Source of the DNA: an uncultured Succinatimonas sp.
GTDB taxonomy: Bacteria > Pseudomonadota > Gammaproteobacteria > Enterobacterales > Succinivibrionaceae
DNA length: 50,829 nucleotides
Direction: 5' to 3'
NCBI GenBank assembly: GCA_900317105.1
Contig: ONFP01000009.1
Coordinates: forward strand, 1-50,829
The notes under the pieces are model-generated. The model had not been told where the DNA came from and did not search any database. It was given only the letters and a program-made list of their open reading frames with translations. The position numbers and the translations under genes were made by a program. Below are positions 1 through 50,829 of the stretch, one piece after another (the first letter of the stretch is position 1; every line of letters begins with the position of its first letter).

Positions 1-1737
1 CTTATTAAAGAAAAGGCTCCAAATGCTGATACCTTAACTGCAACAGCCGTGCTGGCATCTGTGCTGTCAGGAAAACCTGAATCCAGTCTTTCCCTATTAG
101 TTCTGTCCAATTTTGCAGAAATGCTGACTATTGGTGCGGCAGAGAAGGCTCGTCAGCATATTTCAAATCTTCTTGATATGAAGGAGAAATATGTATGGCT
201 AAAGGATAAGAAGGGGCATGTCTCCAAGGTAAGCATTGACGATGTAATGGTCAATGACGAGGTTGTTGTTTACGTTGGAGAGAAGATCTGCGTGGATGGT
301 GTGATTATTGAAGGTGAGGCTTCAATTGATCAGTCTTCCTTAACCGGTGAGTCAATTCCTGCATTTAAGACTATAAAGCAGGAAGTTTATGCCGGTACAG
401 TGGTTCGCTCTGGAGAAATAACAATCAGGGTTTCCAAGGTTGGAGATGAAACCAATCTTGCTCGTATCATAAACATGGTGGAGAATGCGCAGAATCGCAG
501 AGCTCCAATTCAGAACTTTGCTGACAGAATGGCTAATGCCCTGGTGCCTATTTCATTTTTGTCTGCTGCCGTTGTTTATGGTGTAACCCGTGATTTCCAG
601 CGTGTATTAAACATGTTCTTCATTGACTTCAGCTGCGGTCTGAAGCTTTCTACTTCAACTGCAATTTCAGCTTCAATCAGTAAAGCAGCTCAGATAGGTG
701 TGCTGGTCAAAGGTGGTAACTTCATTGAGACTTTAGCTGATATTGATACTGTTATTCTGGATAAGACCGGAACAATTACTGATGGTCATCCAATCCTGAT
801 TGATACTATTAGATGCAATGAGATTGAGGAGAAGGAGCTGGTTCTATTAGCTGCAGCTGCCGAGAAATCTTCATCTCATCCTTTAGCTGAAGCTGTAATT
901 AATTATGCTCAGGATAAGAACTGGAATGTTCCTCATGAAGTTAAGACAGAGACTGTTGTCGGTCGTGGTATATGCGCTAATGTTTCTGATTTTGATTCCT
1001 ATAAGGGGGGCGAGATCCTGGTTGGAAGCAGAACCTTCATGAAGGAGAAGAAAATTCCAGGCGTGAATGACATTGACAGATCTGGTTTTTCAAAGGAATG
1101 CAATATTATTTACGTGGCAAGAAACAGTGAGCTCCTGGGGGCACTGGTAATCACAGACCCAATCCGCAAGGATATCAAGAAGACTCTTAACAGAATCCGC
1201 CGAAACGGTGTTGACGAAATCGTAATGCTTACTGGTGACAACAAGGTTACAGCAGAGTATGTTGCAGGAAAACTTGATCTTGATGGTTACAAGTCTGATG
1301 TTCTTCCTCATGAGAAGGCTGAATTTGTTGCAAGTAAGCAGAGTTACTCAAAGGTTCTGATGGTTGGTGACGGTATCAATGATGCTCCTGCTCTGGCTTA
1401 TGCCGATATTGGTGTAGCCCTTGGTGGAAAATCTACTGATATTGCCATGGAGTCAGCCGATATTACAATTACTTCTGATGAACCTTTAAAACTTGCAAAG
1501 GTCATGGAATTATCTAAATCCACCATGGGACTGGTTCGTCAGAATTTTGCTGCGACAATTGCCATCAATTCTGCAGCAATGATGCTAGGTGCGCTAGGAA
1601 AGATCAATCCTCTTATTGCGGCAACCATTCATAATGCTGCAACCATAGGTGTTGTTATTAATTCAGCCAGAATTCTTTTTGATAAGAAGTTTAATTTTGA
1701 AAAAATTAAGCGCAATCAGGATTTGGATAATTTATAA
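1..1737 (+). CDS. Metal-transporting P-type ATPase (P1B-like), 5' end outside window
   Basis: This is the 3' part of a cation-transporting P-type ATPase; the reading frame is open from base 1, so the true start lies upstream. Visible are the actuator TGES motif (about 350), the phosphorylation motif DKTGTIT with its Asp codon at 760, the P1B-type HP motif in SSHPLAEA (about 875), and the hinge GDGINDAP (about 1370). These mark a metal exporter of the inner membrane that is phosphorylated by ATP. The membrane motif that is CPC in Cu/Zn/Cd pumps reads F-S-C-G followed by LKLSTSTAI (about 628-668), so only the second Cys remains and the usual Thr-Pro is Thr-Ser. The metal cannot be named from this; Mn or Fe export is possible. 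N-terminal metal-binding domains, if any, are not visible. A small membrane-anchored protein follows after 33 nt, probably in the same transcript. The family call is firm and the substrate is unknown. Confidence 0.9.
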   Translation, partial: LIKEKAPNADTLTATAVLASVLSGKPESSLSLLVLSNFAEMLTIGAAEKARQHISNLLDMKEKYVWLKDKKGHVSKVSIDDVMVNDEVVVYVGEKICVDGVIIEGEASIDQSSLTGESIPAFKTIKQEVYAGTVVRSGEITIRVSKVGDETNLARIINMVENAQNRRAPIQNFADRMANALVPISFLSAAVVYGVTRDFQRVLNMFFIDFSCGLKLSTSTAISASISKAAQIGVLVKGGNFIETLADIDTVILDKTGTITDGHPILIDTIRCNEIEEKELVLLAAAAEKSSSHPLAEAVINYAQDKNWNVPHEVKTETVVGRGICANVSDFDSYKGGEILVGSRTFMKEKKIPGVNDIDRSGFSKECNIIYVARNSELLGALVITDPIRKDIKKTLNRIRRNGVDEIVMLTGDNKVTAEYVAGKLDLDGYKSDVLPHEKAEFVASKQSYSKVLMVGDGINDAPALAYADIGVALGGKSTDIAMESADITITSDEPLKLAKVMELSKSTMGLVRQNFAATIAINSAAMMLGALGKINPLIAATIHNAATIGVVINSARILFDKKFNFEKIKRNQDLDNL

Positions 1738-1770
1738 TTTTTAAGATTAACTATATAAAAGGAGATAATT

Positions 1771-2007
1771 ATGTTATCTAACAAGACTGATTTCTTTATT
1801 GGTTTAGCAGCAGGTGTTGTTGCTGGTGCTGTTGGCTATAAGCTTTTCCAGGATCACAAGGAGCAGATTTTAGGTTCTTTTGATTCTCTAACCTCAAAGT
1901 TCTCAAAGACTGAAGAGACTGCCTTATCCGAGGAAGAGCTTCAGGCTCAGAAAGAGCACTTAGAGGACTTAATTGCTGAGCAGAAAGCTGCTAAGAAGTC
2001 TAAGTAA
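1771..2007 (+). CDS. Small membrane-anchored protein, probable partner of the P-type ATPase
   Basis: This 78-residue protein has one Gly/Ala-rich hydrophobic segment at residues 8-25 (FFIGLAAGVVAGAVGYKLF region) followed by a charged, Lys/Glu-rich, probably helical tail. The layout resembles YtxH-like small membrane proteins, but no specific family can be claimed. A strong Shine-Dalgarno (aaggag) lies about 8 nt before the ATG. The gene sits 33 nt downstream of the metal ATPase and just ahead of a rho-independent terminator, so it is most likely the last gene of the ATPase operon. A role as an accessory or regulatory subunit of the pump is inferred from position only. Confidence 0.75.
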   Translation: MLSNKTDFFIGLAAGVVAGAVGYKLFQDHKEQILGSFDSLTSKFSKTEETALSEEELQAQKEHLEDLIAEQKAAKKSK

Positions 2008-2020
2008 TCTTTACAAAAAA

Positions 2021-2062
2021 AAGCTTATCCCAGACGTAATTGTCTGGGACAGCTTTAATCTT
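2021..2062 (+). terminator. Rho-independent terminator after the ATPase operon
   Basis: An inverted repeat pairs AAGCT-A-TCCCAGAC with GTCTGGGA-A-AGCTT around a short loop, 14 nt after the stop of the 78-residue protein. A run rich in T follows (ttaatcttatctttt). The U-tract is imperfect but the stem is strong. Confidence 0.75.
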
Positions 2063-2250
2063 ATCTTTTCTATAAATTCTTTTCAGTTTTCATTCTGTTT
2101 TTCTCTTTTTTTCAAATAATCGGCAGTATATTGTCAGCTCTGCTGCAAGAAAAGAGGATATACGGTCAATGCAGTTGAAAATGCTGCGAAAATTTTCTTT
2201 TAAGAATCAGATGTACATTATAAAGTTAACTCCTTTCCTATCTATTGGAT
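2063..2250. other. Intergenic spacer with no recognised gene
   Basis: This AT-rich stretch lies between two convergent terminators. No open frame with a ribosome binding site, RNA gene or repeat was recognised in it. Confidence 0.5.
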
Positions 2251-2290
2251 AGAAGAAAGCCCTGATGAATTATATTCAAATCAGGGCGTT
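2251..2290 (-). terminator. Terminator of lon
   Basis: On the reverse strand a stem pairs GCCCTGAT with ATCAGGGC (2259-2266 and 2280-2287) and is followed by TTTCTTCT. It lies about 30 nt after the lon stop codon. Confidence 0.8.
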
Positions 2291-2321
2291 ACTTAGATTA
2301 TCGGAATGACCTTTGGGGTAG

Positions 2322-4883
2322 CTATTTGGTCTTGCCTGTAGCGAATATAACTTTTGCTACATCGTTGAATGTATCAGCATAGTAGTAGGTGACACCTTCG
2401 GTAACTTCTGCAGGCAGTTCTTTTACATCCGACTCATTAGCCTTAGGACAGATGATGTTGGTAATACCCATTCGTCTTGCAGCAATAGTCTTCTCCTTTA
2501 TGCCTCCGATTGCCAGAACCTGACCGGTAAGAGAAAGCTCTCCTGTCATGGCAAATCCTTTTCTTGGAGCCTTATTCATGGCAAGAGATAAAAGGCTTGT
2601 TGCCATGGTTACACCTGCAGAAGGTCCATCTTTTGGAGTTGCTCCCTCTGGTACATGCAGATGGATGAACGCTTTTTTAAAGAAATCCTTTTTCTCTTTA
2701 CAGAAGGTTCCCATATGTGACTGAACATAGCTGTAGGCAATATGAGCTGATTCTTTCATGACATCTCCCAGGGAGCCTGTCAGTTCAAATCCCTTTGCAT
2801 CGTTGTTAACCCTTGATGACTCGATAGGAAGGGTGGCACCTCCAACAGAGGTCCAGGCAAGTCCAGTGATAACACCAACACCTTCAAGTTTCTTTTCTCG
2901 TTTGAAAGGTGCTGTTCCTAGGTAGTCAAACAGAGAGGAGGCGGTTATAGTTACCGACTTTTCTCCCTCTAAAAGCTTAACTGCTGCTTTACGGATGATT
3001 TTATCGATAGCTCTCTGGGTTGAACGCATACCACTCTCACGAGCATATTCCTCAATAATCTTTTTGAGAACACTGTCAGAGATCTTAAGCTGGCTCTTTT
3101 TCATGTTAGCCTTCTCAAGTCCTTTTGGCAGCAGATGCTTTTTGGTAATGGCCAGTTTTTCCTGACTGATGTATCCAGAAAGTCTTATCGGATCCATTCT
3201 ATCCAAAAGAGCTGGCGGAATGGTATCAGTTGTGTTTGCTGTACAGATAAACAGACACTTTGATAAATCCAGTCTCTCATCCAGATAATGATCCATAAAG
3301 CCGTTGTTCTGTTCTGGATCTAGGGTCTCAAGCAGAGTTGAGGCAGGATCACCATGATATGATCTGGTCAGCTTGTCGATTTCATCAAGCATGATTACAG
3401 GATTCATAACCTTGGCTTCTCGAAGCGCCTGGACAAATTTTCCCGGCATTGCTCCTACATAAGTTTTGCGATGACCCTTAATCACAGATTCATCGTTAAC
3501 ACCGCCTAAAGATAGCCTGTAGAATGGTCTGTTTAAAGCTTTAGCAATTGATTTTCCAATAGAGGTTTTACCAACACCAGGAGGTCCTACAAACAGCAGA
3601 ATTGAACCGTTTGTATTTCCCTTAAGAGCTCCTACTGCCAGAAACTCCAGAATTCGGTCTTTGACATCCTTTAGACCTTCATGATCCTCGTCCAGAATTT
3701 TTCTGGCTTTTGCGATATCAAGTTCTTCCTTGGCAACTTCTCCCCATGGAATTGAGGTCAGAATATCCAGATAATTTGTAAGTCCTGCATATTCTGGTGA
3801 ATTAGGGTCAAGTGTATTCAGCTTTTTAAGCTCTTTTTCGAATCTCTTGGTTATGTAGTCTGGTGGAGATAACTTCTTCATCCTGTCTACATATTCATCT
3901 GCCTCAGATGAACTGTCAGCACGAGTTCCAAGTTCTTTCTGAATCTGTTTTAGCTGTTCTCTTAGAACATATTCCTTCTGCTTTCTTGAGAGTTTCTCAT
4001 TTACGGTGGTTTTTATCTCGTCATGAAGCTTTGCGGCCTTCAGTTCCTTCTGTAGCAGATCCTGAGATAACTCCAGACGCTTTAGAATATTGGTACAGTC
4101 TAAAACCTTCTGCAGGGATTTTGCTGAGGTGGTTGTAACAGATGCTGCGCAGTCTGCCAGAAGAGAAGGATCATTCTGATCAAAGCGAAGCAGATACTGA
4201 CGCATTTCATCAGAGTACATCGGATTTAGTGGCAGCAGTTCCTGAAGCAGGGATACAAGGTTCATGGCATAAGCCTTAACCTTTACTTCATCCTCTGTTC
4301 CTGGTTCTGGCATCTCGTTTTCAGGATACTCCAAAACTGCCTTTGGGGAGCCGTTAAAGCTTTTCCACTCCTGGATAGTTACACGTTCAATTCCTTCACA
4401 GACAAAATGAACCTCACCAGGAACGGCTTTTGCGTGTAGCAGTTTGACCAGAGTACCCATCTTAGGAAAATCGCTAGGTCTGATCTTTCCTTTTTTCTCA
4501 AGTTTTTCGTCGATTGCAAAAATAGCAAAGGTCTTTTTCTCTGACTGTGCAATCTGAGTGATGATCTCCTCATAGTCAGATTTTATCTGCATAGGAGTAA
4601 TCTGAGATGGCATTACTGGTCGGCCAAAGGTTGGAATTATGAACATCTCCTCTGGCTCGGACTTTGGAAGATCAATGCCATCCACGTTCTCGCCAAGACT
4701 AGCAAGCTTTGCTGCGAGAGATTTTAATGAATCTGCTTTCTGGGCATTGATCAGGGCTTCTGTCTTTTTTAATTCCTCAACACCTTTTCTAATATTCTCT
4801 TTGATGGAGTCAACTTTGTCATTGAGTTCTTTAATCTTCTCAGGATCAAGGCTGTCTTTATCTTTAGGAGTATTATCTGACAT
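2322..4883 (-). CDS. lon: ATP-dependent protease Lon
   Basis: Lon is a cytoplasmic AAA+ serine protease that degrades misfolded and regulatory proteins. The 853 residues show a LON substrate-binding N domain (about 80-280), a coiled segment (about 280-350), Walker A GPPGVGKT at 433-440, Walker B VIMLDEID near 496-503, and the protease domain with the catalytic Ser755 in KDGPSAG and Lys796 in GGIKEK. It is about 70 residues longer than E. coli Lon. The excess is mostly a charged, helical N-terminal extension of about 75 residues before the N domain. The start at 4883 is preceded by taagg on the reverse strand. The gene stands alone, is divergent from the macrodomain gene, and has a clear heat-shock promoter upstream. 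It is not the Lon-2/LonB type, because the N domain is present. Confidence 0.97.
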   Translation of the reverse strand: MSDNTPKDKDSLDPEKIKELNDKVDSIKENIRKGVEELKKTEALINAQKADSLKSLAAKLASLGENVDGIDLPKSEPEEMFIIPTFGRPVMPSQITPMQIKSDYEEIITQIAQSEKKTFAIFAIDEKLEKKGKIRPSDFPKMGTLVKLLHAKAVPGEVHFVCEGIERVTIQEWKSFNGSPKAVLEYPENEMPEPGTEDEVKVKAYAMNLVSLLQELLPLNPMYSDEMRQYLLRFDQNDPSLLADCAASVTTTSAKSLQKVLDCTNILKRLELSQDLLQKELKAAKLHDEIKTTVNEKLSRKQKEYVLREQLKQIQKELGTRADSSSEADEYVDRMKKLSPPDYITKRFEKELKKLNTLDPNSPEYAGLTNYLDILTSIPWGEVAKEELDIAKARKILDEDHEGLKDVKDRILEFLAVGALKGNTNGSILLFVGPPGVGKTSIGKSIAKALNRPFYRLSLGGVNDESVIKGHRKTYVGAMPGKFVQALREAKVMNPVIMLDEIDKLTRSYHGDPASTLLETLDPEQNNGFMDHYLDERLDLSKCLFICTANTTDTIPPALLDRMDPIRLSGYISQEKLAITKKHLLPKGLEKANMKKSQLKISDSVLKKIIEEYARESGMRSTQRAIDKIIRKAAVKLLEGEKSVTITASSLFDYLGTAPFKREKKLEGVGVITGLAWTSVGGATLPIESSRVNNDAKGFELTGSLGDVMKESAHIAYSYVQSHMGTFCKEKKDFFKKAFIHLHVPEGATPKDGPSAGVTMATSLLSLAMNKAPRKGFAMTGELSLTGQVLAIGGIKEKTIAARRMGITNIICPKANESDVKELPAEVTEGVTYYYADTFNDVAKVIFATGKTK

Positions 4884-4923
4884 ATATTTTCAACCTTACT
4901 TCTGTTTCACTCGTTCTCTTTAA

Positions 4924-4952
4924 ACATGGTGCCAACTCAGCTTTTTTTCAAG
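4924..4952 (-). promoter_or_regulatory. Sigma-32 (heat-shock) promoter of lon
   Basis: Read on the reverse strand, a perfect -35 CTTGAAA (4946-4952) and a -10 CACCATGT (4924-4931) are separated by 14 nt. The remembered RpoH consensus is CTTGAAA, 13-15 nt, CCCCATNT; only one specified base of the -10 differs. The predicted transcript would start about 30-35 nt before the lon ATG. Heat-shock control of lon is known in E. coli and this fits it. Confidence 0.8.
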
Positions 4953-5139
4953 TAATTTTTTCCACAATAATTACTTTTGTCTAACTTGTTGTGCTTTTTG
5001 TCTTTTGTGATTAGGGATCTATCTGTTTTTTCAAAAGAAATTTTAAATTTCAAAAAATCATATACAGATCTGATTTTCATACAAAAAAGTTAAAAAATAT
5101 TTATGTTGCAGAGCATACCGAATTTTTAAAGTAAGAAGG
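4953..5139. other. Divergent intergenic region between lon and macrodomain gene
   Basis: AT-rich DNA separates the two divergent promoters. No gene or further regulatory site was recognised in it. Confidence 0.4.
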
Positions 5140-5168
5140 TTGCCAAAAAATGCAGGTAACGGTATAAA
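5140..5168 (+). promoter_or_regulatory. Sigma-70 type promoter of the macrodomain gene
   Basis: The -35 TTGCCA (5140-5145), an exact 17-nt spacer and the -10 TATAAA (5163-5168) each match consensus in five of six positions. The site is 43 nt upstream of the macrodomain start codon. Confidence 0.7.
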
Positions 5169-5211
5169 AAATCTAGAACTAAAAAAATAACATTCATAAA
5201 GGTGAACCAAT

Positions 5212-6054
5212 ATGATTGAGAAAGGACCTTTAGTAGAAAAGCTTATCGACATATTAGTACAGTTCGTGCCTAGTTTAAAGAATCAGGCTCAGTCGTTTTC
5301 TGATGACTATTTTGCACAGAGAGCTCTGTTAAGAGGGCTTATGAATATGCATCGTGTGCAGAATAAACTTCCTCCTGAATATTTTACAATGCAGGATCAG
5401 CTACTGCAGGCTGAGCTTTCCGAGAAGAGCCTTGTTCAGACAGAGGGCCTTCTAAAGGCAAAAATCAATTCAAATATGAGTCTTCATCAGGGGGATATCA
5501 CCACTTTAAAGGTTGATGCCATTGTAAATTCTGCAACACCATCGCTTTTAGGATGTTTTCAGGCAGGGCATAACTGCATAGACAATTGCATTCATTCTGC
5601 AGCAGGTCTGCAGCTTCGTTATGAGTGCTATAAGATTTTAGGAGGAGGAGAGGCAAGAGAGGGCACTGCTACAATCACTCACGGCTTCAATCTTCCATGC
5701 AAATTTGTAATTCATGTGGTCGGTCCAAAGGTTGGATTCAATATTTCTCCAAGAGAGAAGGCTACTTTGGCCTCATGCTACACAGAGGCTTTAAAGGTTG
5801 CAAGAAAGAATGGAGTTAAGTCTCTGGCTTTCTGCAGTATTTCAACTGATTCTCTTGGTTTCCCAAATTCAGTTGCGGCTCGCATTGCAGTAAATACTGT
5901 TAATGACGATCTTAAGGCTCATGGAAATGATTTGAAGATAGTGTTCTCTGTGGAATCTGACAGAGATGCAAAGGCCTATAAGATTGAGTTTGATCCTCAG
6001 CCAGAAAAGGATAGTGCCGAGCTCCATCCTTTCTTTAATATCAATCTGATTTAA
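5212..6054 (+). CDS. Zinc-dependent macrodomain protein-ADP-ribose hydrolase
   Basis: The 280-residue protein has a helical N-terminal region (1-85) and a macrodomain (about 88-265). Family signatures are QGDIT (93-97), DAIVNSAT (102-109), LLGCF at 112-116, GHNCID at 119-124, AIH-like CIHSAAGLQLR, and GPKVG at 171-175. Cys115, His120 and Cys122 are placed like the zinc ligands of the SAV0325/SpyMacroD class. That class removes ADP-ribose from proteins, in some bacteria from a lipoylated GcvH-like carrier modified by a macrodomain-linked sirtuin. Neither that sirtuin nor the carrier is nearby, so the target is unknown. The start is preceded by aaggtg and a good promoter. The gene is divergent from lon and convergent with the next gene. 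Confidence 0.88.
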   Translation: MIEKGPLVEKLIDILVQFVPSLKNQAQSFSDDYFAQRALLRGLMNMHRVQNKLPPEYFTMQDQLLQAELSEKSLVQTEGLLKAKINSNMSLHQGDITTLKVDAIVNSATPSLLGCFQAGHNCIDNCIHSAAGLQLRYECYKILGGGEAREGTATITHGFNLPCKFVIHVVGPKVGFNISPREKATLASCYTEALKVARKNGVKSLAFCSISTDSLGFPNSVAARIAVNTVNDDLKAHGNDLKIVFSVESDRDAKAYKIEFDPQPEKDSAELHPFFNINLI

Positions 6055-6079
6055 AAATGGCGCCACAAATAGGCGCCAT
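6053..6079 (-). terminator. Terminator of the 334-residue gene, shared spacer with macrodomain gene
   Basis: A perfect 8-bp stem ATGGCGCC/GGCGCCAT (6057-6064 and 6072-6079) has a 7-nt loop. On the reverse strand it is followed by TTTTT, which suits termination of the reverse gene. On the forward strand no U-tract follows. Confidence 0.7.
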
Positions 6080-6082
6080 CTA

Positions 6083-7087
6083 CTAAAAATCGAAAGTCTC
6101 AAGATTATCCAGAGAGTCTAGGATAGCTTTGTATTTTTCCTGTTCCTCTTTTAGTTTTTCTCCTTGAACATCTCTGTAGTGATAGTAGTATTCTCCGATT
6201 CTTCCTTTTAATGATGTGAATCTGTACAAAAGCTCAAAGGCGTCTTTTAGTTCGTCCATGCTCAGATCGGAATAGAATTCAATATCCTTATCTACAGCTG
6301 TAAAACAAAGATATAGTGCTGCTGCCAGAATTCTTGGCTCCATTGTCTTTCCTGAATGCCAGATTTTGTGTTTTTCGGTTCCAAAATAATCTCCGTCGGG
6401 CATAAAGAAAGATCCATCCATAAGATCGATATCTACGGAACGCTCTCCTTCTCTCTGATATCTTTGTACTACATCAAATGCGGTTGCAGGTGGCTGTGCG
6501 AGCATTCTCCATCCAGGAGCCAGGGCTTTGTATGAGAAATCCTCATATTCATTTTCACGACAGATTCCGCATATGATTGCGCAGGCATTCAGTGCTGCGG
6601 TATCGTATTTATCTCCTTTAACCATGCCTAAAAGCCCCTGCACAACAGGCAAGCGTCTTGGACTAATATAGGAGTAGAAATCAAAATAGTCATCTGACGC
6701 CATTCTCAGTACTTTTACAGGAATGGTAATTCCTTTTTCTTTTAAAAATTCATGAAGGCTGTGAAAATCCAGATCATAAAATTCGTTTAGTTTTGTTTTC
6801 TTGTTGGGATCTTCGCTCTGTGTGGTTATGACTTCTTCTTTTTTAACAAGAAGTTTTATGTCAGAAAGATATTCCAGTGCGTCTTTTACCTCTTCAGGCG
6901 AAACTCTTAGATTTCTTGCCAGAAGATGAGTATGACATCTGGCGTTAAATCTTACATATTTATCTTTTGAATGCCAGAAAAGCAGCACCGACAGAACAAT
7001 AGGACTGCAGTCATTCGTAATGGTATCTCTTCTGACTACATTAAGTTCTGGGTAGTAGGGAACACGGGTTAAGCCAAATTCTTCCAT
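6083..7087 (-). CDS. Unknown protein, possible winged-helix N-terminus
   Basis: I do not recognise this 334-residue protein. Residues about 28-85 (IVLSVLLFWHS, then FNARCHTHLLARNLRVSPEEV and DALEYLSDIKLLV in separate blocks) have the pattern of a winged helix-turn-helix as in phage or plasmid replication initiators and DnaD-like proteins: a helix, a start-of-HTH segment, a recognition-like helix and a closing strand. The rest is mixed helical with a charged, probably coiled C-terminus (residues about 300-330). There are no membrane segments and no signal peptide. No strong Shine-Dalgarno precedes the ATG. It is transcribed alone, divergent from nhaP2. A DNA-binding role is an inference from the N-terminal pattern only. 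Confidence 0.7.
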   Translation of the reverse strand: MEEFGLTRVPYYPELNVVRRDTITNDCSPIVLSVLLFWHSKDKYVRFNARCHTHLLARNLRVSPEEVKDALEYLSDIKLLVKKEEVITTQSEDPNKKTKLNEFYDLDFHSLHEFLKEKGITIPVKVLRMASDDYFDFYSYISPRRLPVVQGLLGMVKGDKYDTAALNACAIICGICRENEYEDFSYKALAPGWRMLAQPPATAFDVVQRYQREGERSVDIDLMDGSFFMPDGDYFGTEKHKIWHSGKTMEPRILAAALYLCFTAVDKDIEFYSDLSMDELKDAFELLYRFTSLKGRIGEYYYHYRDVQGEKLKEEQEKYKAILDSLDNLETFDF

Positions 7088-7310
7088 AATACAATCTGAT
7101 TTTTTTAGGTAAAAAAACTTATCTGATGAATATCATAAATACAGGTCTGCATTTTATCATAGTCTATCGTTTGACTTTTTTTTATGTGTCTTTTGCGTAA
7201 TACATTAGACATCTGCTTTGTTTTTTTCTGCACATAATTGAGCATTTATCCCAATTAATTTTTTTGTCTCTCTAACCTTGTGTAATTGAAAGAAAAAATT
7301 TTAAAAAATT
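7088..7310. other. Divergent intergenic region
   Basis: This AT-rich stretch lies between the 334-residue gene and nhaP2. No gene was seen. It must contain the promoter of the reverse gene, but no convincing match was found. Confidence 0.4.
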
Positions 7311-7338
7311 TTGACAAATGTTTGAAATTTACTATTTT
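7311..7338 (+). promoter_or_regulatory. Probable promoter of nhaP2-hrpA
   Basis: A perfect -35 TTGACA (7311-7316) is followed after 16 nt by TATTTT (7333-7338). The 5' untranslated region would be about 90 nt. The -10 is only a partial match. Confidence 0.5.
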
Positions 7339-7436
7339 TAAAGACGGTTCTAATTTAGAATATAAATATGACACCAAAAGAAATGTAACGAGTTCAAATC
7401 TGAATATTTCCACAATAACATGACAAGGAGGATGCG

Positions 7437-9299
7437 ATGCAGATAAGTGACATTAATTACGCATTCTTTATTGTTGGATTGTTGCTGTCTTTTGCTATAT
7501 TTGCTTCAAAACTGTCCTCCTTCTTTGGAACACCACTGTTGCTGTTGTTCCTTGCAATCGGTATGTTAACTGGTGAAGATGGAGTCATTCTTCACATTCA
7601 GTACACAGATTACAGATCCGCTTTTTTTATTGCCAACCTGATGCTGGCGATTATTTTGCTTGATGGCGGACTTAGAACCAATTTTTCTACAATGAAATCA
7701 GTGGCAAGCGAATCCACGATACTTGCGACAATAGGTGTTGTGGTTACCTCCGGTATTACCGGAGGCATTGCCTATCTGCTTTTGGATATCTCTTTAATTG
7801 AGTCTCTACTTTTAGGTTGTATCGTAGGTTCTACTGACGCTGCAGCAGTGTTCTCTCTGCTGTCAAGAAATGATGGTGTTTCACTTAAGACTAACGTGAA
7901 CAGTACATTACAGATTGAATCTGCAACTAACGACCCTATGGCAATTCTGCTTACTACGACCATGATTGCCTTTGCCTCTGCCAAGGCTACATCCTTAACA
8001 GATGCTCTTCTGTTCTTTGCAACTCAGTTCGGCTTCGGTATTTTTATTGGTGTCTGCTTCGGTGCTCTTGCCAGATTTATCATTGCCAACATTTCATTAG
8101 GTGTCGGACTGTACTGTATTCTCGTTATTGGTATGGGCCTGGTCGGTTTTGCAGTAACCGCCTATCTGAATGGATCTGGTTTCCTTGCGATTTTTATAAT
8201 AGGAATGTTTGTTGGTAATCAGAAAACCAGACATGTGAGCTATATTCTGCCTGTATCAGAGGGCTTTACCTGGCTCTCTCAGATCACTCTGTTCTTAATG
8301 TTAGGTTTACTGGTTACACCTCATGAGATGATCAACTATTGGCTGCCAGGTGTGGTTATTGCGGTGGTTATAACCGTTATTGCAAGACCTATTGCGGTAT
8401 TTTTCTGTCTGAAGCCTTTTTTTAGATCATACAATAACCGTGATCTGATTTTCATGTCCTGGGTAGGACTACGCGGATCTGTTCCTATTGTACTTGCAAT
8501 CTATCCTGTATTTGAGAATCTGGATAATCCTCAGCTGTATTTTAATGTTGCTTTTGTGGTGGTTATCGTATCTCTTTTATTCCAGGGCTCTCTGATTGTT
8601 CCTCTTTCAAAGTTTCTAAAAGTATGTACTCCTTCAGTTATGGTCCCTATTACCAAGTCTGACGTTGGTATTATGCTTTCAAACGACTATGAGATTTTGA
8701 ATTATCGAATCAAGGAGCCAACTTTTGATGGCGCTGTTTTAAGGACTATTCCTTTCCCTAAGGGAACTTCTGTTGCAGCAATTTTCCGTGATGGAAAAAT
8801 GATTAAGTGTCAGGGGGATACTCCAATCAAGGTCGGTGATATTCTCTCTTTAATCGGACGTGATGCTGATGAATTGCTTTTGAATTCACTGTTCTCTCAT
8901 CCTTTAAAAGAGAAGAGACAGCCTTTGTATAAAGGTGATAAAATGTACGCCGCTGATACGCTTATGGTTGAATTAGGCGAACAGTACGGTTTTGAGCTGA
9001 CCACCTATGAGAAGACTCTGACACTGGGGGATTTCATGTCCTATCATATTGGCGGATATCCTCAGCCAGGCGATAGGGTAAATCTGATTAAAATATCTTT
9101 GGTTGTAGTTGACCTTGAAGGTGACAAGATCAGAAGAGCGGGTCTGTATCTGACTTCAGAGTTAATGCTGGAGTTTGAACGCAAACGCAAAGATAAGCTC
9201 ATTATGCAGAAAATAGAACAGGAAGAACTTGAACGTCGACGTAAGATTGCTCAGCAGCAGCTGTTTGACAGTATAAATGACGACGAAGAATACTCTTAG
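7437..9299 (+). CDS. nhaP2: K+/H+ antiporter NhaP2 (CvrA), CPA1 family
   Basis: This inner-membrane antiporter exchanges K+ (or Na+) for protons and helps volume and pH control. Residues 1-400 contain about 12 membrane segments with the CPA1 motifs LLDGGLRTN (74-82), GSTDAAAVFSLL (about 131-142) and SATNDPMA (about 162-169). A TrkA-C/RCK-C-like domain follows at about 420-485, then a CorC/HlyC-like C-terminal domain and a charged helical tail, the same domain order as E. coli CvrA. At 620 residues it is about 40 longer than E. coli CvrA, mainly in the tail. A strong Shine-Dalgarno (aaggagg) precedes the ATG. The hrpA start lies 2 nt after the stop, so the two are likely co-transcribed and translationally coupled. 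Confidence 0.93.
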   Translation: MQISDINYAFFIVGLLLSFAIFASKLSSFFGTPLLLLFLAIGMLTGEDGVILHIQYTDYRSAFFIANLMLAIILLDGGLRTNFSTMKSVASESTILATIGVVVTSGITGGIAYLLLDISLIESLLLGCIVGSTDAAAVFSLLSRNDGVSLKTNVNSTLQIESATNDPMAILLTTTMIAFASAKATSLTDALLFFATQFGFGIFIGVCFGALARFIIANISLGVGLYCILVIGMGLVGFAVTAYLNGSGFLAIFIIGMFVGNQKTRHVSYILPVSEGFTWLSQITLFLMLGLLVTPHEMINYWLPGVVIAVVITVIARPIAVFFCLKPFFRSYNNRDLIFMSWVGLRGSVPIVLAIYPVFENLDNPQLYFNVAFVVVIVSLLFQGSLIVPLSKFLKVCTPSVMVPITKSDVGIMLSNDYEILNYRIKEPTFDGAVLRTIPFPKGTSVAAIFRDGKMIKCQGDTPIKVGDILSLIGRDADELLLNSLFSHPLKEKRQPLYKGDKMYAADTLMVELGEQYGFELTTYEKTLTLGDFMSYHIGGYPQPGDRVNLIKISLVVVDLEGDKIRRAGLYLTSELMLEFERKRKDKLIMQKIEQEELERRRKIAQQQLFDSINDDEEYS

Positions 9300-9301
9300 C
9301 T

Positions 9302-12300
9302 ATGGCAAATAAAGAACAAGAAAAATTTATCTCAGACGTAAAAAGCAGATTTCCATTATTAACTTTCAGACATAGACATCTAATTTCAAGGGAGCTTAAT
9401 AAGCTCTCTTCTTGTCAGAATGATAAGGCAATTGAGCTTCAGCTTTCTATCAGTGAAAAACTTGAAGAGTACCTTGAGTTTTTTAAGGAGCGTGAAAATC
9501 ATATTCCTGAATTAACCTACGATGATAATCTTCCTGTATCACAGAAACGTGAGGAAATCATTGAGGCAATTAAAGCCAATCAGGTTGTAATTATTGCAGG
9601 TGAAACTGGTTCAGGTAAAACTACTCAGATTCCAAAGATGTGTCTTGAGGCGGGACTCGGACGCTTTGGCTTTATAGGACATACTCAGCCCCGTCGAATT
9701 GCTGCCAGAGCTGTAAGTACCAGAATAGCATCAGAACTTGGTGAAGAACTTGGGCAGAGTGTAGGATATAAGGTCCGATTCAATGATGTAACATCGGATA
9801 CAAGCTATATTAAGCTTATGACTGATGGTATTCTGCTTGCAGAAACAGCTCATGACAGAAAGCTTTTGAGTTATGACTGCATCATTATTGATGAGGCTCA
9901 TGAGCGCTCTTTAAATATTGACTTTCTTCTGGGCTATCTAAAAAAATTATTAAAGGTTCGCTCTGATCTTAAGCTGATTATCACCTCTGCGACCATCAAT
10001 ACCAAACGTTTTTCAGAGCATTTTGATAATGCTCCAATCATTGAGGTTTCAGGTAGAACCTATCCTGTTGAGGTTGTCTACAGACCATTAGGTGAGACTG
10101 AGGATTCCGATACGGATGATGAGGTTGAGACAGATGAGAAGGATCTTAGAAATGGTATTTTAAATGCCATAAGATTCCTGTTCAAAGAGTATGGCCGAGA
10201 GGATATTCTGGTATTTCTCCCTGGAGAACGAGAGATCATGGATATTGCCAAGTTCCTCTCCAAGGCTCATCTGCCGAATACAGAAATCCTTCCGCTGTAT
10301 GCCCGTTTGGCTACATCTGATCAGAATAAGATTTTTGCTCCGCACTCAACTGTAAGAGTGGTGCTTGCAACCAATGTTGCTGAGACCTCTTTGACTGTAC
10401 CCGGTATAAAATATGTGATTGATCCCGGGACCGCAAGAATCAGCCGCTATTCTCCAAGAACCAAGGTTCAGAGTCTTCCAATTGAAAAGATTTCAAAGGC
10501 CAGTGCCGATCAGAGAAAAGGCCGCTGCGGTCGTGTGAGTGAAGGTGTATGTGTAAGACTTTACTCAAAGGAAGATTTTGACTTAAGACAGGATTTTACT
10601 GATCCGGAAATTTTAAGAACCAATCTGGCTTCAGTTATCCTTCAGATGGTGTCTTTAAGACTTGGAAACATCACCGTTTTTCCTTTTATTGATCCTCCAT
10701 CAGGTAAACAGATTACCGATGGTATCAGACTTTTAGAGGAAGTTGGCGCTATAAATGAGTCTCGAGGCTTATCTACAGATGAGCTTAGACTCACTAAAAT
10801 AGGTACTGATTTATCAAAAATACCTTGTGATCCTCGACTTTCAAGAATGCTCGTGGAGGCTAATAAGGAAGGAGCCTTATCAGAGGTCCTGGTTATTGTT
10901 TCCGCTATGGCTGTTATGGATCCTCGAGAAAGACCTGTTGATAAACAGGAACAGAGCCGTCAGCAGCATGCTCGATTTGATGATGAAAAGTCAGATTTTC
11001 TTGCATATCTGAATCTGTATCATTATATCTGCAAGTGCCAGAAAGAGATGAGTAACTCGCAGCTTCGTAAAAATCTTAAATCAGAGTTTATCTCCTATCT
11101 GAGAGTTCGTGAATGGTTTGATCTTCTTCGTCAGTTAAGAGCTTCCTGCCAGATGCTTAAGTATACCTTAAATGAGGTTCCGGCAGGTTATGATGCGGTT
11201 CATCGCTCTATTTTAAGTGGTCTTCTTTCCCAGGTAGGTCATTATGATGATAATGATAAAGGTCTCTACTTAGGCGCTCGTGGTATCAAATTTGTAATTC
11301 ATCCATCTTCAGTATTCAATAAGAAAAAGCCAAAGTGGATCTGTGCAGGAGAGCTGAATGAAACATCAAGACTTTTTGCCAGAACTGTGGCATCAATTGA
11401 TCCTCTGTGGGTTGAGTCTATCGGCAGACATCTTGTTAAAAAGAATTACGCAGAGCCTCACTGGTCAAAATCAAAGGGAAGTGTTGTTGCCAATCTGACC
11501 ATTTCTCTCTATGGTCTTCCTGTGGTTCAGGGCAGAAAGGTTCTATATACCAGTATTGATCCTAAGCTTTGTCGAGAGCTGTTTATCCGTGATGGTCTTG
11601 TCGGCGGTGATATTGACTGTAATCATGCTTTCTTCAGACACAACCTTGATGTGATTGATGAGGTTGAACATGTAGAGGATAAGCTCAGACGCCGTGACCT
11701 TCTGGTTGATTCCTCTGTGCTCGAGGAGTTTTACGATAAAAAGCTTCCTGAGGATATCTTAACTCAGAAACACTTTGACAAATGGTGGAAGGAGAAACGT
11801 AAGAGTGAACCTGATTATCTGAATTTCTCCATTGACCTGGTTTCAAAGGATGCCTTTAATCAGGTAGAGGAACATGATTTTCCTGAGTTCTGGCATTATG
11901 ACAGTTTCAAACTGCCTCTAAGCTATGTTTTTGATCCTACATCAAAGGATGATGGTGTAACAGTTCATATTCCTCTGGCTATCGTAAACAGAATCAACAG
12001 CAGAGAATTTGCTTACCAGATCCCTGGTTTGAGACTGGAGTTTTTAACCTCTCTGATTAAGTCTCTGCCAAAAAGATTAAGAAAGAATCTGATCCCTGCT
12101 CCTAATTATGCGAAGGCTCTGTCTGAATCCATAGGAGAACCATGCAAGGATGACCTGTACGTTAAGGCGGCAAAGGAACTGACCCGTATGGGAGGCGAGA
12201 TTGTTACCTGTGATGATTTTGATAAGACTCTGATTGAAAAGCATCTTTTTATGATCTTCTCGATTGAGGATGAAAAGGGGAAGGTCATAAAAAAAGGAAG

Positions 12301-13261
12301 AAATTTTGATGTCATTGCTGCAAGTCTTCAGGGACAGGTCAAAGATGCCTTAAGTAAATATTCCACAAAAACAGCTAAGGTTCAGAAACCTCTCAATGAG
12401 TGGAATTTCGGAACTATAAAAACAACTGAAGTTACCCGTCAGAACGGAATCGAGATTACAGCCTATCCTGCGCTGACAGATAAGGGTCAGGGGGTAACTC
12501 TTGAATTATATGATAGTAAATACAAACAGCAGAAGGCTATGTGGATAGGTCAGAGAAAACTTTTATCTCTTGGATTAAAACAGCCTACAGCATATCTAGA
12601 ACAGCACTTGCCTAATAAGTCGAAGCTTTCAATGTACTATCAGCCTTTAGGCACTGTTAAAGACCTTATAAATGATCTTATGCTGGCCTCCATTGATGTG
12701 ATAATGGTGGAGAATAATGCTCCTGTTTTTGATGAGGAGAGTTTTAAAAAGCTTTTAGAGAAGGTTCGCGCTGATCTTAATGACACTGCATTAAAACTTT
12801 GTTCTACTGTTGAGAAGATTCTGTTAAAGGCGCATGAACTCAAGCGAAAGCTCAAAGGTCAGCTGAATCTTGCTGTAGCATACAGCTATAAGGATATGGC
12901 TGCTCAGCTGGATTCTCTGGTATACAAGGGATTTTTAAGTTCTACCAAGGTTGAGTATCTAGAGCAGATCCCTCGATATCTTGACGCTATGCTATATCGT
13001 ATTGAAAAGGTTCATCGTGATGTTAACCGTGATTTGGTTCATACCAGAAAGATTGAGGAGGTCAATACTCTTTATAAGAACACTCTTTCCAGGTATAAAT
13101 ACACTGCGATACCAGATGATCTTATCAATGTAAAATGGCTTATTGAGGAACTTAGAGTGTCTTATTTTGCCCAGCAGCTTGGTGTTAGGGTAAGTATTTC
13201 TGATAAGAGAATTTCCAATGAGCTTAAGCGTATTCTGGAGGAGTTCCCAGAACATGGCTAA
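9302..13261 (+). CDS. hrpA: ATP-dependent RNA helicase HrpA
   Basis: HrpA is a DEAH/RHA helicase; in E. coli it acts on mRNA and resolves stalled ribosomes. The 1319 residues match the E. coli length of about 1300. Motifs in order are GETGSGKTTQ (about 100-109), TQPRR (about 129-133), DEAH (about 197-200), SAT (about 229-231), TNVAETSLTVPG (about 356-367) and QRKGRCGRVSEG (about 402-413). They are followed by the HA2 and OB-fold regions and the long HrpA-specific C-terminal half. The ATG is 2 nt behind the nhaP2 stop with no strong Shine-Dalgarno of its own, consistent with coupling. No damage or frameshift is seen. Confidence 0.96.
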   Translation: MANKEQEKFISDVKSRFPLLTFRHRHLISRELNKLSSCQNDKAIELQLSISEKLEEYLEFFKERENHIPELTYDDNLPVSQKREEIIEAIKANQVVIIAGETGSGKTTQIPKMCLEAGLGRFGFIGHTQPRRIAARAVSTRIASELGEELGQSVGYKVRFNDVTSDTSYIKLMTDGILLAETAHDRKLLSYDCIIIDEAHERSLNIDFLLGYLKKLLKVRSDLKLIITSATINTKRFSEHFDNAPIIEVSGRTYPVEVVYRPLGETEDSDTDDEVETDEKDLRNGILNAIRFLFKEYGREDILVFLPGEREIMDIAKFLSKAHLPNTEILPLYARLATSDQNKIFAPHSTVRVVLATNVAETSLTVPGIKYVIDPGTARISRYSPRTKVQSLPIEKISKASADQRKGRCGRVSEGVCVRLYSKEDFDLRQDFTDPEILRTNLASVILQMVSLRLGNITVFPFIDPPSGKQITDGIRLLEEVGAINESRGLSTDELRLTKIGTDLSKIPCDPRLSRMLVEANKEGALSEVLVIVSAMAVMDPRERPVDKQEQSRQQHARFDDEKSDFLAYLNLYHYICKCQKEMSNSQLRKNLKSEFISYLRVREWFDLLRQLRASCQMLKYTLNEVPAGYDAVHRSILSGLLSQVGHYDDNDKGLYLGARGIKFVIHPSSVFNKKKPKWICAGELNETSRLFARTVASIDPLWVESIGRHLVKKNYAEPHWSKSKGSVVANLTISLYGLPVVQGRKVLYTSIDPKLCRELFIRDGLVGGDIDCNHAFFRHNLDVIDEVEHVEDKLRRRDLLVDSSVLEEFYDKKLPEDILTQKHFDKWWKEKRKSEPDYLNFSIDLVSKDAFNQVEEHDFPEFWHYDSFKLPLSYVFDPTSKDDGVTVHIPLAIVNRINSREFAYQIPGLRLEFLTSLIKSLPKRLRKNLIPAPNYAKALSESIGEPCKDDLYVKAAKELTRMGGEIVTCDDFDKTLIEKHLFMIFSIEDEKGKVIKKGRNFDVIAASLQGQVKDALSKYSTKTAKVQKPLNEWNFGTIKTTEVTRQNGIEITAYPALTDKGQGVTLELYDSKYKQQKAMWIGQRKLLSLGLKQPTAYLEQHLPNKSKLSMYYQPLGTVKDLINDLMLASIDVIMVENNAPVFDEESFKKLLEKVRADLNDTALKLCSTVEKILLKAHELKRKLKGQLNLAVAYSYKDMAAQLDSLVYKGFLSSTKVEYLEQIPRYLDAMLYRIEKVHRDVNRDLVHTRKIEEVNTLYKNTLSRYKYTAIPDDLINVKWLIEELRVSYFAQQLGVRVSISDKRISNELKRILEEFPEHG

Positions 13262-13278
13262 AAACAGATTGAGGTGAT

Positions 13279-13307
13279 TGAGCTGTTTGTTCAAGTAGGA
13301 TAGAATT
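13279..13307 (+). promoter_or_regulatory. Promoter of the zinc-finger cassette
   Basis: TTGAGC (13279-13284), an exact 17-nt spacer and TAGAAT (13302-13307) lie between hrpA and the next gene. The -10 matches five of six consensus bases and the -35 four of six. The leader before the ATG would be about 48 nt. Confidence 0.55.
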
Positions 13308-13361
13308 CAGAAATGTTATCTGATTCGATTGAGTGAATCATAATAAAAAAACGGAAGACAA

Positions 13362-14438
13362 ATGGAAGATTTAATTATTATTCTTGGACTTTTGGCGGTA
13401 ATTGCCGTCTTACTAAATCAGTTTAACTACAGACTGGCTCTGTGCATGTTCCCTGATACAGTCAAAGTAACCAGGTGGCAGGGACTTTTAGGCTGGTATG
13501 GATGGGTTAACCTGTTTGTTGCTCTTCCTTTCCTGTGGGATGGTGATTTCTCACAGGGTATGTATCCTCTTGTCATTGGACTGATTCCTGCAGCTATTTC
13601 AATTTTTACTGTGTTGAAGTTTAATGATGACAGAAATGTTGAGCTGCGTCGTGACTCAAAGATTACTTATGATGACAACGGTCAGCTTTTAGAACCATGC
13701 AACGATGTTTACGGTTTCCTTCGTAATTATTCTCAGCGAATGAAGGCAATCGGTCCAAAGTTTTTCTTTAAAGAAATATTTGCCCGAGAAAAATCTAACA
13801 AGGTTTTAGCTGACGGATTACTGGATAACACTCCAGAAGTGACAGTGGATACACTAAAATCTTTACCATGGGTTATTGATGGCGCTGTTGATGTAAAGGC
13901 TCAGTTTATCTTCCTTCTTGAGTACATGACAACTCGCTATGACAACAAGAAACTCTATGAGAATCTTAAGGTGTTCTGCGAGAACTCCATGTCAGTTGCA
14001 AGATTGCTTGAGCTTAAGTTTAATGAGATTCCATACAATATCGCAAAATTTATCGCATCAGCCGATATGACCGTATCTCTTGTTGAAAAGAAGTCCTCTG
14101 TATTTACGATTTCAGTCGAAGGGCAGACTTTTGAGGATACAGAGAAGGTAATATACGTAAGCACCTCCCCTATGTATAAAATCAATCAGAACTTAAGTTC
14201 AGTATTTCGCGCAATAGCTGCAAAATTCAGTAAATGGACTTCAAAGGATGAAGGAACTGTTATTCTGACCTCAAAGAAGATTATTGTAAAAACTCCATAT
14301 CAGAAGACCGAATTTCCGATCAGCGACGCTGTTTTTTCATTCGGAGACGACATTTCTTTTGATAATTCTAATTATTTTTGTGTGTCAGATATTAATTTTT
14401 TCAGATTTGTGATGTTAAATCTTAATAAAACACTATAG
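13362..14438 (+). CDS. Membrane protein of unknown function, first gene of the zinc-finger cassette
   Basis: I do not recognise this 358-residue protein. Three hydrophobic segments are visible near residues 3-22, 44-60 and 69-88, followed by a soluble region of about 270 residues, mixed alpha/beta, with no known catalytic motif. The C-terminal part is rich in beta-like segments. Without a cleavable signal peptide, it is probably an inner-membrane protein with a cytoplasmic domain. A modest Shine-Dalgarno (ggaag) precedes the ATG. It begins 100 nt after hrpA behind its own promoter and ends 39 nt before the first of two zinc-finger membrane proteins, so the three are likely one operon. Confidence 0.75.
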   Translation: MEDLIIILGLLAVIAVLLNQFNYRLALCMFPDTVKVTRWQGLLGWYGWVNLFVALPFLWDGDFSQGMYPLVIGLIPAAISIFTVLKFNDDRNVELRRDSKITYDDNGQLLEPCNDVYGFLRNYSQRMKAIGPKFFFKEIFAREKSNKVLADGLLDNTPEVTVDTLKSLPWVIDGAVDVKAQFIFLLEYMTTRYDNKKLYENLKVFCENSMSVARLLELKFNEIPYNIAKFIASADMTVSLVEKKSSVFTISVEGQTFEDTEKVIYVSTSPMYKINQNLSSVFRAIAAKFSKWTSKDEGTVILTSKKIIVKTPYQKTEFPISDAVFSFGDDISFDNSNYFCVSDINFFRFVMLNLNKTL

Positions 14439-14477
14439 TTGATATAGTAGTTAACTATTTATCAAGCTTTAAAACGG

Positions 14478-16193
14478 ATGCAGCCAGAAAAAGAAAATCC
14501 TGATAAAAAGGATAAAGCCAAGGTTACACCTGAAAAGAAATCTCCTCCATCATCTGCTGCTATACCTCCTACGGAAGCTGTAGTTGATGGAAGCAAGGCG
14601 AGAGAAGCCGCGGCTTTAGAGGTAAAGAATGTAGATTTTGCAAGAAAGCTGAATTCCATTGTTTCAGCAATTTTTTCTCGCTGCGGTGTTCCTATTGCTG
14701 ATTTCACTGTCTCAGAACCTCTCTCTTTTTTCGCTAAGGTTAATTACAATCTTACCTGGAATTTCAAATGCCGAGCTTCAGACAAGCCTGCAGGTAAGAT
14801 CAGTGACGAAACACATGTTCTTTCCCAAAGCGGTCTAGATGAATTTACTCAGAAAAATTCCAAGGAGCTTGAAAAGGAAAGCGATATAACTAAAGCCTAC
14901 ATCAAGCGTCTCGCCGAAGCTAAATTTACTGAACTGACTGCTTTGGCTGGCCAGATTATGGCTTTTAACCGTATTTCTGCTATTGGTAGGGCTCGTTGCA
15001 AAAAATGTCATGGTAGTAAGAAAGCCATGTGCGAGGTCTGTAATGGCAAAGGTGTAATTTCATGTCCAACATGTCAGGGGCTATCAGACAGCTGCTCCAT
15101 GTGTAACGGTACCGGCTTCATCAACTGTGACCACTGTAATGGCTCAGGAAAGGTTGTCTGCCGTCACTGTAAGGGAATGGGAGAACTTATTGTAGAGCGT
15201 GAGATTATTTATGATTCTGAGAGCTGTAAGGATATAGAAATCTCTCTAAATGTTCCTGGTTCTGATAAGACTATTACCTCTTTCTCAAAAGAGGATGAGA
15301 AGATTATTTTAGAGGCTGCGAACTTTGATGATCAGTCTTTAGGTTCGGAACTGCCTCATGGATATAAGGCCACTTTCATAGGTTATGCTCCATGTTTTGC
15401 GGTGAGAGTTAACTTGAAAGGAGAAACTACGCCTTTTGATTTTATCCTCTGTGGAAAATCCCTAAAACCAATCTGTAAACCTCCGCTTTTAGACGTGGTC
15501 TTTAAAGAGGAGTCAAATATTCTTTCATCAACCCTGAATATAGGCACAGATGATGTCGACGAAAAGATTGTCTGTGTTAAGGCTCTTGCGGGAAAGGCAA
15601 TCCTGGCAAAGACCATTCGTTCAATTGAGAATTACGAGCTTGATATTATCAAGAAGGAAGCCGCAAAGCAGGGCGTTACTGTTGAATCTATTCTCTGGGA
15701 AAACAAGAATGACTTAAATAATAAGGCCAAGCTCATAAAATCAACGGTAAAAGAACAACTTATAGAGAATGTTTCCCTTGAACTTATATCCAATGCCCAA
15801 GGCTTTATCTCAAAGGAATTCTCAAGATATTTTGCTAAGAATCTGATTGATTTTGTGCCATTGCTGATGATGCTAAATCCAAACACCAAAACGGTTTGGA
15901 CTGCTGTTTCTCTTGCGGTGTGGCTTGTTAATTCTCTTGCTGTTTATTTCGTGCCAACTATTGCCTGTATTTTTCTGTGTATTGTTTTATCCATTGTGGT
16001 ATGTGCTTTTACCTCAATTACTCTTACTAAGAACTGGACATACTATTCTGCGGTAAGCTCTCTTAGAATCAGGCACAAACTACGAAAGGTTCCAAATCTT
16101 ACATCCGAGGCTATTCATTCTGTGCGTCTGCTTTTTGGCACGATTCTTATTAATGTTGTTCTCTTTATCCTTTATAACTACCGAGGCTGGTAG
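14478..16193 (+). CDS. Membrane protein with DnaJ-type cysteine-rich zinc finger, no J domain (paralogue A)
   Basis: This 571-residue protein starts with a Pro/Lys-rich tail (1-35). At about residues 173-232 it has six CxxC motifs (CKKC, CEVC, CPTC, CSMC, CDHC, CRHC), several followed by xGxG as in the DnaJ/Hsp40 cysteine-rich domain. DnaJ has four such motifs. There is no J domain and no HPD motif, so Hsp70 stimulation is not expected. A long middle region (about 235-450) follows, then hydrophobic segments near 460-515 and a last one near 545-565, so it is membrane-anchored at its C-terminus. It is a paralogue of the next gene, 17 nt downstream. The function is unknown; a zinc- or redox-dependent protein-binding role is possible. 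Confidence 0.8.
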   Translation: MQPEKENPDKKDKAKVTPEKKSPPSSAAIPPTEAVVDGSKAREAAALEVKNVDFARKLNSIVSAIFSRCGVPIADFTVSEPLSFFAKVNYNLTWNFKCRASDKPAGKISDETHVLSQSGLDEFTQKNSKELEKESDITKAYIKRLAEAKFTELTALAGQIMAFNRISAIGRARCKKCHGSKKAMCEVCNGKGVISCPTCQGLSDSCSMCNGTGFINCDHCNGSGKVVCRHCKGMGELIVEREIIYDSESCKDIEISLNVPGSDKTITSFSKEDEKIILEAANFDDQSLGSELPHGYKATFIGYAPCFAVRVNLKGETTPFDFILCGKSLKPICKPPLLDVVFKEESNILSSTLNIGTDDVDEKIVCVKALAGKAILAKTIRSIENYELDIIKKEAAKQGVTVESILWENKNDLNNKAKLIKSTVKEQLIENVSLELISNAQGFISKEFSRYFAKNLIDFVPLLMMLNPNTKTVWTAVSLAVWLVNSLAVYFVPTIACIFLCIVLSIVVCAFTSITLTKNWTYYSAVSSLRIRHKLRKVPNLTSEAIHSVRLLFGTILINVVLFILYNYRGW

Positions 16194-16210
16194 ATCTGGA
16201 GCTGTGGCAG

Positions 16211-17755
16211 ATGCATGAGAATATAATAGAAGTCATTACAAAGATGCTTCAGAGCGTGGATGTCCCTCCTGATATGGTCAGTTATGGAGAGTCCAGAACT
16301 GCCGATGTAAAACTTACCTTCAGTGTTAACTGGTTTTTTGAGGCTAATGTCAGGGATACTGTTCTTAATTCTGTGATGTCCTCTGATACAGTCTTGAGCG
16401 AAGATGCCTTAAAAGATTTTCAGAAAACTAATACAGATGCTCTTTTAAAGGATGCTAATCTTAAAAGAACATTCTGTACGGGACTTGAGAACAAATCTGC
16501 AGCTGATCTCTTCAAGATCTGCAATAAGATAAACCGCATTTCCGCCAGACATGCCAAAGGTGGCTGTACTTGTCCGTCGTGTAAGGGAACTAAAAAAATC
16601 AGTTGCCCTAACTGTTCCGGATACGGCATGATTCTGTGCCCATCCTGTCAGGGAAGGGAAGGAGGATGTACCAGATGTAATAAAACCGGTTATATATCCT
16701 GTCCAACCTGTAACAATCTTCAGAAAATTGTCTGTCAGAACTGTAAGGGCAAGGGTAGAGTTCTGGTTGATAGAATGGTGTGTCTTCTGGCGAGAAACTT
16801 TCCTGTTATTGATGTAGAAGTTCAGAACATGGAGAATGTTTTTGCTATACCAAATTGCCACGTGGATTATGCCTGCTATTTTGAACTGCTAAAAAAGCTA
16901 CCTTTTAAGCTCATTGATGCAGAGTTTAAGGAAAGCGGAGTTTTTCTTATTACCTATGTAGCAGAATGTAGAATGGACTACGTAACTTTTGATATCTCAA
17001 AGGTTTCTAAAAGCTTTTCATTCTATACCTGTGGAGATAATTTCACTCCGCTGAATATTCCTCCTGTTCTAGAGAGTATCTACAGTGATCTTAAAATGAA
17101 GCTCTCTGATGCAGCTATCGGTAACACACTTACTGATATGGATACTAAGATAGAACTGTTCAAGACGCTTTGTCAGAATAGGTTCTTCTATGGGCTACTG
17201 TGTTCCTTTGAATTTTATTTTGATCTTGTAACACGCAAGCTTCAGAACGAAGTTGTAAAAACAGATAATTACACATCAAAAATCTTTACCATGAGAGAAA
17301 AGCTTCAGAGTCTTATGGCTTATAGAAAGGAGCAGCTTGCCGATGAGTTAAGTAAGAAGCTTTTAATGTCAACAAATAACCTGATGAAGGAGAATTTTTC
17401 TAAGGATATCTGTCTGTCTTTAGTTGAATATATCAGTAATCTCAAGTTCAGAGAGCATTCCGGCAGACATTACTGGGATATGGTAACCTCCTTTATCTGG
17501 GTAATTACTTTCATGCTAAACTTCTTTATCCACAGTCCGGTTAATCTTGTTGCCTGTATACTATTTGGTATAGTAGCCTCTTTTCTTGTTGCATACTTTG
17601 GAACTAAAACGCTCAAGTTCTACGAAGTGATGCTGGCCTCAAAAACTTTTGAAAATATAACCAAGTTCATTGATTTTAATTACGATCTGTCCAGATCTAT
17701 AGCCCTGTTGTCAGGAACTCTGATTATAGAGATTATTACATTTGTTGTAACTTAG
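16211..17755 (+). CDS. Membrane protein with DnaJ-type cysteine-rich zinc finger, no J domain (paralogue B)
   Basis: This 514-residue protein shares the layout of the gene before it: an N-terminal domain of about 115 residues, six CxxC motifs at about 120-178 (CPSC, CPNC, CPSC, CTRC, CPTC, CQNC), a middle region, and C-terminal hydrophobic segments near 430-470 and 490-514. It lacks the charged N-terminal tail of paralogue A. There is no J domain. The conserved order and spacing of the CxxC motifs and the shared C-terminal membrane region indicate gene duplication, followed by marked divergence outside the finger. The gene ends at a bidirectional terminator and is probably the last of the cassette. 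A heteromeric complex of the two is an attractive but untested idea. Confidence 0.8.
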   Translation: MHENIIEVITKMLQSVDVPPDMVSYGESRTADVKLTFSVNWFFEANVRDTVLNSVMSSDTVLSEDALKDFQKTNTDALLKDANLKRTFCTGLENKSAADLFKICNKINRISARHAKGGCTCPSCKGTKKISCPNCSGYGMILCPSCQGREGGCTRCNKTGYISCPTCNNLQKIVCQNCKGKGRVLVDRMVCLLARNFPVIDVEVQNMENVFAIPNCHVDYACYFELLKKLPFKLIDAEFKESGVFLITYVAECRMDYVTFDISKVSKSFSFYTCGDNFTPLNIPPVLESIYSDLKMKLSDAAIGNTLTDMDTKIELFKTLCQNRFFYGLLCSFEFYFDLVTRKLQNEVVKTDNYTSKIFTMREKLQSLMAYRKEQLADELSKKLLMSTNNLMKENFSKDICLSLVEYISNLKFREHSGRHYWDMVTSFIWVITFMLNFFIHSPVNLVACILFGIVASFLVAYFGTKTLKFYEVMLASKTFENITKFIDFNYDLSRSIALLSGTLIIEIITFVVT

Positions 17756-17776
17756 TTGTTTTAACAATTTTTAGTA

Positions 17777-17810
17777 AAAAAAAACTCATTCGAGAGAATG
17801 AGTTTTTCTT
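17777..17810. terminator. Bidirectional terminator
   Basis: A perfect 11-bp stem AAAACTCATTC/GAATGAGTTTT with a GAGA tetraloop (17781-17806) has A-runs before it and T-runs after it. It serves both the zinc-finger cassette and the convergent HPr gene. Confidence 0.88.
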
Positions 17811-17828
17811 ATGAATCTTATAATCTGA

Positions 17829-18089
17829 TTACAGATATTCTTCGAAGGCTCTTCTAACTGCAACAACTGCTTCTTTTTCGTCTTCACCTTCAACGTGAAT
17901 ATAGATTTCGTCATCAAAACGAATACCCAAACCCAGAAGTCCGAAGATTCCACCTTTCAGATCAATCTGTCGATCCTGATAAATTAAGGTAATCTTTGAC
18001 TTATATCCGCTAATAGCTTTGATAATTGCACCTGCTGGGCGAGCGTGTACACCATCACGATCTTTGATTTTGTAAACAATTTTTTCCAT
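17829..18089 (-). CDS. HPr-family phosphocarrier protein
   Basis: HPr carries phosphate from enzyme I to EIIA domains of the phosphotransferase system. The 86 residues match the family length. The active site is intact: His15 and Arg17 in DGVHARPA. Lys45 is kept but position 46, the regulatory Ser in classical HPr, is Gly (LKGGIFGLLGLG). The C-terminal GEDEKEAV block is typical. No enzyme I or sugar-specific EII gene is near; a DhaM-type EIIA domain occurs 25 kb away. It lies 91 nt downstream of ihfA on the same strand. It may be the main HPr or an NPr/DhaM-serving paralogue; the sequence alone does not decide. Confidence 0.88.
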   Translation of the reverse strand: MEKIVYKIKDRDGVHARPAGAIIKAISGYKSKITLIYQDRQIDLKGGIFGLLGLGIRFDDEIYIHVEGEDEKEAVVAVRRAFEEYL

Positions 18090-18180
18090 ATCTAAATAGA
18101 TCCAAGTAGAAAAGAAATATCCAACACCAATATATTATGCCATTATTTATCGTTTAATAGCGTTTTTCACTAAAAAAATA

Positions 18181-18471
18181 CTATTCACTTGGCATATCAA
18201 TTCTGTTTCTTAGTTTCTGTCCAGCCCTAAAGGTGGTAACACGTCTTGAGGAAATAGTTACTTCTTTACCTGTCTTTGGATTTCTTCCTGGACGGGCATT
18301 TTTAACTTTTAATTCAAAGTTACCGAATCCGGTTAGTTTTACGATTTCTCCTGACTCTAGAGTTGATGCTATCTGCTCAAAAAATGAATCAACAAATTCC
18401 TGTGCTGTAGTCTTAGGAAGACCTTGCTTAATAATAAGTCGGTCTGCAATATCTGCTCTAGTTAGCGCCAT
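18181..18471 (-). CDS. ihfA: Integration host factor subunit alpha
   Basis: IHF alpha pairs with IHF beta to bend DNA at specific sites. The protein has the HU/IHF fold with the family motif [21 protein letters not shown] and the RPG that intercalates DNA, and it matches IhfA rather than HU in the start MALTRADIA and in [12 protein letters not shown]. The frame is open to an ATG at 18480, but the ribosome site gagga lies directly against that codon and 9 nt before the ATG at 18471, so the latter is chosen. It gives 96 residues, close to the usual 99. In enterobacteria ihfA follows pheST; here it is separate. Confidence 0.94.
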
Positions 18472-18480
18472 ATTCACCAT

Positions 18481-18778
18481 TCCTCGTACTTAAAAATCCT
18501 TAATAATTAGGGGTTAAGTACTAAAATTAATACTTACTGTTTGTAATATAATACAAAAATCAAAAAAAAATTAGTAATGCCTCCCATTTTTTTTATAAAT
18601 TATCAAATATTTAGTAAAAAATTTTATCTCGCTAACATTTTTCTGAGAATTTTTATAAATTAACTGTAAATATTTCATTTTTCAAACTAGCTTTGATGTA
18701 GAAGTACATTAAATTTAAAGGATTTTTTGGGGTAAATATTTTCATAAAAAAACAGGACTGAAAATTTCAGGCAAGGTT
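18481..18778. other. AT-rich divergent intergenic region between ihfA and usg
   Basis: About 300 nt with several short inverted repeats and no gene seen. They include AAGTA-N10-TACTT near 18514-18533 and CTGAAA-A-TTTCAG near 18758-18770. The first lies in the ihfA leader and could be an operator; no protein can be assigned to it. Confidence 0.35.
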
Positions 18779-18801
18779 CCTACATTAACAGTTAATGGAG
18801 G
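18779..18801. promoter_or_regulatory. 11-bp inverted repeat upstream of usg
   Basis: CCTACATTAAC and GTTAATGGAGG are inverted copies with one mismatch, separated by a single A. The repeat lies just upstream of the putative usg promoter, so it may be an operator. The binding protein is unknown. Confidence 0.4.
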
Positions 18802-18825
18802 ATTTTATTCAGGACTTGACGTCTG

Positions 18826-18834
18826 TGCTACAAT
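18826..18834 (+). promoter_or_regulatory. Extended -10 promoter of usg
   Basis: TGCTACAAT matches the extended -10 pattern TGnTAnnnT, 38 nt upstream of the usg ATG. No good -35 lies at standard spacing, which is usual for extended -10 promoters. Confidence 0.5.
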
Positions 18835-18872
18835 TTTTCTAGTTTGTTGTTTTATGAAATTAGGAGCCAGAC

Positions 18873-19877
18873 ATGGCATTAAAGTTAGCTATTTACGGTT
18901 ATGACTCAGATATTGGAAAACTAGTTATTGAAACTCTTGAAGAGCAGAAAATCCCTCTTGATGATGTTTTCCCTTTATCTCCTTTTTCAGGAGAATATGA
19001 TGCCGTAAATATCTGTTCACAGAATTATTTTGTTCAGCCTATCGAAGAATTTGATTTTGAAAAGGCTAATGTCGCTTTATTCTTAAGTACTCAGGATGAA
19101 AGCCAGCGTTGGATTTCAAAGGCTCAGAATGCTGGCTGTATTGTTGTTGATAACAGTCATCTTTTCAGCGGAGATGAGAAAACCACACTTGTTGTTCCTG
19201 AGATAAATCCTTTTGATATCAAAAAAGCTATTGAGTCTCGTTTAGTGATTCCTGCTCTTGCTCCATCAGTACAGATCTGTCTAGCTCTTGGTGCTCTTCA
19301 TGATGAATTTGGGGTTACCAGGGCAGTCGCTACTTCAATGGAGTCTGTATCTGAGGTGGGAAGACTTGGGACAGAAACCCTTGCACATGAAACCACCCTG
19401 CTGTTAAACGGAATGAACGGTGATCATCAGGGCTTTTCTGCTCAGGTAGCCTTTAATCTGCATACACTTACAGGTACAGTTGAGGATAACGGATATACAG
19501 ATCATGAACAGACTGTAAAAACCGAAGTTTCAAGAATACTTGGTAAATTTGAGAGAGGCTTTGATATAACTACTGTTCAGGTGCCAGTATTTTATGGTCA
19601 CACCATCAGTGTAAATGCCGATCTTGAAGAGTCTGTTAGTGTTGATGATGTTACTGAGGTCTTTAAGAAATCATCATATGTTACTGTAAAGGATAATGAT
19701 GAGAATCTTACTCCTGTTGAGGACGTAATCAACGAAAGAACTGTCCTTGTAAGCAGAATTCGTCAGAATATCAAAGGAAGCAAGAATGTTAGTTTTGTAT
19801 GCATGATGGACAATACAAGACGAGGTGAAGCAATTTCCTGTGTTGAAATTGTAAAATTAATTGCACAAAATATATAG
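18873..19877 (+). CDS. usg: USG-1 protein, aspartate-semialdehyde dehydrogenase-like without catalytic Cys
   Basis: The 334-residue protein has the fold of aspartate-semialdehyde dehydrogenase and matches E. coli Usg in LVVPEINPF (106-114), the VIPALAPS block and VPVFYGH. In true Asd the active-site Cys sits in an N-C-S/T motif; here that position reads Ala130-Pro131-Ser132, so no nucleophile is present and dehydrogenase activity is not expected. The Rossmann glycine motif is also altered (GYDSDIG in place of GATGxVG). Usg sits next to fimV and truA in several gammaproteobacteria, and fimV follows here, which supports the name. Its function is not established. The start is preceded by aggag. 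Confidence 0.88.
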   Translation: MALKLAIYGYDSDIGKLVIETLEEQKIPLDDVFPLSPFSGEYDAVNICSQNYFVQPIEEFDFEKANVALFLSTQDESQRWISKAQNAGCIVVDNSHLFSGDEKTTLVVPEINPFDIKKAIESRLVIPALAPSVQICLALGALHDEFGVTRAVATSMESVSEVGRLGTETLAHETTLLLNGMNGDHQGFSAQVAFNLHTLTGTVEDNGYTDHEQTVKTEVSRILGKFERGFDITTVQVPVFYGHTISVNADLEESVSVDDVTEVFKKSSYVTVKDNDENLTPVEDVINERTVLVSRIRQNIKGSKNVSFVCMMDNTRRGEAISCVEIVKLIAQNI

Positions 19878-19979
19878 CCTTGCACACTTTATGCATTTTA
19901 GTTAGAAAAATTGGGATCTCGCTAGATTTTTGACGATCCCATTTTTAGATACAATAATGCATAGAAATAGGGGAGTCGT

Positions 19980-22900
19980 ATGCATAGGTTAAAAAAAGTC
20001 ACCTTAGAAGTGACAATGGGTCTTTTTATATCGTTATCTGCATTTTCTGCAGATGATGATGGTACTTTCACCATTACAATTCAAGGCCCTGAAGTAGAGG
20101 AAACCGTTCCTGCCAGTCGCCCAGTTCGTACTACTCCTAGAAGACAAGCTGTAATTCCTCAGCAGGCTCCTGCTGCAACTGTTGCCCCTAGACAGTCAGC
20201 ACAGGCTCCTCAGCGTGCGGTTGCAGTTCCTGCTCAGACTGCTGTTTCATCTGATCAGTTCAGAACCTATAACGTGGTATCTGGAGATACCATCTGGTCT
20301 GTAGCTCATCGTTATGCTCAACTTAATAGAAGTATTAACGAATTTCAGGTAGTTGCCTCCATATATAGAAATAATCCTCAGGCTTTTGGCGGAGGAAATG
20401 TAAATAATCTTTTAAGAACAACTCTGAGAATCCCTTCTGATGCTCTGATAGCACAGGAAAATACTCAGACCGGAAGTGCTCTTTTAGCTCAGGGAGTCAT
20501 GACCCTACCTCCTCTCCCTGTAAGTCAGCCTGCAGTAAGTCCAACTGTTCAGAGTGCTCCTGCTCCTCAGTTGCCTCAAACTGCTCAGAGTCAAGTACCA
20601 TCACAGCAGACAGTTACACCTGCTAATACCGGTAAACCGGCAAATGATATCCCTGTTTACACTGCAACTGAAACTAGAATCAAGGAAGTTCAGAAACAGC
20701 GTGAAGCTGAAGAAAACGGTGAACTGATTCCATCTGGACTTTCCAATAAGGACTCTCAGAATCCTAACGACAGACGTACTCTTGCTGAAAACGGAGCTCA
20801 GCTTCAGCTTGAAAATGGCGCTGTAACGGAAAATGTCGCCAATGCTCCTGTTCAGTGGCAGGGACAGGGTCTGGGCTTAACCCCTGAACAGCTAAGACAG
20901 GTTCAGGCTCTTCTCAAAAAGAATCCTCAGGAATCTGTAGATGTTAAGTCTATTCGCATCATGCTTGAGGAAAACAAAAAGCAGATCGATCAGAAGACTA
21001 AGGTTATTGAGCAGCAGCTTTCAGATGCTATTGCCAGAATGAAGAAGTCGTCTGCTGTTACTGCTCAGACCGCAGCTGACAGTGTCTCCTCTCTATCAAG
21101 TCAGTACGATAACATTATCGCAGGTATTCAGCAGGATCTTATTGAAATCAAAGGTAATGTGTCAAAGCTCTCTCAGGATAATGACCGTATGAGAGAAATG
21201 CTTCTGGCTAATGACGAAAAAATTGAGGATATGCAGTTGCAGATGTCTCAGTTTACAGTGTCATCTGTCGATGCAAGCATTGATATGGATAAGCCTGTGA
21301 TGATGATCCTGTTTGGAGCAGGTTTATTGTCATTGGTAATTCTGATTCTATTCATTATCTTCAAGGCCAGAGCCCGTGCTCGTGCTCGGAAGTATCATGA
21401 TGACTTTGACTTTGATGATGCAGGATCATTAGGTTCAGATGATATGCTGTTATCTGATGATAATGGCTCGATTGCAATTGAAACTCCTTCTCCTGACATT
21501 GACGAAGGTGATGCGTATTCAGAGGAGCAAGCTGCTGATAACAACGCTGCTCCTGCTGCTGATGTAGAAATTTCACCAGCCGCTGCATCTGATACGGCTG
21601 ATAGCCCTGCTGATGAGAGTACAGAAGATTCTCAGGCCCAGGCTGAGTGGGATAAGGCAGCTGAAGAATCTGCTGAGCCCTCAAGCAATGATCAGAATGT
21701 TCTGGATGAATGGTCAAATGCTCTTAATGAAGATCAGTCCGGAGCAAAAGAAACTGAGGTTGAAGGCAAATCAGATGATGCAAGTGTTGCCGACGAGTGG
21801 GCTGCTGCTTTAGGTGAACAGGAAAAATCAGAAAAGGCCCAAGAAGAGTCATCAGATGAGCCTAAGAAAGATGAACAGGAAGATATGGCCGCAGCGTGGG
21901 CTGCAGCTCTAGGTGAACAGGAGGGAGGTGCTGAAGAGGAAAAAACAGCGGATGATCCTGCTACTCCTGCAGAAGAAAAGTCTGGCGGTGATGAACAGGA
22001 AGACATGGCCGCAGCCTGGGCTGCTGCTTTAGGTGAACAGAAAGGTGGTGAAGGGGCTACTTCTGAAGAGCCTGAGGCTAAGGAAAATACTGAGTCATCA
22101 GAACCCGCTGAAAGTACACAGGCTGAAGAACTGAAGAAATCTATTGAGGCTGCTAAGGCTGAACCTGAAAAGTCTGCTCCCGCAGAAGAAGCTGTTTCTG
22201 AATACGTAAATATTGAGGATATTGCAGCAGAAGCACCAGCAGAAGAGGCTGTTCCTGAAGACGTAAATATTGAGGATATCGCGGCAGAAGCACCAGCAGA
22301 AGAGGCTGTTCCTGAAGACGTAAATATTGAAGATATCGCGGCAGAACCCCCAGTAGAAGAGGCTGTATCTGAAGACGTAAATATTGAGGATATCGCGGCA
22401 GAAGCCCCAGTAGAAGATGCTGTATCTGAAGACGTAAATGTTGAGGATATTGCAGCAGAAGCACCTGCTGAAGAGGCTGTATCTGAAGACATAAATGTTG
22501 AGGATATCGCGGCAGAAGCTCCAGTAGAAGAGGCTGTATCTGAAGACGTAAATGTTGAGAATATTGCAGCAGAAGCCCCAGTAGAAGAGGCTGTATCTGA
22601 AGACGTAAATGTTGAAGATATTGCAGCAGAAGCACCTGCTGAAGAGGCTGTATCTGAAGACATAAATGTTGAGGATATCACAGCATCAGCACCAGCAGAA
22701 GAGGCTGTATCTGAAGACATAAATGTTGAGGATATCACAGCATCAGCACCAGCAGAAGAGGCTGTATCTGAAGACGCAAATGTTGAAGATATTGCAGTAG
22801 AAGCACCTGCTGAAGATGCAGTTCAGGATCCTGAAGAACAGGAGATTGATGTCGGAGATCTTGTCCAGAATGAAGGTGATGACTTAGCTTCTCCTGCAGA

Positions 22901-23870
22901 TGAAATTAGCGGAGAGGAAAGTGCTTTACTAGACGCAATGGGGAACCAGGAAAATCCTACTGAAGATGTTCAGGCCGATGTTGTTGAAACTGAGGCTCCT
23001 GCAGAAGGTTCTGGTAAGGTTGATGAAGTTGTTGATGACGAGATTGACCTTGAGGTTCTCTTAAGGCCTGTTGAGACTGAAGGTGGTGATGATCTGGTTC
23101 AGAACGAACCAGTTGAAGAATCATCAGAGACTCAAAGTGAAGAGGTAGCAACTGAGACCTTAGAGGAATCCGCTCCAGAGCTGGATGAAACTGCTACAGC
23201 GGCAATTGGTGAGGCTGGTGAAGCTGAGCTTTCAGAGGAATCTGCATCCGATGCTCCTGTCGAAGAAACCGTAGCTGAAGAAAGTCAAGATTCGGTATCA
23301 GGACAGGATGAAGTTGTTTCATGGGAGGTTCCTCAAGACGAATACGATGTCGTAAGTGAATCAGGTCAGAATGATTCTGTTAAAGAAGCTGCAGCTGATC
23401 TTGCTCAGCTTGAGGCAAGAATCGGTTCAGCTGGTTACTACATGGATCCTCAGGCAGAATCTGATCTTATGAATATGCTTGGTGATGGTATTTCTCCTAA
23501 TGAAAATGATCTTGTACAGAATGAGGAGACTGCATTTTCACCAGAAGAAATCTCCAGAATGATTAATGGTGATACTTCACAGGCAGATGTTCCTGATTTA
23601 CAGAAGGTTTCTAATACTATCGGACCTATAACTGCTAATGCTGATTTAACTGATCAGGCTACTTTAGCTGAGAACATATCAGAGGGAGAAAAAGAGATTC
23701 TGACACCAAAAGAACACCAGTACTACGTTGATGAGCTTAACCTTGCAAGACTGTATTTTGAGACAGGTGATACCGAGGAGGCTATCAAGATAATTGAGGA
23801 TGTTCAGGAGCATGGAAGTCTTGATCTTAAGAAAGAAGCTTCTAAGGTTATGGAGGCTTATGGAAGCTAG
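19980..23870 (+). CDS. fimV: FimV/HubP-type polar landmark protein with LysM domain
   Basis: FimV-like proteins mark the cell pole and organise flagella, pili and chemotaxis arrays. The 1296 residues show a signal peptide (about 1-23), a Pro/Gln-rich linker, a peptidoglycan-binding LysM domain (about 97-157, YNVVSGDTIWSVAHRYA), another Q/P-rich linker, a coiled coil (about 310-430), one membrane helix (about 440-461), and a very acidic cytoplasmic region of some 780 residues. That region contains eleven 19-residue repeats and two 17-residue W-A-A-A-L-G-E-Q repeats. A conserved FimV C-terminal domain (about 1240-1294, LNLARLYFETGDTEEAIKI) closes the protein. The position after usg is conserved in other gammaproteobacteria; truA is not next here. 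The identification rests on domain order. The start uses ggggagtcgt ahead of the ATG. Confidence 0.92.
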   Translation: MHRLKKVTLEVTMGLFISLSAFSADDDGTFTITIQGPEVEETVPASRPVRTTPRRQAVIPQQAPAATVAPRQSAQAPQRAVAVPAQTAVSSDQFRTYNVVSGDTIWSVAHRYAQLNRSINEFQVVASIYRNNPQAFGGGNVNNLLRTTLRIPSDALIAQENTQTGSALLAQGVMTLPPLPVSQPAVSPTVQSAPAPQLPQTAQSQVPSQQTVTPANTGKPANDIPVYTATETRIKEVQKQREAEENGELIPSGLSNKDSQNPNDRRTLAENGAQLQLENGAVTENVANAPVQWQGQGLGLTPEQLRQVQALLKKNPQESVDVKSIRIMLEENKKQIDQKTKVIEQQLSDAIARMKKSSAVTAQTAADSVSSLSSQYDNIIAGIQQDLIEIKGNVSKLSQDNDRMREMLLANDEKIEDMQLQMSQFTVSSVDASIDMDKPVMMILFGAGLLSLVILILFIIFKARARARARKYHDDFDFDDAGSLGSDDMLLSDDNGSIAIETPSPDIDEGDAYSEEQAADNNAAPAADVEISPAAASDTADSPADESTEDSQAQAEWDKAAEESAEPSSNDQNVLDEWSNALNEDQSGAKETEVEGKSDDASVADEWAAALGEQEKSEKAQEESSDEPKKDEQEDMAAAWAAALGEQEGGAEEEKTADDPATPAEEKSGGDEQEDMAAAWAAALGEQKGGEGATSEEPEAKENTESSEPAESTQAEELKKSIEAAKAEPEKSAPAEEAVSEYVNIEDIAAEAPAEEAVPEDVNIEDIAAEAPAEEAVPEDVNIEDIAAEPPVEEAVSEDVNIEDIAAEAPVEDAVSEDVNVEDIAAEAPAEEAVSEDINVEDIAAEAPVEEAVSEDVNVENIAAEAPVEEAVSEDVNVEDIAAEAPAEEAVSEDINVEDITASAPAEEAVSEDINVEDITASAPAEEAVSEDANVEDIAVEAPAEDAVQDPEEQEIDVGDLVQNEGDDLASPADEISGEESALLDAMGNQENPTEDVQADVVETEAPAEGSGKVDEVVDDEIDLEVLLRPVETEGGDDLVQNEPVEESSETQSEEVATETLEESAPELDETATAAIGEAGEAELSEESASDAPVEETVAEESQDSVSGQDEVVSWEVPQDEYDVVSESGQNDSVKEAAADLAQLEARIGSAGYYMDPQAESDLMNMLGDGISPNENDLVQNEETAFSPEEISRMINGDTSQADVPDLQKVSNTIGPITANADLTDQATLAENISEGEKEILTPKEHQYYVDELNLARLYFETGDTEEAIKIIEDVQEHGSLDLKKEASKVMEAYGS
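21870..22040 (+). repeat. Two 51-bp repeats in fimV (DEQEDMAAAWAAALGEQ)
   Basis: A near-exact 17-codon unit occurs at 21870-21920 and 21990-22040, 120 bp apart. A shorter relative, DEWAAALGEQ, precedes them near 21792. The Trp-centred acidic motif looks like a short linear binding site present in several copies. Confidence 0.85.
22185..22811 (+). repeat. Eleven tandem 57-bp repeats in fimV
   Basis: Eleven in-frame copies of a 19-codon unit (EEAVSEDVNVEDIAAEAPA and variants) run head to tail. Copies differ at a few positions (S/P, V/I/A, D/N, AAE/TAS). Two adjacent copies near 22641-22754 are almost identical at DNA level, which suggests recent duplication and a variable copy number. The final partial copy continues as EDAV. 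Confidence 0.95.
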
Positions 23871-23900
23871 AATCTGATACCCGAAACTTTATGATTTTGT

Positions 23901-23930
23901 AAAAGCAGATCTTATGGTCTGCTTTTTTTA
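23901..23930 (+). terminator. Terminator of usg-fimV
   Basis: AAAAGCAGA pairs with TCTGCTTTT (23901-23909 and 23918-23926) and a run of seven T's ends the structure. It lies 30 nt after the fimV stop. Confidence 0.88.
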
Positions 23931-24069
23931 GGATGATCTAGCCGATGTAGTTCACTTTCTTGCATATACACCATAGAATTTCGTTTCTGTTTAATATCTA
24001 AACACTCTTAATACCATTTTTTTTACGCTAACTTGCACTTTTTTAGATAAAAAATATCAATAAAGTTAG

Positions 24070-25458
<1,389 letters not shown>

Positions 25459-25509
25459 TTCTGGTGTGAGATTTGGGGGTCAGATTTGCTCTGATACCTG
25501 AGTCTTAAT

Positions 25510-25533
25510 GTTCAAAATTTCCGTGTTTTGAAC
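25510..25533. repeat. Perfect 8-bp inverted repeat downstream of eno
   Basis: GTTCAAAA and TTTTGAAC are separated by 8 nt. The hairpin would form in the eno 3' untranslated region ahead of the terminator. It could be an mRNA-stabilising structure or an operator for the next gene. Confidence 0.45.
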
Positions 25534-25566
25534 AGGTAAGTGTATATCTTCGGTTCCATTTTTTTT

Positions 25567-25595
25567 GTCAGAGACCTTTTCTCTGACTTTTTTTC
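25567..25595 (+). terminator. Terminator of eno
   Basis: GTCAGAG/CTCTGAC (25567-25573 and 25581-25587) forms a 7-bp stem with a 7-nt loop, followed by a run of seven T's. Confidence 0.88.
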
Positions 25596-25853
25596 TTTAA
25601 ACCTATCAATTCTAACAAATCATTTCTGCTCTTTTTTGGGTACAGGTCTAAGTAATTAAAAAAAACGCACTATTAATGCGTGAGTGATATTGACAAAAAT
25701 TTCGAGAGTATAATTATCATGTATTAGCTTTAATTTCAAATAGTTGCTGATACAAGGTGTTGAAAATAATACTTTTGTTGCTAATTACATCATTTGTTTT
25801 ATTTGTTTCAATAGTTTCAGATTAAATTAACATAACAATATAAGGAGACAGCT
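25596..25853 (+). other. Upstream region of the abgT-like gene
   Basis: A small stem ACGCA/TGCGT lies near 25666-25682. TTGACA (25690-25695) and TATAAT (25709-25714) are both perfect, but only 13 nt apart, too close for a standard promoter. A strong Shine-Dalgarno (aaggag, 25842-25847) lies near the end. No gene of normal size is present. Confidence 0.35.
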
Positions 25854-25874
25854 TTGAAGTCCATACTATCTTAG
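25854..25874 (+). CDS. Possible six-codon leader peptide upstream of the abgT-like gene
   Basis: A strong Shine-Dalgarno (aaggag) stands 6 nt before a TTG that opens the short frame TTG-AAG-TCC-ATA-CTA-TCT-TAG (M-K-S-I-L-S). The transporter ATG at 25885 begins 10 nt after this stop and has no Shine-Dalgarno of its own; its frame is closed directly upstream by TAA. Translation of the transporter may therefore depend on reinitiation after this mini-frame. This is inference from spacing. Confidence 0.4.
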   Translation: MKSILS

Positions 25875-25884
25875 CTGTAATTAA

Positions 25885-27456
25885 ATGACAGATTTTCACC
25901 CTCAGCCTAATCTCTTCAACCGGTTTTTAAACTGTGTCGAAAGACTTGGAAATAAACTTCCTCACATTACGATGCTTTTTATTTATGCTCTGATTCTGAC
26001 GATTTTTATCTCTTTCCTTCTTTCTTTTATCGATTTTGACTACATACATCCAACCTCCAAAGAGAAGATTCATATTTTAAATATGCTTGCTCCTGCTAAT
26101 CTTCTGGATCTGGTGGTAAATTCAGTCAAGAATTTCATGGGATTCCCTCCATTAGGTATTACCATTGTTGCAACATTGGGTATTGGTATTGCAGAGGGCT
26201 CAGGCTTTGTTAATGTGCTGATTAAAAAGTTCCTGTCGGTTACTCCAAGAAAGCTTCTGACTCCAACTGTTATTTTTATCTCTATTGTCTGTCATCTTGT
26301 ATCAGACAGTGCATATACTATTCTGATGCCAGTTTCTGCGCTGATGTTCTATTCCTGCGGCCGTCATCCTTTAGCCGGTATAGCTTGTTCTTTTGCCGGG
26401 CTTGCCGGAGGTTTCACCGCAAGTTTTACTCCTTCAGTAATCGATCCTGTTATGCAGAGCTTTACAGAGTCTGCCTCTCATATCATTGATCCAGAGTATT
26501 CCGTTAATGTTCTGTGTAACTATTTCTACGCTTTAGGCGGAACCATCTTTGTTATTCTTTCGGTCTGGTTTGTCACAGACAGGATTATTGAACCTAGACT
26601 TATGCAGACCATGCCTCTTGATCTTGATATTAAAGAGGATAAGACTTTAGCAGTAACACCTGTAAGTGCAGAAGAAAACCGAGCTTTTAAGATTGCAATT
26701 GGTACAGTGATAGCTCTTTTATCTTTCCTGTTTGTTCTATGCTACCCAGATAACTCTATGATGCGTGCTCCAGACGGTACTTTAACCTCTCCTAAGGCAC
26801 CTGTTATGATGGGGCTGGTTCCTCTGCTGTTTATCTTCTTCTCTCTGCCTGGCATTGTGTACGGTTACTCTGCAGGTACCTTTAAGAAAGCTAATGATGT
26901 GATTAAATCCATGGAACATATCATGAATATGCTGATTTCCTTCATAGTATTCTGCTTCTTTGCAGGACAGTTCCTGTATGTGTTCGGACACTCAAACATT
27001 GGCTCTCTGCTTGCAATTTCTGGTGCGGAGTTTCTCAAGAGCATGGGCTTGCCATCTGGAATTACTCTTTTAGGTATTATTATCCTGACCGGATGTCTGA
27101 ACCTTTTAATTACTTCTGCAACCTCAAAGTGGGCTATTCTATCAACAATCTTTGTACCAATGCTGATGATGCTTGGAATTTCTCCAGAGCTCACTCAGGC
27201 TGCCTTTAGGGTATCTGATTCTGCTGTAAACGTATGTACTCCTATGTTTGCCTTCTATCCTCTACTGATTTCATATTGTCAGCGTTACTGCAAGAAAGCA
27301 GGAGTTGGAACATTAAGTTCAATGATGCTGCCTTATACCTTTGTTCTTATGTTTGTTCTTACCGTAGTGCTGTATATTTACTGGTTCATTGGTATACCTC
27401 TTGGATTCCAGAGCGGTTATGACTATCCATCTACTATGTTCCCTCAGGTGCATTAA
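25885..27456 (+). CDS. AbgT-family transporter (p-aminobenzoyl-glutamate transporter-like)
   Basis: AbgT proteins move p-aminobenzoyl-glutamate or export sulfonamides across the inner membrane. The 523 residues begin with the family pattern of a short cytoplasmic segment (VERLGNKLPHITMLFIYA in place of E. coli VERIGNKVPHPFLLFIY), then about 11-13 membrane segments. Family-like blocks are FPPLGITIVATLGIGIAEGSG, SDSAYTILMPV, GRHPLAGIACSFAGLAGGF and LITSATSKWAILS, given here as separate recognisable stretches. The start at 25885 follows an in-frame TAA and lacks a Shine-Dalgarno; see the leader entry. The stop is 9 nt before pepT, so the pair is one operon. That pairing suggests the substrate may be a peptide or an amide-linked amino acid cleaved by PepT. 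The substrate is unproven. Confidence 0.9.
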   Translation: MTDFHPQPNLFNRFLNCVERLGNKLPHITMLFIYALILTIFISFLLSFIDFDYIHPTSKEKIHILNMLAPANLLDLVVNSVKNFMGFPPLGITIVATLGIGIAEGSGFVNVLIKKFLSVTPRKLLTPTVIFISIVCHLVSDSAYTILMPVSALMFYSCGRHPLAGIACSFAGLAGGFTASFTPSVIDPVMQSFTESASHIIDPEYSVNVLCNYFYALGGTIFVILSVWFVTDRIIEPRLMQTMPLDLDIKEDKTLAVTPVSAEENRAFKIAIGTVIALLSFLFVLCYPDNSMMRAPDGTLTSPKAPVMMGLVPLLFIFFSLPGIVYGYSAGTFKKANDVIKSMEHIMNMLISFIVFCFFAGQFLYVFGHSNIGSLLAISGAEFLKSMGLPSGITLLGIIILTGCLNLLITSATSKWAILSTIFVPMLMMLGISPELTQAAFRVSDSAVNVCTPMFAFYPLLISYCQRYCKKAGVGTLSSMMLPYTFVLMFVLTVVLYIYWFIGIPLGFQSGYDYPSTMFPQVH

Positions 27457-27465
27457 GGAGAATTC

Positions 27466-28692
27466 ATGGATCTTATAAAAAGTCTTACAGACAGATTCTT
27501 TCGTTACGTGTCGATTCCCTCACAGTCCGATGCTGCAGTAAAAACAGTTCCAACTTCAAAGGGGCAGACTGAGCTTGCCAATTTGCTTGCAGATGAGCTT
27601 AAAGACCTTGGTGTGTCTTCTGTATCTGTAGATGAGCACAGCTGTGTCTATGGAACTTTAAAAGGTAACTGCAAAGGTCCAGTGGTTGGTTTTTTAGCCC
27701 ATTTAGATACTGTGAATGTATCTTTAAGTCCAATAATTCATCCTCAGATCATTCATTATGATGGAGGAGATGTTGTTCTTAACAAAGAGAAGAATATTGT
27801 CTTAAAACTCTCAGAGTACCCTGAACTTGGGAGTTTTGCCGGAGAGGATATTATTTTTTCTGATGGAACTTCTGTTTTGGGCGCTGATGACAAATCTGCA
27901 ATAGCCAACATCATGACTATGCTTGAAGTTCTGAAAAATGATCCTTCCATAAAACATCCTGAACTTAAGATAGCCTTTGTTCCTGATGAGGAAATTGGTC
28001 TTTTAGGTTCAAAGTGCATGGATCTTGAAAAGTTCAAGGTTGACTTTGCATATACCATAGACTGCTCAGGTGTTGGTGAGATAGTGTATGAGACTTTTAA
28101 TGCCGGTACCGTAAAAATAAGGATCAAAGGTGTAAGTGCTCATCCTATGTCAGCTAAAAATGTGCTTGTAAATCCACTTCTGGTTGCTCATGACTTTATT
28201 TCAATGTTTGACCGAGGTCAGACTCCTGAGCATACAGAAGGCAGGGAGGGCTACTGGTGGTTTAGCGGTATGAACGCAGATCCTCTTTACTGTGATTTGA
28301 GCATGCTGATCCGTGATCACGACAAAAAACTCTACGAATGGCGAAAGCAGTACGTCAGAGATGCGGTTGAAATTCTAAAAAAACGTTATCCAAAGGCTGA
28401 AATCTCATTTGATATTACTGATACCTATGAGAATATTGCTAATAACGTTAAGCGTGAAGACCCTCCTGTAGCCATGCTTTATCAGGCTTTAGATGAACTT
28501 GGAATAAACAGTGTTACCTATGCAATGAGAGGCGGTACTGACGGTTCTCAGCTATCCACCAAAGGAATTGTTACTCCAAATTACTTCACTGGAGCATTTA
28601 ATTTCCACAGTAACTGTGAATTTCTGCCTTTATCGTCTTTTAAAAAATCATGTGAGGTTACCTTAAAGCTTATTGAGCTTTCCTGTAGATAA
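27466..28692 (+). CDS. pepT: Peptidase T (tripeptide aminopeptidase)
   Basis: PepT is a cytoplasmic di-zinc aminopeptidase of the M20 family that removes the N-terminal residue from tripeptides. The 408 residues match the E. coli length. Visible motifs are the zinc ligand His79 and Asp81 in FLAHLDT, the bridging Asp in LGADDKSA, the catalytic Glu pair in PDEEIG, and RGGTDGSQLS near the C-terminus. The Shine-Dalgarno aaggag overlaps the end of the transporter gene, and the gap is 9 nt, so expression is coupled to the AbgT-like transporter. A large hairpin terminator follows. Both genes look intact. Confidence 0.95.
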   Translation: MDLIKSLTDRFFRYVSIPSQSDAAVKTVPTSKGQTELANLLADELKDLGVSSVSVDEHSCVYGTLKGNCKGPVVGFLAHLDTVNVSLSPIIHPQIIHYDGGDVVLNKEKNIVLKLSEYPELGSFAGEDIIFSDGTSVLGADDKSAIANIMTMLEVLKNDPSIKHPELKIAFVPDEEIGLLGSKCMDLEKFKVDFAYTIDCSGVGEIVYETFNAGTVKIRIKGVSAHPMSAKNVLVNPLLVAHDFISMFDRGQTPEHTEGREGYWWFSGMNADPLYCDLSMLIRDHDKKLYEWRKQYVRDAVEILKKRYPKAEISFDITDTYENIANNVKREDPPVAMLYQALDELGINSVTYAMRGGTDGSQLSTKGIVTPNYFTGAFNFHSNCEFLPLSSFKKSCEVTLKLIELSCR

Positions 28693-28712
28693 ATAACATT
28701 TAAAAAGCACAT

Positions 28713-28768
28713 CAGAGGACTGTATGGTATGAGTTGTGATGATTCTGTCGCAGTCCTCTGTTTTTTTT
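28713..28768 (+). terminator. Terminator of the abgT-pepT operon
   Basis: A perfect 10-bp stem CAGAGGACTG/CAGTCCTCTG (28713-28722 and 28751-28760) encloses a 28-nt loop and is followed by eight T's. Confidence 0.88.
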
Positions 28769-28819
28769 AATTTCGTTAAATTTAGAGATAATTCTTTTTT
28801 TTTATCAACGAGTAAGTCA

Positions 28820-28825
28820 TATAAT
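28820..28825 (+). promoter_or_regulatory. Possible -10 element of the first DUF945-like gene
   Basis: A perfect TATAAT lies 72 nt upstream of the start codon. The -35 position holds only T's, so the assignment is weak. Confidence 0.3.
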
Positions 28826-28897
28826 CGGAGAAGATAACAATTATTTTCAAACATAAGGTTTTCCAAAATCTGCAAAAAGTCAGGTTGGAGGTGGATT

Positions 28898-30193
28898 ATG
28901 AAGAAATTTATAGTATTTCTCTTGGTGTTTGTCTGTGTCCTGTATATCGGTATCTGCTACATTACTGGCTCGCTTATTGAATCAAATCTTGCTAATTCAC
29001 AAAAATACATTGAATCTTCTGATGCAGAACTGTTAAAAGGTGTAAAACTCAGTTATATTTCTAAATCATCTGGACTTTATAACCGTGAAGGTGATTATGT
29101 AATTGAGTCTCCTGTGTTTGGAAAATCTGTCTGTCCAACCTCAATTTACTCGGGATTTCTTCATGCCAATGTAAAGCTGAACGTTGATGAGCTTGTGGCA
29201 AATCTTGCCCGCAAGAATATTGTGCTGCCAGCCTCTTTTGATACTAAAACTTCAAACGGTGTGATTGAGGCTGATGTTAATGTCCTTTCATTAAAGGCTG
29301 TAGCAACCGCAGATCTCTCTTCAAAATATCAGAAGAACCGTTATAAGGATTTCTCCTTAAAGCTTATCTCAAATGTTGATTCTTCGTTTAATCCGGAGGC
29401 TACTATAGCTGTAAGCAACTTTAAGAATCCTGCTCTTTTTTCATGTGATAGCTTTAACTACAAGGGTAATATTGAGGGACTTATTTCAATTTCCTCTCTT
29501 GGTAAGGGGAAATTCAGCGGTAAGAATCTTGGATATGAAAAGTATGTTTTAGATAATCTTGAAGGAGAATACAGAACCTATGAATACGAGAATGGAATCT
29601 TCAAGCTTTATGTAAAGGCTATAGGCCAGGGCGTAACCGAGCATCTTAGCCGCTTTGATTTTGAAGGCTCCTTTTCATCCTTTAACCTTGATAAGATCTT
29701 ATCTTCTGATAAGTACAAAAAGAATGCTGCAGATGAATCTCTGGATATAATTCTATCTGATCTTAGCGATGCACAGATTGATAAATTCAATTTCTCTCTC
29801 TCAAGAAACTTTGCTAAGCGTCTTTTTTCCGAGAACTCTGCTGATATTCCTTTCCAGTCAAACGGCAGCTTTAAATTCAAGTATGCAACTGTTCCTCAGA
29901 GTCTGAATGGAGTTCTGCATATCGGCACCAATACTCTTAAAGGTTTAGGTTTCCTACTAAAGGATCAGGGGAACGGTTATTACGGTACTGATCTTGTTAT
30001 TAAAAATGGACAATACCAGCTGGGAGATTTTTCCTTATCATCAGATTTTCTCAAGAACTCTGCTATCAATGGCCTGATTGAGAAAATCAAGCTTGAAGAT
30101 AAACTTAATCTGAAAGGAGAAAAAATTGAAAAGGAATTGAATAAATTAGATGACAAGATTAAAAATTCTAATATATTCAAGATGATCAGATAA
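28898..30193 (+). CDS. YdgA/DUF945-like envelope protein, copy 1
   Basis: This 431-residue protein has one N-terminal hydrophobic segment (about 4-24, signal anchor or uncleaved signal) followed by a long beta-rich domain, ending in a Lys/Asn-rich tail. The pattern fits E. coli YdgA and the DUF945 family, whose role is unknown. The protein most likely projects into the periplasm. A good Shine-Dalgarno (ggagg) precedes the ATG. It is followed after a terminator by a second, distantly similar gene. Family assignment is by layout and recalled pattern, not by alignment. Confidence 0.6.
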   Translation: MKKFIVFLLVFVCVLYIGICYITGSLIESNLANSQKYIESSDAELLKGVKLSYISKSSGLYNREGDYVIESPVFGKSVCPTSIYSGFLHANVKLNVDELVANLARKNIVLPASFDTKTSNGVIEADVNVLSLKAVATADLSSKYQKNRYKDFSLKLISNVDSSFNPEATIAVSNFKNPALFSCDSFNYKGNIEGLISISSLGKGKFSGKNLGYEKYVLDNLEGEYRTYEYENGIFKLYVKAIGQGVTEHLSRFDFEGSFSSFNLDKILSSDKYKKNAADESLDIILSDLSDAQIDKFNFSLSRNFAKRLFSENSADIPFQSNGSFKFKYATVPQSLNGVLHIGTNTLKGLGFLLKDQGNGYYGTDLVIKNGQYQLGDFSLSSDFLKNSAINGLIEKIKLEDKLNLKGEKIEKELNKLDDKIKNSNIFKMIR

Positions 30194-30272
30194 GTAAAAA
30201 AGGATATGATCCCTACTGTCTGCATTATTGTCTATTATTTTTTCTAATTCAGATATAAGCTAAACGTAGTTT

Positions 30273-30302
30273 AATCTCGGAAGTTCAATCCGAGATTTTT
30301 CT
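30273..30302 (+). terminator. Terminator between the DUF945-like genes
   Basis: AATCTCGGA/TCCGAGATT (30273-30281 and 30289-30297) forms a perfect 9-bp stem with a 7-nt loop followed by TTTCTTT. It lies only 43 nt before the next start codon, so partial read-through probably feeds the second gene. Confidence 0.8.
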
Positions 30303-30344
30303 TTGAATGCCGCAACTGCGGAATATTTTGAGGCTAAATTTTTC

Positions 30345-31493
30345 ATGGCAAATAAATTAGTATTGTTTTCAGCCGGAGCTGTTGTTATCGCTGCTGCAGT
30401 TTATGCCGGTGGTGTTTATTATACAGGTGTTAAAGTCAATGAATACCTCAGCGGTATTGAAAACAATGAAACAATCAGCAAACAGCTTAGTTATTATCTT
30501 CCAGGCTCAAATTTAAGCTGCAAGGTAGACAAGGATTCTTTCTTTACAGAGAAGGGCAGTTTTATTCTTTCTGTCGAGGATGAAAGTGTAAAGATCCCAT
30601 TTACCATCAACAAGGGCTTTGGCTCTGCTAAAACCATCATTGGTACAGATGAATTTGTTTCTTTAGTAGAAAAGAATGATGCAATCAAGTTTGCTCCAAA
30701 TACTGTGAAGGCTGATCTTGAGTTTGATTCTTCTGTATTCTCTTCAAAGATCAAAGGTCATGGCAGACTGCAGGCTGATTATCAGGATAACTCTAAGGGC
30801 AAGCTAGATTCTGTTCTGGATGTGGATTTAACCTCAGATGAAAATGTAATCTCTCATCTTAATATCAGGAATCTTCAGGATGGAAAATCCTTCTCGGTTA
30901 AAGAAATTGATATGTCTGGCAATATGCAGGGAATAACCGATCTAAAGAGTATTGGTAATTCCTCTGTTGTCATAAAGGGCTTTGAAGCAATGCCCTATAA
31001 ATTTGATAACCTAAAGTTAACTTCACAGGCTGTAAATCAGACAAAAGAAGGTGATTTCGACATGAATATCACCTTAAGCGGAGATGATTTATTCGGTTAT
31101 CTTCAGAACTATGATATTGATTTCACTTTATCAAAGTTCAATACAGATGTCCTTGAAAAGGCCTCTCAGAATGCTGCTGTTGATGATGGTTCTTATCAGG
31201 AGGTCTTAAAGTCTCTCAATTCTCTTACTGTAAACAAGCTTAATGGCAGAGTAGGTAAAATCGTTGCCTTCTTTACTGGAATTCAGAACGTTGATCAGTT
31301 CAATTTAACCTCTGGCGGTAAGTTTACATGGAACCTTGAGGAAGGAATGGATTCTCTGAAGGGCAATCTAACAGTTAAGTCTGATTCTAACAAGAATGCA
31401 GAGCAGTTTTTTGTTGAGAAGAACGGCGCATTTGAATCTGAGCTTGCAATTGAAAATGGTCGTTTAACTGTAAACGGCAAGCCTTTCCTATAA
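30345..31493 (+). CDS. YdgA/DUF945-like envelope protein, copy 2
   Basis: The protein starts at MANKLVLF (ATG 30345, with gagg 11 nt upstream); the frame is open from 30303 but the longer start lacks a ribosome site. The 382 residues have one hydrophobic N-terminal segment (about 4-24) and a long periplasmic-type beta-rich domain. Shared layout with the preceding gene (short N-terminal anchor, similar length, conserved DIDFTLSKFN-like block against FDFEGSFSSFN) suggests an old duplication. The function is unknown. No separate promoter could be placed in the 43 nt behind the upstream terminator. Confidence 0.6.
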   Translation: MANKLVLFSAGAVVIAAAVYAGGVYYTGVKVNEYLSGIENNETISKQLSYYLPGSNLSCKVDKDSFFTEKGSFILSVEDESVKIPFTINKGFGSAKTIIGTDEFVSLVEKNDAIKFAPNTVKADLEFDSSVFSSKIKGHGRLQADYQDNSKGKLDSVLDVDLTSDENVISHLNIRNLQDGKSFSVKEIDMSGNMQGITDLKSIGNSSVVIKGFEAMPYKFDNLKLTSQAVNQTKEGDFDMNITLSGDDLFGYLQNYDIDFTLSKFNTDVLEKASQNAAVDDGSYQEVLKSLNSLTVNKLNGRVGKIVAFFTGIQNVDQFNLTSGGKFTWNLEEGMDSLKGNLTVKSDSNKNAEQFFVEKNGAFESELAIENGRLTVNGKPFL

Positions 31494-31526
31494 TAAACTT
31501 AGATTCATAGATTTCTGTAAAAGAAT

Positions 31527-31572
31527 AAAGCTTCTGAATCTGTAAATAAAACAGGCAGAAGCTTTTGTTTTG
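31527..31572 (+). terminator. Terminator after the second DUF945-like gene
   Basis: AAAGCTTCTG (31527-31536) pairs with CAGAAGCTTT (31556-31565) and is followed by TGTTTTG. Confidence 0.8.
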
Positions 31573-31655
31573 ATTATTGTTAGTTTAAGGCTAATATTTC
31601 AGATTAATATCAGTTAATTTGGACTTAATTTCTTTATCGATAAAAATAAGTTTTA

Positions 31656-31661
31656 TATAAT
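31656..31661 (+). promoter_or_regulatory. Possible -10 element of the metallophosphoesterase gene
   Basis: A perfect TATAAT lies 61 nt upstream of the start codon, with only a weak TTTATC at the -35 position 17 nt upstream. Confidence 0.35.
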
Positions 31662-31722
31662 TTTGTGGTAATAAAATACAGAATCGTTAACATTATATAA
31701 AAACAAGAACAAACTATATCTT

Positions 31723-32922
31723 ATGAACATTCTTCTTCTTTCTATTATCCCTGTATTACAGTTCGTTTTCGTATATTTCCTGTTTCTAAAACCTATTCAG
31801 AAATACTCCTTTATATTCAGAAAACTTTTCTTTGTGCTGTTGGGAATAAGTGCTTTAAATGGGTATCTGTATATCTTCTTTAAGATGACAACAGCTTACT
31901 TTGGTATTCCAAAGTGGCTGGTGATGATTGTTCTAAATATATTCTGGGCGATGGCTGTTCTATGTATTCTCATCGGTATCCGTTTAGTTCTGAACTTCCT
32001 ATTCAAGCTTTTAAGAAGAAATTTCTCTGTTAATCTGTTTAAGCCTGAATCTGTGATTCTAGGCTTGTTCATGACGGCCTTGAGTTTTTATATTTCAGCT
32101 GTTGCCGTAAGTAATGGTTTCGTTCCTCCCGTAATAAGAAACTATACCTTTACTGTAGATAAACTCTCAGTAGAGAATAGCGGATTAAAGATAGTTCAGC
32201 TTTCTGATCTCCACATAGACGGAATAGCAACAAAGAGTGAAATCAGAGATATTGTTGACAGGGTAAATGAACAGAAACCCGATCTTGTTTTAATTACAGG
32301 CGATTTTGTAGATGGCAAGGTTTCTGATTTAAAGGATGTTACCGATATTCTTTTTGCTCTGGATTCAAAATACGGTGTGTATGCTGTACCAGGAAATCAT
32401 GAATATTATTCAGATTACAGGAAATGGCTAGAGCATTTTGAGAAAGGCGGAATTAAGTTTCTAGAGAATAATAACATCTCAGTCAAGGATTACGCTCAGA
32501 ATAATGTGTTAAATCTCTGTGGTATTACTGATCCTACTGCAGAACACTACAACATGACTGAACCAAGTATCAAAGATGCATTAGTTGGCGTTGATAATTC
32601 TGTTCCTACTATATTCATGTCCCATCGTCCTAAGTTTGCAGTTCAGCTTCAGGAATTCTCTGATCTTACTTTATGTGGACACACTCATGGTGGTTTTATG
32701 CCCGGTATCGACATACTGGTCGGTCTTTTGAATGAAGGAATGACTCACGGACTTTATAAGCTTGGAAAAGAGAAGGTGATTGTTTCTTCAGGAACCCGTA
32801 TCAATACAGCTTCTGCTTTCAGAATCTTCAATAAGCCGGTAATTAATATCATTGTTCTTGAGTCTCCTAAGGCTCATAGAAATCTCAGTTCTAAAAATTT
32901 CTCTGTCTATTTTGAGAGTTAG
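31723..32922 (+). CDS. Membrane-anchored metallophosphoesterase (YkuE/YaeI-like)
   Basis: Residues 1-135 hold about four hydrophobic segments. The calcineurin-like phosphoesterase domain follows, with LSDLHIDG (metal site 1), LITGDFVDG, VPGNHEYY, MSHRP and GHTHGG in the canonical order. The C-terminal part resembles the YkuE/YaeI group, which hydrolyses UDP-2,3-diacylglucosamine or related phosphoesters at the membrane; the substrate here is not known. At 399 residues it is typical of the membrane-spanning form. No Shine-Dalgarno of any strength is visible before the ATG. It is transcribed alone. Confidence 0.88.
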   Translation: MNILLLSIIPVLQFVFVYFLFLKPIQKYSFIFRKLFFVLLGISALNGYLYIFFKMTTAYFGIPKWLVMIVLNIFWAMAVLCILIGIRLVLNFLFKLLRRNFSVNLFKPESVILGLFMTALSFYISAVAVSNGFVPPVIRNYTFTVDKLSVENSGLKIVQLSDLHIDGIATKSEIRDIVDRVNEQKPDLVLITGDFVDGKVSDLKDVTDILFALDSKYGVYAVPGNHEYYSDYRKWLEHFEKGGIKFLENNNISVKDYAQNNVLNLCGITDPTAEHYNMTEPSIKDALVGVDNSVPTIFMSHRPKFAVQLQEFSDLTLCGHTHGGFMPGIDILVGLLNEGMTHGLYKLGKEKVIVSSGTRINTASAFRIFNKPVINIIVLESPKAHRNLSSKNFSVYFES

Positions 32923-32928
32923 TTTTTT

Positions 32929-32960
32929 ATTCTGCCATGAGAAAATAATCATGGCAGAAT
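32929..32960. repeat. Perfect 12-bp inverted repeat after the phosphoesterase gene
   Basis: ATTCTGCCATGA and TCATGGCAGAAT are separated by 8 nt. The T-run lies upstream of the stem, not after it, so it is not a standard terminator. It may be a 3' stabilising hairpin or an operator for the chemoreceptor gene. Confidence 0.5.
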
Positions 32961-33107
32961 TCTGCTAGTCTGATCATATTTTTGTGTTGTTTAATATATT
33001 TTACCTTTCTTCATTCACATTTTTAAATCTTCACTTACCCATTTTCAATGCATTGTTTTTAATATTATTTATACTCAAAGATAGGTTTTGAATTTTGGAG
33101 AAATCTT

Positions 33108-34718
33108 ATGGGCTTCTTTGAAAGACTATCTGTTCGTGGGAAGGTAATGGGTGGTTTTGCTGTTGTAATTATATTTACAATCCTTATCTCTATTGTATCT
33201 GTCCTGATAATGCTGAATTTTAATTCAGCCTCTTCTTATGCTCACGAGGTTCTGACTGTAAGACGTGTTACATTGGTAACAGTTCGAGAAATGATCGATA
33301 CCATGCACGATGATCTTTTCATGTCGCAGGAGGAACTTGAAAACAATACTCCCGAACTATTGAAGGGGATTGAAGAGAAGGTTAATGCCGTTTCTGCTAA
33401 AGTAAATGCTTTAAGAGGAAGAACTACTCCTGAGCAGACAGCAATTATCAAGAATTCTATTGCAGAGTATGAGAACCTGTATCGAAACGAATATCTTCCA
33501 GCTTTAGCCGCTAAGGATCTTCAAAAGATGCATCATGTTTTCTCTCTCAAGATGCAGAAACTTAAGATTGCCGCAGACAAGGCCTGCAATACTATAGTCG
33601 AGACTCAGATTGCTAATGGTGTTTCCAAGATTGAGGAAAATACCTCATATACTCCAATATATGGAATTCTTATTGCTTCTGCCTGTGCCACTGTTCTTGC
33701 TATTCTTATTGCCATGGTGGTATCAAGCTATACTGTTAAGAATCTTCGCACAGCATTAAATGCATCAAGCTTAATTGCAAATGGAGATCTTTCAAAACCT
33801 GTAAAGACAACTTCTAAAGATGAATTTGGAAAGCTTCTAGATGCAGTTGAGAAAATGAGACTTCAGCTTAATGATCTTGTTGGTAAGATTAAGTCCTCTG
33901 TAGGTCAGGCAGTATCAGATTTCGGTTCTATCAATGATATAACTATGGTTATTGATGAATCTGCCCGTTCTAATGAATCAAAGGCAATGACTGTGGCTGC
34001 AGCTTCTGATGAGATGGTTTCAACAACGGGAGATATCGCTAAGAACTGTCAGACTGCCGCTGTAACCGCTGATGAGAGTAACAAGAGTACACAGGATGGT
34101 GTTAACAAGGTTCATCTGACTATCAATGCAATTCGTGATCAGGTTGAAAAATCAAAGAATGACGCAATACTTGTATCTCGCCTGGTAGAACAGTCTCAAA
34201 AGATCGGTACTATAGTTCAGACAATTGAAGATATTGCTTCTCAGACTAATCTGTTGGCTCTTAATGCGGCAATTGAAGCTGCCCGTGCAGGTGAAGCCGG
34301 TAAGGGATTTGCTGTGGTTGCAGACGAAGTTCGTTCTCTGGCTTCAAGAACCTCTGGTTCAACCTCTGAAATTACCAAGATGGTTGCTGAGATTCAGAAT
34401 GACGCTAATACCGCAAATGACAGTATGACTGCCTCTGTTGAACATATGGGGGAATTAGCTTCCCAGACAGAAGAAGTTGAAAATTTATTGTCCAGCATTA
34501 TTGAAAATGTTAATTCTGTTAATACTCAGATTGCTCAGATTGCAACTGCTGCTGAACAGCAGACAACCGCGACTTCTGAGATCTCATCCAATATGCAGAG
34601 TATTACCAATGAGTCTCAGAATCTGACAGAGAATGTGAGAACGGCACAGGGAACAGTAAACTCCTCAGTTGATAATCTGAATTCCTTAAAGGCAATGGTT
34701 GACAGGTTTATTGTGTAA
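33108..34718 (+). CDS. Methyl-accepting chemotaxis protein
   Basis: This chemoreceptor signals to CheA and CheW. The 536 residues have TM1 (about 14-36), a periplasmic four-helix-bundle type sensor (about 37-185), TM2 (about 186-206), a HAMP domain (about 208-260) and the signalling domain with the highly conserved hairpin tip around [21 protein letters not shown] (split here: [21 protein letters not shown]). There is no C-terminal pentapeptide of the NWETF kind, so adaptation enzymes must bind elsewhere. The ligand is unknown. It stands alone with a ggag ribosome site and ends at a bidirectional terminator. No sigma-28 promoter was recognised upstream. Confidence 0.95.
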
Positions 34719-34741
34719 CTATATAAGGAAAACTTTATTTG

Positions 34742-34784
34742 AAAAAAATCAGAGAGTGCTTAATGTGTTCTCTGATTTTTTTTG
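34742..34784. terminator. Bidirectional terminator between chemoreceptor gene and xanP
   Basis: AAAAATCAGAGA (34744-34755) pairs with TCTCTGATTTTT (34769-34780) around 13 nt, with T-runs downstream on both strands. It can end both convergent transcripts. Confidence 0.88.
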
Positions 34785-34854
34785 TTAGTTATTATGAGAT
34801 AACTACTCTGGGGAAGGATTCTTGGACTTGAGTCCGAGAAAGAAAAAGCTGTAA

Positions 34855-36228
34855 TTAAGCCTGAGCTTTCCTACTTCCTTTTGTATTTTTATCCTCGTCC
34901 TTAATTCTGATCATGAAGTTTGAAATGATAGCGACTAAACCACCGGTAGTGATTCCAGAAGTGAACAATGATTTTATGTTATCTGGTAGGAAGTTCAGAA
35001 TGTCTGGTTCGAATTCAACTGCTAGACCGAAAGAGAAACTTACGGCCATAACAAGGATTGCTTTGCGGTTCATTTCCTGAGAGGCAATGATTCTTACTCC
35101 AGCAGCTGCAACAGTTCCGAACATAAGTAGAGTGGCTCCTCCTAATACAGGATCTGGAATTAAAGAGAACACCTTACCTACAGCAGGGAATAGTCCTAAA
35201 ATTACAAGGAATCCTGCGATAAAGAATCCAACGTATCTTGAGGCAACACCCGTAAGCTGAATCATTCCGTTGTTCTGTGCGAAGATTGAGTTTGGGAATG
35301 AGTTCAGACAGCCTGCAATCATTGAGTTAAATCCATCTGCAAGAATACCGCCTGAAGATCTCTTCTGGAAGTCGGAGCCTTCAATCTTCTGTCCAGAGAT
35401 TAGAGAGTTAGCAGTAATATCACCGTAAGCCTCAATTGCAGTAATCATATACACGATGCCAAGACCGATGATTGCACCAGGATCAAATGTAATTCCGTAC
35501 TTGAATGGATGTGGTACGTTAATACCGCCAAAACTGTCGATCTGAGAGAAATCGACCCTTCCCATAAAGTAAGCTACAACAAAACCGATAATCAGACCTA
35601 ATACGATAGAGCTCATTCTCAGGTAACGGTTTGAACTGCGGTTGAAGAACAGAATGGTAACGATAACCAGTGCTGCAAGGCTGATATTTTCGACAGATGC
35701 AAAGGTTCCGTCTGCTTTTGCTCCAAAACCGCCGCCGCAGGCAATTACACCAACCTTAATCAGACTTAATCCGATAAGACAAACTACGATGCCGGATACT
35801 AAAGGAGTAATAATCTGTCTGGTGTAGCGAAGAACTCTACTGATAAACATTTCGATAAAGGAACCAGAGATTACAGCACCGAAGATAGCTGCAAGTCCTC
35901 CATTCAGACCAGCTCCGATAATAGGAGAGATGAATGAAAAAGAGGTGCCCTGAATACACAAAAGGCCGCATCCGATAGGACCAACCTTTTTGCACTGAAT
36001 GAATGTTGAAATACCTGAAGCCAAAAGCGACATGGAGATCAGATAACCTGTGGTTTCCAAATCAAGCTTTAGCGCACTGGCAATAATAAGTGGAGGAGTG
36101 ATGATTGCCACGAAAATAGCCAGAAGGTGCTGGAAAGCAGCAAAAATGGCATCTCTTAGAGGAGGTCTGTCCTCAAGTTTATAAATAAGTTCTGATGTGA
36201 ACAGCTCTGTTTTGGTGCTCTGAGTCAT
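34855..36228 (-). CDS. xanP: Xanthine permease of the NCS2 family
   Basis: This inner-membrane purine importer (proton symport) matches E. coli XanP closely in the start SELIYKLEDRPPLRDA, in SMSLLASGISTFIQ, in IQGTSFSF, in the NCS2 signature region ITPLVSGIVV and in PNSIFAQNNGMIQLTG followed by ASRYVGFF. There are about 12-14 membrane segments in 457 residues. Its ATG lies 3 nt after the xpt stop codon, so the two genes are translationally coupled. The partner gene xpt converts the imported xanthine to XMP, which supports xanthine as substrate. Confidence 0.93.
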   Translation of the reverse strand: MTQSTKTELFTSELIYKLEDRPPLRDAIFAAFQHLLAIFVAIITPPLIIASALKLDLETTGYLISMSLLASGISTFIQCKKVGPIGCGLLCIQGTSFSFISPIIGAGLNGGLAAIFGAVISGSFIEMFISRVLRYTRQIITPLVSGIVVCLIGLSLIKVGVIACGGGFGAKADGTFASVENISLAALVIVTILFFNRSSNRYLRMSSIVLGLIIGFVVAYFMGRVDFSQIDSFGGINVPHPFKYGITFDPGAIIGLGIVYMITAIEAYGDITANSLISGQKIEGSDFQKRSSGGILADGFNSMIAGCLNSFPNSIFAQNNGMIQLTGVASRYVGFFIAGFLVILGLFPAVGKVFSLIPDPVLGGATLLMFGTVAAAGVRIIASQEMNRKAILVMAVSFSFGLAVEFEPDILNFLPDNIKSLFTSGITTGGLVAIISNFMIRIKDEDKNTKGSRKAQA

Positions 36229-36231
36229 TTT

Positions 36232-36825
36232 TTAATTCTCTTTAAACTTTATCTGACAATTATCCAGACTATCAATAATAGCCAGTGATTCTACCTGATA
36301 ACCTTCGTTTCTAAGATAGCTGCCACCCTGCTGGAAAGATTTCTCAACAATAAAGCCCATACCTACAAGTTCAGCCTTAGCCTGTTTTGTAAGCTCAATA
36401 ATGCCTTTTGCTGCATTACCGTTTGCCAGAAAATCATCAATGAACAGAACCTTATCGCCTTCGTTTAAGAACTCCTTTGAGCAGCATACAGTATAAGCTC
36501 TGTTCTTTGTGAAAGAGAAAACTTCTGTTGAATACATTCCTGCCATGGTTGATGGCTTCTTTTTCTTGACAAATACTACAGGTACATTCAGAAGAAAACC
36601 TACCATGATTGCTGGTGCAATTCCAGAGGCCTCAATAGTGATGATCTTGTTGATTTCCTTTGTTGCAAATCTGCGAACAAATTCAATTGACATGGCCTGA
36701 AGAAGGGTAGGATCAATCTGATGATTGATAAAACTGTCTACCTTCAGAATTCCACCATCTAGGCATTTGCCATCCTCTTTGATACGCTTAACCAATGGTT
36801 CGAATGGTTTGTAGTGATCTGCCAT
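36232..36825 (-). CDS. xpt: Xanthine phosphoribosyltransferase, Bacillus type
   Basis: Xpt transfers phosphoribose from PRPP to xanthine, making XMP for purine salvage. The 197 residues match the Bacillus-type enzyme (about 194), not the shorter enterobacterial Gpt. Visible are SFINHQIDP near the start, IEASGIAPA and the PRPP-binding loop [13 protein letters not shown]. It is preceded by taaggac on the reverse strand, 28 nt behind rimO, and followed by xanP after 3 nt. In Bacillus the same xpt-permease pair is under a purine riboswitch; here the 28-nt gap behind rimO leaves no room for one. Confidence 0.94.
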
Positions 36826-36853
36826 AAAAAAAGTCCTTATAAAAGAAAAACAA

Positions 36854-38179
36854 TTATTTTTTCAGGAATGATATTGAGCCTGTGGTCTTTGAAACCAGAG
36901 AGGCTTCCATATCGTGTTCGTCATGTCCGGTGATTACTGCTTTAACCAGGTCGCCCACCTGAACATCCTTGGTGTTTGGAATGGATATTACTCCATCAAT
37001 ATCCGGAGATTCATATTTTGAACGACCTACAGCAACGCCATCATCTGATACGTAATCAATTAAAACCTGATATTCCTTGCCGACTCTAGCCTCAAGCTTT
37101 TCATAGGAAATCTGAGATTGAAGCTCCATCAGTCTTGCAGCTCGCTCTTCACGAATCTGCTCATCTACCGGATTTAAATAAGTGTTGGCTGTAGCACCGT
37201 CAACATCTGAATAAGGGAAACATCCAACTCTATCCAGTTTTGCTTCTTTGATGAAGTCTAAAAGTTCATTGAACTGCTCTTCGGTTTCTCCGGGGAATCC
37301 TGCAATGAAAGTTGAACGGATTGCAATATCAGGACAAACACTACGCCATTTTTCAATTGAACGAAGAGTCTTTTCAATGTTTCCTGGTCTTTTCATTGAG
37401 CGCAGGATGGTTGGGTTTACATGCTGGAACGGTACATCAAGATATGGCAGCACCAGACCCTCTCCCATTAAATCCACAACTCTGTCCGCTTCATCTGATG
37501 GATAAACGTAGTGAACTCTGATCCAGCGCTTAAGTTCACTTAACTGTCGCAACAGGGCTGATAGGGAAGTCTTGTTCTTTTTCAGATCCATTCCGTAGTC
37601 AGATGAATCCTGCGCAATTACTAAAAGCTCCTTTACTCCTCGTCTTACAAGGTCAGAGGCTTCATTGTAGATAGCATCACTAAAGCGAGAACGTAGGGGA
37701 CCTCTCAGGGAAGGAATAATACAGAATGAGCAGTGATGTCTGCAGCCTTCAGCAATCTTCAGATAGGCATAGTGAGGAGGGGTCAGAAGAATACCTGATG
37801 GATTTACGGACTGTGCAGCTGAAGGATCAGGAGTTCCTACCAGACTTATAATTCCACGAATAACTGTGGCTCTCATTCCTGGGCCATAAACAGCAGCGAC
37901 CTGAGGATATTTATCCAGAATTACCTTTGCTCTTGCTCCAAGACAGCCTGTTACTATGACCTTTCTTGAATAGTTTAAAGCTTCACCGATTGCCTGCATT
38001 GATTCCTCAACGGCAGGGCCGATGAAGCCGCAGGTGTTTACGATTACAGCATCACATTTGCTGTATTCGTTTTCAATCTCATATCCCATTGCAATCAGGA
38101 CAGAGGTTAATCGCTGTGCATCAACAAGGTTTTTTGCACATCCCAGAGAAACAAGACCAATTTTAGGTGAGTTACGCAT
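36854..38179 (-). CDS. rimO: Ribosomal protein uS12 methylthiotransferase RimO
   Basis: RimO adds a methylthio group to an aspartate of ribosomal protein uS12, using two iron-sulfur clusters and radical SAM chemistry. The 441 residues show the N-terminal cluster ligands Cys14, Cys50 and Cys79 (SLGCAKN, VNTCGFI, VTGCLG), the radical SAM cluster Cys146-x3-Cys150-x2-Cys153 ([10 protein letters not shown]) and a C-terminal TRAM domain. The start [17 protein letters not shown] matches the family. It appears to be the first gene of a rimO-xpt-xanP operon. Confidence 0.97.
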
Positions 38180-38217
38180 GCGTTTATTTTTCGTTAAGAT
38201 TTATTTATTGAATAGCC

Positions 38218-38241
38218 AAAAGCCAGGATATAGATCCTGGC
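38218..38241 (-). terminator. Terminator of ppaC
   Basis: On the reverse strand GCCAGGAT/ATCCTGGC (38222-38229 and 38234-38241) has a 4-nt loop and is followed by TTTT. It lies about 20 nt after the ppaC stop and separates it from rimO. Confidence 0.75.
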
Positions 38242-38263
38242 CTTATTATAATAATGAAGGATA

Positions 38264-39181
38264 TTAAGCCTTGAATGCGCCCTGTAGAGGAGGAACAACC
38301 TGCTTCTTACGGCTCATTACGCCTGGCATCCACATATTGTCTGACTTCTGTGTGCCTAGAGCCTTGATGATGACATCCTCTTCGTCAGATACAACTAATA
38401 GTTCTGAACCTTCTTTCATGATATCGGTTAGAACTAATACAGCTGAGTGTCTGCCTTCTGCCTTAACAGCAGCAAGCTCTTTCTTTAATGACTCCTTTAG
38501 CTCTGGAGTTACCATTGATAGGGAAATAAGCTCTAACTGACCGATACCGATCTTCTTGCCACCCATATCGAAGTCCTTGAAGTCACGGAAGATCAGGTCA
38601 CGTGGAGAAGCATTCAGGTTTGACTTTGCCTTGAACATTTCCATACCTAAAGCTTCTAAATCAGAAACGTTAGCAATCTTAGCCAGTTCCTGAGCTGCCT
38701 TCTTATCAAACTCGGTGCAGGTTGGGCTCTTGAACAGAACTGTGTCTGAAAGAATTGCACAAAGCATTGCACCTGCGATATCAGCAGGGATAGTTACATT
38801 GTAGTAATCAGCAACCATCTTGATGATGGTGTTTGAGCAGCCGTATGGCTGAATCCAGCACTCAAGAGGAGTATCGGTGGTAATATCACCCAGCTTGTGG
38901 TGGTCAACGATACCTAGGATTTTTGCATCCTTAAGATCTGCTGGAGCCTGAGCTAAGTCAGAGTAATCTACTAAATAAAGTTCCTTTGAAGCAACTGAAG
39001 TTACTACCTCAGGTGCCTTTAAGTTGAATCTATTTAAAACAAACTCAGTCTCTGGTGCAGGAGTTCCCTGAGCAACTGCAGTTGCCTGAATACCACGCTG
39101 ATTTAAAACGTGTGCATATGAAATTGCTGAAACGATAGAGTCTGTATCAGGATTCTTATGACCTAGAACCAAAACGCTCAT
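38264..39181 (-). CDS. ppaC: Manganese-dependent inorganic pyrophosphatase (family II)
   Basis: The enzyme hydrolyses pyrophosphate to phosphate in the cytoplasm. The DHH-family layout is clear: GHKNPDTDS with metal ligands His8, Asp12 and Asp14, then VDYSD (71-75), DHHKLGD (93-99) and the C-terminal SRKKQ substrate-binding motif in the DHHA2 domain. At 305 residues it is the simple form without CBS domains. The start is preceded by gagga. Family II enzymes are usual in Firmicutes and in some marine and gut Gammaproteobacteria. It follows yheS on the same strand, 114 nt downstream, and probably has its own promoter. Confidence 0.97.
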   Translation of the reverse strand: MSVLVLGHKNPDTDSIVSAISYAHVLNQRGIQATAVAQGTPAPETEFVLNRFNLKAPEVVTSVASKELYLVDYSDLAQAPADLKDAKILGIVDHHKLGDITTDTPLECWIQPYGCSNTIIKMVADYYNVTIPADIAGAMLCAILSDTVLFKSPTCTEFDKKAAQELAKIANVSDLEALGMEMFKAKSNLNASPRDLIFRDFKDFDMGGKKIGIGQLELISLSMVTPELKESLKKELAAVKAEGRHSAVLVLTDIMKEGSELLVVSDEEDVIIKALGTQKSDNMWMPGVMSRKKQVVPPLQGAFKA

Positions 39182-39295
39182 TGAAATGTCCTCAAATTAC
39201 TTGGATTTATGGTACGAATTAAATTTTGGTGTATTTTACTATGAAATTGAGATTTTTATCTAAAAAATTTCTGTTTTGACAAAGAAATTTACAGG

Positions 39296-41218
39296 TTAAC
39301 TCTCTGCCTCTGCATTCTCTAATTCTTCCTGCTTTGTAAGCCAGCAAAGCTCTGTTTCATCAAGCTTGTCACTGTATTCAGAACGCTGAATTGAAAGTTC
39401 TTCAACCTTTTCCTTCTGTGTCTGGTATAGACTGCTGTCAGAAAGAGTTTCATCGATTTTAGCAATTTCTGCTCTGAGCTTTTCCATAGTCTTTTCAAGC
39501 TGTTCAATCTCTTTTTTCAGAGGTCTTAGGGCCTGACGTTTCTGAGCTTCGAGTTTTTTCTGCTCCTTTGTCTTAAATGAAGAAGCTGAAGCGGAAAGTG
39601 TCAGAGAATTGTCCTTTTTTTGTGCAAGTTTTTCTTTGTATTCACGGTTCTTCTGATTTAAAAATTCCTGATAGTCATTCAGATCACCGTTGAATTCTGT
39701 AACGCTTCCGTTATCAATAAGCCAGAGTTTATCTGCGATTGCCTCTAAAAGATGTCTGTCATGAGATACCAGAATCAGAGCTCCCTGATAGGAGGATAAC
39801 GCTATTGATAATGCCTCTCGCATATCCAGATCAAGATGGTTGGTTGGCTCATCAAGAAGCAGCAGATTTGGCTTCTGATAAGCGACAATTGCCAGAGCAA
39901 GTCGAGCCTGTTCACCTCCAGACATGGTCTCAACTTTTGCGGTAGCCTTGTCTCCACTGAAGGAGAATGCTCCTAGAAAGGTTCTTAAATCCTTCTCCTT
40001 GGCATTTGGATCTATTGCCCTTAGGTGATCCAGGCCGCTCATCTGACCTGAAAGCTGATCCAGCTCATGCTGAGCAAAATAGCCAATCTTTATTCCTTTT
40101 CCTAAAGTTACAGTACCATGTACAGGTTTCAGTACAGAACACATTGTCTTGATAAGGGTAGATTTACCCTGACCGTTTTTTCCTAAAAGACCGATTCTGT
40201 CTCCAGCTATAAGCATCAGATTGATGTTCTTTAAAATTATGTCATGTTCTGAGTATCCTGCATCAAGATTCTTCAGATCTGCAAGAATATCAACTGTCCT
40301 TTCAGGTTCGGCAAACTGAATATGATATGGTGATTCCTCTGCAGTAACTGCTGTAAGTTTCAGTCTGTCAATTGCTTTTAACATGCTCTGGGCCTGTTTT
40401 GCCTTACTTGCTTTATATCTGAAACGCTCAACAAAGTCCTGCATGTGTGCTAAAGCTGCTTCCTCACGTTTTCTGGAAGCTTTTTCATTTCTGATTCTTT
40501 CTGCTCTTAATCTTTCATAATCAGAGTAATTTCCAGTGTATGACACAAGCTTACAGGCTTCAAAATGAAGAATATGAGTACAGAATGTATCAAGAAAATC
40601 ACGATCATGGGAAATACACAGAACTGTACCCTCATAGCTCTTAAGGTAGTTCTCAAGGAAGATGATGGTATCAAGATCTAGGTGGTTGGTAGGCTCATCA
40701 AGCAGCAGAACATCAGACTGGTAAATTAACGCCTGAGCCAGATTAAGTCTCATTCTCCATCCACCAGAGAATTCTTTTACGCTCTTGTCCATTTCTTCTT
40801 CACTGAACCCGAGTCCATGCAGCAGTATTCTGGCTCTGCTGTCGATTGTCCATGCTCCGGCTATTCCCAGCTTATCTTCTATAAGAGCTATCTTTTCACC
40901 GTTGTTGTCTTTGTATGCCTGCTCTTTCTGTTTTAGCAGTTCACAGAGATCTTTATCTCCCTGTTTTACATATTCGAGTGCGGATATCTCAAGAGATGGT
41001 GTCTGCTGAGAAACAGAGGAAATCTTGAAGCCTTTTGGAATAGAAATATTACCTAGTTCAGGTGCAACTTCACCTTTTATTGCAGCGAATAAAGTGGATT
41101 TACCGCAGCCGTTACGTCCGATAATACCAACCTTCTGGTTTGGAAAAATACTGCAGGAAGCTCCTTCTAAAAGGTATTTGCTTCCTCTCATTATGGTTAC
41201 ATCTGTAAGCTGAATCAT
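39296..41218 (-). CDS. yheS: ABC-F family ATPase YheS
   Basis: ABC-F proteins are soluble twin-ATPase factors, several of which act on stalled ribosomes. The 640 residues (E. coli YheS has 637) contain the first nucleotide-binding domain with GRNGCGKST (33-41), signature FSGGWRMRL and LLDEPTNHLDLD, a linker with the charged KAKQAQ region, the second domain with GKNGQGKST, MSGGEQARL and LLDEPTNHLDLD, and a C-terminal coiled coil (about 530-635). The start IQLTDVTIMRG fits the family. No separate terminator was recognised between it and ppaC. Confidence 0.95.
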   Translation of the reverse strand: MIQLTDVTIMRGSKYLLEGASCSIFPNQKVGIIGRNGCGKSTLFAAIKGEVAPELGNISIPKGFKISSVSQQTPSLEISALEYVKQGDKDLCELLKQKEQAYKDNNGEKIALIEDKLGIAGAWTIDSRARILLHGLGFSEEEMDKSVKEFSGGWRMRLNLAQALIYQSDVLLLDEPTNHLDLDTIIFLENYLKSYEGTVLCISHDRDFLDTFCTHILHFEACKLVSYTGNYSDYERLRAERIRNEKASRKREEAALAHMQDFVERFRYKASKAKQAQSMLKAIDRLKLTAVTAEESPYHIQFAEPERTVDILADLKNLDAGYSEHDIILKNINLMLIAGDRIGLLGKNGQGKSTLIKTMCSVLKPVHGTVTLGKGIKIGYFAQHELDQLSGQMSGLDHLRAIDPNAKEKDLRTFLGAFSFSGDKATAKVETMSGGEQARLALAIVAYQKPNLLLLDEPTNHLDLDMREALSIALSSYQGALILVSHDRHLLEAIADKLWLIDNGSVTEFNGDLNDYQEFLNQKNREYKEKLAQKKDNSLTLSASASSFKTKEQKKLEAQKRQALRPLKKEIEQLEKTMEKLRAEIAKIDETLSDSSLYQTQKEKVEELSIQRSEYSDKLDETELCWLTKQEELENAEAES

Positions 41219-41246
41219 CTTTTGCTGTTAGTTGTATTTGTAAAAC

Positions 41247-41278
41247 AAAAACAGTGGAGCAAAGTCCACTGTCTTTTT
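41247..41278 (-). terminator. Terminator of the hinT-lipoprotein operon
   Basis: ACAGTGGA/TCCACTGT (41251-41258 and 41265-41272) has a 6-nt loop. On the reverse strand it is followed by TTTTGTTTT, 15 nt after the lipoprotein stop. Confidence 0.85.
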
Positions 41279-41293
41279 ATGAAGGGATTAAAA

Positions 41294-42328
41294 TCAGAGC
41301 TGTGTTGTATTCTGAACCAGGGTAATACCGTCTTTTACTCGGATGTTTCTGATGGTAATAACTGTTTTCTGTCCGATGTGTCTGATTACAGAAACATTCA
41401 GAAGTGGAATACCTGTCTGTTTACATGCTCTGATCAGCGGTGGAATTACTGCAGCAGAACCGGAGTTCTGGGCTACATTGACTCCTGAACCAACAACAGT
41501 CTTTAGCCCGTTTGATTTTAGGGACTGGTTGATTGCACCTGAAACATCAGTTACACAGTCTGTTAAAGAATCTGAAACGATGGTAGGAGCAATATAGATC
41601 GGACCTTCCTCGTTCTTTAATCTCTCTGCCTGTTTTGAAGCCAGATCAAATGCAACCTGGGAGGCACTCTCTGCAGCTGCAGACTGGCATTTTGCAGTTG
41701 AAGACAGAGCTGCAACATTACTCTCGTTATTGGTATTTAATACCTCAATAGATTCTCCTACCTGGGATATAGGCTTGAGATCCTGTGGAGATGCTGCCTC
41801 CTCAGGTATGTAAGGCTTAGGAAGATTCAGTTTAGAATCTGCATTTGTCGGATCTATATCACTGTTCTCAGAACCATTGATATTGTTGAGACTTACATTT
41901 CCCTTGATTACATCCTGAACTGTAATTTTTGACAGAGGACTTGTATTTTCCTTACCTTCAAGAGCTTTGACTGTAGGAAGAAGAGTTCCAACATTATCTG
42001 CGTTTCCTACCTTGTCAGAAGGGTCAGGAATGTAAGGCTTAACCTGACCAGCCTGAAGCTCCTCTGAAAATGCTTTTGCTACTTCCTCGCCTTTTGCTAG
42101 AGTTTCAGCATCCTCTGTTTCTAGAGCTGCTTCTGTCTTTTGTGCAGTAGGCTTTTTAACGTTTTTCTTCTTTATCTTTGTGGTTGTCTGCTGTTCAACA
42201 ACCACTTTTTTTCCATTAGCATCAACCGAGCTGTCAAACATTGCACTGTTACATGCTGATAACAGCCATGTTGCTGAAAGAATTAAAAATAATTCTGCTA
42301 TTCTGTTAGTTTTAGAATTAATTTTCAT
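41294..42328 (-). CDS. Outer-membrane type lipoprotein, possible LpoB-like PBP activator
   Basis: The 344-residue protein begins with a lipoprotein signal and lipobox LSAC (Cys26); Asn follows, so outer-membrane sorting is expected. Residues 40-225 are low-complexity and acidic, with two KPYIP motifs, as for a flexible tether. The last 110 residues form an ordered alpha/beta region (IYIAPTIVSD to the C-terminus). Only 10 nt separate it from hinT. In E. coli hinT is followed by ycfL and lpoB, and LpoB has the same tether-plus-domain build, so a role in activating a peptidoglycan synthase is a reasonable guess. No sequence match strong enough to name it was seen. Confidence 0.7.
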   Translation of the reverse strand: MKINSKTNRIAELFLILSATWLLSACNSAMFDSSVDANGKKVVVEQQTTTKIKKKNVKKPTAQKTEAALETEDAETLAKGEEVAKAFSEELQAGQVKPYIPDPSDKVGNADNVGTLLPTVKALEGKENTSPLSKITVQDVIKGNVSLNNINGSENSDIDPTNADSKLNLPKPYIPEEAASPQDLKPISQVGESIEVLNTNNESNVAALSSTAKCQSAAAESASQVAFDLASKQAERLKNEEGPIYIAPTIVSDSLTDCVTDVSGAINQSLKSNGLKTVVGSGVNVAQNSGSAAVIPPLIRACKQTGIPLLNVSVIRHIGQKTVITIRNIRVKDGITLVQNTTQL

Positions 42329-42338
42329 ATAGGTTTAT

Positions 42339-42701
42339 TTAGATTTTATCGTGAGGAAAGCCAAAGCCACCAAGATATCCACCAGCAAGAAGATGCATAT
42401 GAATATGAGGAACTTCCTGGCATCCGTCTTTTCCAACATTAACAATTAAACGGTAACCTGATTCATTAACTCCAAGATCTTCTGCTATCTTACGGGCGAC
42501 AATGAAAAGATGTCCGAGCATTTTTTCATCTTCTGGTTCAACCTGTGCAACAGAAGGAATTGGCTTATTGGTTACGATAAGTATGTGATGTTCAGCTTTA
42601 GGAGCGATATCTAAAAAAGCAGTAACAAGATCGTCATGATAAACTGTCTTTGAAGGAATTGTTCCGTTTATAATTTTTGTAAAAATTGTTTCTTCGCTCA
42701 T
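42339..42701 (-). CDS. hinT: HIT-family purine nucleoside phosphoramidase HinT
   Basis: HinT hydrolyses AMP-lysine and other adenosine phosphoramidates. The 120 residues match the family length. The catalytic histidine triad is in HIHMHLLAGG (about 99-108), with the upstream FLDIAPKAEHHILI block and IFTKIINGTIPSK start typical of bacterial HinT. The gene is first in an operon with the lipoprotein gene and is divergent from the 74-residue gene. Confidence 0.96.
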   Translation of the reverse strand: MSEETIFTKIINGTIPSKTVYHDDLVTAFLDIAPKAEHHILIVTNKPIPSVAQVEPEDEKMLGHLFIVARKIAEDLGVNESGYRLIVNVGKDGCQEVPHIHMHLLAGGYLGGFGFPHDKI

Positions 42702-42869
42702 TTCTAAAGCCTCATTGTCTGTTTTGATTCCACACTTTTGTGATGTCGATTATATCACAAAAAATGTTTGTGGATAAAAGCCTGATATTCCGTAATTTGT
42801 TCTTAATTAATTGATATTTCAGCCGTTAAGTATATAGAAGGTGCAAATTGATCAAAAAGGAGGCAGATT

Positions 42870-43094
42870 ATGGGACAGGAGTTCGTATATTCAGCACTCC
42901 CAAGACCAACGTTAAGACCATCAGATCTGGTTTATCGTCGTCGTGTCAGCAAGTCCGACAGTGGAGACAATACCAAGGGAGCTTCATCTAAGGAACACAA
43001 ATTTGAACTGGAGAATTCTGAGAGGAAGGATTTCAGTGAAGTTTTTGAGGATGAGAAGGAAAAATCCAAAAATAGAATTGATGCTGTGGTTTGA
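42870..43094 (+). CDS. Small highly charged protein of unknown function
   Basis: This 74-residue protein is not recognised. An unusually strong Shine-Dalgarno (aaggaggc) stands 8 nt before the ATG, and a terminator follows 16 nt after the stop, so it is a stand-alone transcript and very likely a real gene. The N-terminus is Pro- and Arg-rich (LPRPTLRPSD, VYRRR), and the C-terminal half is acidic and Lys-rich, probably disordered or helical. There are no Cys and no membrane segment. Confidence 0.65.
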   Translation: MGQEFVYSALPRPTLRPSDLVYRRRVSKSDSGDNTKGASSKEHKFELENSERKDFSEVFEDEKEKSKNRIDAVV

Positions 43095-43109
43095 TTCATC
43101 TTGTGTGCT

Positions 43110-43145
43110 CTGCCTGATAAGCTCAGGCAGGGGCGTTTTTTTTCT
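43110..43145 (+). terminator. Terminator of the 74-residue gene
   Basis: CTGCCTGA/TCAGGCAG (43110-43117 and 43123-43130) forms an 8-bp stem with a 5-nt loop. GGGCG and a long T-run follow. Confidence 0.82.
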
Positions 43146-43425
43146 TTTTTCTAATTGCTTAATTTTCTGTAATTTTTTTCGTCTGATTAGTGGTATACTT
43201 TCAAGTGTTTAAAGTCGTAATAAAAGTGCACTGGCTCACTGTCTGCAAAAATATAAAACTAAGCTTTGTGTTATATAATTTGTGCTGATTTAAAGTTATT
43301 TACTTAAATATGGGCAGAAAAAGGAAATAATTCACTAATGTGAATGTTTTCATGTTTTAAGTGTTTATTTTTATCTACAATACTTAGCAGACGATAAGAA
43401 TTTATAAATGTAAGAGGAGTTTCAA
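43146..43425 (+). other. Upstream region of the dhaM-like gene
   Basis: This AT-rich spacer holds an inverted repeat ATTCAC-TAAT-GTGAAT (43330-43345) and a TACAAT (43376-43381) that could be a -10 element 44 nt before the start codon. The half-sites are ordered opposite to a CRP site. No gene was seen. Confidence 0.35.
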
Positions 43426-43833
43426 ATGATTGGTATCGTAGTGGTATCACACAGTGTAAAAGTATCTGAGGGTATCTGCGATATGGTTGAGCAGATTTCT
43501 GCTTCTGGAACAGGCAAACTGCCTATTATTGCCGCAGGTGGCAATTCAGAGGGTAAACTCGGAACTGACCCAAATCGTATTTTAGAGTCAATTAAAAAGG
43601 TAGATCAGGGTGACGGTGTAGTTGTTATCTGTGATCTTGGTTCTGGTGTTATCAGTTCTCAGGCTGCAATTGCAATGTTGCAGGAGCCTTTAAAGTCCAG
43701 AGTAAGAATTGCAGATGCTCCTGTACTAGAAGGTGCCGTCGGTGCCGCTGTTGAAGTTGCATCTGATGCTAACAGTTCTTTAGACAGTGTAATTTCTGCC
43801 GCTGAAGCATCACGTCAGCTACATAAAAAATAA
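43426..43833 (+). CDS. dhaM: Stand-alone DhaM-type EIIA domain (PTS phosphotransferase subunit)
   Basis: DhaM accepts phosphate from HPr and passes it to the ADP bound on DhaL, which drives dihydroxyacetone phosphorylation by DhaK. The 135 residues cover only the EIIA (mannose-type) domain: VVVSHSVKVSEGI with the phosphorylated His9, GTDPNRI, DLGSGVISSQAAI and the DAPVLEGAVGAAVEA-like end. E. coli DhaM carries extra HPr and EI-like domains that are absent here. No dhaK or dhaL lies in the window. The start is preceded by aggag. It could serve a distant Dha operon or a regulatory role. Confidence 0.9.
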   Translation: MIGIVVVSHSVKVSEGICDMVEQISASGTGKLPIIAAGGNSEGKLGTDPNRILESIKKVDQGDGVVVICDLGSGVISSQAAIAMLQEPLKSRVRIADAPVLEGAVGAAVEVASDANSSLDSVISAAEASRQLHKK

Positions 43834-43855
43834 TTATCAAAATATATAATCAGAC

Positions 43856-43893
43856 AGGCCACAGATCTATACTCTATGGCCTTTTGTTTTTTA
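43856..43893 (+). terminator. Terminator of dhaM
   Basis: AGGCCA/TGGCCT (43856-43861 and 43877-43882) is a 6-bp stem with a 15-nt loop, followed by TTTGTTTTTT. Confidence 0.7.
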
Positions 43894-43921
43894 TGGACCC
43901 CAAAAACGTAAGGATTTTAAT

Positions 43922-44644
43922 ATGAAAAAGTTACTGTTTTGCATGGCTGTACCTGTTTTTCTCCTAGGTTCATCTTCCGCACTGGCAGATACCTGTACCG
44001 AGAGTGGTGTTATTGAGGTTGTAGGACATGCCAAAGTTGATGTAATGCCTGATATTGCCGTTTTAAGCTACAGCGCCAGGGACGAGAATAAGGATTCTGT
44101 AAAGGCCAGAAACAGTGTTGAAAAGAAAATTACTTCACTATACGATAAGGCCCTGAGTCTGGGGGTTAAAAAGGAACAGATAATTTCGGGTAGTATTACC
44201 CTCTATCCTAAGTATCACTATACAGATAAATCTAAGCGAGTATTTGATGGTTATTTCTGCTCAAGAGATATTGTCTTTAAGATTGATGATTTCTCTCTGA
44301 TAGAAAAAATAACCACTGCCGCTGTTGATTCCGGAATAGGCGATATCAATGGATTCGGCTATGAAATTAAGGATACAACAGCTATAAAGAAGGATGCAGA
44401 TACCAAGGCAATCGCGGATGCAAGAGACCAGGCTCAGCGTCTTGCAGATGGTTTTGGTGTAAAGATAAAAAAAGCCTGCTCCTTAAAGTTTGAAGATAAC
44501 AATTCCAACGGATTCTATCCTAAAAACAGAGCAGCTGTTTCACTGATGGCTGTTAAAGCAGAAGCTGCACCGGTAGCTACTGAGTACATGCCAGAGAAAC
44601 AGTCTGTAGAATCAAATGTATATGCAACATTCTCAATTGAATAG
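43922..44644 (+). CDS. SIMPL-domain (DUF541) periplasmic protein, YggE-like
   Basis: The 240-residue protein has a Sec signal peptide (about 1-22, ending in SSALA) and the SIMPL/DUF541 domain: VVGHAKVDVMPDIAVLSYS at the start, a helical segment, then the ADARDQAQRLADGFGVKIKK block. E. coli YggE has been linked to oxidative stress, and other members form large cage-like oligomers; the role here is unknown. A conserved Cys pair (Cys25 and Cys108) may form a disulfide. The start has aagga upstream. Its 3' end overlaps the rlhA start by 29 nt. Confidence 0.88.
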   Translation: MKKLLFCMAVPVFLLGSSSALADTCTESGVIEVVGHAKVDVMPDIAVLSYSARDENKDSVKARNSVEKKITSLYDKALSLGVKKEQIISGSITLYPKYHYTDKSKRVFDGYFCSRDIVFKIDDFSLIEKITTAAVDSGIGDINGFGYEIKDTTAIKKDADTKAIADARDQAQRLADGFGVKIKKACSLKFEDNNSNGFYPKNRAAVSLMAVKAEAAPVATEYMPEKQSVESNVYATFSIE

Positions 44645-46550
44645 AACAAAACTGGAGCTTTTAGCTCCTGCTAAAGATTTTACATCTGCAAAAAATGCTA
44701 TTTTATGCGGCGCCGATGCTGTATTCATTGGCGGTCCGGCTTTCGGTGCCAGAGCTGATGCCACCAATAAGATTGATGATATTAAAAAGGTGTGCATGCT
44801 TGCACACCGTTTCGGGGTAAAGGTTCATGTTACCCTAAATACCCTTTTATACGATGAGGAACTTAAGAGGGCACAGGAGATCATATATGAACTTGCTGAT
44901 GCAGGAATTGATGTTCTTATTGTTCAGGATTTAAGTATATTTTCCTTTGATATCCCCAAGGGTATTGAGATTCATGCTTCAACCCAGTGCTGCATAGATA
45001 CGGTTGAAAAACTTAAATTCTATGAGTCTCTTGGGGTATCTCAGGTGGTTCTGCCCCGTGAGTTCACGTTTGACAAGATTAAAGAATTTCATGAAGCCTG
45101 TCCTAAGGTTAGATTGGAGGCTTTTATTCTTGGAGCTCTGTGTGTGGGCGTATCTGGAATCTGTCATATCTCTGATTATCTCAAAGGTCGTTCCGCCAAT
45201 AGGGGAAGCTGTGCGCAGATCTGTCGACTTCCAATGCAGCTGTTCCACAATGGCAAAGAAATTGCCGTTGGACATCTTATGTCCTTAAAGGATAACAATC
45301 TTAGCGGGCATATTGATGAGCTTGTAGCTGCCGGTGTTACCTCCTTTAAGATCGAAGGTCGTTTAAAAGATAAGAATTATGTGGGTAATACCACAGCCTA
45401 CGTCAACTCGAAGCTTGATTCTTTCATCTCAAAGCATGTAGATTTTGAAAGAGCATCCTACGGTAAGTCTTCTATAAGTTTTAATGCTGATATTAACAAG
45501 ACCTTTAATCGAGGTTTTACTGACGGACTTTTTACTGACAATAAAAAGTCACTGCCGTTTGCTCTGACTCCAAAATTTCTAGGTCCTAAGATTGGCACAG
45601 TTGTCTCTGTAAAGAGGAAAGGAAAGGAGACTGAGATTACTCTGAGTACTTCAGCTAAAAAGAGTCTTAATAAGGGAGATGGTCTAACCTATATAAAAGA
45701 GCCAGCCTCCGTAAGAACTGATTCTTTAAATATCTCAGAGCGAGTTCCTTCAGTTGAAGGTTTTAGAATTAATTCTGTTGCAGAACAGAACTCAAAAACT
45801 GCTGTTATTAATGTTTTTGGTTCAGTTATGCTGAAATCTGGAACGATACTGTATAAGAATTATGATGCAGATTTCGAAAAATCACTTGATGCAAAAAACT
45901 CTGCAGTACGAACAGTTTCTTATGATCTTGATTGCAGTGTCAAACATAAAGAGGAAAGTCTTTATACACTAAGTCTTACTGCAAAAGATGAAAGCGGACA
46001 TATTGCTTCGGACTCTCTTGATTTTGAGTTTAATTCTGAACTAGGAGTAATAGGCAGGGATAAACTTATAAGTACCTTATCTAAGAGACTTGATGAGTAC
46101 TCTGTTCTGAATTCTCTGAGTATTACTGGCGATACGGATAGGCTTTCAGTCAGATTGTCTTCAATAAATGAATTAAGACGAAAAGTTCTTTCAATGTGTC
46201 TTGATCATGGAGGCGTTAACTCTGAGAGTCAGTTTATTCCCTTTAAATTTGAGAAAGAATCTTTTTTGCCTAAATATCCTAACGGAAAGGTTGATTCAAG
46301 ACTGGTTTTAAACTCGGTTGCAAAAAGATTTTATGAGGTGTGCGGTACCAAGGTTGGTCTAGAGGACAGCTCAGCAGACAATCTTGAGAAGAATTCGGTT
46401 ATGGTCTGCAAATTCTGTCTTATCAACGAATATGGAACCTGCTCAAAACTAGGCGGAAAGGTCAGCGGTTATACCTTAGGCGTCAGCGGAAAGACTTTTA
46501 AGATAAAAGTAGACTGTAAAAACTGCTTCATGCATATTGTAAAAGAATAA
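44616..46550 (+). CDS. rlhA: 23S rRNA 5-hydroxycytidine C2501 synthase RlhA (U32 family)
   Basis: U32-family proteins of the YdcP/RlhA type are needed for hydroxylation of C2501 in 23S rRNA. The 644 residues (E. coli about 650) match RlhA in LELLAPAKD, GADAVFIGGPAFGAR, EIHASTQC, LGALCVGVSGICHIS, GRSANRGSCAQICRLP and FKIEGRLKD, with cysteines there that likely bind an iron-sulfur cluster. The C-terminal half carries the DUF3656-like region that separates RlhA from the shorter tRNA enzyme TrhP. The start is uncertain: ATG at 44616 or 44622, or TTG at 44637 (nearer the family start), all overlapping the previous gene, so coupling is likely. Confidence 0.92.
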   Translation: MYMQHSQLNRTKLELLAPAKDFTSAKNAILCGADAVFIGGPAFGARADATNKIDDIKKVCMLAHRFGVKVHVTLNTLLYDEELKRAQEIIYELADAGIDVLIVQDLSIFSFDIPKGIEIHASTQCCIDTVEKLKFYESLGVSQVVLPREFTFDKIKEFHEACPKVRLEAFILGALCVGVSGICHISDYLKGRSANRGSCAQICRLPMQLFHNGKEIAVGHLMSLKDNNLSGHIDELVAAGVTSFKIEGRLKDKNYVGNTTAYVNSKLDSFISKHVDFERASYGKSSISFNADINKTFNRGFTDGLFTDNKKSLPFALTPKFLGPKIGTVVSVKRKGKETEITLSTSAKKSLNKGDGLTYIKEPASVRTDSLNISERVPSVEGFRINSVAEQNSKTAVINVFGSVMLKSGTILYKNYDADFEKSLDAKNSAVRTVSYDLDCSVKHKEESLYTLSLTAKDESGHIASDSLDFEFNSELGVIGRDKLISTLSKRLDEYSVLNSLSITGDTDRLSVRLSSINELRRKVLSMCLDHGGVNSESQFIPFKFEKESFLPKYPNGKVDSRLVLNSVAKRFYEVCGTKVGLEDSSADNLEKNSVMVCKFCLINEYGTCSKLGGKVSGYTLGVSGKTFKIKVDCKNCFMHIVKE

Positions 46551-46569
46551 AACAAAACTACATATTCAA

Positions 46570-48783
46570 ATGTCATTTTCAGAAGATAGCTACATCGATA
46601 ACAGTATAGATTCCGAGGATTATATTCACCCTTCCATGAAGGATGTTGAGTGCTTTATTGGTCCAGAGGGCTCATTTAAGTCAGCGGTTAAAGGTTTTCG
46701 TGTCAGAACAGGTCAGATAAAAATGGCCAAAAACTGGCAGCAGACTCTAAGAAAAAGTGAACTTGTGGTCTGTGAAGCTGGAACCGGTACAGGAAAGACC
46801 TTCGCATATCTTATTCCTGCTCTGTTATCAGGCAAGACAGTGGTTATCTCTACAGCCTCAAAAGCTCTTCAGGATCAGCTGGTAGAAAAAGATCTGCCTG
46901 CAGTGTTTTCACTTTTAAAGCTTACTCCTTCATTTATGGCTTTAAAGGGATTTTCAAACTACCTCTGTCTTAAGAAATATCATGAGGAATGTTCAAAATA
47001 TCTGAATAAGACTGCTTTAAAGTTTGATGAGTCAAATCTTGAGAAAAACTCGGAAATAGATGAGGGAATGCTGGATGATTCAAGTCTATCAGAGGAAAAA
47101 CTCAACGAAAATGCTATATCTGAAGAGGTGTTAGCTAAACTTGAGATTCTGATTCAGAATGCAAATTATCAGATAGAGAAAGATCTTCCAAACATTGATT
47201 TTGTTGAGGTTAACTCAAAATTTCCTGCATCTGTTACCAGAAGGGTAACCTGTGCTCCTGAATGGTGTTCAAAAAAACGCTGTCCATATGCCGATGAGTG
47301 TTTTCCTTATCTTGCAAGAGAGAAGGCGATAAAAACAAAGGTTGTTGTAATCAATCATTCTCTGTTTTTTGCAGATATGTTTATTGATGATCCTTTTTCT
47401 CCTTTATCTCCTGCAATTCTGCTACCTAAATACCGCACAATCATCTTTGATGAGGCTCATGAGCTTCCTGCCATCGGTAGAGAACATATGTCTGAGACCG
47501 TAGGTTCTACTGATATGGATAAACTTAGAGAGGATCTGAGGTACCTTAGCAAGAATCAGAATATTCCTCTTAAGCCTTTTGAAGAGCGTTTTATGAAACT
47601 GCGAAAGGTTTATGCCGATGTGTTCTCATATCTTTCAACAGTGGAGGCTGGTGGCAGCAATAAGCGTAATTTTCTTTTCTATAAATATGAAGATTATGAT
47701 GAAAACAACCGCGATCCTTTTATTGAGTATCAGAAGGTAAATCAGGAATTTCGTGGTCTGATGCTTAATATGTACAGGGAACTTTGGGAGTATAAGGAAT
47801 TCATTCGGGATAATGCTGATTTTGACGAGGAATTCTTTAACAAGGTTCTTGAGTTTATCAAAGCCAAGATTGATATCATTATCAGTCTGATGAAACTTGA
47901 TGACAGAAATGATCCTAAGAATATCTACTATGGAAAGTACGTAGGAACTGTAGATGTTCAGCGCAAAACCTTTAAGATGAGTCTTACTCCTCTTGAGATC
48001 TCTGATTTCTTTGGCAGATATCTCGAGAACTGCTACAGTAGCAGTATAGGTGTACTTATGACTTCTGCAACTCTTGCCGTGAACCACAAGTTCGACAAGT
48101 TTCTGATTGATATAGGTGCTCCGTCTGATACTCATACTCTTGAAGTTGAAAGTTCGTTTGACTACAAAAAGCAGGCTGCAGTGTATCTTGATGGTAATTT
48201 CCCTGCTCATAACGATGTGGACAGAATAGATAAGATTGTTGATACGTTAGAGCCTGTTATAAATCAGGTGAAGGGAGGTATTTTCTTCCTTACCACTTCA
48301 CGTGATGCTCTAGTTAAAGCTTCTTCTGCCTTAAGACGGAAGTTTGCCAGAAAAAGAAAGATTTATTCTCAGAATGAGAAACTGTCAAATTCTGACATGC
48401 TGCAGAAATTCAAAAATGATGGCCATGCAATTTTAGTTGGTACCTCATCTTTCTGGGCGGGAGTTGATGTTCCAGGGCAGGCTTTATCATTAGTAATAAT
48501 TGATAAGCTTCCATTTGAGAATGTATCTGATCCAATATTTAAGGCTCGCTGTGACTATTACGATGCTAAAGCCGTAATTGATTTTAGACAGGGAGTAGGA
48601 AGACTTATCAGACATGAAAAGGATGTTGGAGGTCTTATTATCTGTGATCCAAGAATTGTCAATAAGAGCTATGGTTCTCAGTTTGTTAAGTCTTTGCCGG
48701 ATATGGCAATTTACAATAACCTAGAGGAATTTGAATCTTTTTTAAAATCTTTGAACGAAAGTGATAAAATTCAAGGCCAATAA
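46570..48783 (+). CDS. yoaA: DinG/XPD-family iron-sulfur DNA helicase YoaA
   Basis: YoaA is a superfamily-2 5'-3' DNA helicase that in E. coli works with HolC in replication-fork repair. Visible are the Walker A EAGTGTGKTF (69-78), the iron-sulfur ligands Cys133, Cys233, Cys238 and Cys244 with the x4 and x5 spacing of DinG, DEAH in the FDEAHE block, and the C-terminal helicase motifs FWAGVDVPGQ and DFRQGVGRLIR. The 737 residues exceed the about 636 of E. coli YoaA, partly through a longer acidic N-terminus and an acidic insert (about 150-205) inside the cluster domain. The gene precedes tsaB, as in E. coli. Confidence 0.94.
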   Translation: MSFSEDSYIDNSIDSEDYIHPSMKDVECFIGPEGSFKSAVKGFRVRTGQIKMAKNWQQTLRKSELVVCEAGTGTGKTFAYLIPALLSGKTVVISTASKALQDQLVEKDLPAVFSLLKLTPSFMALKGFSNYLCLKKYHEECSKYLNKTALKFDESNLEKNSEIDEGMLDDSSLSEEKLNENAISEEVLAKLEILIQNANYQIEKDLPNIDFVEVNSKFPASVTRRVTCAPEWCSKKRCPYADECFPYLAREKAIKTKVVVINHSLFFADMFIDDPFSPLSPAILLPKYRTIIFDEAHELPAIGREHMSETVGSTDMDKLREDLRYLSKNQNIPLKPFEERFMKLRKVYADVFSYLSTVEAGGSNKRNFLFYKYEDYDENNRDPFIEYQKVNQEFRGLMLNMYRELWEYKEFIRDNADFDEEFFNKVLEFIKAKIDIIISLMKLDDRNDPKNIYYGKYVGTVDVQRKTFKMSLTPLEISDFFGRYLENCYSSSIGVLMTSATLAVNHKFDKFLIDIGAPSDTHTLEVESSFDYKKQAAVYLDGNFPAHNDVDRIDKIVDTLEPVINQVKGGIFFLTTSRDALVKASSALRRKFARKRKIYSQNEKLSNSDMLQKFKNDGHAILVGTSSFWAGVDVPGQALSLVIIDKLPFENVSDPIFKARCDYYDAKAVIDFRQGVGRLIRHEKDVGGLIICDPRIVNKSYGSQFVKSLPDMAIYNNLEEFESFLKSLNESDKIQGQ

Positions 48784-48808
48784 TTAACGGAACTCTCAGT
48801 CTGTTGCT

Positions 48809-49447
48809 TTGTTAAATGAAGACTCTATTACTTTCAAATCAGAGGTCGCACCTCAGAAGCATGCTGAGATTGTTCTTGAAATGCTGGATACCATTCTCAA
48901 GGAAAGTTCTATAAGCAAGGACGATCTTGACGGACTTGTATTAGGTATCGGACCAGGTTCTTTTACAGGTGTACGTATTGCCGCATCAACAGTTCAGGGC
49001 TTAGCTCTGGGATTAAATCTTAAGGTTGCCAAAATTACGTCACTTGAGGCATTAGCAATAGAGGCTGTATCAAAAGCTTCTGCCTCATATGTAGTATCTT
49101 CAATCGATGCACGAATGGGGGAGGTTTATATTGCCGTATATAAGGTTGAGGGCAGTGCTCTGACATTATTGTCAGAGGAAAAAGTTTTAAAGCCTGATGA
49201 TGCTGTTGCTCATTTAAACCAGTTTGTTGGAGATAGCGAGAATGTCGTTTGTGCAGGATCTGGTGTTGATCTACTGAAAAAAGCCGGAATGAAAGACTAT
49301 CCTAAACAGGCAGACTTCCCTCAGGCTCAGTATCTTTTAAATAAAGGCGCAGAACTTTTAAGTTTGGGCAAGGGCGTTGATCCTGAAGAAGCACTTCCTT
49401 TATATGTTAGAAATGAGGTTACCTGGAAGAAAGTTTCTGAGCAGTAG
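48809..49447 (+). CDS. tsaB: tRNA threonylcarbamoyladenosine synthesis protein TsaB, 5' end appears missing
   Basis: TsaB partners TsaD in making t6A37 in tRNA. The protein matches from SVALLNEDS onward: VLGIGPGSFTGVRIA, the SIDARMGEVY block and LYVRNEVTWKK at the end. The family normally opens with a strand M-x-I-L-A-I-D-T about 14 residues earlier. Here the frame is closed by TAA at 48785-48787 and none of the three forward frames upstream encodes that strand. The first usable start is TTG 48809, giving 212 residues against 231 in E. coli. This is either a truncated gene, a deletion at the yoaA-tsaB border, or a sequencing or assembly error. The gene follows yoaA, as in E. coli. Confidence 0.9.
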   Translation: MLNEDSITFKSEVAPQKHAEIVLEMLDTILKESSISKDDLDGLVLGIGPGSFTGVRIAASTVQGLALGLNLKVAKITSLEALAIEAVSKASASYVVSSIDARMGEVYIAVYKVEGSALTLLSEEKVLKPDDAVAHLNQFVGDSENVVCAGSGVDLLKKAGMKDYPKQADFPQAQYLLNKGAELLSLGKGVDPEEALPLYVRNEVTWKKVSEQ

Positions 49448-49576
49448 AAAATTTTTTCTAACCCATTGTAAAAAGGAATAATTACTAATTAGCGATTATT
49501 CTGATCCTGACCTACAATTAATATAGTTGAATATTTTTGTTCATCCGAGTTTGCTCGTGTTTAATTTGAGGTAGAA

Positions 49577-49888
49577 ATGGCTATATCTAATGTTGTTGAC
49601 TCATCAAAATTTCAGATAATACAGAGTCACACCAATCGTCAGAGACTTGACGAGCAGATTAACCGTAACGATGAAGAGAATCTTTCTTCTGTCAAAGTTG
49701 AACAGACTGTATCTGTAACTCCAAAGGTTCAGGGCAAGGAGTACGAGGATACTTATGCTGGTGCAAGAGAAGAGTTGGGATATACTCAAAAGGTGTCTTA
49801 CAGTAAGGCAAGTGCCTACAGCAATATTCAGAATCAGGATAGACGTGAGGCCATCTCTCAGCAGTTAGGGGTGTCTGTCTACGCTTAA
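49577..49888 (+). CDS. Small soluble protein of unknown function next to flagellin
   Basis: This 103-residue protein is not recognised. It has a Shine-Dalgarno (gagg) 7 nt before the ATG and a terminator after the stop. The sequence is polar with many Gln, Asn, Ser and charged residues, without Cys, signal peptide or membrane segment; helices are likely at about 15-40 and 65-95. It is convergent with flagellin. A flagellar link is suggested by position only. Confidence 0.65.
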   Translation: MAISNVVDSSKFQIIQSHTNRQRLDEQINRNDEENLSSVKVEQTVSVTPKVQGKEYEDTYAGAREELGYTQKVSYSKASAYSNIQNQDRREAISQQLGVSVYA

Positions 49889-49917
49889 TGATAATATCTT
49901 TTAACAAACAGCAAAAC

Positions 49918-49945
49918 TAGCATCCCTGTGGTGCTATTTTTTTTG
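49918..49945 (+). terminator. Terminator of the 103-residue gene
   Basis: TAGCA(T)CC/GGTGCTA (49918-49936) forms a stem with one bulge, followed by eight T's. Confidence 0.78.
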
Positions 49946-49952
49946 TCTTTTG

Positions 49953-49997
49953 CTCCCTTTTATACCGCAGATGGCGATCTGCGGTACTGAAAGGGAG
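49953..49997. repeat. Long hairpin between the 103-residue gene and flagellin
   Basis: CTCCCTTT plus TACCGCAGAT (49953-49972) pair with ATCTGCGGTA plus AAAGGGAG (49977-49997), an 18-bp stem with a small internal mismatch and a 4-nt loop. There is no U-tract on either strand, so it may protect the 3' end of flagellin mRNA or act as a factor-dependent terminator. Confidence 0.6.
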
Positions 49998-50021
49998 AGA
50001 TATCTAACAATAGCTCAGGTA

Positions 50022-50829
50022 TTAACTGCCTAAGAGGCTCAGAGCAATCTGAGGTCTCTGGTTAGCCTGAGTTAGAACAGAGGTTGCAGCCTGCTGAGTA
50101 ATGGTCTGAGCAGACAGGTTGGCAGCTTCTTCAGCATAGTCAGCATCACGGATACGTGATCTTGCATCAGAAACGTTCTCATGAGTAACTTCCTGGTTAC
50201 GGATGGTAGATTCCATACGGTTCTGCAGAGCACCCAGAGCAGCACGGTGAGTGTCTACAACATTGATAATTTTATCAATATTAGCAATTGTCAGTTCAGC
50301 TGTATCCTGAGTTAAAACAGAGAACATATAAAAACCATTAGATGAGGAAATGCCGGTAGTGGTTGTAGATAAAGAACCATTTGTTTCAATTTTACTATCA
50401 AGAACGGTGGTATCTCCACAGATTCCTGAAAGCGTGAAACCGGCTGTTAATGACAGAGATATGGTGTCGTTCTCATAAGCGCCGACATGGAAAACGACTC
50501 TACCGGCAGTGCCTAAAAGACCTTTAGGTCCGGCAAGACACTGCTGACCACCGAAGGTTGTCTTACATGCAATACGTGTAATTTCCTCGGATAAAGCAGT
50601 AACTTCCTGCTGAATAGATTTTCTGTCAATATCAGTATTAGTACCGTTTGCAGCCTGAATGGCCAGTGTACGAATACGCTGAAGCATGTTTGTAGTTTCG
50701 TCCAGCGCACCTTCCATAGTCTGACATAGAGCAATACCGTCATTGGCGTTACGGTTACCTTGCTTCAGACCATTAATCTGAGAGGTGAGTCGGTCGGAAA
50801 TCTGCAGACCTGCAGCATCGTCACGAGCA
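50022..50829 (-). CDS. Flagellin, N-terminus outside window
   Basis: Flagellin is the filament subunit. The visible 268 residues start inside the conserved D0/D1 N-terminal region (ARDDAAGLQIS, LTSQINGLKQGNRNANDGI) and run to the C-terminal helix ending QIALSLLGS, with DYAEEAANLSAQTI typical of the D1/D0 return. The central domain is short (about 90 residues), so the whole protein would be about 300-310 residues. Four cysteines are present, in ALCQTMEGAL, IACKTTFGGQQC and LSGICGD. Flagellins rarely contain Cys; positions of the first two are normally Ala/Ser-type in relatives. The start lies beyond the window, so the promoter is not visible. Confidence 0.95.
   Translation of the reverse strand, partial: ARDDAAGLQISDRLTSQINGLKQGNRNANDGIALCQTMEGALDETTNMLQRIRTLAIQAANGTNTDIDRKSIQQEVTALSEEITRIACKTTFGGQQCLAGPKGLLGTAGRVVFHVGAYENDTISLSLTAGFTLSGICGDTTVLDSKIETNGSLSTTTTGISSSNGFYMFSVLTQDTAELTIANIDKIINVVDTHRAALGALQNRMESTIRNQEVTHENVSDARSRIRDADYAEEAANLSAQTITQQAATSVLTQANQRPQIALSLLGS

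Follow-up and report, generated by a model that had tools for sequence, protein, structure and literature searches.

A putative three-zinc variant of the DnaJ/BSD2 hairpin in a pair of J-less membrane proteins from Succinivibrio

Introduction

Type I J-proteins combine a J domain (PF00226) with a cysteine-rich region carrying CxxCxGxG motifs (PF00684) and a DnaJ_C domain (PF01556). DnaJ-type fingers without a J domain are found in BSD2 and in the plant plastid proteins ORANGE (OR) and FIP, which belong to the DnaJE class. The cysteine-rich hairpin of BSD2 (PF25436, structure 6ekb) contains four CxxC motifs, and OR has membrane segments. A review describes BSD2 as a small plastid protein of about 8 kDa that binds RbcL8, and whose hairpin holds two zinc ions with four cysteines each (PMC5859369). 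In further reports, ZnJ2, an algal relative of BSD2, has four CxxC motifs (PMC5818400), FIP has a membrane-anchoring region (PMC5915565), and OR proteins are termed DnaJE1 chaperones (PMC12063368).

Here we describe two adjacent genes, ORF A and ORF B, from a 50,829-nucleotide stretch (positions 1–50,829 of contig ONFP01000009.1, assembly GCA_900317105.1) of an uncultured Succinatimonas sp., a bacterium of rumen type; this stretch is referred to as the window. On balance, their products are probably J-less, membrane-anchored relatives of the DnaJ/BSD2 zinc hairpin. No description of a bacterial or six-CxxC J-less form, or of a "ladder" form, was found in the titles and abstract openings searched in the open-licence literature.

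Results and discussion

ORF A (14478..16193, + strand) encodes 571 residues, comprising a low-confidence N-terminal tail (residues 1–37), an alpha/beta platform, an array of six CxxC motifs, a beta/helical part, and C-terminal membrane helices. ORF B (16211..17755, + strand) encodes a 514-residue paralogue with the same architecture. The preliminary description placed adjacent tandem paralogues at 14478–17755, which are the exact limits of the two genes, and the alignment of A with B (122 identities over 522 positions, E 9e-50) bears out the paralogy. The six CxxC motifs claimed for each protein start at residues 174, 185, 196, 206, 217, and 228 in A and at residues 121, 132, 143, 153, 164, and 175 in B. 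The array of A (residues 174–231; 14997..15170, + strand) and that of B (residues 121–178; 16571..16744, + strand) therefore have identical gaps of 11, 11, 10, 11, and 11, and each contains twelve cysteines that may form three zinc sites.

Neither A nor B is listed for the J domain PF00226 in a Pfam search at E ≤ 10, in which the HMMER filters discard most matches above E ~0.1. The lack of a match agrees with the earlier claim that the two proteins have no such domain; the DnaJ of the same genome, as a positive control, reaches 97.5 bits (cut-off 27.8). DnaJ_C (PF01556), to which the same DnaJ scores 176.9 bits, is likewise unlisted for both at E ≤ 10. The cysteine-rich profile PF00684 gives A 16.1 bits against a cut-off of 32.7 and leaves B unlisted at E ≤ 10, so that the earlier label "DnaJ-type" is weakly supported by the profile. 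The BSD2 profile PF25436 (BSD2_CRD) scores 13.1 bits for A and 7 bits for B, both below its cut-off of 27, and the two anti-TRAP (RtpA) models also remain below theirs (PF15777, 9.4 and 12.7 bits, cut-off 32; NF058604, 9 and 15.2 bits, cut-off 65). No Pfam or NCBIfam family matches A or B over its cut-off; a J domain or a known family had been named beforehand as grounds against the proposal, and neither has been found. A survey of 398 genomes of the phylum for BSD2_CRD returned no match over the cut-off and matches below it in 18 genomes.

The similarity to the described systems is remote. The top Foldseek match of the A model is BSD2 (6ekb; E 0.018, probability 0.97), which is weak, with a TM-score of 0.35 by target and an rmsd of 9.0; the B model has chance-like matches only, and neither model has a match at E ≤ 0.001. 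The family profile is remotely similar to the DnaJ structure 1exk (E 7e-4), and for a relative with eight motifs (G029) the best PDB sequence match of the array is BSD2 (E 4.5e-5). Like BSD2, A and B lack a J domain and probably form a cysteine-rich CxxC hairpin, which their predicted strand pattern fits; however, they have six motifs instead of four and add a large platform and membrane helices. With ORANGE and FIP, which are plastid proteins of plants, they share a DnaJ-type finger without a J domain. They have a CxxCxGxG cysteine-rich region in common with type I J-proteins but, unlike these, have no DnaJ_C match and are membrane-anchored. DnaJ-type fingers have four motifs with gaps of, for example, 17, 22, and 14 (DnaJ-like ORF L181), whereas the six motifs of A and B follow an 11-residue pitch.

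Six motifs are present in 30 of 32 array-bearing ORFs of the close family in Succinivibrio, a set that omits the DnaJ ORFs and a divergent 764-residue protein with six motifs and a long centre (L056, genome G001). Because the array is conserved to this extent, its origin by chance is excluded. The other two ORFs, tandem copies from genome G017, have four motifs: in both, motifs 1 and 6 are absent and motifs 2–5 are retained. The G017 genome is 59% complete, and both ORFs extend past the ends of a 3.2-kb contig. In a tree calculated without the array columns, which omits G020 (a 2 + 2 array) and G437, the G017 copies lie inside the six-motif clade, with values of 98/91 for the grouping with G008 and 98/96 for the clade of 30 rows. 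When the array columns are included, the long-branched G020 groups with G008 and G017. The two four-motif copies probably reflect a single event.

The predicted strands of the arrays are located between motifs 1–2, 2–3, 4–5, and 5–6. AlphaFold places them at residues 182–184, 193–195, 214–216, and 225–227 in A, and at 129–131, 140–142, 161–163, and 172–174 in B, which is mirror-symmetric about the array midpoint within approximately two residues. From this strand pattern, the spacing, and the concerted absence of motifs 1 and 6, we propose that each motif i in the first arm would bind one zinc together with motif 7 − i in the second (1–6, 2–5, and 3–4). The resulting antiparallel hairpin would be pinned by three structural zincs and be one rung longer than that of DnaJ or BSD2. 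Three zincs per hairpin, against two in DnaJ, is the most likely stoichiometry. The third zinc site suggested previously is thus well supported by the anatomy as a site of the DnaJ kind; however, it is not unique to this pair, because 4 + 4 and 5 + 5 arrays occur elsewhere.

Remote relatives have arrays of 2 + 2, 3 + 3, 4 + 4, and 5 + 5 motifs, in which the pitch is 11 residues and the centre ranges from 10 to 44. The spacing is palindromic in 25 of the 27 collected arrays, a count that omits canonical DnaJ-like ORFs, A/B orthologues beyond the window's own, the small ORF L131, and the plasmid matches H11–H16 (6 of 16 matched records), and to which L136, L141, and L143 contributed no array ORF. 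The motif definition is mechanical: CxC and CxxxxC variants in L203, L207, and L208 are not counted, and those arrays score as failures. Among the plasmid and phage arrays, five of ten are not palindromic, and the eight plasmid/phage families, taken by themselves, show no significant symmetry (equally good results in 2896 of 20000 shuffles). The plasmid-encoded proteins of Halobaculum contain 18 CxxC motifs with irregular gaps mirrored about the centre.

The array proteins of six genomes from other families of the same phylum (G791, G904, G855, G916, G905, and G937), which we guess to be Alphaproteobacteria, resemble A and B in length (496–560 residues), in the central position of the CxxC array, and in having two to four hydropathy segments, mostly C-terminal. 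The profile match of G791 to the Succinivibrio family starts at motif 4 (probability 98). They differ from A and B in their 4 + 4 arrays with a central gap of 15–19 and in their neighbours among the genes scanned. Viral contigs searched with the G029 array gave 13 pattern stretches, none of which was confirmed, and a search with alignment A3 gave no sufficiently conserved stretch. Among PHROGs, the match of A is phrog_37414 (E 1.2e-5) and that of the G029 and G791 proteins is phrog_28723; both are of unknown function, and B has no match.

The models predict a long antiparallel hairpin projecting from a beta platform, together with about three membrane helices. In agreement with the C-terminal membrane segments reported previously, AlphaFold predicts three helices in A (residues 470–491, 495–516, and 542–569, within 470–569; 15885..16184, + strand) and three in B (417–439, 443–464, and 490–513, within 417–513; 17459..17749, + strand). 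Hydropathy identifies only two segments in A (491–509 and 548–566) and three in B (432–450, 446–464, and 496–514). The loop preceding the last membrane helix of A contains six K/R and one D/E, and by this charge bias the long N-terminal part with the array is predicted to be cytoplasmic.

Between the paralogues, identity is 47% in the finger and 15–20% elsewhere. Among close orthologues, omega is 0.016–0.061 in every part that allowed its calculation (10 of 12 comparisons), although these values are rough, since dS is often above 1. The earlier proposal of selection on the finger holds for the comparison of A with B and agrees with dN among the B orthologues, which is lower in the finger than in the rest; it does not extend to close orthologues of A, in which finger-specific constraint by dN is absent. 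Purifying selection acts over the whole protein.

The gene preceding A encodes a 358-residue membrane protein (13362..14438, + strand), which has two hydrophobic segments within residues 1–85 and matches no family over its cut-off. It is the next gene upstream of A in all ten A-bearing genomes whose flanks were examined. The spacing of the three genes, 39 nucleotides from the 358-residue protein gene to A and 17 nucleotides from A to B, is operon-like. Without a J domain, A and B would be unable to recruit DnaK in the usual way, and the hairpin could bind proteins as a rigid arm, as that of BSD2 does. A and B, perhaps in a hetero-complex with the 358-residue protein, would then hold or assemble a client at the inner membrane. 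Their function is likely that of a DnaK-independent, membrane-tethered holdase or assembly clamp. We lean towards this explanation as a whole, a three-rung, J-less membrane hairpin that binds a client.

A hairpin of the same kind could instead belong to a structural membrane protein without a chaperone role, in which it only stabilises the fold or mediates dimerisation of A with B. The absence of a J domain and of a DnaJ_C match agrees with such a scaffold, as does the distribution: the close family was seen in 17 of the 19 Succinivibrio genomes, and when a class sample of 369 genomes was searched, with no more than three candidates scored per genome, the matches beyond the own genome spanned only the finger region. 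However, purifying selection over the whole protein and the kept order with the 358-residue protein gene favour a specific partner, albeit not holdase activity as such, and we regard a purely structural role as rather unlikely.

Two other explanations concern the array itself. In Hsp33, zinc release and disulfide formation act as a switch. The arrays of A and B, with twelve cysteines each, could similarly free zinc and form disulfides under oxidative stress, switching the protein on or off, and one report credits the DnaJ zinc domain with weak thiol-reductase activity (PMC4428491). Nevertheless, both the fixed pitch and the concerted absence of two motifs agree with structural four-cysteine sites, and no sensor or redox gene is present among the scanned neighbours. 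The redox switch considered in the preliminary description found no support, given the array's predicted cytoplasmic location and the pairwise absence of motifs, and a redox or zinc sensor is distinctly unlikely. Alternatively, the motifs could pair 1–2, 3–4, and 5–6 into three small, independent zinc ribbons, possibly binding nucleic acids. A uniform pitch also suits a string of identical units, and the anti-TRAP models match weakly, below cut-off. However, sequential pairing predicts the loss of neighbouring motifs, whereas those missing from the G017 copies are at opposite ends; it also predicts no special midpoint, yet nearly all collected arrays are palindromic and the strands of both models are almost mirror-symmetric. 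Tandem ribbons are therefore very improbable.

Taken with the remote relatives, the client-binding hairpin proposed for A and B may be one member of a series. We tentatively favour the view of an extensible zinc ladder, of which the DnaJ-type cysteine-rich domain represents the two-rung form and in which one CxxC per arm is gained or lost at a time, at an 11-residue pitch around a free central loop. The series would span two to five rungs, perhaps nine in Halobaculum, with the Succinivibrio pair as a three-rung membrane form. If this rule is true, a familiar zinc finger is a modular element with a length apparent from its sequence, and zinc stoichiometry becomes predictable for bacterial, archaeal, and large-phage proteins that lack annotation. 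Natural versions with two, three, or four rungs could then help to examine the role of each zinc site of DnaJ. In Succinivibrio, the analysis points to a conserved, uncharacterised unit of membrane-protein genes.

A promoter scan found 16 candidates, with 15.7 expected, and a terminator scan found none, with 3.6 expected; no intrinsic terminator was detected near B. Gene neighbourhood was considered as a guide to function and rejected. In the other genera scanned, the neighbours of array genes differ from the Succinivibrio unit, and no member of the 358-residue family was found next to the array genes in G006, G007, G008, and G013. The only recurring neighbour scanned for the G791-type genes is UvrA, adjacent or one gene away in two of the six. 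In G006, G007, and G008, a nearby gene encodes a DUF285 protein whose C-terminus is hydrophobic.

A pair of tandem six-motif proteins

The open reading frames A (14478–16193, plus strand, 571 residues) and B (16211–17755, plus strand, 514 residues) have the limits given in the preliminary description, and its observation of tandem paralogues with six CxxC motifs each and without a J domain stands. A domain-model search listed no J domain in A or B; as a positive control, the same model library detects all three domains (J, central, and C-terminal) in the DnaJ of this genome. In this search, A falls short of the cut-off of the DnaJ central-domain model, and no hit to that model is listed for B. 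The alignment of the two proteins spans almost their whole length (122/522 identities, E = 9e-50), with 17% identity in the N-terminal part, 47% across the cysteine array (35% without the shared cysteines), and 14.6, 19.5, and 18.8% in three parts C-terminal of it. The start-to-start gaps between the CxxC motifs, 11, 11, 10, 11, and 11, are identical in A and B.

Six motifs are present in 30 of the 32 close-family Succinivibrio frames with an array, a count that leaves out DnaJ frames and the divergent 764-residue protein of genome G001. Judged from the sequences, the six-motif array is not a product of chance. At E ≤ 1e-10, 17 of the 19 Succinivibrio genomes have the family; besides the genome of the window, the search took in 18 others of its genus. 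The relatives of A on named contigs, which place the window in a Succinivibrio genome, are those of S. dextrinosolvens, with 93 and 91% identity, and one from a Succinivibrio MAG with 95% identity over part of the protein only. More remote relatives occur in other genera (G029, G028, G429, G020, and G437) among 56 genomes of the bacterial family, which we take to be the Succinivibrionaceae. In a class sample, 74 of 369 genomes match at E ≤ 0.001, with at most three candidates scored per genome; outside the own genome, only the finger region is matched, in most cases within open frames about as long as that of DnaJ.

Probable nested pairing of the motifs

Three lines of evidence, the motif absence in genome G017, the strands in AlphaFold models, and the equal arms of the arrays, point to a nested pairing of motifs 1–6, 2–5, and 3–4. 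Both tandem copies in G017 align with motifs 2–5 kept and motifs 1 and 6 absent. This genome is 59% complete, and both frames overrun the ends of a 3.2-kb contig that contains both arrays. In a tree calculated without the array columns, midpoint-rooted, with long outer branches and with G020 and G437 left out, the G017 copies lie inside the six-motif clade (support 98/91 with G008, 91/88 and 99/98 above, and 98/96 for the clade of all 30 rows). Because of this nested position, the simplest reading is that a single loss would have removed one motif from each end. When the array columns are included, G020, very long-branched and with two motifs in each arm (2+2), groups with G008 and G017.

The AlphaFold models have mean pLDDT values of 82.7 for A (array 84–90) and 85.3 for B (array 69–83). 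In both, short strands between motifs 1–2, 2–3, 4–5, and 5–6 are arranged with near mirror symmetry about the array midpoint and are flanked by long strands. A nested anatomy of three predicted zinc sites is quite probable. The preliminary description had offered a third zinc site or a redox switch as novelties; the former is likely, given the joint absence of motifs 1 and 6 in G017, the mirror-symmetric model strands, and the equal arms, and the latter is not supported.

Spacing of arrays in relatives

Arrays of relatives are 4+4 in G029 and six G791-type proteins, 3+3 in G001c, G429, and G437, and 2+2 in G020 and small proteins; a 120-residue protein of G156 (L124:5880–6242) consists almost entirely of a 5+5 array. 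Apart from a single 10-residue gap in G156 and an additional CxxC seven residues N-terminal of the array in G028, the arm pitch is 11 throughout 27 collected arrays, and the centre gap ranges from 10 to 44. When arrays are defined mechanically, the spacing is exactly palindromic in 25 of the 27, all but G028 and G156.

Ten further arrays came from plasmids and phages (10 records fetched of 16 matched). Two are exact palindromes, and three, from Halobaculum proteins with 18 CxxC motifs and a 15-residue gap on each side of a central gap of 10, are one residue off; the five from Rhizobium, Streptomyces, Azospirillum, and two large phages are not palindromic. The motif number is even in 33 of the 37 arrays. 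Shuffling gaps within arrays 20000 times gave an equally good result in no shuffle for all 37 arrays, one for 19 family representatives, and none for eight membrane-type representatives, numbers that are not independent-event probabilities because of partial relatedness among the arrays and the use of an 11-pitch query to collect many of them. Symmetry in the eight plasmid and phage representatives alone is not significant (2896/20000 as good).

The Halobaculum proteins (806–812 residues; L200:1931–4351, L202:1868–4306, and L209:1868–4306) are plasmid-encoded, annotated as hypothetical, and have motifs laid out 7, 4, and 7; their genes are flanked by those of a GMC oxidoreductase and an alpha-1,4-glucan-protein synthase. 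The unannotated uncultured phage records L206, L207, and L208 (634780, 642428, and 636363 bases) encode proteins with 10, 9, and 14 CxxC motifs in arrays near the C-termini.

Fold, topology, and putative function

The top Foldseek match of A is BSD2, a plant J-less zinc-hairpin protein (PDB 6ekb; E = 0.018, probability 0.97, 59 columns, rmsd 9.0). The search with A gave nothing sensible beyond BSD2 and no match at E ≤ 0.001, and that with B no sensible match. Sequence profiles match a chain named Embryo defective 2737 (E = 9.5e-5) as well as 1exk, the zinc domain of DnaJ (E = 7e-4). The membrane helices predicted for both proteins lie at the C-terminus. A basic loop before the last helix of A (6 K/R vs 1 D/E) would, by the positive-inside rule, place its array on the cytoplasmic side.

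According to the respective papers, BSD2 is a hairpin with two zincs and binds RbcL8 (PMC5859369), algal ZnJ2 prevents aggregation and has no oxidoreductase activity under reducing conditions (PMC5818400), and the zinc region of DnaJ contributes in part to polypeptide binding (PMC4428491). By analogy with these proteins, our reading is that A and B may act as a membrane-tethered, DnaK-independent clamp for protein holding or assembly. They are of interest chiefly through the rule that they reveal for the rungs of such arrays, each rung being one inferred zinc site.

Genomic neighbourhood

A gene for a 358-residue membrane protein (13362–14438, plus strand), A, and B form, in this order, a unit downstream of hrpA. 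After B come, on the opposite strand, an HPr-type and an IHF-alpha gene, beyond which lie an aspartate-semialdehyde-dehydrogenase-like gene (under equivalog cut-offs) and a FimV/HubP gene. The 358-residue protein gene adjoins A in all ten A-bearing genomes with flank sequence; next to the array genes in G006, G007, G008, and G013, a profile search found no member of its family. The array gene of G008 likewise lies between hrpA and fimV, where it adjoins the gene of a DUF285 protein whose C-terminus is hydrophobic. Such DUF285-repeat proteins occur near the array genes in G006, G007, and G008, three Succinivibrio genomes other than that of the window (L041:11640–12785, L042:4258–5397, and L049:3565–4698). 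A glycerate kinase gene (L042:8321–9502) separates the two array genes of G007, and frames adjacent to the array genes in G006 and G013 resemble it by eye. The FimV/HubP-like gene contains eleven copies of a 57-bp repeat (22182–22816, 89% matches), and the length of its product varies among close strains from 1258 to 1336 residues.
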